Origin: Chromera velia
Taxonomy: Eukaryota > Sar > Chromeraceae
Direction of reading: 5' to 3'
DNA: 64,000 nucleotides
Assembly (NCBI GenBank): GCA_018398765.1
Contig: JAHBMJ010002465.1
Location: 37,936 to 101,935, forward strand
Shown: positions 1 through 64,000 of the stretch, piece after piece
Numbering within the stretch: the first letter of the stretch is position 1
Layout of the letters: each line of letters begins with the position of its first letter
Translations under genes and position numbers: made by a program
Notes under the pieces: model-generated
The model's input: only the letters and a program-made list of their open reading frames with translations
What the model was told of the DNA's origin: nothing
Database searches by the model: none

Positions 1-3000
1 ATCCTTCACCGCAGGCAGAGAGCGATTTTGTTTTAGGCCATCAGGGAAGATTTGCATTCGCATTCCCTCCTGCGGCGGGAGAGGAGTCAGTGACAAAGCC
101 GCCTGCTGAAAAAGCAGCTGCAGAGCAGACGCAGGCAGTCGCCCATGCAGGCGGCATGTCAGGGGATTCTCCGGCCTCGCCATTCGGCGACGATGTGCCG
201 GTACAAGCGCAGAATGCAAATAGTTTACAGGGGGTTGGTGGGTCGCACATAGGGGGTGCAAGTGAAAGTGTTGCAGATAAGAAAGATGACTTCTTCAGTT
301 TGGGCGGAGGGGGAAATGCAGCGGGTGTGCAGAGGGCCGCCGAGACCGGGCGGGATTTTTTTGAGGAGACGGGGGGGTTTGGGGCAGGGGGGGGCAGTGG
401 GGATTTTGGAGATTTCATGGGAGCCGGCCTGAACGACGCGGACTTTGGGGACTTCCGTGGGGCCATGGACGGAGTGGATGAGGGTGAGGCACCCCCCCCC
501 CCTCCACCTCCACCGCCCAGGCCGGAAAAGGGGGGGGAAAGTGGCGCATCATCAGCGTCGGCAGGGGGTGGTGTTTCTTCAGGTTTTGTTTTTGATGGGC
601 TCGGGGAAGAAGTCGGAGAGAAAGACTTGGTGGGGGGTCTTGACGTCGGGGACGAACCTTTTGAATTTGTGTCCTCGTCTGGTCCCCCTGTAGACAAGGG
701 GGAAGAGGGACTAGTGGGGGGGGGGGATTCCCCTTTTGGGGATTTCCAAGTTGGGGGTGCGGACAGTTCTCTGAACAGAGAAGAGTCGCCCTTTGGGGAC
801 TTTAATTCATTCCCTGCTCCTGCACCTGCTTCTTCTTCTTCTTCTGCACAGGAGACGGGAGGGTCTCCGTTTGGAGATTTCCCGACGGGGGCATCAACAG
901 GGATGCAGGTTGTCCAGCAAAACAGTGGGGAGTGGGGGGCGTTTGAGGGAGGTGGTGCTCTAGCAGCAAAAGAGAAGACACCACCATTGTCTCCAAAAGC
1001 TAGCAGAAAGAAACCCCCTCCGCCTCCCCCACCTTCAGACCCACCCCCGCCCCGCCGAGAAGTGTCCCCCGTTCCTTCTCGTTTCTCGGCTTTTGAGGGT
1101 CTCGTGACTTGCCTGGATCCGAGCGCAGATTCGAAAGGAAGTGGGAAGGGGGGGGCAGATTCTAGTCAAGACAAGTGGGCCGATTTGTTTGCGTTAGGAG
1201 AGGAGGACGGCACGGGAGCGTCGGGGTCTTCCGACGCTGTTTGTCGTGGGTTGACTTTTCTGCGTACTGCCATGAAGAGATACGATGAGGATTTGACCTT
1301 TCTTGAGAAGAACGCCACAGGTGCCAATGAGACAGAGGAGAGTCAAAGGGGGGCAGTCATGGGATTGAGGTCAGTCTGTCTCTAGCAAGAGCAACGAACT
1401 CTGTGTGACGGGGGCAGAGGGGGAATGAGAGGTCATGTGTGTGAGTACCTGGGAGATCGGTCGCGTGTGGATGCGTCGCTGAGGTGCAGCTTTTTGATTG
1501 TGAAGTTGGTTGGGGCTTGCTTCGGTCTCCGGAAGTTTCCTCTTGTTCTGATCGCCCCCTTACGGAATATTTCTGAGCTCACTTTCTTCCTTCATTCAGA
1601 AAAGCCCCCTCTTTTTTTTGTGCATATATTCCCAATTCAATTCAATTCAATGTATTCTTTCAACGTTCCCCCCTCCCACTGCAAGTAGATGTGGGTTTGT
1701 CATTGTGCAGGCTATGGACAGAGGCCGTCGCTGCTGCCTGCATTTATTTTCATACAGAATTTCTTTTCATACATGCATGAAAATAAATGAGTGCAGGCTA
1801 TGGACAGAGGCCGTCGCTGCTGCCAAGGCCCGAGGGGACGGGTGGACAGCAGGGGTGATCGCGCGGCTAGGGGCGGTGGGAGAGGGTCTAGGAGAAGTGA
1901 CGTTGGAGTGTGTGGGGGCACTGGAAGCGGCAGCGACGAAGAGCACGGAGGTAGGTCAGCGGGTTGCACGGAAGGAAGGAAGGAAGGAAGGAGGGAAGGA
2001 AGGAAGGAAGGAAGGAAGGAATCGTTGATTGGTGTCGTTGCAGACGGGGGAAAGAAGGATAACAAAGCTGTTTGCCTCAGTCTTGCCCTGTCTTCATTGA
2101 CTCCTCAATGGGACAAGGAGGCCAAAAGGAAGCCACCGAACAAGCACGAGAACGAGAGATGCTCAAACAAACAGACAGACAGACACACAGAGGGACAGAG
2201 AGAGAGAGAGAGAGAGAGAGAGCGCAAAGAGGCAGGGAGGGATGAAGAAAAAAAAAAACAGGGGTGAGAAATAGGAAAGGGACAGAAAAAACAAGGCACA
2301 CCGACGCAGCAGAAGTTCCTTTCCTGCCGGTTTCAGAGATTGCAACCTCCTTTCGACTGATGCATTTTCCTCTTTGACCCCTCCCTCCCCTCACAGTTCT
2401 TTCTTCCTTTCTTCTGTTCCCCTCCTCTCTGCTTCTGCAGGGACGTTCTCCCAAGTCCCCCTCCCGCTCTCCGAAGTCACCCAAGGGAAAGGGAAAAGAC
2501 AAAACCGACTCGTCCCCCTCCTCAAGGCCCTCCTCTGCCCTCTCTGTCACTCCTCTCTCCTCTGCCGATGCTGCCGCTCTCCTCGCCTCTGATCAGTTCA
2601 AGGCCTTCCTGACCGGTCTCAGAGGGCTCCACAGAGTCCTCTGGCGACTCTTTACTGCCTCTGCCCCCTTCCTCCAACCTGCACAGTCGAGTACGGTGGG
2701 GGGAGGGGAGGAGAAGCACCTTGCAGATGCTGCAGTGCAGACGGAAGAGAGCCTGCTCAAGGCAGGGGGGGCGTGGGTGCGGCTTGTGAAGACTCTGAGG
2801 GCACTTCTCGGAGACGCGCCTGCAGTCTCAACCCTGCCCTCTCTTCCCTCTCGACAGCAGACTGTCCGACTGCCCCCACTATCCCACTGGGTCCTGGTGG
2901 TCGGGGGGGGAAAGGGAAAAGACTCCCACCCTTTCTTTTTTGAGGCAGAGCTTCATGACGCACGCAACGGCATGACGTTCTCCTTAAAGGAGGCCGCGGC

Positions 3001-3250
3001 ACTTCTTGTAAAGAGAAGAGTCCCGGTGCAAGATGGAGGCAGTCTGAAGAGCCTGATGCCCCTCGGTCCCCCTGCAGAGAAATGCGCCTTCTGTCTCCTT
3101 CCCGCGGTGCCGTCCCTCTTCTCGGACAGCGCCGATCTAATGGCAAGAAGTTGCAACTGGCGCGGAATCCGTGTCCATCTGGTATGTGCCAATGTTTTGG
3201 AAACCTACTGTGAAAGTCCCGAAGGGTGTGCGACAAGTCTGCAAGTCTGA
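1..3250 (+). CDS. Gamma-synergin/aftiphilin-like AP-1 accessory protein (5' partial)
   Basis: The frame is already open at base 1, so the start lies outside the window. Exons that join in frame are 1-1369, 1797-1950 and 2441-3250. The first exon encodes a low-complexity region with repeated SPFGDF, DFGDF, WGAF and polyproline stretches. FGDF fits the known [FW]-G-[PDE]-[FLM] motif bound by AP-1 gamma-ear and GGA-ear domains. The exon 1/2 junction reads into LWTEAVAAA, and the last exon ends with KCAFCLLP, then WRGIRVHLVCANV. This resembles the C-terminal domain of gamma-synergin, which pairs a CxxC-type motif with a histidine and a final 'CAN' segment. Expected role: clathrin/AP-1 traffic at the trans-Golgi network or endosomes. 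The family call rests on motifs and domain order, not on a search. An unrelated FG-rich adaptor-binding protein is the alternative. Confidence 0.62.
1705..1824 (+). repeat. Duplicated 3' splice site around a small hairpin
   Basis: A 34-base sequence containing the acceptor and the first coding bases of exon 2 occurs twice and identically, at 1705-1738 and 1791-1824. The 52 bases between them carry a perfect 13-base inverted repeat (1741-1753 with 1777-1789). Only the second acceptor keeps the frame. Use of the first adds 86 bases and runs into a TGA. Confidence 0.85.
1970..2222 (+). repeat. Intronic GGAA and GA microsatellites
   Basis: Intron 2 of the synergin-like gene holds a GGAA tract at about 1970-2021, a short CAGA run near 2172-2184 and a GA dinucleotide run at about 2196-2222. 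These produce spurious reading frames on both strands. Confidence 0.9.
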
Positions 3251-4701
3251 GCGTAATGTGCTGATAAACCGTTTCTGAGCGCGCAACTGCATGCATTGAA
3301 AATTTAATTCGTAATAATATCCTAAAAATTTCGGGTATTAACATATATTGCCATAAAAGTAGGCAAACAGTATAGGCTGTATAGCATAGAATTCGTTAAT
3401 TGAAACTTAATTCTTAGCTTGATCTTTATAGTGAAAATCCTATAAAATTCTGGTAATAAATTTGATGATTAAAAATTTTATCCTACCTTATAAATTTTAC
3501 ACCTTCTGTGAATAATCAATCCATTGCAATTAAATTGTAACTAATTAATTAATATTTTTTTATGCATACAGGATTATATACAGGATTACAGGATTACATT
3601 GTGTTCGGGGCCGGAGCCCTAGACCTGCGTGCCAGTTATCTGACGTCCGCCTTACACCATATATTCATGCACATTACTCCACACCATCAACGCATACATG
3701 CAATGACACATCTCATCACGACACATGAATTTCTTGCCTTGCACTTCAAAACCATTGCTACTGCCGGCAAACATGGATGCAGTTGAATTACGGTCCCAGG
3801 ATAATATTAAGTTATGCTTGATTTTCTCTGACGAAGTGTGAATGAAAGACAGACTGACAGAAGGCAGGGGTGGAGCGATAGCATGCATCTTCTATTACTT
3901 TTATGACTTTATGCCTACGTGCAGAGCCTGTCTCTCTTGCTCTTTTCATCTGATAAAGCATACCGATCAGATCTTCTACCTTGGAACGCGGCTTTCTGTT
4001 TCTTTTCCCTTTCTCTTCTTTGTCGTGGACTTCTGCAAGCTGTTTAGCAGTCACATCTTGAAAAGCATCCTTACGTTCTTCAGAACCTCCTCTTTACATC
4101 TCTCCCACACTCTTCGTCTCATCAAGATTCTTTTTATGAGTGTGTTCATATAGTAGTCTGCATGCATGCATATAATGCTAGATATAATGTTTTTTGTTTT
4201 TTGTAGTGCAGGCTAGAGTACAGGGCCTAGATCCATCCATATAGAAGCCATTCAAAGAATTTGAAAAAAAAAAATAATGCTAAAAATATGTTTTCTTTTT
4301 TTTTTGTCTTCTTTAAAGATCCGTTTAATAGTCCGTTTAAAACTAGCGTTAGTACGAAAGTTTCATTTAAATTTGCCCTTAGAGGTATATTTGATTATTT
4401 TTTTAAAAATTAAATTACTTTCTTACTAGGTTTTTTAACTCTTAAAAGCCTATACAGCTTTCGATAAGATGAAAAATTCAGAACAACTTTGAATAACGTG
4501 CAACAATACTTTGATTCAATTCTATTACGCATTTTTTATTTCATTGGTAGACCATCATGATGACTGCTGAATCTCATGACATTTCATCAGAAGCGCTGTC
4601 ATCATTCTGTCACTCAACCAACGCGCCGTGCGCGCGTGTCCAACCGTCGCTCATCGTCGCATGGCCGTTGCCTGCGCGTGCTCGATCGCCAGTATCTCGG
4701 C
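3251..4701. other. AT-rich convergent intergenic region
   Basis: This spacer separates the 3' ends of the synergin-like and kinase genes. It is AT-rich, with poly-A and poly-T runs near 4264-4310 and one isolated CATGCATGCA at 4161-4170. Short open frames show no protein-like composition. I see no gene, RNA gene or mobile element. Confidence 0.7.
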
Positions 4702-6213
4702 TCACTTCGGCTTTGCCTTCTCCTTGCTTTTCTTGTCTGCCAACCAACTCCCGAAACCGCTCCACGTGAGAATGAACGGATGTCTCAGCAGCGTGTCGAT
4801 GGAGGGCCGCTTTTTGATATCTCTCTGTAAGCACATGGCCACAAAATCTCGGAGGGGCTCCGAGAACCTGCAACAGCAACAGCAACAATGGCGTCAGCAG
4901 CGAATAAGGCTTTAGACGACGAAACGCAGTCGATCTAGTGATGTCTTCTGATGAAAACAAACAGAACCAGGACGGAATCAGAATGGCCGACGTGTAGTAC
5001 ATGAGTGTCACACTGTTACCTGGAGGGATGCATCACATTCATGAGCAGGACTGTCACGCACAAAGTCTCCCACACGCGGATCGGCCTCTGTATGCTACGG
5101 AACATAGAAGATCCAATAAAAGAAGCCATCTGTCTAGGCAGAGAAAGTACTTTTTTGAAGGCAATCGGGAGCTTGTGAATGAGGGGAAGAAGTGAACGCA
5201 AAATAAAAGAATCGTGCCGTTGTCTACTTGACGAAGGAAAAGAAGAAAGGCGAGAACATTTGCAACCAAGACCTGTGTCCACAAAATCGATCAGGGCATT
5301 TCTTCCTTTCTTGGTGGTGCTCTGTAGATTCCGGTACGTTGACTCACTGACTGACTGACTTTCCGTTGTCCGGCAGCCTGGGCTCGGGCTTCTTGCAGAG
5401 AATGTCGTAGATCATCACGGGGCTTGCTGTCGGTGGGACGGGGTGCTTACCCGTCGCCAACTCATAGATCACCATACCGAACGACCAAATGTCGGCATCG
5501 GAGGAGTATTCGTCCCCCATCACTCGTTCGGGACTCATGTAGACGTGTGTGCCTACATAAGTGTTCAAACTGGAGAGATCGGAAGTCTGTTCAACGAGCT
5601 TCAAAAGGCCAAAGTCTGTCAGCTTGACCTGCCCACTGGTGTTGATCAGAATATTCGCTGGTTTGATGTCACGATGCATGGCCTTTGCTTTCTCCAGAGC
5701 CTTCAGGCCCGCAAGAGACTGGCGTGCAATTGACGCAAGCAGGGGCTCTGGAAAGTCATAGGGGTCTGTGGTGTTGGACACGAGATCGCGGAGCGTGTCC
5801 AGACTTCCGAAATCCATCAATTCGAGGGCAATGTATATTTGACCCTTGTCGCAGTAGACACCGTGAAAGTCCACCAAATGAGGATTGGGTTTGATCGACA
5901 AAAGTCCAGCAAGGTCTTTCCGGAGCTGGTCTCTCTTCCCCTTCCCCTCCCAATGCACAATCTTGATTGCCAGCTTCTTATCTGATTCTCGAAGCTTTCC
6001 GTGCACGACAACGCCACCTGCACCGGACCCGATTCTCTTTTCTGGGAACACCTCGATCACGGGTGCTTTTGCGAAGGACTTGATGGTGAAGCCTGAGGTC
6101 TTGTCGAGGATTGATCCGTCTGGTGCCATAGAAAAGGAAGTTTCGTTCTCATCATCCTCCTCTTCCCCCAACACAAGCATCGGACCCAAACCCAAGCCAC
6201 CTGGCTTTGACAT
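4702..6213 (-). CDS. MAPKK-like (STE7 family) protein kinase
   Basis: Two exons, 6213-5360 and 4867-4702, join in frame across a 492-base intron to give 339 residues. The protein kinase landmarks are complete. The glycine loop is GSGAGGVV at about residue 62, the ATP-binding lysine is in AIKIV, the catalytic loop is HRDIKPANIL, and DFG follows. After the activation loop, which holds candidate Ser/Thr phosphosites (SDLSSLNTYVGT), comes VYMSPER. The 'G-T-x-x-YMSPER' form is typical of MAP kinase kinases. The second exon adds the end of the C lobe (FVAMCLQRDIKKRPS). The length fits a compact MEK of about 340 residues with a short acidic N-terminus. It probably phosphorylates a MAP kinase in the cytosol. 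The start is the first ATG of the frame. The gene is divergent from the 14-exon gene to its right. Confidence 0.85.
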
Positions 6214-6809
6214 TACGGCAAAGCTTGTCTTGCCTTGGAAAGTCTCGAAGAGTGGAAAAGCGAAAAAACTGGATATGTATGTATAGGATGCTGCTGAGGT
6301 TCACAATGAGTCTTCAATTCAGAAGATGGAAGGAGGTGAGACGAACTGTTCGAGACTGAACACAAAACCCCTCTTTGGATCCAAGCTACTACTATGAGAG
6401 GAGCAAGTTCCGATCACTGCACGCGATCGATCGACGTCTTTTGATTCACTCAAGTTTGGATTGGGATTTTTCTGATGTACGTAGACGGCTGGCCGCAGGG
6501 TCGCGATCGCGGTTTGGGTCGACCGAAGTTTTGTCAGTTCACGCGCGAAGCCGCGCGCGCGCTTCGCGAGCGCGCGCTTCGCGCGCGCGCAGCTGGTCTG
6601 CATGCATGCAACTCTTCTTACCTTCCTTCATTCTTCGCCGTTGGGAGGAAAGCTCAAACTTCCTTTCCGGCCATGAAGGGGCTTGCACCGCAGTGAATTC
6701 AGCCAAAGGAAGGAAAGCAAAGCAGCAAAAACGTTGTGGACTCGCACAAAGCTGGCAAGACTCTGCGAGAAGAAGTTATTCAATCTGCCTGACACTGAGT
6801 CCTGCGTGA
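6214..6809. promoter_or_regulatory. Divergent promoter region with GC palindrome and GCATGCATGC
   Basis: This interval lies between the starts of the kinase gene (minus) and the cassette-exon gene (plus). At about 6541-6592 it holds an alternating-GC block with inverted arms CGCGAAGC/GCTTCGCG and two direct copies of GCGCGCGCTTCGCG. A CTGCATGCATGCAA motif follows at 6598-6611. No coding exon is supported. A bidirectional promoter role is inferred from position. Confidence 0.5.
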
Positions 6810-6860
6810 ATGTGGGCTGGGTGTCCTTCCTACCCTTACCCTTCCTCCGCTGGGAGGGAG

Positions 6861-9800
6861 ATGGGTCGCGTCCTTTCAGACTTGAAGGAATCCTTTGAAA
6901 GACTTCGTCAAGAAGCGAATTCGGGTCTTGAGGAGCTGAGAAGTCGAAGAGGTGTGCTACCTGCGAGACCGAGTTCCCCTCTGGCAACTTTTGGGAATTT
7001 GCCCCCGTCCGGGTACCCCCGTCTATCCGGGGCAGCACTTGACCAAGACCGGGGTCTTTGTGATCCAATTTATCCACGTCAATGCGATCAACAGAAAGAG
7101 GATGACGAGGCTCTGGCATGTCTCACGGAGGGTCTTCGTCTCTGTCGTCAAGGAACTTTAATGGCCATGCGAAGCCGAAAACGGTCCCCTTCTCCCTTTC
7201 ATCCGCATGCAGGAGGAGAACAAATCATCAAGGGGATACCAGACGGATCTAGTCCCTTTCATGAAGAGAGAATAGCCAATGCAAGCGAATTGACAGGAAT
7301 TCTCGGAGGGACACCTTACCGTGTCCAGTCACCCTCTCCCAAAAGCGCATGGAACCAGAACGGGGGCCTGCACCTGCCCCCAGAACAAAAGGAGCACCTG
7401 CAGTTACCCCAGAGAACCCCCCCCTCTGCCTTCATGCAGCAGGCCACAGGAGAGACACGCCCTCAGGAAGCCGTGGAGGGTCCCTCCTTTGACGTGTCCG
7501 TCCGCCTGCCGGCTTACCGACTGCATGCACGCGGAGACGCTCCCCAAGAGCCCGCCTCTGCCCGCAGAGCTTCAGAGCGTCTGCACAGGACAGGACAGGT
7601 CGGGGACGAGGGACCGCAACTTCGGGTCCAGGTGCGAAGCCACGGGGGCGGGGGTCAGACTTTCACTACTTCCCCTCAAATGCAGTCGTCGATTGCGTTG
7701 AACGAGGGCTCCCCAATGGGACTGCACATCAATCACCTGGACTCCCCCCCCCAGATTCGCGTGCAGTCTCTGCCCCGAGAGGCCCCTCACTCGACTGCGG
7801 GTCATGTGCTCTACAGAGAGAGGGAGACGGCCTCCCCTTCCCGTTCTCATTCTCCATCTCCGTCTCCTTCCCCCCGTTTTGAAGGAACGCGCGCGTTTCC
7901 AGAGAGAAGAGATGACAGAATGCACAGAACCCGTTGTCTGTCCACACACTCTCCTTCTCCTTCTCCGGCCTTCAACATAACCACCACACCCACCCGCACC
8001 CGCCCACCCCTGTCTGTCCCGAAGAGCAGGGGCGTGCCCTGTCCGATGGTGCCTCTTCTAGATGCTGACCGAGCTAATGCAGCCCTGTGTGTACATACTC
8101 AACCAGAACCCCCCCCAAGGCCCGGATCCCCCGCCAGAGACTCCCCTGACGTCGGGACAGGGGCCCCGGAGGGACTCAGACAGAAGGGGGGGAGAAGTAG
8201 GGTTTCGCCTTCCCCCCATGGAAGAAGGGACTATACGCCTCTGTCTGAACAGACACGGGCTGGAAGCATATTTGGACAAACAATCGCAACACATGCTGGA
8301 AGCATCTTCGGAGGGCTGCCCCCCCCCGTTGCTGACGAAGGCTTTTTAGGATTTTTAGCCACAAAAGGCACTTTTCCTTTACGCATTTCTCAGGAGTCTC
8401 CGGTGGAGGCTGCAGCCCGTCTGCAGGCCACCTCTCTCCTTCATTCCCCCGCCGAACAAACCGCTGCTGTAAAAAAGGGATCCCACGCACCACAAGACGC
8501 CTCCTCACCTTCCGGCCAGACAACCACAGTGCCCCCTGTCCCCCACGCACTGGAAGAAGACAGGTCGCCTGCACCCTTCAAGACAAGGACCTCACTGGCC
8601 ACTACCTTCACCATGTCTCCGGCAGCATTCCCGAAGTTTTCAGCTTCAGGCACTCAACCCCAGGAGGTGACCTCTGGGGTTCCTGAGGGGGCCCTCAGTC
8701 GATTGGGGGACGCCAAAGCAGCTTCACAGTCACTGGGACAGGAGGGGAGTAAAGAGGCTGCCGAGACCCCAGTAGCAGGTGTCGACCCACAAAGGTGAGT
8801 GACTTGGTTGGTAGGGGATGACTTGAATGCAACACTCACTTGCAGTTTGCGGAAACAAGGCGTGTCCGCAAATCCCTTTCAAAGACTCCATCCCCCAATT
8901 TGAACTGGTTCTGGACTTTTCTTCAGTCCCGATGCTCTTGTCGTCTGCCTTTTGTTGTCAATCGATCAACTTTCTTCCAGTCTCCCTTCTATTCCTTCTA
9001 GTCCTCCTACTCTCATACTCTTTGGACTAAAGCTAGAAATGAAGAGGGCGGAACGTCAAAATCGAAAGAAAATGTGAAAATGAGTGATCATGATTCACCT
9101 TAGCCATACACAACACAACCTGTATAATAAACAAATTGTTCATGCCTCACTTCTCTGCAGTGTAACTCCCCTTGCCATCGGAAAAGAAAAAGCAGCTTTT
9201 CCCAGCGGCGTCTGCGAAGCATCAGCCGCAGCAGTCTTGCAGGAAGAAATCCTTCCGGGTGAAGAAAAGAAACAAAACCAAAAGGCAGAAATCACTGCAG
9301 AGGCAGACGGTGCAGCTGCGATTGCCCTCCTTCAGGATCTTCTGCTTGCGGCCTCCAAGGGGGACCCTGAAGAGGCAGCACTCCTGTCGGCCCTCTCGAG
9401 AAGCCTCAAGGAAACGCACAACGCCCTCAGACAAATCTCCGGAGGGCCCCGGAATGGACTGGCAGGTCCACCCACACGGTCACTCAGATACGAGCCTTCA
9501 ATTTGTGCACCTATTTCTCTCTCTACTGAATTCCCTCCCTCCCTTCGTCGAACTCCACGTACGCAACCTTTCCTTCAACAACATCCAACCAGTTTGCAAC
9601 CTGTTGTTGTTCAAAGCAAGAGTGCATATTCAGACATTTTCATGAAAAAGTCTACTGTCTTGAAAGTCCCGCTTGTCCTTCCTCTCATTCTTTTCTTGCA
9701 GTCCTGCAAAAGAAAACGATGGAACCTCAAAGAACGAGGAGCTCCACGTAGACAAGAACGTAAAGGGCTCTGAGGTGAAAGAGACGCCAGAAAAGAAGAC

Positions 9801-12800
9801 CCAGGAGAATCCGAAGGCAGCAGAAGAAGAAAGAGAAGCAGAAGTTCCACAACAACAAAAGAGTGGGAGCAGAAGAAGCAGTGCCGCATCGGCTGCTGCC
9901 CTGGTGGTGGCGGCTCTGCGTGTGGCCAGAGCTTTGGAGAATGAAGACGAAGTTTTCTCAGAGTCCGTCTCTCTCTTTTGCGTTCATATTCTTTTGGCAT
10001 ACGCCAATTCAAAAAGGTGTCCAGTTCCTTCAAGTGGCGTCGACAGTTCACAGGGGCATGATCAATGATCTGTGCCTGCATGTGTATTGCTAAGCGGCCG
10101 AGACATTCCATTTGCTTTTCAGGTGCATAAGAAACGATCCAATTACGAAGTTTATCTCCTTTTCCTGTGTCACGAACATTCTCTTTTGAGCTCGTCTTTT
10201 CATAATTCCGCTTGTGTTCTCTTTTCTGTGAGCTGTGCAGCTCACCACCCCCTGCCCCCACTCCACCACCTGTCCAATCTGCACCGCCACAAGCCTCCCA
10301 AGCTCCTCCAGAAGCACAGGCAGAAGGGACTGTTCAAAAGGAGCAGCCTCCCATAAAAGAGCCAGACACAGGAGACAGAAGAGAAAAACCAACAGGACCG
10401 TCTCCCCCCGCTGCCCGCAGAACCCTCACACCTCCCGAGAGAGAGAAGGAGAAAGAGGGCCAACACTCTTTTGAAGCCTTTGGAAGCAGACGAAGTTCTG
10501 TGGCGAGTGCGGCTGTTGGGGTCTTCCAGTCGATGCTCTCACAGATCAGGAGAAGCAGCCAGCCGTCTCAAGCGTGGAGCTCTTCCAGGTGAGTGTTTCC
10601 TTCCCTCCCATCTCATTCTGGCTGTTTTCGCCGTGTGTCCTCTGCCATGCACGGATTACTCTCTAGCATCTGATCTGCTAGATTTCTTGCGATCCCCTCC
10701 GTACCGCTGGAAAGCTCTTCTTGTTTTCCTTTTTTTCCATCTTTTGATATTCTGCTGCGCTCCCACCCCTGTATCTCACCTCATGCAGTGGTTCGAATTC
10801 TGGCCCCACAGGCTCCTCAGAGGCCCAGCGGAGGAGCAGCCTGAGAGGCGCCTCCAAGGAGGACTCCCCCCTCCCTCCCATGCAAACCTCCACCAGACCC
10901 CCCCAGGTTCCCCCAATCCAAATGATCCCATTAGACGAGGAACGGGATTTTGTCCAAACCGGGGGGGCGGATGCGACAGACTCCCTCCAGGAAGCCCCCG
11001 TTTCCCCCCATGCAGCTGCTGTGAATGCACCAGCGCCACCTCAAGACGCTGTAGAGGCCGAGGAAAGCAGGCGCCCCTCAGTTGCGAGTCATGCACGGTT
11101 CCAGACGATGCTCTCACAGGTGCGGAGGAGCAGCCAGGCGTCGCAAGCGTGGACTGTCAGGTCAGCAGGAATTGAGAAGAAATCGGGGAAGTGAATGCCC
11201 TCCTCAATCAATGTGCCCCCATGGCTTCTTTCAAGCAAGCGGTGTGCATCATGACAGAGTACTCTTACTGCACCTTTCCCGAAGTGAAACGATCGGGACC
11301 TCAGTCTTTTGAAGTGTGCTCGAAATTTTTGTCTTTTTCTGCGTCCTTCATTTAGCGATACTAATGCTAAAACCTTGCGTGAAAATGAAGATTCTCGCAC
11401 CGCTTCTTTTTTCCCTCTTCCCTGCAGCGACGACGGCACTGCCACAAAAGGCCAGCAACAGGACCCCAATCCTCTTCCTGCCAGCTTCATGCCTACAACC
11501 GCTGTGCCTCCCCAAGAGACGAGAGACGATGAACCTTCGATGCTCCGGGCAGGGGAGGGGGCAGCCAGCAGACGCACCTCTGTCGCGAGTGGTGCGAGGT
11601 TTCAGGCGATGCTTTCTCAAGTGCGGAGAAGCAGCCAGGCCTCTCAGGCATGGACCGTCAGGTCAGATAGAAGGCAGCAGGCAGGCAGGCAGGCAGGCAG
11701 GCTGGCAGGCAGGCAAGCAGGAATGCACCGTGTCAAAAAGGCTTTGAGCCTCCCCACCTGTTTGTGTCTCTGAGAGGTTTCTTTGACTTTTCCTACAGCA
11801 TCGAGACATTGAAACCACCCATTCGAGCCCCCTTTTTCATTATTTTGCAGTGAGGCAGGGACTGCACATCCCTTGCCACAAGAAGACGATCTTCAGGCTC
11901 GACTTGCAGCCACAGCCACAACAGCAGAAGCAGCAGCACGCCCCCTTCCACCAGCACCCACAACGCCTGCAGAACCACAAAACACAAGTGAGGCCGAGGG
12001 AAGCAGGCGCCCCTCAGTTGCGAGCGCTGCCCGATTCCAGACGATGCTCTCACAGGTTCGGAGGAGCAGCCAGGCGTCGCAAGCGTGGACTGTTAGGTCA
12101 GTTGTAAGCGACAGTCAATTCTGTGAACAAACGCCGTTCAGTCAATCCCACATAAATGAATGACAAAACAGCATGCAGTCAATCAGAGGATCCAAAACCC
12201 CAAAGAGATCATTAGGAGCAGTTTCACGGGAGAAGGAACGCGCAGGACAAATCTTCGAGAAGGGATTTGAATTCTGCATTGAAGTTCACCAGGCTGCGTC
12301 GACAATTTCTCTCCCCTTTCAGACCCCTGAAGAGTCTCTTGAAGTTTCTCTCTCTTTTTCTTTCTTTCTTTCTCTGCAGTGATATTCCAACGGGACCGCC
12401 AGAGGAAGCACGTAACACGACGACAGAAGCTCTTCCACAGCATCTGGAAGAACTGGGAAGGCGCACATCTCCTTCAGGGTCTGATGACGACAATGTAGAG
12501 GTTTTACATCTTCAAAGCCACACCCAAAAAACCCCGGAGGTGAGGGGAGTCCAGCAACCACTCAACACAGACAACAGCGAGACAGGAAGAGAAAGGCCGC
12601 AAACAAGAGAGACGGACCCTGTGAGGACAGGAGAGAGACAGCAGACGGTTCCAGAGGGAGAAGCAGCAGGAGTTGGACCAGCACACGAGGCAGCACAAAG
12701 CAGAAGGAGCTCTTATGCCGGGAGCGCCATCCAGCTTCAATCGATGCTTTCACAAGTGCGGAGGAGCAGTCAGGTCCCCCAGGCGTGGACCGTCAGGTCA

Positions 12801-15800
12801 GACCGGAAACAAACGGACAAGCCAAAATGACACGTGGACATATTTCGACGTCTTTCTGCCTCCATGTAGCTTTGTTGAGTGTGCGTGTGTAGTGTTTCGA
12901 TTAGATCTTTTACGATCGACCCTCCACACCCCAACTATTCATCTTTCAATTCTCTTTTCTGCCATTGGATTGATCCATCACTTGTGTGTGTGCAGCGACA
13001 GAGGAGACGAGCCCCCGAGGCGCACGGAGGCAGAGCCCAGAGGAGACCCAGTCGAAGGAGTGGAGGAAGGCACGTTCCCTTCTGCCGTGCCCACAGGGGA
13101 CACCGCAGCTCTCGGAGAATCGACCCTCCGGGATTCCACAGAAGAAGCGCACAAACAGACAGCAGGGCCTGCAGAGGTCCCCCCCCTTCCCCATGAAGCT
13201 GAAAGAGAAGCTGCAGCAGAACCAGCATCCTCAGCAGCAGGGCCCGCATCTCCACTTCCATCTGGACATACGCCTGCACCAGCACCCCCACAAAACGCAA
13301 ATGAGGCCGAGGGGGGAAGCAGGCGCCCCTCAGTTGCGAGCGCTGCCCGATTCCAGACGATGCTCTCACAGGTGCGGAGGAGCAGTCAGGCGTCGCAAGC
13401 GTGGACTGTCAGGTCAGTGGGAAGGGGGGCAGAGGGCAATTTCTCTCATGCGTTTGTTGTCCTTCCGGGATCTTTCTCTCAATGAACGTCTTCCGTCGTT
13501 GGGCACGTTGAATAACCATGGCACTTTTCTCTTCCACAGCGTTGTGATTGAGGCCTTCAATACCGTCTCAGACAGCGATGCAAAACGTGCATGACAATTT
13601 ATGTTCCGCTGGTCTCAATGTTGCTTTGAGTGCAGTGAAGCCCCCTCGCCAGAGCACCCAAAAGGGCCCGCACCGCAGGTTTTCGGATGGGAAGGGAAAA
13701 GGGACTTGAATGAGCAACCAGAGCCGCCTGCGTCTTCAAGTGCCCCCCCTCCTGTTGCCCCCCCCACCCACGACAATTCCCCCCCTCGTTCCACAGGAGG
13801 GGGAGAGGAGGAGCCAGAGCGCGATCTGCCCTCGCAAGTGGAGCCGAGCGTGCCTGCAGATTCCCGCCTGGGAGAAGGAAGGGACGGCAGTCCCCCAGAG
13901 AGGCAGTCAGTTGATGCACAGGGGGCAGACCATCAGAGTCCATGGTCATCATCTGTCTCCGATGGGTCGTCTGCCATTCTCCACTCCGCCCTCGCAACCG
14001 TCTCCAGAGCCATGAGCGCCGCCACGGAAGCTCTGGAGATCCGAAGATCACCAAGAAGCGACAGTTCACAGGAGTCTTCTAAAGGAAAGGAGAGACAGCA
14101 GGAGTCCAGAGACTCTGCAGGCTCAAACAGCAGAGGAGAAGTTCATCAGCCTCTCAGCAGGCCGACAGAACTGGAGGGAGAAGGGAAGTTGAACAGCCAG
14201 AAAAGGTCAGTCGGGGAAAGTTGCAATGAGATGGGATTTTCAGAGAGGTCATGTCAGCCAGGGTTGACACAATCTGGTTGGCGGTAGTCTACTTTTTTCT
14301 CTAACAAGGAAGCGCCTCTCGACTACTCTTTGTCTCTTCGGGGGTTGCCTCAATGTCCACCTGCTGTATACCTCTTACGCATGTGCATATGCGATTTTTC
14401 CCGCTCTGTTTTCTATCTTTGGACAAAACCTCGTCTTCTTCTCCTTTTGTCTGCGTAGTCATAATACCCTCTTCCCTTCCCTGCACCTCCTTTTGTTCCT
14501 TCTCTCTCAGCCAACCGTCGGCCCTTCCAGAACCTTCCAAAGACGAGAATCCTTCTGCGCCCGTCCCAGCCACCGTCCAGCCATTCCCTCAAGCAGTCAG
14601 CCCCAAGAGGGCCCCACACAGCCGTGACAACATCGAGAGCTCACAGGCGGGGGAAAGGAGAGGCTCGAATGGGTCAATCTCTTCAAAGCTCTCTGCGGCA
14701 GCGGCTGCTGCACGAATACGACGAGCCTCCAGGAACAGGTTGGTAGTGGCATAAGTCGATCAGTCGACATGTTCACCTTTGCATTCTGGACTCTGTGTCT
14801 ACCTGCCTCCCTGTGCAGTTTTGGGACTGAGAAAAAAGTTTTCATCTTAATTCGACCTGACACTTGAGAGCGATCGATCTTCTTGAATTTTGCCTGTCAG
14901 CAAATATCGGGTTGGATTCTGACAACGACTCGAAGTGCTTCCAAGAATACATTGTCCTTTCTTTCCCTTTCCTTTCCTTCCTGTCTGCAGCTTGGAGGGT
15001 CAAGGTGTCACGGACCTGTCTGGAGGCTCTGGACATGCAGTACCAGACAGGACGGAGCTTTCTGAACTTGAGCGATCGGCCAAGGGGGCTGTGGCACAAA
15101 TCCTCGTGAATGCGCAAACAAATGTAGAAGCTGGGGGGGGGCAGAAGTCAGCTGTTGAAATGGGGGGGGGGCAGACCTCAGGGCAGGTTTCGATTGCAGC
15201 AGACGGAGGGGCGGCAACAATCTCGTCAGAGGCAGTCGAAAGGTCGGTCTGGTTTTTTGTTGCCTACCTCTACTTCTGTCCCTCTATGTGCGTGGATTGA
15301 TGTGTCTCTCTGTGTGTACGTGTTTTTCTGTCAATTCTTCTGCGGGATCCTAGCTCTTTCTTTGTCTTTGTCTTTGTCTTTGTCCTTGTCTGCCTGTCTG
15401 CGTCTTCTTCATTTCCTCTTTTTCTTCCTTCCTTCCTTCCTTCCTCCCTTCCTTCCTTCCTTCCTTCCTATATTCCTTCCTTCCATGTCTGCGTCTTCTT
15501 CTTCATTTCCTCTTTTCCTTCCTTCCTTCCTTCCTTCCTTCCTATATTCCTTCCTTCCATGTCTGCGTCTTCTTCTTCATTTCCTCTTTTCCTTCCTCCC
15601 TTCCTTTCTTCCTTCCTTCCTTCCTTCCTTCCTTCCCATGTCTGCGTCGTCTTCATTTCATCTTTTCCTTCCTTCCTTCCTTCCTTCCTTCCTTCCTTCC
15701 ATGTCTGCGTCTTCTTCTTCATTTCCTCTTTTCCTTCCTCCCTCCCTTCCTTCCTTCCTTCCTTCCTTCCATGTCTGCGTCTTCTTCATTTCCTCTTTTC

Positions 15801-16368
15801 CTTCCTTCCTTCCTTCCTTCCTTCCTATATTCCTTCCTTCCATGTCTGCGTCTTCTTCATTTCCTCTCTTCCTTCCTTCCATGTCAAAAGAAGTCCTCTG
15901 TACAAAGCCCGCCTCTTCTCATCCATGCATCTGTCTCACGTGCGTTCCTTCACGCTCGCGCTGACAATGCAGAAAGGCCGCCCAAGGCCCAGAACACCAT
16001 CCCGAACCTAGGCAAGAGGCTGAGAGCAGACCTGGGCCCTCTGAAAGTCCAGCAAGCAAACAAAGTCACGAGGAGGAGGAAGAGGAAAACAGCGTCTGGA
16101 AGAGGAGCCCTCTCGTTAGAGGCCCCTCGAAGAGTTCGTTTGTCAACAGCAACGGCGGGTCTCTCAACGACATCGGGGGAGTCCTCGCAGCTGCAAGAAG
16201 CGCCTCGTGGTCATCTGGAAGCCATCGGTGGGTAAACAGCAACAAGAACAATGACTAGTTCCTGGCCTCTTTGTATTTCATGCTTGGGCGCTCTTTCTGC
16301 TCCTCACAACAGTTGTGCAGTCAAAAAGGACCGTCTGACCTGGGAATTCACGATTTGACATTTGCTTG

Positions 16369-16452
<84 letters not shown>

Positions 16453-17058
16453 TGTGATTGCAGTCGAGGGAGCGGGGCTTCTGCGGGCGCTCCCCCGGGA
16501 CCATCGCATGGCGTCCCCCTCCCCGGACTTGCACCTGACACCGCTGCGTCGCCCTCAGAGGCCATGCAGAGGGCGGCACACGAGGCCGTGGAGGGGATCG
16601 CCATCGCTGCTCAGGCTCGCGTTTCCGAGATGGCAGAGAAGGAACCGGAGAATTTGTCAGGCCCTGCCTCCTCCTCTTCTGCAGTCCAGGGGGTCACACG
16701 AGGTGAGAATGAAGGAGTGGCTGCTGAGTCAAAGACTGGCGACGCGTCTCCGTCAAAGGCCCTGGATCGTCGTTCTCTTTCGTTTGCACCGCAAAGGGAA
16801 GAAGAGCAAAAGGAAGACAAAGAAGAAGGGCATGAGGAAGAAGGGGGCAGTCCGGCTTCTCGAAACTTTTATGGGTTCAGGGACCAATCCCGGTACTCTG
16901 TTGCTTTCACGGACCGCACTGTGGCCGCAGTCCCTGTGGTTCCTCTGGACATGCGGGCCTCTTTTTCCCAGTCCCGTATGACGTCAGAAGCGGGGTCGCG
17001 CTCCTTTTTTGATTTGCCCACAGGGGAGGCAGCAGAGAGCAACTGGAATCCCTTCTGA
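6861..17058 (+). CDS. Large disordered protein with serially duplicated phospho-site exon cassettes
   Basis: I do not recognise the family. Fourteen exons close in frame: 6861-8794, 9161-9478, 9702-10016, 10241-10588, 10789-11160, 11428-11661, 11851-12096, 12380-12796, 12996-13412, 13636-14205, 14511-14738, 14991-15242, 15973-16227 and 16464-17058. They give about 2166 residues. Every one of the 13 introns is phase 2. Exons 4 to 9 each end with one 33-residue module: SRRPSVAS, then ARFQTMLSQ, then VRRSSQASQAWTVR. Each is preceded by a different Pro/Ala/Glu-rich linker. Exons 3, 10 and 11 carry weaker relatives. RRPS and RRSS match basophilic (PKA/AGC-type) kinase sites. Exon 1 encodes an SP/RS-rich region, and the protein ends in NWNPF, an EH-domain-binding type of terminus. 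An in-frame ATG at 6810 is an alternative start. The donors of exons 2 and 3 are the least certain. A cytoskeletal or membrane scaffold is possible but unproven. Confidence 0.72.
10484..13412 (+). repeat. Six-copy exon-end cassette array
   Basis: The 3' ends of six consecutive exons, finishing at 10588, 11160, 11661, 12096, 12796 and 13412, encode the same module and then a GTGAGT or GTCAG donor. Copies ending at 11160, 12096 and 13412 are nearly identical at DNA level over roughly 110 bases, including the GAGGCCGAGG lead-in. Copies ending at 10588 and 12796 have diverged more (for example QSMLSQ for QTMLSQ). This is duplicated coding DNA rather than a satellite. Confidence 0.88.
11678..11722 (+). 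repeat. GGCA microsatellite
   Basis: An intron between two cassette exons contains a GGCA tetranucleotide tract with a few substitutions. Confidence 0.85.
15396..15890 (+). repeat. TTCC-rich intronic minisatellite
   Basis: About seven units of roughly 65-80 bases are arrayed head to tail. Each unit has a conserved core reading ATGTCTGCGTCTTCTTC, then ATTTCCTCTTTTCC, then a variable number of TTCC tetramers. The array lies in the intron before exon 13 of the cassette gene. Both strands give long artificial frames (Lys-Glu-Gly-Arg repeats on the minus strand). Confidence 0.9.
16370..16456 (+). repeat. Compound TGTC/TC/TG microsatellite at a 3' splice site
   Basis: TGTC, then TC, then TG runs lead directly into the acceptor of the last exon of the cassette gene (exon begins 16464). 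The repeat therefore supplies the polypyrimidine tract. Confidence 0.85.
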
Positions 17059-19112
17059 GGAAATGAGCATACAGAGCTCCCCCCTTTACAGTAAAGAGAC
17101 TAAAGACTCCGGCCTGCTGAAACGCATAGTCTCGGCATAGATACCTTATATGCCATGCCATGGTATTTTTTCTGCAGTGAATGCACATTATAAGATATAA
17201 AAATGTTGATACTCCACTGACACTGTTTCACAACCTCAGCCTAGGTCTCAGCTTGCTTATGGTTTTACAAATGGTTTCATAACAGAATGTTTAGAGGAGA
17301 TTCTAAGGAGAATCATTGTTTTTCAACTTAAGTTTGTTTGCTTTAGAATTTAATAGGTTCAAATTACCGTTCAATAAAAATACTTATATTAATATAAGTA
17401 GTAACAATTAAAAATAGTATCTACTAATCCTAATCTTAATCCTACTAGTAGTCCCAGTCCTTCCAGTCAAACAACTGTATGTCATATCAGTGTTGCACAA
17501 GTCTCGCCGACTAGCTAGCCGATTGCGATGACATATGATAATGATCTAGATGATAATAAAAAATATTAAAAATGATAATGTTTGGTCTTGTGTTTGGTTT
17601 CATGTAATAATGTAATTTTCAATTAATTTTTGAAAATATAGTATATGCCTTACTATGTTGTACGGTAGCCACTATAGGCCCACTCCTAGCTATAGGGTAG
17701 TCATTTTTAAAAACTTAAAAGTATAGTAATAATATACTCTTTTATTTATTTTCACTGCTAAGTTAATTGTTTGAATGTGTTTCCTAGTTTATAGCTAGGC
17801 TGTTTCATTTACTTTCTTTAAGACTTTACCAATTTTACGATCAATTCATGTAAAGATACTGCTGTATGAGAAACACACACATACCACAAACTATCACAAA
17901 CGAAGTCGAGAGGGTAAACGCTAGGAACGAACCCTGATCCAGTCACCCCCCCAGCCTCTTTGGCCGTCTTTGCATGCAAAACCACGCAATCTGCCAGTGG
18001 AACTCTCTCCACATGCCTATTGTACATGGCAAACTTTGAAAGAGGTCTGCACAGTCTGCCACGCTCTGAAAAGAGATACGTCAGATCAGCCGCATTACCT
18101 TGTATTTCATAACTTGGAAGAGACGAAGACAAGGAAAGCTATACAAAACGCTTCAGTGCATACCGTGCCCCCCGGCCAACGGTATGTTAAAGTGCCCGAA
18201 CTCCCCGCCCCCCCACACCAAGATGTACGCGCGGCCGCATAAAAAGCCCCGGCATATTACTCAAGATTGGCCCAAACATACGCGCGGTCTTGCAATTTCG
18301 AACTGCGCTTTCTCACCCCGGCAAGACTCTGACATCACAGCTACCGCCGGCCAACGGCTTGCATCATGTGCATGAACTTCAAGGGTGAGGGCATGATCCC
18401 TTGGAGTATCACAGTACATAAATGTGTTTACTGATACCCACCCTACCCACCCAACCCACCCACCCCCCGAGTAAAGCCATGCAGTTCAAGCTCGCCGCTC
18501 GAGCCGAAGACCGAGGGAAGAGATTCAATGGGGAGAAATGAGGAAGGCCAAAGACCATTCTTTCTGTGGGACTTTCTTCGAACGGTTTGAAAAAAAAGCC
18601 GAACCTCATTCACTTTCCATGTGCACGTCCTCTCTTAACTTGTCGTAGGTCTGAAGCAGCCTGATCGTACGCGTGTCTTGTGTGACGGAATATGCATACG
18701 CTTCCAGCGACGAAAAATATTCATTGAAGAGTACTGTTCACCTTTACAAACAAACAAGCGGACTGCAATTTGGTTTGACTGTACTGAAGGGGGGAAGAGA
18801 ATGATCACTCACACACCAAAAAAGTGCTTGCGGTCATCCAATGTTCACCTCTTTTTTCTTTGGAAAAATGTGCATGCACAAAACTTCACATACTATGCAC
18901 GTCTGATTGATCTGTTGGCGGATTGGCGAGAACAGTTCAAAAAGAAAAGAACGGGAAGATACAAAAATCTGATTTCTGAAGGACTTCATTGAGCTTGGAC
19001 GAAATGAGGATCTAAAGACGTTTACCCGAGGGCGAAGCAGAGACAATTGAAGCAGAGACGTCAAAAAGAACGAGAGGCATCCAAACTCTTCAAACACTCA
19101 CACCTTCTCAAC
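17059..19112. other. Convergent intergenic region, mostly AT-rich
   Basis: From about 17100 to 17820 the sequence is strongly AT-rich and structureless to the eye. From 17820 to 19100 it is closer to balanced composition, with only short frames lacking protein character. CCGGCCAACGG occurs at about 18172 and 18347. No gene or RNA is supported here. Confidence 0.65.
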
Positions 19113-22100
19113 TCACAACCCAACCACTGCTGCTCCTTCCCCTTCCCTTTGCCGACTCTCAAACGACCTGCCAAGCAATCGTGGCGGAGGTGCACATGCA
19201 GAACCCGAAGCAGGCGCACTTGACCTGCCACCCGCTGTGGTCGGTGCTGTTGATGGTACTGCAGTACGTGGTTTCGCTCGATTTTTATCTGCAGCCGCGT
19301 CTGTGGACACGCTCCCACGGGTTGCACCACGGGATGATGCCTCCCCCCCCTCTCCATTCTCGACGTCTGTGTGGGGCGCTTTCCTCCATTCGTACCACCT
19401 TTTCAGCAGCGGATTGATTTCTCTCCACCATCTGCCCCTCGGCTGACAAAGCGGGACAACTAACAGTGGCACTACAGGGAGGAGCGCGATGATTACCGTT
19501 ACAGGACACACCCACCGGGTGGACTCTCTGCACTCCGGAGAAATTTGACTGTTTACCTTCTTGCAGACTAATTCAGCAAAATCATACGTGGCGAGGTGGT
19601 AGACAGCCATACCGAAGAGACATGGAAGTATGGCCGCAGCAAGCCAGAACATTCTTCGGAGGACCGGATTTCTGTCCATTTCTGCTGCTGAATTGCCAAA
19701 CCTCATTCAATCATTTTCAGCAGCCGTGCAATAGTTGATGAAGCGTTTACTTCCATAGAAGAACACAATTCCCCCACTTTTGACGGAGAGAATGAAGAAC
19801 AAAGCCACCGAGAGGTGACTGCTTACTATGCCGAGATAATACAGTCCACCCCCCGTGACAAAAAAAAGACCCAAACCAAACGAACTCACGCAAACAAGTG
19901 CGAGCACAACCCACCTCTTCCAAATAAAACCAAAATCTCGCAGACCGTACTCAACAGTATCGACCACTGTTTCAATCAAACCGAAAAGCGAGCCAAAACC
20001 CAAAATGTCCAACGCCAGGAAGGTTACGATGCCCCAGAATACTGGAGCAGGCATGAGGGCGAGTGCTGTGGGGAGAGATACAAAGGCCAACTGAACCCCT
20101 TCTAGGTTCAATTTTGAAAGTGGGACGTCTGTATGGTGGGAAACAAACCCAAGGACAGAAAACACCAACCCCCCAGCTACGAACGAAATAGAGGTATTTA
20201 CGACCGGAACCAAATAGGCGAGTTTGAAAACTTTGTAGTCCTTGTTCCACGTACTACGGGCAGCAAACGTGGTGTATGCCCCAAACCCAAGAGACAGAGA
20301 AAAAAGTACCTGCTCCCCCCACCTCCAACAATCGATTCCATTCAGGTTGACAGAAGAACTTTATCCCCTCCCAACTGCCCTCCAGCGTGACTGCCCTGAC
20401 AAGAATTGCGAGAAGGATAGCGGGCGGAACGAACGCTGTGGGGTATACACACTTTCGAAAGGATTCCATACCCCGGAACAAAACCCCCCAAACTACCGCC
20501 CAACAGACTCCCAACGCGATCACAAGTCGCCCTTGGAGATCGCCGATCTCGTTCCCACTCTCGCTGACGTTGAACACTGTCTTCATCAGATAGAACTCTG
20601 CCCCGCTCATCTGTCCCTTGTCGCATTCAGCACACGCGGCATCCCACGGCAGCTTCGAAGCCATGGAATTAAAAAGGTAAAGAAGACAGATCCCGATGAA
20701 CACAGTGTACCAGACCCCCACGCAGAAGGAGAGCATAGAGGCTGCCAGGCCAGCTCCCGAGGTCCAGGGAGACAGGCCCCTCCAGATTTCCGTCACACCT
20801 GTGGGCAGGAAGAAAAAACAACCGAATATGCTCAAGACCGCTGGTAAGGCACACAGAACGTGCAAAAACACCGACTTGAAGGTACACAAAGATATTTGAA
20901 GTAAAAGAACACTTTTCCTGCCGACCTTGGCTGTTGTAGATGAATCCAATCCCCAATTCCTGAATCAGGAGGGGGACACCGAGGACGAAAGTCAAGATCA
21001 AGTAGGGGATCAGGGCGGCCAGTCCACCGTTTTGGTGAATAAAGTCGGGAAACCTCCACACATTGCCAAGGCCGACGGCATAACCGACGAGCGCGAGGAT
21101 CAGCTCAGTCTGCAAGAAGGGAAATGGCAGTGAGCCATGGAGGGGTGTGAAGATCTGTATGAGACACGCGGTCAGATCAAAAAGAGGCACTAGGGTAACG
21201 AGTTGAGGGGCAAACCATCGATTCATTTCAAAATGAAGTATGAGGGAAAGACTGTCCCTCCGAAATAGTATGAGAGGAACAGCAAAATTTCGTCGGAAAA
21301 GGGCAGCTCAATCAAGTGAAATGATTTCATTTTCGGTACATGAAAGAGAGAGACAAGCTCAGATGAGACGAAATTGCCGTTTGAGAGGACGGACCGGGTT
21401 TTTCCACTCCTTTTTCTGGGGTACGGATTCAAGAAAATCCGGAGCAAGGTCGGCGCAGATAGGATTCGGAGCCGTCGGGACTGGCGAAGCATCTGGGGTC
21501 AGCTTCAACGTATCGGCGGGTTTCGCCACTATGCCACCCCGTACGGTAGACCCAGAGCTTTCCGTCTCTTGCCCTGCTTCGCTGCTGGCAGCCTCGCCTT
21601 GACTCCGCACCTCCTGCTCTGCTGTACCCCCCGCAACCTCGCCTGGGCTTTGTATTTGCTGCCCTGCTTCACTGCTGGCAACCGGCTCAAAGGCTTCTGC
21701 TTCCTGTTCTTCTGCAGACCGCCACCTAGTATCAATCTCCAACCGCTGGGCACCCTCGAGCGCATCTGCTATCGCTTCACCAGCGAGAGACTCCATCAAA
21801 TGTCCTCCTAAAGCGTCGGATGAAGAGGACACAGCAGACGGGGAGGAAACATGCCCACTGAGAGTTATTGGAGCCCTGGTGAAATCGTTTCTCTGCCTGT
21901 CCTCAGAGCTCTGAGGAGACGATGGAAAGGAAACGGGAGACGGGGGGGGGTCTGGTCGCAGTGTGCTGAGACTCGGTCCGGTGGCCCTACGTGCCCCTTG
22001 ATGGACTGAGGAGACGAAGGTCGTGGTCTCCGAAGCATTGGTGAGATTCAACAGAGAGTCCGTGAAGTCACTGTGTGATGCAGCTAATTGTTCTATCAGG

Positions 22101-22132
22101 GAGGCGGGACTCTCGTCATCAGTCCCGCTCAT
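19113..22132 (-). CDS. SLC6/NSS-family sodium-coupled symporter, possibly damaged
   Basis: Exon 1 (22132-21395) is an acidic Ser/Thr-rich cytosolic N-terminus of about 246 residues. Exon 2 (21109-20926) carries the TM1 signature GYAVGLGNVWRFPDF, and exon 3 starts at 20798. Further signatures are VLFSLSLGFGAYTTFAA (unwound TM6) and GFGSLFGLIETVVD (TM8). These segments form the Na+ and substrate sites of neurotransmitter:sodium symporters. The protein is a plasma- or organelle-membrane amino-acid-type transporter, substrate unknown. Two problems remain. The frame shifts by one base near the C6 run at 20315-20320, between PEWNRL and the TM6 segment. An in-frame TGA lies at 19707-19709, just before the last membrane segment; a 62-base intron with a GTAAAC donor could remove it. 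The gene may be a pseudogene, or the assembly may be wrong there. Confidence 0.78.
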
Positions 22133-23931
22133 CCTGAGAACTGCACAGCTATGTTTCCGCCTTCCCAGGCCACAAATGGACGTTCAGCTTCCACCCGAGT
22201 CTCCCGCTGATGAACTGAGCTAGAGTGGACTCATGTGTACGACTGGACGTCCATCCAGACATATATTTTTTGTGACAGTGTGAACATAGTATTGAGGTTT
22301 GAAGTGCCTGCATGGGTTTAGAATCTTTAGATTGAATGCATGGCTCGGCCTGCCTGCCTGCATGCATGCAGGCCATTGCAGGCCTATATTGCAGGCCTGC
22401 AGGCCTGCATGTGCATGCGAGCTTAATTATAGCACGCGGGCCACGCGTGCAACATGCATGCATGCATGGCCCCGGAGGGCGGAGCGAGTGGCTTGGAGCC
22501 TGTTCGAACCGACGTTAACTAACTTAATTGCGCGTGCATGTTGCGTGCATGCATGCAACACCGCACATGACAAAGGAGCCAAAAGCCGCTAAGCGTGCAA
22601 AAAAATTTACGCGGCATGCAGAAAAAAACCCTCAGTCATCATTTATGGATGTAAAGAAAAGGTTTAATAAAGAAATGTTGAGGAGAAACAAATTTTTTTA
22701 ACTGGCTAAGGAACCCATTGAAGAAGAAGTCGGGGAAGGGAAAAGGAAGACCACAACGCTCATCTATAGATAGGTAGAGTTGACTACGCAAACACGTAGA
22801 GAATGAAAGGTATTAATTTTTATCTATCGTGGAGTAGTATAAGCTAGATGTGGCAGCCTAGTCCGAGGGGCTTGCGCTTACAACAGATTGGCCATAATAG
22901 ACGGACAGGACCTATGCGGCTATGCCTAGGCAAGATGCATAGTGGTTTGACAAAGGACCAGAGAGACACTAAAGAATTAATTTTTCTTATCACCTCCCCG
23001 GGCGTATATTGGTCTGGTATGCATAGGTTCAGTTCATATTTCCGTCAATCCTAGTTGCTCTACATAGGCACCCCACATGGTCTTTATGCCTGCCCCCAGA
23101 ACTGCCACAAAAATTCCTTCCTGCGAGATGTGCTGAGGTCCCTATATGCCTAGGGCCTTGCACTCTTAATCAGTCCCTGCCTTGCTGGATATATTCGGGT
23201 GATCTATCGATTTGATATGAAGGTGGGATACAAAAATAGAGACTGATCAACACTTCCTCCACTGATCTCCCCTTCTCCTGTTTTTCTTTCCTTTTCTGTT
23301 CCTTGTGTTGATACTGAATATTTCAAAGAATTCTTTTCTCTTCAACAGTGTTAGTCCTTTCTTTCCCTCTTCATGCAATTAACCGTTGCAACGGGTCTCT
23401 TCAACCTTAAAGAATGCATGCAGCGCAGCGTGCATGCACGTGCAACACACGCACGCGCGTGCATGCAACATTCAACTGCATGTGCATGGCAAAAGCGACA
23501 CTTGAGTCATGCACTCTGACACGCACTCCACCAACCTGAGGGTGCATGCTGAAACCGAGTCAGCAGATTGGAAGCGAAGGACAAAGAAGATCTTGCAAGG
23601 CCCCTTCAGTCCGATAAAGACTGTTTCTTCCTTCCTTTGTGGTCAAGAGCCCTCTTATTGAGGAGCCATGTGGGCTTATTTTAGGGTCTGCGGTCGAGTC
23701 TGCATACGACTCCAATTGCACGTAAAGACTGCAGGAGACCGGTTCTAACTTTTAATATTCAGACATGAACGCTGCTTTCTGTCCCGTGGGACAACTCTGT
23801 GGGGGTCTCTTGCGGCCAATTCTGGCGCAAAGCACAACTTGACAGAGAAGCCGTCACGACAGGTTCAAGCACAATCGAAACAACACCTCTAAGCACACCG
23901 TGTCCTTGCCAAGACAATCCACCCCGCACAG
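22133..23931. promoter_or_regulatory. Divergent intergenic region with two TGCATGCA clusters
   Basis: This interval lies between the starts of the symporter (minus) and the GBP-like gene (plus). TGCATGCA-type palindromes cluster at 22360-22560, mixed with nested TGCAGGCCTGCA palindromes. They cluster again at about 23414-23480 with GTGCATGCACGTGC. The interval 22600-23400 is AT-rich without recognisable features. No coding exon is supported. Confidence 0.5.
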
Positions 23932-26900
23932 ATGCAGGACGACCCCTTCCCTTCTGCCATGGAGGGTGACTTGGCGTTCCCCGAGATGAGGCGACAGTCT
24001 CTGTTGGAGATGAGGGAGGCAGCAGGGGCGGCTCTGGGGCAGCCCCCCGTCTCCGTCTACGCATCTGCGCCTCCAGGTGGGTGCATGAACAAAGGGAGCA
24101 CCGAAAAACAGGAGAAGAAAGGCAGCAAAAGAGAAAGGGTAACATAGGGCAGCCGAGGGTAAGGAAGTGCGAGGCAGGCAAGAAGGACAGGGGGCGACAG
24201 GAAGGATCATCAAATATCTGACAGAAGGAGAGAGTGCATGAAATTAAGAAGCATCCCGCAATGCCTGCGCAGTCGGGCGCTCATGATATATACACATGAT
24301 TGACTATTGACCCACCTTCTTTCCTGTCGTCAAACTTAGCCTCCAGCTTTCTTTTATCATCTCAGATCTTCTTTGTCTTTCCTCACACGCACTGCTCCAT
24401 GCAACCCCCCCCCGCTGCAGAAAAGGGATCCTTCGATCCCCCTGAGAGGGGCGCCGCCCGACGCTCGAGCACCCTGAGGGCAAGGGAGAGGAGGTCCAGC
24501 ACTCTGGGGCAAATCGCAGCCATTGCAAGCGACGCAAAAACAAAACCCGCGTTGCCCCTAGCGGACTCAAGCGCAGCAATGCAGAAGGACGCTTGGCCAG
24601 CGGTGCGTTGATTAGTGACTGGTTGTCTGTGCTTCAATTTTTTGTCTGGTTGCGTCTGTGGTCATCTTTTTTTCTACTCTCTCCGCAGTCGTTTTCTGCC
24701 CGTTCTGCTTGTGTCGTCCTGTTGGCCTTCTTGCCCCTGTGGTGTGAGGCCTCCTCTTTGTCCATATCGACCGGCTCCTTTTCCCAGAGGCCCCCAGTAA
24801 CAAATTGCACTCAGCAAAAGTGAAGTCCGTGTACTTCGTGTGTGCATTACCTCCTCTGTATGTGCTATTGCAGAACTACGTCCAGCCAAAGACAAAGCGC
24901 GCCCAGCCTTCAGGAGTAGGGGACGAATTCTCCCCTGCGTGGCCCTCGAAGGCAGACGTGAGGGCGATGTCGGAGTTCGGCTCTCTTCCCGTCACCGCAT
25001 CCTTCGCAGGATCGAATGTAGCAGGATCAGCTGGGTGGTCTCCTGTGGGTGCCTCCTTCCGACAAGACAGCGCCCTTGGGAGAGGACCGGCAGCAGCGGC
25101 GGCGGCAGGGTGGACCCCCGCGGACCCGAACCCCGACGCCGACGTCATTCAGGCCTCTTCTTCGACTTCAGCCAGAGCGAGGGGGGGTGGGCTGACTGGC
25201 CTCTCCAAAGGGGGGGTGTTGGCAGAGAGTTCCCACAGATACGGGTGGATAGACACGTATCCGAGTAGAAGAAAGGGAAGAAGCATATCGTGGTTGGACC
25301 GTATGGCAGGAGCAGTAAGGGGAGTGATGAGGGCAGGGGCTCAAGGAATCGTGCAACCGTTGCAGCTGGTGGCGGTGGAAAGAGACGGGGGGGGTGTAGA
25401 TAAATTGCGACTTTGTCAGTCAGTGAGTTTTTGGCAGGATGCGTACCGCAGCTGTTGATGCTAGCAAGATTTTCGGAGCAGTTGAAAAATTGTGCCTTTT
25501 TTTATTTTCCATTTTCGTCGTTCAGTTTTTCTTGGTTTCGTATGTCTTTTTTTTCGTCATATGACTTTCTGCCTGTTTCACATCTCCAAGGAAGCCCGTC
25601 CTCAAAGCACTGCAGTTCATATTGAAACAAATAAGGAGACGAAAGAAACATATGTCTCTCTGCTTTGATCGTCTCTGTGCAGGTCCAGAGGGAGTGGAGG
25701 CTCTTCAGAACTTCCAGGGGGGTCCCTTGACTGTGGTTGCCTTCAGTGGGCAGGTGCAGAGTGGGAAGAGCCTGCTGGCCAACCTGGTGACCTCAGAGTT
25801 TGGATATCTGGGAGACCCCTTTGAGGCTGCAGAAGTGCCGACGAGAAGATGTACAGAGGTGGGAGGGGGGGGTAGTTGGGTTGAGGGAGGATTTGGAATG
25901 CGTTTTAGTGCAACGCGAACGTCCATTGGCAAATATTTAGCAAGAGAGACAAGAAATACAGTTTATCTGACAACAAGTGAACAAAAAGTGATGAGAAAAT
26001 AACCAGAAGTCCGTCAATGAAAGAGCGGTTAGTGGATTTGCCTCTGCATGTAGTTACTTTCCTTTTGAACTCGCTCACGCCTTTCCTTCCCAGAAATGAG
26101 TGAGGCCAAAATGCCGAGTTGAGCTCATCTCCTCTCTCCAATAATCAATCCTTCTTTCCTCCCTTCCCTCAATTTGTTTTCTGGATGCCATGCAGGGTAT
26201 CTGGATGCTCCTCCCCGTTGACAGGGGGAGCCGCGCGTTTTTATTTCTGGACTGTGAGGGCGTGCAGACAGTGTAAGTGTGTGTGTTTGGGGGGAGGGGA
26301 GCGAACGAAAAAAGACAGGGGCGGCGAGAGAGAAATGCTCTATCCGATCTAGTGATTGACTGAAACGTGGGCGAGGGAGGGAGTGAGGGAGCGAGTGAGT
26401 GCTCGTGTAAATGTTTCCGTCCATCTAAGCTTGAATGATAATGGGAAGGTCTTTATTGTATCTTTGCGTGCCTATCACCTACAGACTTCCGCAATGCTGC
26501 TTCCTCCCGCCGTTTGCTTACTTCTGAATGATATGATGAATGCAGGCGGGCGAGCGATTCCCCCGTCTTTGCTTTGGTCAGTTGGTTGCTGCTTCACTCA
26601 TTTGATGATTCTCTGCAGTCTTTGAAGAGAAGCGGCAGTTTTCCACTTTTGACCTTCCACTCCCGCACGTCTCTCAAATGTTCGCCTATTTGTGCATGGG
26701 TTTCTCCACTATACAGTCAGTCCTTTTCTTTTCGCATGGCACTTACGTACTGCTGACCCCTTTTCGATTCCCCTCTCCCGACATTTGACCGTCTCCAGAA
26801 CACAAGAGGAAGGGCAAAAAAATAAACAGGTACATTCGCATTCTATCGTTGAACCGAAGGCTATCCTTGCTGCGTGTCCGTCCTCTGCATTTGCATTTCT

Positions 26901-29900
26901 TTAGTGACACTGATCGTCTCTGCAGGCTTTTATGATCTCCTCCTGTCTCGTGTATAATGTGGACGGTCAGTGGCTGAGTGCGCATGCGGAGAGAGTTGAA
27001 AGTTCCGAAGGTGAACGAGGAAAGAAAAGCAAAGGTCTCCAAAAGGAGCACAGTCGGGAGTATATGTGCAGCATTGTGTGCACGCGAAGGAAATGTACTC
27101 AGGGCGCGTTTTCATCCAGAAGCCAGGCTCTATTCTGCTCTTTTCTGATCAGTCAGCCTTTGAACTCTTATCTGTGAATGTTAAGGAACACGAAGGAGGC
27201 CGGCAGTCAACTGAAGCAGCAGACGATCTTTGAGGACACGCAGATCTGCAAGAGGATGCAGCCATCCTGGCTCAGTCTGTCCATGGCACTTTGACGCCTG
27301 TGGACTTCCTCAATCAGATCTCCTTTTTATTTGGATAGGAAATTGGGGCTTGGGGAAAGAAATTGAAGTCCCCTTTATTTTGATGCATGTCAACGTGCGT
27401 AACCAGACTTGTTTTATGCTCCACAATGCCTCTGTTCTTTATGACGTTGCACCTTTTTTCCCCTCTGCAGGTCCGCTGAGTGCGACTTCCATCGGCCCCC
27501 TTGCTGACCTCCCCTCCCCCCCCCAGCTTGCCTCTGTGCCGTCTCCTGAGGACCCGAACGCCTCCAGTCAGAGGAAGTCTGTCGGGTTCTCTCTGCAAGG
27601 CTTATTTGGGGCACAGGAGGGGGGAGGGGAGGGTCCAGAGAAAGAGAAAGACCAGGGGGCGGGAGGGGAGACGGCCGAATTCGGAGAGCCTCAGAGGGAG
27701 TGGAGACCCCCCGCTTGCGTGATTTGTGTCCGAAATTTTGACTTCAATTTTGATGAGAAGAAAGCCAAAGTGCCAACCGACGCGCGAACGGTCAGTAGAG
27801 TGAAGGCAGACATCTGACGGTTGTGTGGAGCACAAATGAATCAAAGATGGACCACAGCGACCCTCCCTGCCTCCCTCCCTCCCTCCGTCCTTGCAGTATC
27901 TAGACACAGCCATCGAGAAGTACCTCAGCCCGACTGCGAGGTCCGTTATTTCCTTTCGAGGCAATGAATTTCTTTGCTCGTCTACAGCAAGAAAAAGGCT
28001 CAAGGCTGTCAGAAGGATTGCATTTCTAGGCGGAGAATTAAATGATGAAGAAATATGTATGAAGAGGCATTCTTGCGAATACAGAGGATTTGTTGAAGTT
28101 TTTCAGGGACTCAAGAAAACATTCGGCGCTGCCTTTTGGACAGGAATGCTTGCGGCAAGCGTCAGATTTGCATGTCCCTCCCAGAATGACGCAGCTGTAG
28201 TCAGCAGATTCGACTAGGAAATTTTTCGTTTGCCTTGCATTGTGTCTGCAGGGAGGTTTTGCGTACAACTGCAGACCGTCGGGAGGCCGTGACATTTGTG
28301 AACCCTCTTCGGAACTTTTCAGGAGGGTCCAAGCAAAGACTCACGCGAATGGCACTGAAGGATTTGCCTCTGGAGGTTTGTCTGTCAGAAGACGGGAGGG
28401 AGGGAGGGAGGGAGGGAGGGAGCTTGTTTTGAACAAGATCAAGCCCGTCTGTGTTGTTTTGCGGGTCATGCATGTAACATGAAGCAGTGTTCATTCACTG
28501 GTCTCGCTAAATAGTATTGAATAGTCTCTGTACGCCTTTTGAACCTTGACCAGTGTGCTCCTCAGCTCTGCGTTCACACCTTCCTGCTTTCCTTGACTGT
28601 GTCTCCCTCCCTCTTTGCAGTTTCAGCAGTCCGTCTTCGAGGTCCGGGACCTCGTTGAGGAAGTGGCGGCCGCAAACGGACAGCACGAGGCGTTCAGAGT
28701 GACCAGTGAGTCCCCTCACCCGCCTTCAGTATTTGAGGATCCTTTCCATGACAACGCCAGGCAGTGGGAGGACCCCGGGAGGAAGTTCGTGCTCCCTGAT
28801 GGAAGAGAGGGAGGGAGCCAGCGTTTGTTGAGGGGCCTGCATAGTACGTGTATGTTCCTTCATGGGCTGGTCGCCGTAGTTGTATTTTTCTGTTGGTTGA
28901 GATGCAATCAGCTTTTTTTGCGGTTTCGGTCTCCTCAAGCTTTCTTCATTCTGTCTCTCCCCCCTTCTGGCGTTTGTGTGCAGGCAGAGCCCTGATCAGA
29001 TTTCTGCACCACGCCATCGGCCTCCTGAACGACACAACGATGCCGGACCCGGAGGACGACTGGAAGAACGCAGCGGAACCGGACCTGAAACCGGAAGTCC
29101 AGAGGGCAGGGGACGCATTCAAACACAGAGCGCTGCAGGCAATTGTCAGTCTGTCTCGATCAGTTAGAGTAGTTTCATGGGCACTGAGAGATTCAGGGCG
29201 TTCGGGTCAACTGTCGAGTAGCGTAGCGGCGTGTGTGCATGGGTAGCGAGGGAACCTTCGTAGATGAATGGCCATGATTCCATGGCTCTCAAGTTTGGTC
29301 GAGTCGAACCCCTCTTGAATGCTCCTTGATAATTCTCAGTAATGACAGCAACGGCATCGCAGTCGTCTAAAACTCCCCTCTGATCCCTCTGTTCATTTTC
29401 AGCTTTTGCAAAGGAAAGGCGCTCTTTGAGGTTCCTTCTGAAGGGAAGAAGGTGTGTCTGTTTTGTCGCCCGTTCTTTCTTTCTGGCTGCATGTTACATA
29501 CGTCTGTTTCTGCTGCAACAGGAGGGAACCCCCATCGATGAGCGGGAATTCACTTCCCGTCTGGAGTTGGAGAAGCAGAAGACTTTGGAGTCCTTCTACG
29601 CGAGTTTGGGAGGGTCCAGGCTTCAGAGAGAGGCTGCGGAGCGGCACTTGGGACGTTCTCTTCGGAACACCCAGAGACATTCATGGAAGTTGAATGAGAG
29701 GAAGGCGGCAGAGGAATGCAAACGGGTGTTGAAAGGAAAGTTCTCGGATGTACAGACGAAGGCAGAGGGGGGGGACTATGCGGGAGTGGAGGCGCTGATG
29801 AGTGAAGTTGCGGAGAAGAGAGACGAGTTAGTTGCATGGTCGTTGCTCGAGATTCCACTTTGCTTACCCTTCCTTCTTCTGGCCTCACTTCTTTCCCTCC

Positions 29901-32186
29901 CATTTTATCATTTCTTCATGGTCTGTCCACCCGCCTCCATTTTTCCCCCCTCAGTCTCATGAACAGACATTTGCTCCGCTTCACTCTCCCTCGAGTAACA
30001 CATGGTAAACCAGCACTGCGCAAATCTGTTCCCTTTCTCTTTATGCCTCTTGGGGAATGATGAGTCGTCACCTCTTTCACCTCGATCAAGGAAGGTCCTG
30101 AGTACAAACATTCCGTTCCTTGAATACATGCAGATGGTTTCATGAGCACATTGGAAGTCTCCTAATGCTGTGTACCTCACTCTGCATGTCTGTGTGTGTG
30201 TATGCATTAATCGATCCATGCATTTGTCGACCCATCACCTCTTCCGTACATCAGGTTCCTCAAGGAGACGGCAGGGCCTCCCGAGATCAAACACGCCGCT
30301 TTTTTGGACTTTATCTCCAAGTTGCAAGCGAAGGGTGAGTGCCTGGGGGGGCATCAGCTCGTCGATGCTGCATGCATGTGCGTGTATCACTGCGGGGTCT
30401 CAAAACACGTCACGGTTAACCGCTGGAAGAAGAGACGGAAAGGAGAGGAATGGAGAAACTCATTCCGCCAGAATGGGAAGTGGGGACATGGGCAGAATAG
30501 AACAACAGAAACACCCAGGAAGCATGTGCAGCGTTTTATTTTTCTCTTCTTTCCCTGTCCCTTCCCGTGTACTGACGTTACCGCCGTGGAATCCTTTTTT
30601 GAGTTCGGATTGTACGTTCTATGCTGTCCTTTCATCTGCATTGCCCGAAGCGCCTTTCTCCCCCTTGTGTTGATGCCACTGCATGACCTGCAGCGATGGT
30701 GGCCTTAGTCGACGCACGGGTGCAAAAGATTCGAGAGGCAGAGGGGGGTGCAGGGGAAGGGTGGGAGGGGGTCGGGAGTCCGGTGGAGGAGGTGAATGCT
30801 CTGAAGTCGGAGACGGAGAGGCTGCGGGAGGAGATAGAGAGGCTGCAGGAGGCCCTCAAAGAAGCAGAGACCGCGGCAGACAGGGCAGAGGCAGACTTGG
30901 AGAGAGAGACGGCAAACTCAACGTGGGTGTACGAAGTTTCTTGGCAGGAACGAACACTGGCAGGTGTACGCGTTTTCAAAGTCCTCTTTTGACATCCTGC
31001 AGGAGCATGGGGGCGGGCACCGCAAAAGAGGCAGTAGGGGGTACACGGCATCAGGCGGCATCCAAAAAAGAAAAAGAGAGTGAGGTAGGGAAAGGACAGA
31101 CGTCGAACGAGAAGGGAAATGCAAGCAACCAGAGAGTCTCCGTTGGTCAAACAAGGTAAATGAAAGGAAACCTTCGCATAATGCAACCAACGCACACGGA
31201 AAGTCAGCTAACCGACATGTACTTTCCTTTCCTGGCTGCTTCTTATCCACCTTCCTTCCTGACTGTGTGGTTGCCTGCCTGCAGACAAGAAATCATGCGG
31301 AAGAACCAAGAAATGTCAGCAGTTCCACTTAGTGTACCTGCAGCGATCTTTTTCCGGAGCATCAGTAACAAAAGAAAGTCACTTCACTGACGTACTCGTG
31401 CTTTTCGTGAGCGTGAGTAGAAGTATGAGAGCGCGCTTCTGTTTGGATTCGGCGGTCGATTCATTGACTTCGTATCCCGTCATTCAATGTGCTTAACTGA
31501 TTTTACGTGTTCTCCCTCTCTTTTCATCGGTCCAACTGCCTGCCCTCCTTCCTGCGTCTCTCAAAGGAGAACGCCGACTGCTCCCTCCCTCCGTCTTTTA
31601 TGCAGCCGCCACCTCCAGCAAGAGAAGGAGGAGGAGATACGAAAAGCAGTCGAGGACTCTAATAAGGTGAAGGAAGAACTAAAGGAAAAGGTCAGTCAGT
31701 CTCATCGAGGAAGAGTGTATGTCACAATCATCTTGAATTTCGTCCATCTAGACTCAATTGCCATCAATTCTATCAAGCTGCCTGCCCCTATACAAGTCTG
31801 AAACGTGCCACCTTGGAGGGAAGTGCGGAGAATCGATTTCTTTCTCAGCACCTCTTTTTCTGCTCGCGCAGATGTTTCCTGCTGCAGTGCTGGGTCTCTA
31901 TTTTCTTTTCACATTCCTCAACCTTGCTCTTGACGGCCCTAAGCAGCTCACTGCGCCTGCTCTCGGGTCTCATGTCTCCCTCTACCTCCCTCGACGTGTG
32001 CATGAATGCGCGCGTTCCAGCTATGTGTGTCTCTTCAATGCTTTTTATGAAATGCAGGAGAAGGCACTGGAACAACAACAAAAGAAGGAAGCTTCGGCAG
32101 AAGAGGAGAGACGTCGGAAGACTTGCTGCGGATGTATTTGCCCATGCAAATGTCCATGCAGTCCATGCAAATGTGTCATCATGTAA
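23932..32186 (+). CDS. Guanylate-binding-protein-like large GTPase with CaaX tail
   Basis: About 21 exons. Exons closing in phase: 23932-24076, 24421-24602, 24874-25414, 25683-25858, 26196-26272, 26799-26829, 26926-26965; then 27471-27790, 27897-27940, 28252-28375, 28621-28705, 28984-29144; then 29403-29451, 29522-29826, 30255-30334, 30694-30922, 31003-31155, 31285-31314, 31606-31690, 32058-32186. After a long N-terminal extension come the P-loop SGQVQSGKS, TEGIWMLL (switch I region), FLDCEGV (G3), SSCLVYN and CVRNFDF (G4 region). Helical and coiled-coil segments follow, such as WGSP-free EEIERLQEAL. The tail is rich in cysteine and ends CKCVIM. This matches GBP/GB1 order: G domain, helical domain, prenylation motif. 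The likely role is GTP-dependent assembly on membranes. Unresolved: exon 8 (about 27157-27340, with an in-frame TGA at 27231) and the phase into the exon at 29403. Confidence 0.8.
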
Positions 32187-34128
32187 TGTGTTTTTCAATT
32201 TTCTTCAACCTTTTCAAACATTTTTTTAATCATGATGTAGCGAAAAAAAAAAACAATTAAGTGAATTTAACAAGTTATATTTTTGAATCTGCGGTAATCC
32301 GCGGTCTAAAATCAAACTTTAAATTTTATTTCACTTTAAAACTTTACATATTACAATCACAATCAGATGTAAAAAAAGATTGATTCCTTATGACTGAATG
32401 TTCAACTAAGAATAAACTATGAATGAACTTAAAAGACACTTAAATTTTAAAGAAGAAATTGAAGAGAAGAAAATAAATAATTGACTGTTAAAATGAGATA
32501 GAAAATAATGAAGAGAAACGGCTTGGTGCCTAGGCGTCGGCTAAAGAAAAAAAAAAGTGATCAGAGAAGATCTTCTTTTTTTTTCTTTCTTTTTTATTTT
32601 TTTATCCTCAACAACACCTAACAACAGTTGTGTAATACATGAACAAGACCTGTATAACACTTGAACAACAGTTGTTTGATAGTAACTTTGACTGAAAAAG
32701 AAAAAAAGAAAAAAAAAGAAAAGAGTTTGGGAGGATCTTTTTTTTTTTTTCTTTAGCTGACGCTTAGCTTGGTACCGCTTGGTTTCAGTAACATAACCTG
32801 TTACATAGTATAAATTAAGGTCGTATTGACCTAGGTATTGACTTCTTTCTCTTCTTTTTCAAACGTTTTCAATCCATTTAAAAATCTAGAGCAGTGCAAT
32901 CCATGCAAGCTAGGCTTTGACCCTAGTTGCGATCCTTTTGGATATATTTTTAAATACTAAGAGGCGCTAGTCACTTTTACATGCAGCCTGTTGCATGCAA
33001 CTTCTTGATCAAACTGGCTGTCAGCATCAGTTGCTAGTAAAAACTTACTAAAATTATATACAGAGGAATGACTCGAGAGAGTGAGCTAGAGAAAAGCAGA
33101 GAAGAAAAGACTAGAGAAAAGAAAAGAAAAACAATAATGAGTAACACAAGAACGTGTGGTAACAGAAGGGAAGGAAACCAACTAGGAAGCCAAGACTTCT
33201 TCAGGCTATAGGGTTAAGACTGTGACTGTACATGTCCTTAAGGGGGAAAGGGCTCGACGGGAGGTTTGTGTAGTGTATGCCAGCTAGTGAACTAGTGCGC
33301 ATAAATAGCTAGATGAATGGTTGCTGCCAGACTCTTCTTTCCCTTTCTTTCGTGAAAGAGGAGAGGGGTCAAGAAGTTGAAAATAGGAGTCCTTTCTGAG
33401 CGTGCTCCGCAGAGATGGCGTGTTCTATGTTTTAATTGAGACTAGACATGTCATTGATTGCTTTATCTCAGGCTCCTAGCCCAGGTTGCACATAAACTGC
33501 ATGCATGGGTTGCCGTTTCTAGTGCCGTTTATCTCTGGTTTCGGAGATTTTAGGCTAAACCGCCATTAATCCTGAGTAAAGTATACTAGAAAGTATACGT
33601 GTTACTCACATATATGAAAATATCATAATTTGGACATAAACTGATCACTAAACTAATCTAAGGCTATATTCGCTCACATGTTAATTTTGATTTTATATAC
33701 TGTATTATTATTCTGCATATATCTCTTACAGTTTCCATATAAAAGATTCTAACCCAGGTAGTAACCCTAAGCAATTCGATCTAATCATAATATATAAATT
33801 CAAGTCCATTATTATAAATACTAATAAATCTAGGATGATCCTTGATATATGTCAGATAGTTTACTATATATTTGCAGATCATTGGTTTAATTGTTGCACA
33901 ATGCATTATGTATAACATTATTAATGTAGCATTTCTATCTATGACTGGAGTATGACATCAATATGTAAATAAAAAAAAAAGTACTATAAAACTGAATACA
34001 TGAATTTGAATCAATCCAGGAATCAATTTACTATAGTAATGTGTGGCTTTTGCTTAATACCAAGCTTAAATGCCGCTTAATAGAATAAATTAATTCAATT
34101 CATTACACAAAGTGTCAATAAAATTAAA
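32187..34128. other. AT-rich convergent intergenic region
   Basis: A long AT-rich spacer separates the 3' ends of the GBP-like and LRR genes. Apart from the inverted-repeat element at 32530-32767, only poly-A/poly-T runs and one CTGCATGCATGG near 33498 stand out. No frame looks coding. Confidence 0.7.
32530..32767. mobile_element. Short terminal-inverted-repeat element (MITE-like), copy 1
   Basis: The left end CTAGGCGTCGGCTAAAG plus poly-A pairs with a right end whose complement reads CTAAGCGTCAGCTAAAG plus poly-A: two mismatches in about 26 bases. The interior contains AACAACAGTTGT repeats. Its reverse complement aligns with the interior of the element at 56343-56602. It has no coding capacity, so it would be non-autonomous. 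Target-site duplications are not clear. Confidence 0.55.
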
Positions 34129-36982
34129 TTACAACTGTTTTTCATCCAAACCGCTGGACGAAGAAGGAAGAACACCCCGAAGCATGGACCGGGTCTCGGA
34201 TGAAATCTGTGGATTCCCTCTGAGGTCTACATAAGAGAGAGAAGGAAACCGTCGGGACCCCACCAAATTGGCCAACGACCGCGCTGCCTTATCCCCTAGA
34301 GACGTCTCTCGAAACTTTAACCGCTCGATCGGAGGGGGGAGAACAGACCCCCACACATTCGAGAGGGTTTCAAAGGCGCTGTCACTCAGGTCGTTCTCGC
34401 TGAGGTCCAACTCCCTCAACTGAGGCAGCATCTCTACAGTGAGCACTTCCGCGACACCCTCAAACTCGCTCAAGAAGTTCGAGGACAGGTCAAGGACACG
34501 GAGACGTCTCAAGTTCCCTCCCACCATCCCCCCACACAAAATGTTCATCTCCGAGTCAGTTGCGTGTACATCGAGACGGAGCTCTTCAAGAGAGAACAGC
34601 CGACCCGACCCCAGACCTCCCGACAGAGCGACAGCCTCTGCTGAGCCAAGTCTGCCAATACCGCCACTGCCAGGCACTGTGGAGTATGGAGGAGGTCGAA
34701 ACATAAACAATTCCAGCACCCTCAGTGCTGCGATGTTAGGGGAAGCCAAAACACTCGAAAGGGATCGAATTTCCTCTATCGTCATGTCAATAATATTCAC
34801 AACGAGCTTTCGGAGACTTTTAAGGTTCCCCCCCTTGACACCTGCCGCAAGAGCAACGGCTAAACCGTCCTCCCAATCCTCCCCCCCCCAATCTTCTTGC
34901 AAGCACAGCGTGTGGAGTCGAGGCAAAGCACAACCACCCAACACGACACCCCGCATCAACCCACCCACCCCCGGCATTGGTCTGACCACCGACCACCCCT
35001 CCGACTCCGGGACCCCCTTGTCCCCGAGGAATCCGAACGAGAGACTCTCGACATGCGCGCATCGACTTTCAGACTGTGGCAAAGCCTGCCCAAACATTCG
35101 TGCAGTCTCAGTACTGAGACTCTCCTCGTCTCCCCTCACTGCTACCTTTATACTCTGCACACACCCCAATTTGCCCTCACGCATCCCCACCGCAAACGCC
35201 CTCACAGTTGCGTCTGCGTCCTCCCCCCTCCCCTCCTCGTCCAAAACCAAATCCACACCAACCTCAGCCCCCAACCCCCCCCCGGATCTACCCAATCCTT
35301 CTGCAAGACCAATGGACCCCTCGGTGCATCCACACTCAAGCCTCACCTTACGGAGAGACGGCAACGCTTCGCGTGTCCCCAACGCCCCCCCCAATTCCCT
35401 GCACCCCTCTTTGCCTGACTTCACGATCTTCAGACAAATAGTCTCAAGGGACAAAAGCCCACCAGAACGAATGCCCTCTGCCCACCCAACTGCCCCCAAA
35501 CCCCCCCCCTCGGCCCACATCAGGGAAAGCTTTTTCAGCATACTACCACAGCCCCCCACTGCCCTTCCCAACTCACCCAAACCCCTACTTTCCCCCGACT
35601 CTGACAAAACAACCCCCTCAGCCACCAACCGGAACTCCTCCAAAAGAGGAAATCCACCCGAACGAAACCCTCCAGCCAAAGCACGCAAAGACTCATCAAT
35701 CTTATTCTCGCCCTCACCCTCTCCACCCCCCCACGCCCCGCCCAACTCCAGACAAACGAGCAGAGGGGCCGTCCCCTTCCCCAACGCCTGACACACATCC
35801 AACAGGCACTGCCCACGCAGACCCCTCAGCCTCTCCAGTTGGAGGGAGACCAACTTCGAAAGATAACCAGCCTCCCACACACGACCCAGCCCAACCCCCC
35901 CGTCCCCCCCTGTCCCTCCCCCCACTTCAGCCCCGTTCTCCCCCGACAATCTCAATTCTTCTATCCCCCTCGACTTCCCTGCTTGCAGAGCCCCTGCCAG
36001 ACCCGAAAGGTCTCTCGGACCTCCTGCAGACTCAAAGAGCTTCAAACAACGCAGCCGCGACAGTCTGCCCTCGGCAATCGCTTTTGCGCACTTGCATACC
36101 ACCCCCGGCCCCCGCCTCTCCCCCAGCAATGCCTCATGGCTCAGGTCTAATTCCTCCAACGAGCTCAGACTTGTTGAGCAGAGAAGCTTCTCAGCAACGG
36201 TTACGCTTGGACCCGAGGGGAAGTCTGTGAGACGGTTGTGGCTAAGAATTAGAGAACGCAATAGAGGCGGCGCGGCTGCCGAGTCCGACAGGCCCCGTGC
36301 CAACGCTTCCACCCCCTCCACCTCCATCCCCTCCGCGTTGTCCCTAAGGTCCAACGACTGCAGACACACCACCCTTCCTGACCCCAACAACTCCCCCAAA
36401 GCTTCCATCCCCCCCTGTTTGAGCACAGTGCCCCCAAGTCTCAACGTCTGCAGAGGGAGAGGGAGGGTGCTGCCAACTGAAGCTACCGCCAGGCCCCTGC
36501 AGCGCGCAGAGACCCCGGAAGGCCCCAGAGGATTCCCGCTCAGGTCCAGGCACAGAACGGAAGGGAGCCAGCCGAGAGACAGCGCAGAGCTCAGGGACTC
36601 CGCAGCCGCTGTGCGGAGTCGGTTGCCTGCAGAAAGAAAGGCACACAAGCGCCCGGGCAGGCAGAGACGGATGCGATGATCTTCTGAGAAGACTTCTCAG
36701 CGAGAAGCAAAACGGAACATTTTGTCAGGGCAAAACAGAAGAATCTGAATGTCAGACACATGAACGACCGACACGGCGGAAGAGGAGTCGAGGAAGCGAG
36801 AGAGGAGAAAGAGGAACATTCGGACTCGAGGGAGGAGGAAAAGAAGAAACGGAGGAGAGAAAGAAGAACAAAGCAGGGTCGCAGGACGAAAGAAGACAAA
36901 TGAAGAAATCATACCGCAAAAGAGAAAGAAATCCTCGTACGAATTGCTCAGAACTCATGACGGACGTTGCTGGCGAGGGACA

Positions 36983-37017
<35 letters not shown>

Positions 37018-39395
37018 GCACACGGAAGCACAGACACACAGCAACACAGGGAGAGAATCAAGACGAAAAAAAAAAAAAAACAGTTCACCGTACAGGGGGA
37101 GGAAGGAAAGATCCCACGAACTCCAGCCCGGTCATAGATGTAACTACAACGAAAATAATTCTTTCTCAAAAGAGAAGGACAGGCACGAGGCTTCCTCCCT
37201 CCCTCCCTCTGGATTCTTCGTCGTCCCCCTCCCGCCTTCTCTTTTTCCTCTAACCGGCAAATGGATGAAGGAACCAGTGAGGAAGTGAACCAATGAACGA
37301 ATGAATGAATTAATGAAATGTCTGCTCCTCCTTGATTGAATCCACTCGACTCACTCACCGCTGAGGTTGAGTACTTCAACGGACGCCGGGAGAGAGTGGA
37401 GGAGCAGCACGGCCTCTGTGTCACTCAAATCGCAACCTGCTCTCACACACACGCACACACAGGTGAGAGGGTGGGGTGAAGAGCAGGTACAGATCCAAAC
37501 ACCAATGCTCAATGTTCATCCACTCACACACAGAGGAAGAAGTGGTCGGGCGACGAGTAAAGGGAGAGTGGTCGGAAGACAAACAAGAGAGATCAAATGA
37601 ATGACACACAGGAAGCCTCCCAGAACGCCCACGCATCATGACTGCAGAGTCCCGCGTCTAACCCCCCTCTGACTGAGTGATTCACAGACAGACCCGCCAT
37701 GGAGACCGTCTTCAAGCAGGACGAAGAATCAGCAGTCCCCCCCCCGGCACTGTTTGCTCGGAGGCGCTGAAGGAATTGCGCGAGGATGGAGAGAGAGGGG
37801 CCAGTGCAGATGCCGGGGCCTGCAGGGCAATAGTGAAAATAGGGGAAGAGGGGGACAGCTTGATGAGAGCAGGCATGAAGAACGACTACCTGGATTTCGT
37901 GGGTTCTCGACAGAGAAAGTGTCGAGTATGAATGGTCCCGTAAGACAAAACTGTGGCAGGCAGCCAATACTGTACCGCATCCAGCAAAAGCACCAAGCGG
38001 CATGCACGCAAATGCACTTGAGGAGAGCGACGAAGCGACGAAAAAGCGAAAAACAGAAAGGCTGGCCAACGAATAAGTCATTCCCTCCCTCCCTCACCCT
38101 CTCACCGACCGCAGATGAGAGTTTCCAGAGATCCCAAAGGCCCCCCCCGGACGCTCGAGGGCGACAGAAGGAGACCCAACTTCCCCGCACCCAGTGGGAA
38201 GGCTGATCGACAAACAAAGAGAGACAGACAAGAAGATACAAAGAGGAAATCGACGCGAACTCACGCACAGCAAGCAAGTCCAAGAGAGAAAGAGGGAGGC
38301 AGAAAGAAAGAGGCACTTGAGAGAAAGATACACGTGGTTACTCGCGGAAGAAAGGCACTCGGAGATTCATCACATGTACTTGGCAGAAAAGACGGGCGAA
38401 CGGGTCACATCGCATGCATTTGCTCCCATCAAAATGCAGCTATCGAAATCAAAAAAGAGCACAGAGGCATCACGAGCAGAAGGGAAGTCTGCAGGCGGGT
38501 GCAGAAACCGACGAGGGGAGAGCAAAGAGACAAAGGCCGGTTGATTGGTAGGGAGGGAATCCGACGACAGGAGGGGGAGGGGTGCCGGAAACAGAAGGAC
38601 TCACCAGAGAGGTCGAGGGTCTTCAAGGGCAAATTGCAGTACCCCTGCAGATCGTCATTGTGGCCGGGAAGAATACTTCCAGTCGTTGCACACATGCAGT
38701 CACGCGGGAAGGCAGACAGACGAGGAAAAGAAACAACTGGGCGGGCAGACTGACGATAAGGAAAAGAAACAAATCGACGAAAAAACAGACAATGAGGGCA
38801 GAGAAGCAGAGAAACAAAAGGACAGACCGACAGACCGACCGACAAACAGTCAAACTGACCAACCAGTCTGATGAACGACAGAGAGAGCCACGCGAGGCCG
38901 AAACTGTCCCGTGTCGACGCCAGGTCAGAAATCATCTGCAGCATCCACTCGGTTCAAAACAGAGAGGACCCCAGAATATTTTCGTCCAGAGAGAAAAGAA
39001 AACAAATCCAGCCGAAGTTTCTTCTCTCTCTTTTTTGCAGAAATCCTATACGGAGGGGCTTTGGCTTTTTGATATTTCATTTGCTTTACTCTTCAGCTGA
39101 CCTGGGGACAGGAGGAAAAATTTGAAAGGACGGAGCAGAGGGCGGCGGTTCCAGTGGGCATCGAGAGGGGGTCCACTTCTTCCAGGGAGCTCTTCTGTGT
39201 GTGCGCACCCTCGCCTTCTGATTCCTTTCTGCCTGGAGACTGTGCAAGAGACTGATGCCGTCTCCTTTCATGATCGCCCTGAGAGACGGATGAGGGGGCA
39301 CGGACGCTGGCTAGGGCTGTCTCTGTCTGCATGGGGACGCTCTGGGATTCAGGGGAGGATGCAGAGAGGTGTTCTCGGAGATCGTTCCGCATCAT
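34129..39395 (-). CDS. Leucine-rich-repeat (ribonuclease-inhibitor-like) protein
   Basis: Seven exons join in frame: 39395-39102, 38935-38864, 38644-38605, 38202-38110, 37819-37751, 37436-37359 and 36626-34129, giving about 1047 residues. Exon 1 encodes a hydrophilic N-terminus. The short exons each hold about one LRR segment, for example LKTLDLS, LETLIC and VEVLNLSGNRL joined across a splice. Four of their junctions are phase 1. The 2.5-kb last exon carries many RNI-type repeats (CLDLSGNPLG, LRVLDLSSNFL, LRELDLSENDLSD, YVDLRGNPQ). Glycine- and glutamate-rich stretches interrupt them. It shows no NACHT, kinase or membrane segment, so a role as a protein-binding scaffold is all that can be said. 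The starting pair ATG-ATG at 39395 is the first in frame. The ankyrin gene lies divergently to its right. Confidence 0.78.
36981..37016 (+). repeat. CA microsatellite
   Basis: A CA dinucleotide run sits in the intron before the large last exon of the LRR gene. Confidence 0.9.
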
Positions 39396-39407
39396 GCGCT
39401 CGATACA

Positions 39408-39834
39408 TTAAAATTTGAAAGTGTGGCAAAGTTTGTGAGAACTCAACTGAAAATTGATACCGCACTTCCAAGACTGAACCTCTCCAAATGAAGCCGAGCA
39501 GTTTTCACTATTAATAAGCTTGATATATAAAAGCAATTGCAAGGGAGGGTCATCGCAGGTGTCAGATTCACTGCATGGTTTGTTGACTTTTTTCTGCATG
39601 AGATTTTCTGAGTGCATTCCCGAATGGTCCCCGCGCGATGTTGCAATGATAGCGAACACGACCGTGCTCACAGATGGCCACTCCTCCGCAATCCTTGCAC
39701 TGAGAGCGAATGCAACCATGGTCGCATCGTGGTCGCAGATGCCCTTCCCTCCGCACTCCTTGCACTTGTTTCGCTGCCGGCCATGCGGACAGAGGATCCT
39801 TCCGTGTCCCGTCTCCAATTTTTCTTTGTGTCAT
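39408..39834 (-). pseudogene. Frameshifted Cys/His-repeat protein fragment
   Basis: Two overlapping minus-strand frames hold pieces of one tandem motif. One frame has CPHGRQRNKCKECGG followed by GICDH. The other has RCDHGCIRSQCKDCGG followed by ICEHGRVRYHC. The motif C-x-H-G-x5-C-x2-C-G-G is a probable metal-binding repeat. I recall similar tandem repeats from algal and stramenopile proteins but cannot name a family. The frame changes at about 39715-39735, where a short GCGACCA-type sequence is repeated. The fragment lies 13 bases beyond the LRR start and could be a relic, or part of a gene with an unseen intron. Confidence 0.38.
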
Positions 39835-40042
39835 GCAGACTGACGATGGATGGTCGACGACCTCAAATTATGATGATGCGAAGTTTGCTTGATTGGCGTT
39901 CGACTTCTTTCAACGATATGCCTTCAGTCGTCTCTTCTGCTCGTCATCCTTCCTCCTGCTTCCGACGCTACCGTGACGTAAAGGTCTGCCGAAATTTTGA
40001 GTACCTCTGACACCTTGAGTCTTTCGATTTTTGATTTTGAAG

Positions 40043-41445
40043 ATGGAAGAGACGGCTCTCAACCCCCCCCCACAATCGAGACCTATCTGGAAGGGCTGAG
40101 AGCAATACGAGCCTCTGTCCTATCTGACTTCGAAAGACAGATAGAGCTTGTTGAGAATACCTTGAGAGCTGAAGGAAAAGGTGAGAATTCAGAGGTCCCG
40201 CGTGTGCGCCCCGAGGACGTTTCTGTTCTCGGTGCGCTGGAGGGGACGGCAAAAGAGTTCTCGAAAAAAGTGAGGGGGCATACAGGAAAAGTGATCAGCG
40301 GACACTCCCGCATTGATGTGGGGCTGCTCAACGAGATGAGTATCGGGGGGCTCATTCGCGAGTTCCGTGCCGTGTCGCCAGAGATGTGTCAGAAGGCTCT
40401 CTCTGACTTTCTCAACGGTACCACAAACGGAGACGATCTTCGTCTGTATGTGAAGGCGGGTGCAGACGTGAACGGACTTTTTGAGGGTCAGACGGCACTC
40501 ATCAGAGCCATATGTGCGGACAACGTGGAAGCCTTCGAGATGATTCTGAGTGACGGGCCGAACTTAGAGGTGAAGGCAGGGGAGGTGCCTGCAGGCACTG
40601 TGGGAGTGCTTGTTGGGGACACGGCTGTGATCGTTGCCTGTCGTCTGCGTCAGTGGGGAATGGTTCGGTCCCTGGTTGCAGAGGGGGCAAATGTGGATGC
40701 AGTCGGGCGAGATGGCAAGAAGGCTCTGCAGGTCGCATGTGAGGCTGCAGAGAAACAGCTGGACCCCGACAGTCAGGACAGTAACCCCGACTTTGACCCA
40801 GAAGACTGTCTCCGACAGCACTATGAACCTCAGCAGGGCGACCCTGTGATTCGGTCTGCTGTGAGCGATGCCCTGAAAGACCTACTCACATTGACTTCCG
40901 ACGTGGCTGGTATGAAAATCAGCGCTCGGGACGAATGCGAGGACGAGTCTCTTGTCAGCTTCTTTTCCTGGCATGAGTTTGAAAAGCTAGTGCTCCTCTC
41001 CCTGTCTCGGGGGGTGGACATCGATTCTGTTGACGCGTCAAGCTATACAGCTCTGCTGAACGCTGCCTCGAGGGTCAGGCCTTACTATGTCAGTCTTCTT
41101 ACCGAGAACGGTGCCGATGTTAACAAACAAACAGCGGTGCCGATCTTCAGTACCGTGCTCTCCCCCGTGACAGAGGAAAGTCGCATTTTGTCTGCGTTGA
41201 AGGTTTTTGAGATTATGCTCGATTGCGGTGCAAATCCAAATGTTCAGGATTTTGTGGGTGACACAGTTCTTCGTGAAGCCGTACGGATTGGTACTATCCC
41301 TTCTGTGGTTCGTTTTCTGGTTGAAAAGGGTGCCGACTTGACCATGCAAAACAATTCTGCCAAAACCCCTCATGCGTTGGCAGTGGAGCTTTCCAGGTCT
41401 GCGGAGATAGTCGCATTGCTGATGCCATCTGTTAACCAAGAATGA
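40043..41445 (+). CDS. Ankyrin-repeat protein (copy 1 of a local family)
   Basis: One continuous frame runs from before 40000 to the stop at 41445 and encodes about 470 residues. Ankyrin signatures include VKAGADVNGLFEGQTALIRA, GDTAVIVACRLRQWGMVRSL, SYTALLNAASR, ENGADVNKQ, CGANPNVQDFVGDTVLREA and EKGADLTMQN. The N-terminal 130 residues contain coiled-coil-like sequence (FERQIELVENTL) and a segment shared with the ankyrin gene at 54606. The frame has no ATG at its beginning. The likely ATG at 40043 is out of frame because of the nine-base C run at 40063-40071; one extra C would join them. An upstream exon is the alternative. Function unknown; protein binding is expected. Confidence 0.72.
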
Positions 41446-42792
41446 TCAACTATCCTAGTAACTGTCGATCATTCAAAAACATGTATGTACGTCGATATAT
41501 GCATTTTAAAAGCTAATTGATTGATTGATTGATCTAGTGATTGATTGATTGATCAACTAGTTAATTGATTGATTGATAGGTTCCGCACTAGGTCTTCCCA
41601 CTAATCATAACGTTGGCAAAAATTATGCCAAAATGAATAGAAGAAGAGGGTGTCGTGAAGGAGACATTAATTACAGGAAGAATGACTAGACTATAGGCTA
41701 GCATATAGACTTTCTTTCAATGCTTGACTTTATTCTGAAATTATTCAGTCATACTGTTAGACTATACCAGTGTATATGCTAAACAACAAAGTTTATGGAC
41801 TAGTTTATGTAAATATTTAACGGTTTGTAGTATGTTTGTAGTTTATTATTTTTGAACAATTTTTCTAGTAGCTATATAGTTTCCTGGTTGATTTCAAAAT
41901 AATTTATAACCTAGTTTATAACAAGATTTCAGTTAGGATTTGAAAACACATTTCACAGTTATCAATCTCTTACACTCTGGGAGGTCGCACTGCAAGCTTT
42001 TACATACTATATTGATGATTGATGCAACTTGTTTATGTTCGGTAATGTACGGTTAAGAAAAATTTAGAATATACTCACTAGCATAATCAAAAATTACTAA
42101 AAAAATTAAAAACCATACTAGTATACATAGAAAAGATCGTAAATTCATACTGCTCATGATGATGATGATGTTGATAGCCTAATCAAGTAACAAATTTTAA
42201 AAAGTTATAGAAAGATGGTTATACATGTGAATCTGTGATAATAACTAGGATGATAAAGAGTCTATTAAGGACTCAGAAGTTTGAATTACGATGATGGTGA
42301 AATGAGTTAAATGTGGGGTAACAGTAGCCCCGGAGTAGGGTTCTAGGTAGAGTTGGATCCTTGATGCAGCAAGGTCAAATCCTGCTACAATGCAATGGCG
42401 GGTTAAAATGATCTGCAAAGGTTGCACGCATCTCCCGTGCACGCGTTCCATTCCCCTGCGTTGTAGCAAACATACATCGTTCGAATATTTTGCAGCTTGT
42501 ATGCAGCTTGTGAAATGTCATCAATTCTCACTCAGCTGCCCGACCATCAACAGGCAGGCAGGTACTCGAGAAGCCGATCATTGAATGACCGGCAGCTTCC
42601 TTGTTTTCTGATATATTGACCACTCACTAGGAGGCTTTGCAGGGCAGTACAGAGAGAGAAAGAAAAGGAAGGGGTTGGGTATGTGGACGCGCACGCATGT
42701 GTGATCCGAGTACCATTCTGTGAGACTGAAGGACTACATGTGTTAAGTGAGTGAAGAAAACAAGGTTCACGACAGGTCCCCTCCCTGCCTGC
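41446..42792. other. AT-rich convergent intergenic region
   Basis: An AT-rich spacer. A TTGA/GATT tetranucleotide tract lies at about 41516-41578 and a GATGATGATGATG run near 42157. From 42360 to 42790 composition is more balanced, but no frame is convincing. Confidence 0.65.
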
Positions 42793-45700
42793 CTAGGAGG
42801 CTGGTTGGGCCTCCTCCTGATCACTTGGTTTCTCCTCGGTTTTCTCTACCTCCTCTTCCGTCGGTGGGGGTGGTACCAGATCTTCCTTCTGTCCTTCTTC
42901 TCCTTCAGCCCCCTTCTCTTCTTTGGGTTCTTCTTCCCCCTTTCTCTCTTCCTCTACCTCTTCCCCTTCCTGTTCCTCTTCTTTTCCCTCCACTTCAGCT
43001 GGGGAGGCAGAGACGTCAGCCTTTGTGTCGGCCTCTTTCTCTTGCTCGTTCTCTTTCCCCCCCTCGGCAGCCGGCGCCCCCTCAGCCTTGGGGGCCGAGC
43101 CAAAAATGCCCCAGGCAGGAAGCTTGACGGTCCCGAGAGGGGTCCCTTCTCCGTCTCCGTCTTTTTCAGCCTCTGCTTGTGCCTCCTCTCCCTTTTCCTC
43201 CTTCTCATCTCCTTGTGCATCAGCAGACTGCTGAGCTTCTTCTTCTTTCGACCCCTCTTCCCCTTCCTTTCCCTCTGCCCCTTTTTCCCCCTCTTCTTCC
43301 TGAGAAGGACCCGCAAGGCCCCAGGCAGCAGGGAGGCCCTCGGGCATTCCCTCTTGGTCCTTTGTTTCTGTTGGGGGGTCTGATGGGGGCTCTTCTTTTG
43401 GCGTCTCGTCGGGTTTTTCCTCTTTGCTGTCACCCTGTGCCTCGTCTGGGTTTTCTTGGACCTTGGGGGGGTTCTCGTTTGTGCTGTCACCCCCCTCTTT
43501 CTGCTGGGATGCCAGCTGTCCGTGCTCCTTCTTTTCCTCCTCTGTAATCTCGGGCTGCTGAGGAGCTTGCTCGGAATCTTTCTTTGGTTCCTCTGAGCTG
43601 TCTGCCTGCTCAGCGGCTTGCTCCCCTTCTTTCTTTGCCTCTTCCCCACCCTCTGCTTGCTCAGCCGCTGGCGCAGCCACTGCGAGTTTGCTCTGACTCT
43701 TGAACGGACGGCTTTTCTTCTTTCGGAACGCTGCCTGAATCTTCAAAGCGACATCCTCCAGTTCTTTGTCCTCCTGCTCCTGTTGCTCCTGTTGCTCCTG
43801 TTGCTGTTGTTGTTCTTGTTGTGATTCTCCTGAGGCCGCTTCTTTTTCCTTTTCTTCTTGTGGCTCTTCCTCTTTCTTTACTTCGTCCCCGCCCTCTGCC
43901 TGCTGGGAGGGTTGGTCTGCCTGTTTCTCTAGACCTGACTGGGAGGACTCCTTCTGATTGTCTGCACTTTCTTTTTGTAACTCTGCCCCTTCCCCAGCCG
44001 GCACTGCTCTTTCCTTCTCTTCTTCCTTTGCCTCTGCAGGCGCCTCTGCTTTATCTTTCGAAGAGACGGCAGAGGGGGCAACGGCTTCTGATTGATCTGC
44101 ATTCTGTTTGTCTGCCTCACCCTTTGGCTCCTCTGTGACCTTCTGTGCCTCTTCTGCTTCCTTCGGAGGGTCTGGATTTGCCTCTGCCTGGGCTCCTTCG
44201 GCCTTCTCTGCTGGTGGGGTGGGTGTCTTTTCGTTCTCTGCAGCTTCTTTTTGCCCATCACGGACAGGGTTCTGTGCATCGGATGGTTCGTCGTCTGATT
44301 TTGGGGCAGGGTCTTCGGCAGCAACGGGGAGGGGTGGGGGGGTTGCACTTTTTTTTTCAGTGTCTTTGTTTCCGTCTGATTTGACACCCTCCCCTTCTTC
44401 TTCTTCTTCTTCTTCTCCTCTTTGTGCCTCCTTAGCCTTCTCTAGTGTCACAGGTTTGTTCTCTTCGGATTCCTTTTCCTCCCCTTCCACTTCCTCATTC
44501 TGCTGCTGTGCTGAGGAAGCAGGGTCGGCTGCTTGGAAGATGTCTGCTGGCTCGGTTGGAGAAGGGGGCTGTTCAGGCTTTGTCTCCTCTCCATTCTCCC
44601 CTTCCTCTGGGGACTTCGGGGGGGACTCAGCTTCAGCAACTCCAGTCTTGTCGTCTTGTGCCTCCGTTGCATTCTGCTCTTGCTGCTCGTCTTCGTCTGT
44701 CTCTTTCGGAACTGGAGGGAGAGGTGCATCAGTCTCTTCAGCCCCCTCCTCAGGTTGGGTCGCGAAGATGCCCCCCCCCTGTTGGTGTGACAGGATGCCT
44801 AGTCCGTCGGAGAGGGAGACGGCTTGAGAGGCACTGCCTTGAGATGTTCCGGAAATGTGTAACACGAATTCCTGAGACCCAAAAGATCCTAGGGGGGCAG
44901 GGGGACGGGGGGCATTGTCTGGGCCTAGGTCTAGGTCTAGGTCTGTTTCTCCTGCGATTGCTGCTGCAGACTCTCTTGTGGCATCGTTGATGATGTTCTC
45001 TGCAAGGTTGCGGGAGACGTCCCGAGTGGCCTCCTCAAATTCCACATCGTCGTGGTCGTCGTCTGTTTGGAATTTTTCACCTGCGTCCTCTCCTTTCTCT
45101 CCCTCTGCTTCTGCTTCTTTCTGTTCTTCTTTGTCTTTCGCATCATTTTCGCCTTCTTTTTGTGTCTCTGCGGGAATCTCGGGTTTCCCTGGCTGAAGTG
45201 CGGACGGGTCCTGCTGGCCCTTTCCCAATTGGGATGACCTCCTATTCCATCTGGCAACGACTGAGCTTGCAGTCTTGGCGTGTTTGGTCTTACTGTCACC
45301 CGAGGGGGCGGGCGGGGCGGGCACAGAAGGAACGGCCAGGAAACCCCCGCCGTAGGGCATTGAGATGGGCCGCTCAGGCACGTACTGGGGCGTGTCTGCG
45401 ATGTACAGGACAGGCTGTCCGGGAACACCCTTCTTTGGCTGCCCTGACTTTGTTGTGGGGGGGCAGTCGGTGTCTGAGGAGATCGCCAGATGACGACATA
45501 TGGACTCGTACGAGTTTCGGTGCTTCTGCAGAAAGAGCAGAAGGAGTACAAGAGTGAAAGAAAAATGCATACCACAGTTGTGCATGCGTTGACATTAAAG
45601 CTTTCAGGGCCATTCATGCAGATTCTTTCACGCTCTCTCGCTCTCTTCGTCCTCATGTCTCAAATTCTCGTACGGTAGCACACATACCCCCCCCCCAAAC

Positions 45701-48073
45701 CAAACGGTATCACAACAGAGAGGAGAATACCAAGTGCCTCTTGCAACCCGAAGTAACGGTCGGAGAGGAAGCGAAGCCCCGTCTGGCATGACGAATTAAG
45801 AAATTGGCCAAAATCAGCTGCCGCCATCCGTTTGCAATGCCTTCTCTCAGATTCCCCCTCAAAAGGAACATGAAATCATACACATCTCCCCCAAAACTCC
45901 CAACGACCCCAGTCTCCACGCCAGCGCACCTGGAGCAGCTGCATATGTTGAGTGTGGGGCACCAGAAGTTCCAGACACCTCCCGTCCTCCCCGTCATACG
46001 CCAAGATCCTCAGGGTCTTCTGTGTAGAGGTCATTTCTGCAGAGAGAAGAATGGACATGTTCGTTCACGTTTTGTCACAAAATCATTACGCAAAATGGCC
46101 TTTTGCGTCGACGACATCCTCAAAACCTTTGATAAACTTAACGGAAATGGGAACAGAGAAACACTGAGAGAAATCGTCGAAAAGGAAGAGACGATACTGC
46201 ACCGTCTTGCAAAAAAAGAGACGTCAGACAGAAAGAGGACCTCTCTCACAAAGAGATTAGTGGGGCTTCGAGCAAAAGGCAAAGAAAGAATGAACCAATG
46301 AACGCACCAATGAGGAAGAATTTGCCGTTGATTCTTCTACCTTCCTTGAACACGAATCTCTGCTTTCCCCTAGTCTGCTTTGTCCCGTCTCTCTTCTCTG
46401 CTCCCCCCTCTCCCACTCCAATTTCATCTCCCGTCTCCCCTCCCACCCCATCCCCTGCACTCCCAGGCCGACGTGCTCCCCCCTGTGCAGCAGGTCTCTT
46501 CGGGTTCAGAGACGACAAAGGAAGACTCTGCTGTTCGTCAAACAGGTAAGGAGGCGCCTGGCTCTGTGGCCACAGGTTCGAGTTGCCCCTCAGAGAGGCC
46601 CCCCCAGAGTCCCGCGACTTCCCTCGGAGACGAGCACCGATCCCGCTCGCTGCGGTCATCCCCATGTCCTCTCTGTCCCTGCAATCAGTCGGAAGAAAAA
46701 GGGGATGGAGAGCTAGAGCGGATGCGGGAAAGGAGCGAATAAACCCCCTTTTTTTACCTGAAAAGTTACCATTGGACGAATGCTTGGGTTGAGAACAGCA
46801 AGCTCAACAGCCTCAAAGTTGCAAAAGCAAAGCAAAGCGAAGAGACAGCTAGGAAATCGAACACAAAGATAACGCAGAAGAAGGCCCGACTGGCTTCCTG
46901 TCTCACTGACGTTCTGCTGCCCGATGCAGGGTCAGTTGAAGAGTTCCATGAGGACCCTGTCGTTCTCTGTCTGTCCTCTATGGCGTTATTCATGTTCACA
47001 GGCACAGAGGGGATCGGGGCAAGACGCAGCCGGGCACGAGTGTGGGGGCAGAGCTCAAACTTTCCCGTCCTCTCTGCGTACAGAGAATCGTGGGTCTGTG
47101 CTGCATTCCTGTAGTACTTGTAGCTGCTCTCAGAGTGCCTCTGCCAGTCGACGTGGTTGTACACAGGCTGGGTCTGCACGAACATTGCGGTTTGGTCCTT
47201 TGGAATCGCTCCTTTTGAATTTCCGTTCATAATAGCAGATGCACGTGCAAGGAGTCATGACACAAAAATGAATGCTCTTCCTCCCTCCTCCAAACGCATG
47301 CACAGACACAGATACGCAATCACCCAGTGGTGGAAAAATTGAATTCTCCAGCTGCATGCATTCTCACTGCTTCGCACGTATACTCGCACTCTGACCTCCG
47401 CAAAGGCAAATCAGCAAAGCATCTCAAGGCAAACACGTGTACACCCCCGAAGACGGGGGGAGAGAACCAGATCAGCAGTACTGCTGCCTGATCACACACA
47501 GACCTTCTGTATTCGGCCTAACAGGCGGACGTTGTTCTGAGTGATCTCCTCCATCTTCTTTCTCCTGAACGGTTTGTTCAGGGAAGAAGTCTTCGAAATG
47601 GCAGGAGCCCCAGGGGGGATTGCAGGAGGCTGGGAGTAGGAGGGCTTCTTCATTATCGTGTACATACGGTTCAGCAAAATCCTGCAGGGGAAAGAAAGAT
47701 TCAGTACGTATGATGATTCAGTATCTGACGCAAGCAGGATGCAAAAGAGCTTAGGCTTTTCTGGTGTGTTGTTTGACTGAACCGAGCAAAAAGCGCGGAA
47801 GCAACTGTTGCATCAAGCAAAACTGTATGGTAAACGAAGCTATTCACCGTTGCGAAACACTGACCGATTTTGTCGATCAATCTCTATGTATTTTTGCTCC
47901 AGCTGCTCCTCCTTCTTTGCATTGAACTGCATGTGCAACAGGGTGAAGGGCTTTGGGGCCGCATGGTCGATGGTGGGTCTGATGCTTCTGAGTTTCTTTT
48001 TGTGGATTTTGTCCTTGTGCTCCTCCCACCTTCGAGCACAGATTTTGTTAGCGAGTGCTGGGCTCTTGTTCAT
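42793..48073 (-). CDS. CFAP97/Hemingway-domain ciliary protein with long acidic IQ tail
   Basis: Six exons close in frame: 48073-47865, 47681-47504, 47173-46911, 46678-46308, 46036-45930 and 45525-42793, giving about 1286 residues. The first three exons carry the CFAP97 (KIAA1430/Hemingway) pattern in order: IRPTIDHAAP, YIEIDRQNRILLNRM, SLNKPFRRKKMEEI, NVRLLGRI, then VYNHVDWQRHSESSYKYYRN. In animals this family acts in cilia and flagella. A second segment (RFVFKEGRRINGKFF and TLRILAYDGED) may be a small beta-sandwich. The last exon is a Glu/Lys/Pro-rich disordered tail of about 700 residues with one IQ motif (ALKIQAAFRKKKSR), a likely calmodulin or centrin site. Known CFAP97 proteins are much shorter. 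The start is the first ATG, and the gene is divergent from the Cdc123-like gene. Confidence 0.83.
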
Positions 48074-53721
<5,648 letters not shown>

Positions 53722-54605
53722 CTGGTTGACAGCACAAGGAAGTTAACGAGTCAAAGCCATTCGAGATCGACTGCTTCATGTTTGTGTGGTTCAAACTTGT
53801 GTTTTTTTTTAGTTGTTTGTCTTCGAAAATCGATTTACAGGTACTTGAGACTCAATATAGTTTTTAACATACAAATATATAATTAATTTTTAAAGAAAAA
53901 AAAAAAAACGGAACATGTATATGTATGAATAGTCTTTGTCTTTTAAGTTTTGTTTTATATTTGCTGATCAGTGTGTAGTCCTAGTCATCATCGTCATAAA
54001 GGATCTCAATTTTTAAAAAACGACTAAAAATTGATATTATAATTTCAATTTGTGATACATCTTCTAGTGGGAGAATGATGGTTTAGATCTGTTTGATCTG
54101 TTTCTGATTGACTGCATACAAATCTACTCAAAGGTCTTATGCATAATGTGTATGTCTTTACGCCTCCTAGACAGCTGTTTTGACTAGTTTCGACCTTGCG
54201 AAAGGTCTCATCAGCAGGATTTAAAGACTCCGCCATGTATGCATTGGTAAGGAAGGAGGCACGCAACTCAATCACTTGGGTGTCATGACTTGAGCTAGTA
54301 GCTGCTTTACCAATTCGATTGCATCGCGTGAATCAAAGGTCAAATCGCGGCTTGCCGTGGCTTGCCAGCTTCCCACGCCTCGTGCGCGCGGCTTGGGGGG
54401 CTCTCAGATCTTCCGTCTCGTTTGTGTGGCCCTGCATGGGGCCGTGCGAACTCCGCGCAAGCAAGGGGCATGCATCGCAATCATCGCTCTGACCTTCCAT
54501 GTGTGTCTGACCTTCGCGAGGTGTCTGCAGCAGTCGTTGGAAGCTTAAAGCAACCTCTTTCTTCTTGGTTCTCTCGTCTCCTTTTATTTTCGCTCTTCAC
54601 AGAAA
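53722..54605. other. AT-rich region and upstream region of ankyrin gene 2
   Basis: The first 500 bases are AT-rich. From about 54300 the sequence is more balanced, and GCATGCATCGC occurs about 130 bases before the ankyrin ATG. A TTTTCGCTCTTCACAG acceptor-like site abuts that ATG and suggests a 5'-UTR intron. No other gene is seen. Confidence 0.55.
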
Positions 54606-56015
54606 ATGGAGTTTGCTCGAAGCAAAGCGGCCCTCGTGCCTGTGGAGCAGGAGCTGGAGCGTTTGGAGGAAGTTCTTCTTGGAGTTGTTGAGTCCTGCCG
54701 AGCTAAGAGGAAGGTTCTTGCACAGCTGAAATTTCCTCCCATGGTAGACGGACAAGACCAGGGATTATCCTCTCCTCCCCAAACGCCATTCCCCCCCGAG
54801 GCTGCGGTCCTCGCTCGTCTTCGGAGCAGCATTGAAAGCGTAGCTGCAGACTTGAAGAAAGTTTACCGATCTGGAGTCGACGAGATCGTCAGCCTGAATT
54901 TTCACATTGACCTGTCCCCGCTCTTTTCGTCCAGCATTGGTTCTGTCATCCGCTCCTTCCAAAGTGCGAATGCAGCTACATTACACACAGCTCTAGACGT
55001 ATACTTCAGCACAGGGCAGAGGGAGGACCTCGACCTGCTTCTGAAAGTGGGCGCAGATGTGAACGGCAGTGTACAGGGCTGCACAGTGCTGCACAAAGCC
55101 GTCGGTCTCCCTGCAGGGACTCCAGAGCTTGTTCACCTTCTCCTAGATGCGGGGGCGCGGCCTGATGACTGCACTGCGGTGTTTGTCGAAGGTGGTTCTA
55201 CAGCGCTTCATCTTGCATGCAAAAAAAGGCGACCTCAGATCGCACGAGACCTTGTTGTCAGAGGTGCCAATGTGAATGCGGAAACTCTGGTGGACAAGTC
55301 ACGCTCCCTCCACCTTGCCGCACAAAACGGCGACTCTGCGTTGGTTGACTTTCTCATTGCACGAGGTGCGGAAATTCACGCCAAGAAGGCTGTTCAAGTC
55401 GCAGATGACGATGGGGAGACAGCGCTTCACACTGCGATCCGATTTGGTCACAGAGGCACTGTCGAGCTGCTGCTTGACCGGGGAGCAAATGTCATGGAGA
55501 GAGCTGCGGCTGCAGGGTCTGGAGCCAGGGGCCCCACCGCTCTCCACTATACTGCGCGGTCCTTCCGTTTGCCCGACGGCACATTCACAGTCACCGACCA
55601 TCGGGACATAGCAGACGTCCTAATATCCCGCGGTGCCGACGTAGATGCCACAGAGAACACCCCGGTTGTGGGTCACCAGTCGACCCCCCTTCTCCTGGCT
55701 GCTCACTTTGGTTGTCCTGCAGTTGCAGAGCTTCTCATTGATAGAGGAGCAAACGTCCATGCAACAGACTCAAATGGGTACACGGCGTTGCATCATGCAG
55801 CGGTGAGGGTGAGGGGATCCACTCCCCTGCGGAAGCTCCGAGTCGCCCAGATGCTTGTTGCAAGGGGTATCGACGTCAACGCCGTGAATCACTTCGAGCA
55901 GACGGCCCGTGCCATTGCAGCCAATGACACGATAGGCACGCCCGCAGATTGTCCGCTCCGCACCTTTTTTGAAGGTTTGCTGCCGGCGGAGGGAGGGGGA
56001 CCGACAGGGGGTTGA
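54606..56015 (+). CDS. Ankyrin-repeat protein (copy 2 of a local family)
   Basis: A single-exon frame of 469 residues starts at ATG 54606. The first 120 residues are helical and charged (EQELERLEEVLLG). They are followed by SIGSVIRSFQSANAATLH, which parallels SIGGLIREFRAVSPEMCQ in the ankyrin protein at 40043. Seven or eight ankyrin repeats follow from about residue 150: TVLHKAVGLPAGTPELVHLL, TALHLACKKRRPQIARDLV, SLHLAAQNGDSALVDFLI, TALHTAIRFGHRGTVELLL, TALHYTARS, TPLLLAAHFGCPAVAELLI and TALHHAAVR. There is no membrane segment or enzymatic domain. It is probably a cytosolic protein-interaction module. Both family members lack introns in the coding part, unlike almost all neighbours. Confidence 0.85.
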   Translation: MEFARSKAALVPVEQELERLEEVLLGVVESCRAKRKVLAQLKFPPMVDGQDQGLSSPPQTPFPPEAAVLARLRSSIESVAADLKKVYRSGVDEIVSLNFHIDLSPLFSSSIGSVIRSFQSANAATLHTALDVYFSTGQREDLDLLLKVGADVNGSVQGCTVLHKAVGLPAGTPELVHLLLDAGARPDDCTAVFVEGGSTALHLACKKRRPQIARDLVVRGANVNAETLVDKSRSLHLAAQNGDSALVDFLIARGAEIHAKKAVQVADDDGETALHTAIRFGHRGTVELLLDRGANVMERAAAAGSGARGPTALHYTARSFRLPDGTFTVTDHRDIADVLISRGADVDATENTPVVGHQSTPLLLAAHFGCPAVAELLIDRGANVHATDSNGYTALHHAAVRVRGSTPLRKLRVAQMLVARGIDVNAVNHFEQTARAIAANDTIGTPADCPLRTFFEGLLPAEGGGPTGG

Positions 56016-57101
56016 AAGGAGGGACACGTGCCTATAAAGAAATTGCATGACTAACTCAGAATACAAAATAATACAAACATAGATATGAACTTTAATTTGC
56101 ATCATTCTAGGCATCATTTGTGAAGAGTAACAAACACCACTGGCAATATCCGAGTCTGTCATAATTTATTCTTCATAGAATATCTGATAAAAAATCAAAT
56201 ACTACACACAGACAAATAGCAAAAGAAGGCTCCTGCGATCGAGTCTGCAACCCTGTATAGCTGCTGAACCATGACCTTACTTTTTTTATGTATCAGTGCT
56301 GTCAATTCTAGTATTAACTAACTTCAAGAGAAAAAAAAAATGTATGCATCTAGGCGTGTCACAGCACAAAAAAAAAATAATTTAAGCCAATCCTCACTTA
56401 TTTTTTTTTTCTTTTTTTTTTTCCAACAATGTTATAGGTAACAAACAACTGTTGTTTAAGTGTTGCTTAACTGTTGTTTTGGTGTTGCACAACTGTTGTT
56501 TAGGTGTTACATAAAAAAAAAGAAAATAATAATAATTAAAGCCAATTTTGGTTTACTTTTTTTTATTATGTTTTTTTGCTGTGATACGCCTAGGTATGCA
56601 TATCAATTTCAAAATCCCTTATACAACGCGACTATGCAAGTATCGACCGGCTGGCCAGGAGTTTCACTCTCTAATTAACCAGAGTTGGGCAACAATATAA
56701 AAAAAATGTTTAATAAAATCGGTAATTTAACATCTTAGATCCCATATAATCTCAAACACCTCAGCTAACATGCACGGTGATGTACCCCAATAATACATCC
56801 CTAAAACTCTAATTTAACCATTTAATATTTCAGTGTATTTTAATTCAGAATATATGAATAGCCTAGATATGGGAGCGAATTATATGCTGCGAATAGCTTA
56901 AATAAACTATAACTGACTTTTTTTTTTACCAATTATTTTGAATGCACTACAAAAAAAGGGGGGTCTGAAATTGGGGCCAACGGATTCCGGCGTAGAGACT
57001 GTTGAGTCTAATTTCTGCGTTCTCCGAAAAGGCTAGCGAAAAGGACCTGAATACAGTTAAAGAGCATGCGTGGGGCCTTTCATAGGTCGGTGGCCTTGGA
57101 G
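56016..57101. other. AT-rich convergent intergenic region
   Basis: An AT-rich spacer between ankyrin gene 2 and the 3' end of the nuclease gene. It contains the inverted-repeat element at 56343-56602. Otherwise only homopolymer runs are visible. Confidence 0.7.
56343..56602. mobile_element. Short terminal-inverted-repeat element (MITE-like), copy 2
   Basis: The left end TATGCATCTAGGCGTGTCAC and the complement of the right end, TATGCATACCTAGGCGTATC, form imperfect terminal inverted repeats of about 38 bases, both followed by A-rich tracts. The interior has three tandem copies of an AACTGTTGTTT...GGTGTT unit of about 25 bases. It shares the CTAGGCGT core and, in reverse orientation, the interior of the element at 32530-32767. 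It has no open frame of its own. Confidence 0.6.
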
Positions 57102-59604
57102 CTACGGCCTCTCTCCGCCCGTTTGTGCCTCCTGAGGGGAGACCAGCCAGACCACAGGCTGCCTCGGAAGCCTCCACCCGAGGGGTAAGGGATCCGCATC
57201 CAAATTTGGAGGCTTGCCCCCCCCGGTAGCGGGACTAGAGGAGTCTCCAGGCTCTCTGCTTCTGGAAACTCCCTTACTCAGCGTTGCTCCTCGTATTGAC
57301 AAGTGTTCTGATGCCGAAATATCAGAAAAAACCGGCACCCGATCTCCATTTGCAGAGGTGACAGACAAAGAAACAGAGGCAGGAGGTAACTCAACGAAAC
57401 GCAAACCGCCAGAACGCGACTGCAATCTCTGTCCAGGATCCTGCGACGTGGATGGGCTGGACACTTCCACGTGTCCCGCCTGTCTGCCCCTACCACCGGC
57501 ATGGTCATGTGGATCTTCATGGTTAACTTTTTTCCTCCAGACGCCCATAGAGGCAGAATCGCTAGGGACACTCACGTTCGCAGGGGTGTGGATATGCGGG
57601 ACAGAAGGAGACGGAGTGGGGGGGCTCTCCTCGTCTCTCAGATTCTGCAGGCCAGCCTGAGAAGATGCTGCCTGACCAGGCAGGACACAAAAGGAACCTT
57701 GTCCTCTTCCAGACTGGTGCCCGTTGAACTCAGTCTCCTCTGTCCTTGTGGATGTGGAAGGAGAACCGGCAAAGACGAAAACAGCAGCTGGCACTGGTAG
57801 CTCGGACTCGGCTCTGGCTTCCCCGTCTCCCGTGTCGTTCCCTTTTCCTCTGTGGATGTCTGCGTTAACGTGAGAAGCAGAAGAAGGTAGTAAGTTTGTC
57901 TCCGTCGGGTCTCCTTCAGAGTCCTCCTCATTGTGCTCCTTCCCCTTCCCTTCCTTGCCAGCAGACCCTGAGAGTAGTCTGGCAGGCGCACTGCGAGCAG
58001 GAGGATGAGGGGGCCAGAGGGAGTCGGGCTTGTCGATGAAGAGACGCCCTGACAGACCGAGAGGGGGCCCTCTCTGCACTGCTCCCGGCTGCATGCACAC
58101 GACGGGGGGGGGGAAATGAGTACAGAGGTGCAAAAAGGGTCAAACAAAACATCCCGCCCAGGGTTGAGGAGATTCAAATGAGCTGGGGAGAATACTCGCG
58201 CGGAGAGGGTCAACGGAGGCATTCAGGCAATGTGCCCTCTCTCTCTCTCTCTCTCTCTTTTTCTCTCTCTTTCTCTTTCTCTCTCTCTCGCTCGCTGAAA
58301 GGTCTCCTGACTGATCTCGCTTCGACGATCCTTCGCGCAGAACTCTCTCTGTCACAACCCTTCTCCCGACACACCTCCCTACCTGCACAAGACACACGAC
58401 CTTCACATGGTCCCCCTCCGGGGAGCACAGTCTTCTTGTGAGGTCGAGGAAGTCTCTGTACTCCTCTGAGTTCCAGAGAAAGTCGGGTTCTACAGGAGGG
58501 GGGGGACGGAAAGAATGCAGCCCGCCTGCCCCTCCCCTGCCTCTACCTCCCCTCCCCCTTCCTCTACCCCCTCGCCCTCTTCCACGACCCCCCCCTCCCC
58601 CGCTGCGATCACTCGCTTGAACCTCCTTGTGCACACAGTAAGCAGAGAAAAACGCGGAGAGGAACACCAGAGCTCTACCCAGCCACTCGTCGCTCCGATG
58701 GACCCGCAGCAATACAGACCCCCCAACCGCAGACTGAGAACAGAAGAGACCCGACCGACAACTCTCCCCAGCAGAGAGCATCTGCGGACACAAACAGAAA
58801 AAGGAAAAAAGGAAAAAAGAAAAAAAAAGGGAAAAAAGAAAAAAAAGGAAAAAAGGAAAAAAGGATACTTTTGGATGGAGGTGTTGCTAGGACATTCGGC
58901 CCCCATAGAGAGCATCAGCAGTTGCCTGCAATCACACGAAAGAAGCTCACCAACAGAAGGAGACAAGAGCAAGAAACAGAAACATCCACCTACCACTGCA
59001 GAGAAAAAAGGCACTCAAAGTTTCCAATGAAGGCCCAAAATTCGATGCCGAAGTTTCTTTCCTCTTTCTTTTTGTTGTTGCTCTCCGTCGAAAACAGGCC
59101 GCCAGAGAGACACCGATGGAACCCCCCACCTTAGCTCTCTGACCTGAATTTGCATCTGAGTCCAGTACTGAGGCAGCAGACCTCCAAAGGGTCCGTTTGC
59201 GTAAGTTCGAAAGGCCCCGTCAACGTGGCAGTCTCTGTTCTTTGCAGCACAGAAGGGTGAGTGATTTTTCACCTCGACTACCTCCAGAGCTCCACAGGGC
59301 CAACGAACCAACGCGTCTGCAGATGCAGGCAGAGAGAGAAAGAGAGAAATACAGACAGAATTAGGGACATGTCGATCCTGATGTTTCTTTTGTTCCAACG
59401 TGAAAGAGAAAGGCTTCGGACGAGTGCTGCCGAGACAAGGATTCTTTCTGTAAGCCGTCACCCACCCCCGAGCTCTAGCTGGACTTTTCGAGTGGCAACC
59501 CGACAAATAGACAGCCAGACAGACTATATGACTTCTTTTTTTCTTCCCCTTCATTGTCAAACCGGACGGACCAGACAAGAGAGAAAGACAGACAGACAGA
59601 CAGG

Positions 59605-59653
<49 letters not shown>

Positions 59654-61240
59654 CTGGAGAGCCCCCCATGGGAGGGAGAGGGAAAGAGGGAACTCTGAGG
59701 TCTTCAGCCTGGCCACTCGAGGAGGCAGCTGCACTCCCTCCCTGCTGCCCCTTTGAAGAATTCAACTGCAGCCTCTCCAAGGCAGTGATGGCACGAGTTA
59801 TTCGTCCCCCCTTCCCGTTGCGTCTGCTCCTCCCCTGCAACACCTCCTGCGCTCTCTGCAGAATTTCTTGTGGAATTCCCTCCACCTCTGGCTCTGCTCG
59901 GAGAAGCATTCCAGCTTCCTGCAAGCACCAAGAGAGCATAAAAAGAGGACAGTTCAAGAGAGCGAGAAAGAGAGAGGGGAGACACAGAGGTGGAGAGGTC
60001 GACAGAAAGACCGACAAAATCTGCAACCTTTTTTCCATAGACGATAAACAAAGAGAGACTGCATGTCCTTTTCCATTCCTGCGTAAGAGAAAGGGCATGG
60101 CAGTCAAACGGAAAGGCTGGCGGACTGATCGTAAAAAAAGAGATAAGCTGCGTCCCTTCCTTCCGTTCTCCGACAGACCTCGAGCCTGCCTCCAAAGAGA
60201 CTGCAGAAGTTCAACACAGACAAAACAGCCGAGCTCTCCTGGGCGCTTCCCCACGACATTCGGATCGCCCCCTCACCAGCAGCTGCGTATTGCCGAAGAG
60301 TCGCCACCTCCCTGGCACTCATGTTCGAGTACCCGGATTCAACTGCAGATCCAGACGAAGGAAGGGAACCATCTGAAGAGACAGCGTTCAATCCCGTGTC
60401 GGAAGAAGGACTCCTGATGAAGGAGCATGCGTGGAATGGGTGCCGTTCGTCATCACCCCACTGCCCCCGCCATGCGCCTCCATCGGCTCCTTTGGTCTCT
60501 GTCCCCCCCCCTTCCTGCCCGGCACTCCCTGCAGCTCTGAGGTACTCCACCCAACTAGACGCAGAGGGGGGAGAGACACCTCCCCCAGTGACGACTGCCC
60601 ACTGAGACGGGTCTCTGAAGCTGTCTGCCACGTGCTGGGCTGCAGTGGAAGAGCGGAACCCGTAAGGGATGTCCAGGCGGGCAGCTGCGTGGGGCTCAAA
60701 GAACCCCAGGGCGGGTGCGAGCCTTGCAGAGGTGACCCTCCCAAGATGGAGAGCGTCCCACTGCCAGGAGTCCTGAGGGAAGAGAGAGAGGTCCGAGGGG
60801 GAACTCAGGGTGCCTGCAGAGAGCAGAGAGGAGAAGGGGAGAAGAGGAAGCAGAATTAAGCAGTTTGAAGGCTACGCTTGTGAAGACGCAGAGTTGGGTG
60901 AACAACCTGGAATGCAGTCTCGGAGACGGCAAACTCACTTGGAGGCTCTAGGGGTTTGAACAGGGGGTGCCCGTTCAGGTCTTCCTTGCTTATCCGTCTC
61001 CAGAAAAGATTCTGCTTGCAGCACAATCCAACAAATGTGATTTAGACCCGGTATGGGAGTTTTGACGAAAGGAACGGCTTCTACAACCTCACTCACCGGC
61101 ACGTGCCCTTGCTTTGCACACGGGGGGCTTTGCAGGAGACTGCGTGCATTTTTCTGAGGGTTCTTGAAGAATGTAGGATCAAGAAAGCCAGCAGAAGACA
61201 CAACTGAAAGCGCAGGCTTCTCCTCTCGAGCATCACCCAT
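57102..61240 (-). CDS. YqaJ-type PD-(D/E)XK nuclease-domain protein
   Basis: Nine exons give about 861 residues: 61240-61097, 61011-60939, 60813-60179, 59918-59654, 59316-59130, 58925-58869, 58761-58613, 58489-58401 and 58088-57102. The YqaJ/lambda-exonuclease order is clear. GRVTSARLAPALGF matches the 'R-x-T-A-S' entry, followed by AIRMSWGSAQESSAVLSVLN, GGSPDALVRW (catalytic Asp), ALEVVEVKNHSPF (E-x-K) and LLPQYWTQMQIQ. LLMLSMGAECPSN and a VLLRVHRSDEWLGRAL tail come after. The family contains viral recombination nucleases and uncharacterised plant and algal proteins. A DNA-processing role, in nucleus or organelle, is inferred. The last exon adds a 330-residue disordered tail. An in-frame ATG at 61270 would add a hydrophobic MFLLVLALLQ leader, a possible signal peptide. 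The junction into the exon at 58761 is the weakest; 58781 is an alternative in another phase. Confidence 0.78.
59578..59653 (+). repeat. CAGA microsatellite
   Basis: A CAGA/CGGA tetranucleotide tract in an intron of the nuclease gene. It abuts the donor of the exon ending at 59654, so the donor GTCTGTCTG is itself part of the repeat. Confidence 0.9.
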
Positions 61241-61270
61241 TTGGAGAAGGGCAAGCACAAGCAAAAACAT

Positions 61271-64000
61271 GCATACGCAAACCGAGCGACAGACGGCTAA
61301 AAGATTCGCGCGATGGAATGTTGTCAAACGCAAAATGAGAATTGCCCTCTTTCCACTGTCGAAGCAGCGAGCTGAAATTCCATTGATCTGCCATGTGACC
61401 CGTTACACAGCTAGTCGTCCCAACAGCTTGCATGGATGGTTCGATGGATTAAGCTTGTCGCGTCGATCTGATAGACAGACAGCGAGAGAAGTGTCTGACA
61501 TTGTCTGACCTTTCTGCATTTGGCGGCTGGACGCCTCGGCGCGCGGCGGCGCGTCTCTGTATGCACGAGGTCCAACTCTGTCCGAGCTAAAAAGCGATCC
61601 CAAAGAGAGAGACGATCGTTCCGGTTTGAGAATTGAATTTAAGCTAATTTAAGCTAATCTTCTCAGCTTAGAATACCTTAGAATTTTGTGCAGAGTACGT
61701 ACGTCAGTATACGTCAGAGTCCGTCAGAGATGGTCAAAGAAGATGTAAGTTCATGAGAAGACGCAGTAATAACACCAATATTGTTTATATGTATTTCTAT
61801 GTCTTATTTGGTCTAGTTTGGTCCAGTTATAAATCCAGTTTGGCCTTTTCAATCGATCGTGCTTCTACTTAGCTTCTATCACATTTTTACGAATCATCTT
61901 TTCCTGCTCAGTTAATAAAGACCTCTTAAGACTTCCGAAATCCGTTTTCCGCCGTTTTCGAAGCGGGATAATGGCTGCTGAAAGGGCTTTCGTGGTCTCT
62001 ATAAAAGTCAGGAGAGGGGCTGTTTGATCTATACCACTTACTCTCGATCATGCAGTCTAAGTCTCAACTTAAATGTTCAAACTTCCAAACTCTTTGATTG
62101 TTCTTTTAAACCAGCGTTTACTGCCGGCTAGGTTGTTTTAGTATGTTTTGGGGACCGTTTTGGCGTTGGGGACCGTTTTAAATTTATTTTTTTTAACTAC
62201 ATACAGACAAATTAAGACAAACAAACACTATTTGTATGCCCATATACGGCTCCATATGGTCTCTACAGTTACACCGTAGCCTAATATTAGCCTCTGACGT
62301 TATTACTCATGCGCATGGCAGCCTCATGCTAGCAAAGAACTACTGGAACTAGTACAAAGAACATCGATCATTTCGATTGAGCACTACGGACAGACTAATG
62401 CCATGTAAACATAAAAATTAATTCAGAATTAATCATTCTGATTGTGAATTTCTGAATCTGATTCATGCATGATTCTGTCAGTGATTATGAGGTCCGACGA
62501 CGTCTCTAGCGACGTCTATGAACTTATATCAAACCGCTGCAGTGGTGCATATGCATCCTTAAAAGTTGTGCAAGACCGAATTCACGATCCACATACCATG
62601 CGCGTTGTCAACTGCATTAATTCCTGCCTCCTCGACTGGAATCGAAGAGACAGTGTCAGACATGCAAGCTGTTTGCATGTTTATGTGAATACATGCAGTC
62701 TCTCGATCACAGAGACGCTACGTCCACACGTACATCCTCGATCGTTGGATCAATTCATAACTGAATTTGCTGAATCAGTACTGTACCCGTGAAGAGCAGC
62801 TATGACATAATGAGACCTACCGGACTTTAACATCATTTTGGACTTTGAAATATAGGAATAACATAGGGTATTCTATTGTATTTAATCGTTGTTTATAAGC
62901 TTTTAAATTTAATAAACATTCTTTAAAATGTGATTCTTTTAAAATAAAAGATAAAACAAAGAATTGAAGTTAGTTGTATCAATGTTAGATCATAGCTATA
63001 TTTTAGTAACTATAATAGTAGCTGCATAATTGGCATATCTATGCATATGATGCAATAAATGCGATCAAAAAGTAGATACAACTCTGTTACATAAAAGTTT
63101 GAACAGATCATACCGGATGCGATTGCAATGAGTCTGAGATTATTTTAGTTAGAATGTCTCCCCAACCAGGTTTTTCCCCTCTGAGTTTTTACACATTCTT
63201 CCCATGGGAAGTCAGGGTACCACTCTTTCATTCTGTTAAGCAACGCAAAAGCCAACTCATTGCCCCTCTCTGTCAAAGAAAAACCCCAGCAAATGATGTC
63301 ATCCATGGGCTAAAAATCCTTCCATAGTTTTGATTTTCCTCTTCCGGATGCACATTTTGTAGCACTGAGCTTTCCAAAGATATCTGAGGTGCCACCGTAT
63401 CATTGAAGCAACAGCTGTGAAGGATCCTTTCCCGTCTCCTGTGCCAAAAACTGTTCTACCTGCATGAACGCACACGAAAAGAAAAAGAAAATATGCATGA
63501 ACGCATGTTTTTCAGAGTGCGGTCACCAGAAATTCTGTGTATTTGAATGTCACCCTGTCCTTCCTTCACTAACCTTTCCGATGTAGAATAGCGCAGTATC
63601 TCCCTCTTGTCTGTCTGCCCCCGTCTTCTGTCTTTCTCTGTGAAACTCGGGACTTCAAACCCTCCCCCTTTTCGCAAGTCTGCCAACAAAGTTGATGTCA
63701 CTGTATGTTTGGAAGGTGAGGGAAGGTATAACTCCGTAACAGCTTGCATGTGTTGTGCAGACTAAGCCCGCAGATTGTATTATTAACAGTTACAGAGCCG
63801 CTCACTCCGCTTGCAACTCCAAATTGCATCCAACTGGCTTCCAACTGGCCAATACACACCCGGAGAGGCGATAAAAAGAAAGCTTCCAACTGGTTTCCAA
63901 CTGGCTTCTAACTGGCTTCTCATGCGCGCGTTATATATATAGCTCTGTATTGGTAATACAGATTCGCCGTGATTTTTTTTTTTTTGCGTGACTGGTCACG
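61271..64000. other. Upstream region of the nuclease gene and AT-rich terminal stretch
   Basis: From 61270 to about 61620 the sequence is balanced and may hold the nuclease promoter, including a GGCGCGCGGCGGCGCG-like stretch near 61535. From 61620 to 63200 it is AT-rich. A 107-codon plus-strand frame at 62469-62792 has no recognisable domain and is not called. Near 63830-63920 the unit CCAACTGGCTT recurs about five times. Nothing else is supported. Confidence 0.6.
63829..63920 (+). repeat. Degenerate CCAACTGGCTT repeat
   Basis: About five copies of an 11-base unit (CCAACTGGCTT, with variants CTAACTGGCTT and CCAACTGGTTT) occur here, interrupted once by 30 bases. Confidence 0.75.

Follow-up and report, generated by a model that had tools for sequence, protein, structure and literature searches.

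Serial duplication of an RRxS-rich exon-end module in a predicted low-complexity protein of Chromera velia

The window analysed here, a stretch of 64,000 nucleotides of Chromera velia DNA, raises the question of how six consecutive exons of one predicted gene came to end with the same short peptide, and what that peptide may do.

Gene model and exon-end module

The gene model was built by hand from open frames and splice sites, with splicing inferred from the sequence. It consists of 14 exons on the + strand (6861-17058) that yield a single open frame of 2,166 amino acids, and the predicted protein is large, low-complexity and apparently disordered. X1 (6861..8794) is an open frame encoding a low-complexity N-terminal region; its last bases, ACAAAG, precede the donor GTGAGT, and a second in-frame ATG is found at 6810. 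The donor of X2 (9161..9478) is uncertain, being one of three phase-compatible GT sites. X3 (9702..10016) and the exons X4 to X9 follow, and then X10 (13636..14205), X11 (14511..14738), X12 (14991..15242), X13 (15973..16227) and X14 (16464..17058), which runs to the stop codon at 17056-17058. In this model, made without transcripts, all 13 inferred introns are in phase 2, as opposed to phases 2,0,0,2,1,0 and 2,1,0 in two 14-3-3 genes of the same genome that served as a control. The repeat exons are thus flanked by introns of one phase, as symmetric exons are, and the gain or skipping of an exon therefore keeps the frame.

Each of the six same-strand exons X4 to X9 ends with a module whose consensus is roughly SRRxSVASAxxFQxMLSQVRRSSQxxQAW. 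The modules are located at 10485-10577 in X4 (10241..10588), 11066-11152 in X5 (10789..11160), 11567-11653 in X6 (11428..11661), 12002-12088 in X7 (11851..12096), 12699-12788 in X8 (12380..12796), which carries the most diverged copy, and 13318-13404 in X9 (12996..13412). The first-pass annotation had recognised these six exons and their common end module correctly, but had given the module 33 residues; measured from S to W, it has 29-31, with indels of at most two residues between SVAS and FQ. The W ends 8 nt before the exon end, except in X4, where this distance is 11 nt. Three motifs had been ascribed to every copy: MLSQ is indeed present in all six, while SRRxSVAS occurs in five (X8 has SRRSSYAG) and VRRSSQASQAW in four (X4 has IRRSSQPSQAW and X8 VRRSSQVPQAW). 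Nineteen alignment columns are invariant in all six modules, among them the R, R and S of each RRxS site, and 13 of the 19 fall within Q.MLSQ.RRSSQ..QAW.

X3 has the sequence SRRSSAASAA, which resembles the N-terminal part of the module, and scores 6.4 bits with the six-module profile, a value equalled by none of 200 shuffles. With the same profile, no degenerate modules were found in X1, X2 and X10 to X14 (7 to 195 of 200 shuffles equal); X11, which contains RRGS and RRAS, is among these exons without a significant match.

The whole protein contains 19 RRxS sites, compared to 1.64 expected in shuffles. Twelve of them lie within the modules. The seven outside the modules still exceed the expected 1.09 (0 of 2,000 shuffles equal). 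An RRGS is also created across the X13/X14 junction. Of the “two or three” RRxS-type sites proposed per module, it is two that are found, and their serines are 18-20 residues apart in every copy. As candidate phosphorylation sites, they match the PKA/PKG substrate consensus RRxS. No Chromera phosphoproteome was among the matches listed in a literature search, judged by title. Taken together, module alignment, exon model and RRxS counts bear out the serial duplication of an RRxS-rich exon-end cassette in a low-complexity protein.

Divergence, constraint and local copying

Synonymous sites are strongly diverged between four lineages of module copies. In 12 of the 15 copy pairs pS is 0.55-0.93, whereas pN is only 0.05-0.22 (for example 0.82 and 0.05 for X6/X7, and 0.69 and 0.06 for X5/X6). 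High pS combined with low pN between copies marks the module peptide as being under purifying selection.

The nearly identical DNA that had been noticed in three copies is that of X5, X7 and X9, whose modules agree pairwise at 81, 81 and 85 of 87 nt. The stretch immediately 5' of the module (family D1) is also alike in these three exons, with 81% and 75% identity over 161 nt, and the description of the linkers as unrelated fails there. A tract in X7 (11975..12108, + strand) is identical to one in X9 (13288..13424, + strand) at 127 of 134 aligned bases, whereas the flanks barely align, which points to recent local copying or gene conversion. The shared tracts thus support recent duplication or conversion, as first proposed, for X5, X7 and X9, but not beyond these three. 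Between exon copies, similarity is confined to the 3' part of the exons.

Searches for relatives

When the genome (177.8 Mb, assembled into 4,040 contigs) was searched with the module, all six matches were found in this gene and no second locus was detected. Seven matches to IMCp (alveolin) fit the placement of this genome among the alveolates. A paralogous gene found no support: X3 and X14 match only themselves in the genome. For X1 there is a single partial match at another place, covering about 162 nt at 81% and containing an in-frame stop codon; in the surrounding 12.9 kb, nothing else matched the protein at E below 0.5.

None of the 14 exon translations reached a Pfam gathering score. Two matches were listed far below threshold: MRP-S31, with E 0.18, in X3, and DUF7134, which covers the X4 module with E 0.27 and 11.3 bits where the cut-off is 27. 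DUF7134 was absent from the other five module exons even below the cut-off. PDB sequences gave no match to the six-module profile at E<=10. A Foldseek search against 'pdb' with a model of X7 was likewise without matches, but says little because the query model is of low confidence. The pattern matched 80 and 82 times in the collections viral_contigs and genome_contigs, with none confirmed as a relative; these are weak tests because their contents are viruses and prokaryotes. The view that no described domain has this pattern is supported by the lack of a convincing match in Pfam or PDB, both libraries without chromerid proteomes. Its own genome, the only eukaryotic one covered, Pfam, PDB and the viral and prokaryotic contigs contained no homologue apart from this gene, which we tentatively read as lineage-specific.

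Possible function of the module

The first-pass annotation had also seen an amphipathic stretch in the module, and had suggested a new phospho-scaffold or an amphipathic membrane- or calmodulin-binding repeat. Amphipathicity and such binding found no support: in all five distinct modules, a fraction of 0.14-0.41 of composition-preserving shuffles equals the hydrophobic moment, and no IQ match was found in the 14 exon translations. An AF2 model of X7 (mean pLDDT 59.2) has a helix over residues 56-77, which is weak evidence because an out-of-frame peptide was likewise modelled as partly helical (mean pLDDT 73).

Our preferred reading, which we put forward tentatively, is a lineage-specific multivalent docking array that would be switched by an RRxS kinase and possibly read by 14-3-3. 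A linear docking module of about 30 residues would have reached six copies when phase-2 exons, or only their 3' ends, were duplicated. An RRxS-directed kinase (PKA, PKG or another AGC kinase) would phosphorylate both module serines and thereby switch multivalent partner binding. Among single candidates for this partner, we put a dimeric phospho-reader such as 14-3-3 first. With symmetric phase-2 exons, the number of modules could be changed by the cell, through alternative splicing, or by evolution, with the frame intact. The starting points of this scheme (the repeat, its constraint, the uniform phase of the inferred introns, the local copying and the single locus found in the genome) are seen in the sequence; expression, phosphorylation, the partner and alternative splicing are inferred. 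The protein may accordingly be pictured as a multi-pronged docking platform under phosphorylation control.

According to PMC4495292, the paired sites of 14-3-3 clients are typically separated by >15 residues, and in all six modules the serines have such a spacing. Two loci of the genome match 14-3-3; at E<=1e-5 there are also 16 cNMP-binding matches, among which kinases and channels are not told apart. A regular expression for 14-3-3 sites marks two sites in the X7 module vs a shuffle mean of 2.02, and passes over the RRPS serine that X5, X7 and X9 share. QxMLSQ and QxxQAW are conserved beyond the kinase and 14-3-3 consensus, which suggests a partner that reads those residues. An LC8-type motif was considered and dropped, since SSQ may be followed by A, P or V.

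Such a partner is central to the alternative that the peptide docks without any phosphate gate, an idea we regard as possible but doubtful. Here a single partner would read QxMLSQ[VI]RR and QAW, perhaps in helical form; basic contacts would be made by the RR pairs, and the likeness to RRxS would be secondary or only tune affinity. The concentration of invariant columns in this segment and the low-confidence helix of X7 agree with it, but the hydrophobic moment does not exceed that of shuffles, the N-terminal SRRxS has invariant columns too (S, R, R and S), and the RRxS enrichment extends outside the modules. It is unlikely that the module is a new lineage-specific phospho-docking motif whose copy number acts as a dial, with exchangeable phase-2 exons, variable splicing and homogenisation by short conversion tracts setting how many phosphorylated sites there are and thereby the switching threshold of a scaffold. 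The copies could also be a recombination-expanded repeat of little function that is kept alike by gene conversion, as the tracts common to X5, X7 and X9 would suggest; with pN far below pS between strongly diverged copies, recent homogenisation alone is insufficient, and we consider this improbable.

The remaining alternatives concern the kinase. LSQ, SSQ and ASQ could form an S/T-Q cluster targeted by an ATM/ATR-like rather than an AGC kinase: the six modules account for 17 of the protein's 30 S/TQ dipeptides, and every copy has the SQ in both MLSQ and RRSSQ. Yet the total is near the expected 24.7 and X8 carries VPQ at the third place, making this quite improbable. Least credible to us is an AKAP-like scaffold whose module helix anchors the docking domain of a PKA regulatory subunit beside the substrate sites. 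RRxS sites do adjoin the possible helix, but its amphipathicity is at chance level, and PKA-R of Plasmodium lacks the docking domain (PMC5746546). Among the three RIIa matches listed for the genome, in a search that intron-split domains could escape, the only one above the cut-off lies in an EF-hand-like frame and was read as non-PKA-R; an AKAP partnered by a PKA-R with this domain is not supported by that search.

Comparison with known systems

We see the protein as a variation on the multisite disordered proteins already described. PMC8240754 describes the CFTR R domain as multisite PKA-regulated, with a helix content that shifts on phosphorylation and with PKA-phosphorylated sites bound by 14-3-3. 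Like this domain, a precedent for how our protein may work, the protein carries many PKA-consensus serines on one chain; however, the R domain is part of a channel, whereas our protein has no recognised domain. To our knowledge, the sites of the R domain are not copies of one module. The tandem-site clients of 14-3-3 (PMC4495292) resemble the module in having two basic-directed serines >15 residues apart per unit, but here there are six units per protein, the motif match of the X7 module is not above shuffles and binding is putative. PfAKAL of Plasmodium, a related parasite, is a scaffold that has been connected with both PKA and 14-3-3 (PMC4850634, PMC5746546). The likeness to it and to AKAPs is that of a proposed scaffold tied to both, with the difference that an RII-binding helix is unsupported here and a PKA-R docking domain was not recognised in the genome.

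If expressed, the gene would place six naturally occurring versions of a short motif, differing in age, within one protein, from which the residue-by-residue constraint on a linear motif could be read without any orthologue. It would also be a testable case of how duplicated exons enlarge multisite phosphorylation arrays, with local copying keeping their units similar. Genes can be built by duplicating exons of symmetric phase. Our gene differs from such genes in that only the 3' parts of its exons are alike and the unit is a linear motif of about 30 residues with no recognised fold; the likeness lies in the 13 of 13 inferred phase-2 introns and in a repeat unit that ends at the exon end.

A constrained peptide module in a predicted 14-exon gene

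Splice sites and open reading frames outline a gene of 14 exons (X1-X14) on the + strand at positions 6861-17058, with a product of 2,166 residues and a single terminal stop. This model is inferred from the sequence alone, with splice sites picked by eye to hold the frames open. An in-frame ATG at 6810 provides a second possible start, and the donor of X2 (9478) is weak and one among three phase-compatible sites. S, A, P, E, G and R together make up approximately 60% of the protein. Because of this composition and the low-confidence model of one exon, we consider the protein to be probably disordered. X1 (6861-8794) contains AGSIFG twice as well as SPSPSP runs. Intron 12 (15243-15972) is long (730 nt) and consists mostly of CCTT-type repeats and TGTCTGCGTCTTCTTC-like units.

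All six of the exons X4-X9 end with the same module, a peptide with two RRxS sites that roughly starts with SRRxSVAS, continues through FQxMLSQ and closes with QxxQAW. It measures 29, 30 or 31 residues from S to W, with indels located between SVAS and FQ, and 19 alignment columns are invariant across the six copies. A profile built from these copies scores its own modules at 53-67 bits, as it must by construction. It also detects a partial module in X3 (6.4 bits, 0 of 200 shuffles as high), while no other flanking exon gave a score that stood out from shuffles.

In the codon alignment, the modules of X5, X7 and X9 group together, sharing 81, 81 and 85 of 87 nt in their pairwise comparisons, which bears out the three nearly identical DNA copies reported by the first-pass annotation; the X4, X6 and X8 modules each represent a diverged lineage of their own. 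Of the 15 possible pairs, 12 compare different lineages, and these have a synonymous difference (pS) of 0.55-0.93 and a nonsynonymous difference (pN) of 0.05-0.22. This low pN at high pS is good sequence evidence that the module peptide is translated and kept. The module is a real, constrained and apparently undescribed linear-motif repeat, which apparently spread with symmetric exons.

Searches for related sequences

Seven IMCp (alveolin) matches in the 177.8-Mb assembly (4,040 contigs) point to an alveolate; 14 control genomes gave none. The whole assembly was searched for further copies. At E<=10 the module had six matches, all six of them in this gene, and a 1,001-base DNA query from the array returned five matches, likewise all within it. 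X3 and X14 matched only themselves. A stretch of about 162 nt in X1 (~7552-7713) recurs at 81% identity on a different contig (C3651; loci L023 and L024), where the copy carries an in-frame stop codon. The 12.9 kb fetched around this copy held no clear further match to the rest of the gene, which suggests an isolated dispersed fragment.

None of the 14 exon translations came near the Pfam cut-off. The entry closest to the module was DUF7134 over the X4 copy (E 0.27, 11.3 bits against a cut-off of 27), and it was absent for the remaining five module exons. A full-text literature search found no publication containing any of three module pieces. Among the papers listed by subject searches, in a library with few subscription journals, no title or abstract start describes the module or gene.

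Spread of the modules

All 13 inferred introns of the gene are in phase 2. Two 14-3-3 genes of the same genome have mixed phases (2,0,0,2,1,0 in one; 2,1,0 at the three junctions found in the other), and phase 2 is therefore not the rule of this genome, as far as a control of two genes can tell. In the tract shared by X7 and X9 (11975-12108 and 13288-13424), 127 of the 134 aligned bases agree, and the tract runs 12 nt into the intron. The X5/X9 (129/146) and X5/X7 (104/112) tracts behave similarly, with different ends. Beyond the X7/X9 tract similarity is weak: out of 300 shuffles, 11 scored as high when the exon parts were compared, 124 with the upstream introns and 10 with the downstream introns. 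Of the 15 intron pairs, one (I5/I7) exceeded every one of 100 shuffles (past the tract, 7 of 300 were as high), so that faint homology between introns may persist.

Recent duplication or conversion had been proposed for these copies. Duplication of whole exon-intron units at the age of the X7/X9 modules (dS 0.10, a rough value as all copies are related and only 29-31 codons long) should have left well-aligned introns, contrary to what we find. The proposal holds up for X5, X7 and X9 only, and either gene conversion or copying of a short segment would be the simplest account of such tracts.

Proposed function of the array

RRxS occurs 19 times in the protein (1.64 expected). Twelve of these sites lie within modules, and the seven outside still exceed expectation (1.09; 0 of 2,000 shuffles as high). 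The favoured reading, plausible but unproven, is that the six modules form a multivalent docking array, in which phosphorylation of the module serines would switch docking. The kinase cannot be named as PKA or PKG because their consensus sites are very similar, according to PMC5746546; the genome has 16 cNMP-binding matches at E<=1e-5. The CFTR R domain is a system with a comparable mode of working (PMC8240754), although we do not claim membership for the module protein.

The leading but unproven candidate for a reader of phosphorylated modules is 14-3-3, which has matches at two loci in the genome. The paired RRxS serines of each module are 18-20 residues apart, which fits the spacing of 14-3-3 client site pairs as set out in PMC4495292. 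A 14-3-3 binding pattern, applied to the X7 module, matched no better than in shuffles. Moreover, the conserved QxMLSQ and QxxQAW fall outside both the kinase and the 14-3-3 consensus, which leave their conservation unexplained, and a separate partner may therefore read them. The amphipathic stretch that the first-pass annotation saw in the module could not be upheld, its amphipathicity being within the shuffle range. AF2, given the X7 exon aligned with its five sister exons, produced a low-confidence model with a helix at residues 56-77. We give this helix little weight because an out-of-frame peptide was likewise modelled as partly helical; Foldseek returned nothing for the X7 model. Reading the protein as an AKAP is disfavoured: the sole RIIa match over the cut-off shares its frame with EF-hand-like sequence, and the Plasmodium PKA-R is described in PMC5746546 as being without the docking domain. 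The locus with this match (L012, G000:C1009:28070-31162) encodes the RIIa domain followed by the EF-hand-like sequence in a single frame.

Neighbouring genes

A protein kinase frame at 5344-6300 (- strand; Pfam Pkinase, E 6e-47), MEK-like by our reading, lies head to head with the module gene, the likely start codons being about 0.6 kb apart. At 19707-20964 (- strand) there are two frames of a protein in the sodium:neurotransmitter symporter family (SNF, E 3.5e-34 and 1.7e-28).
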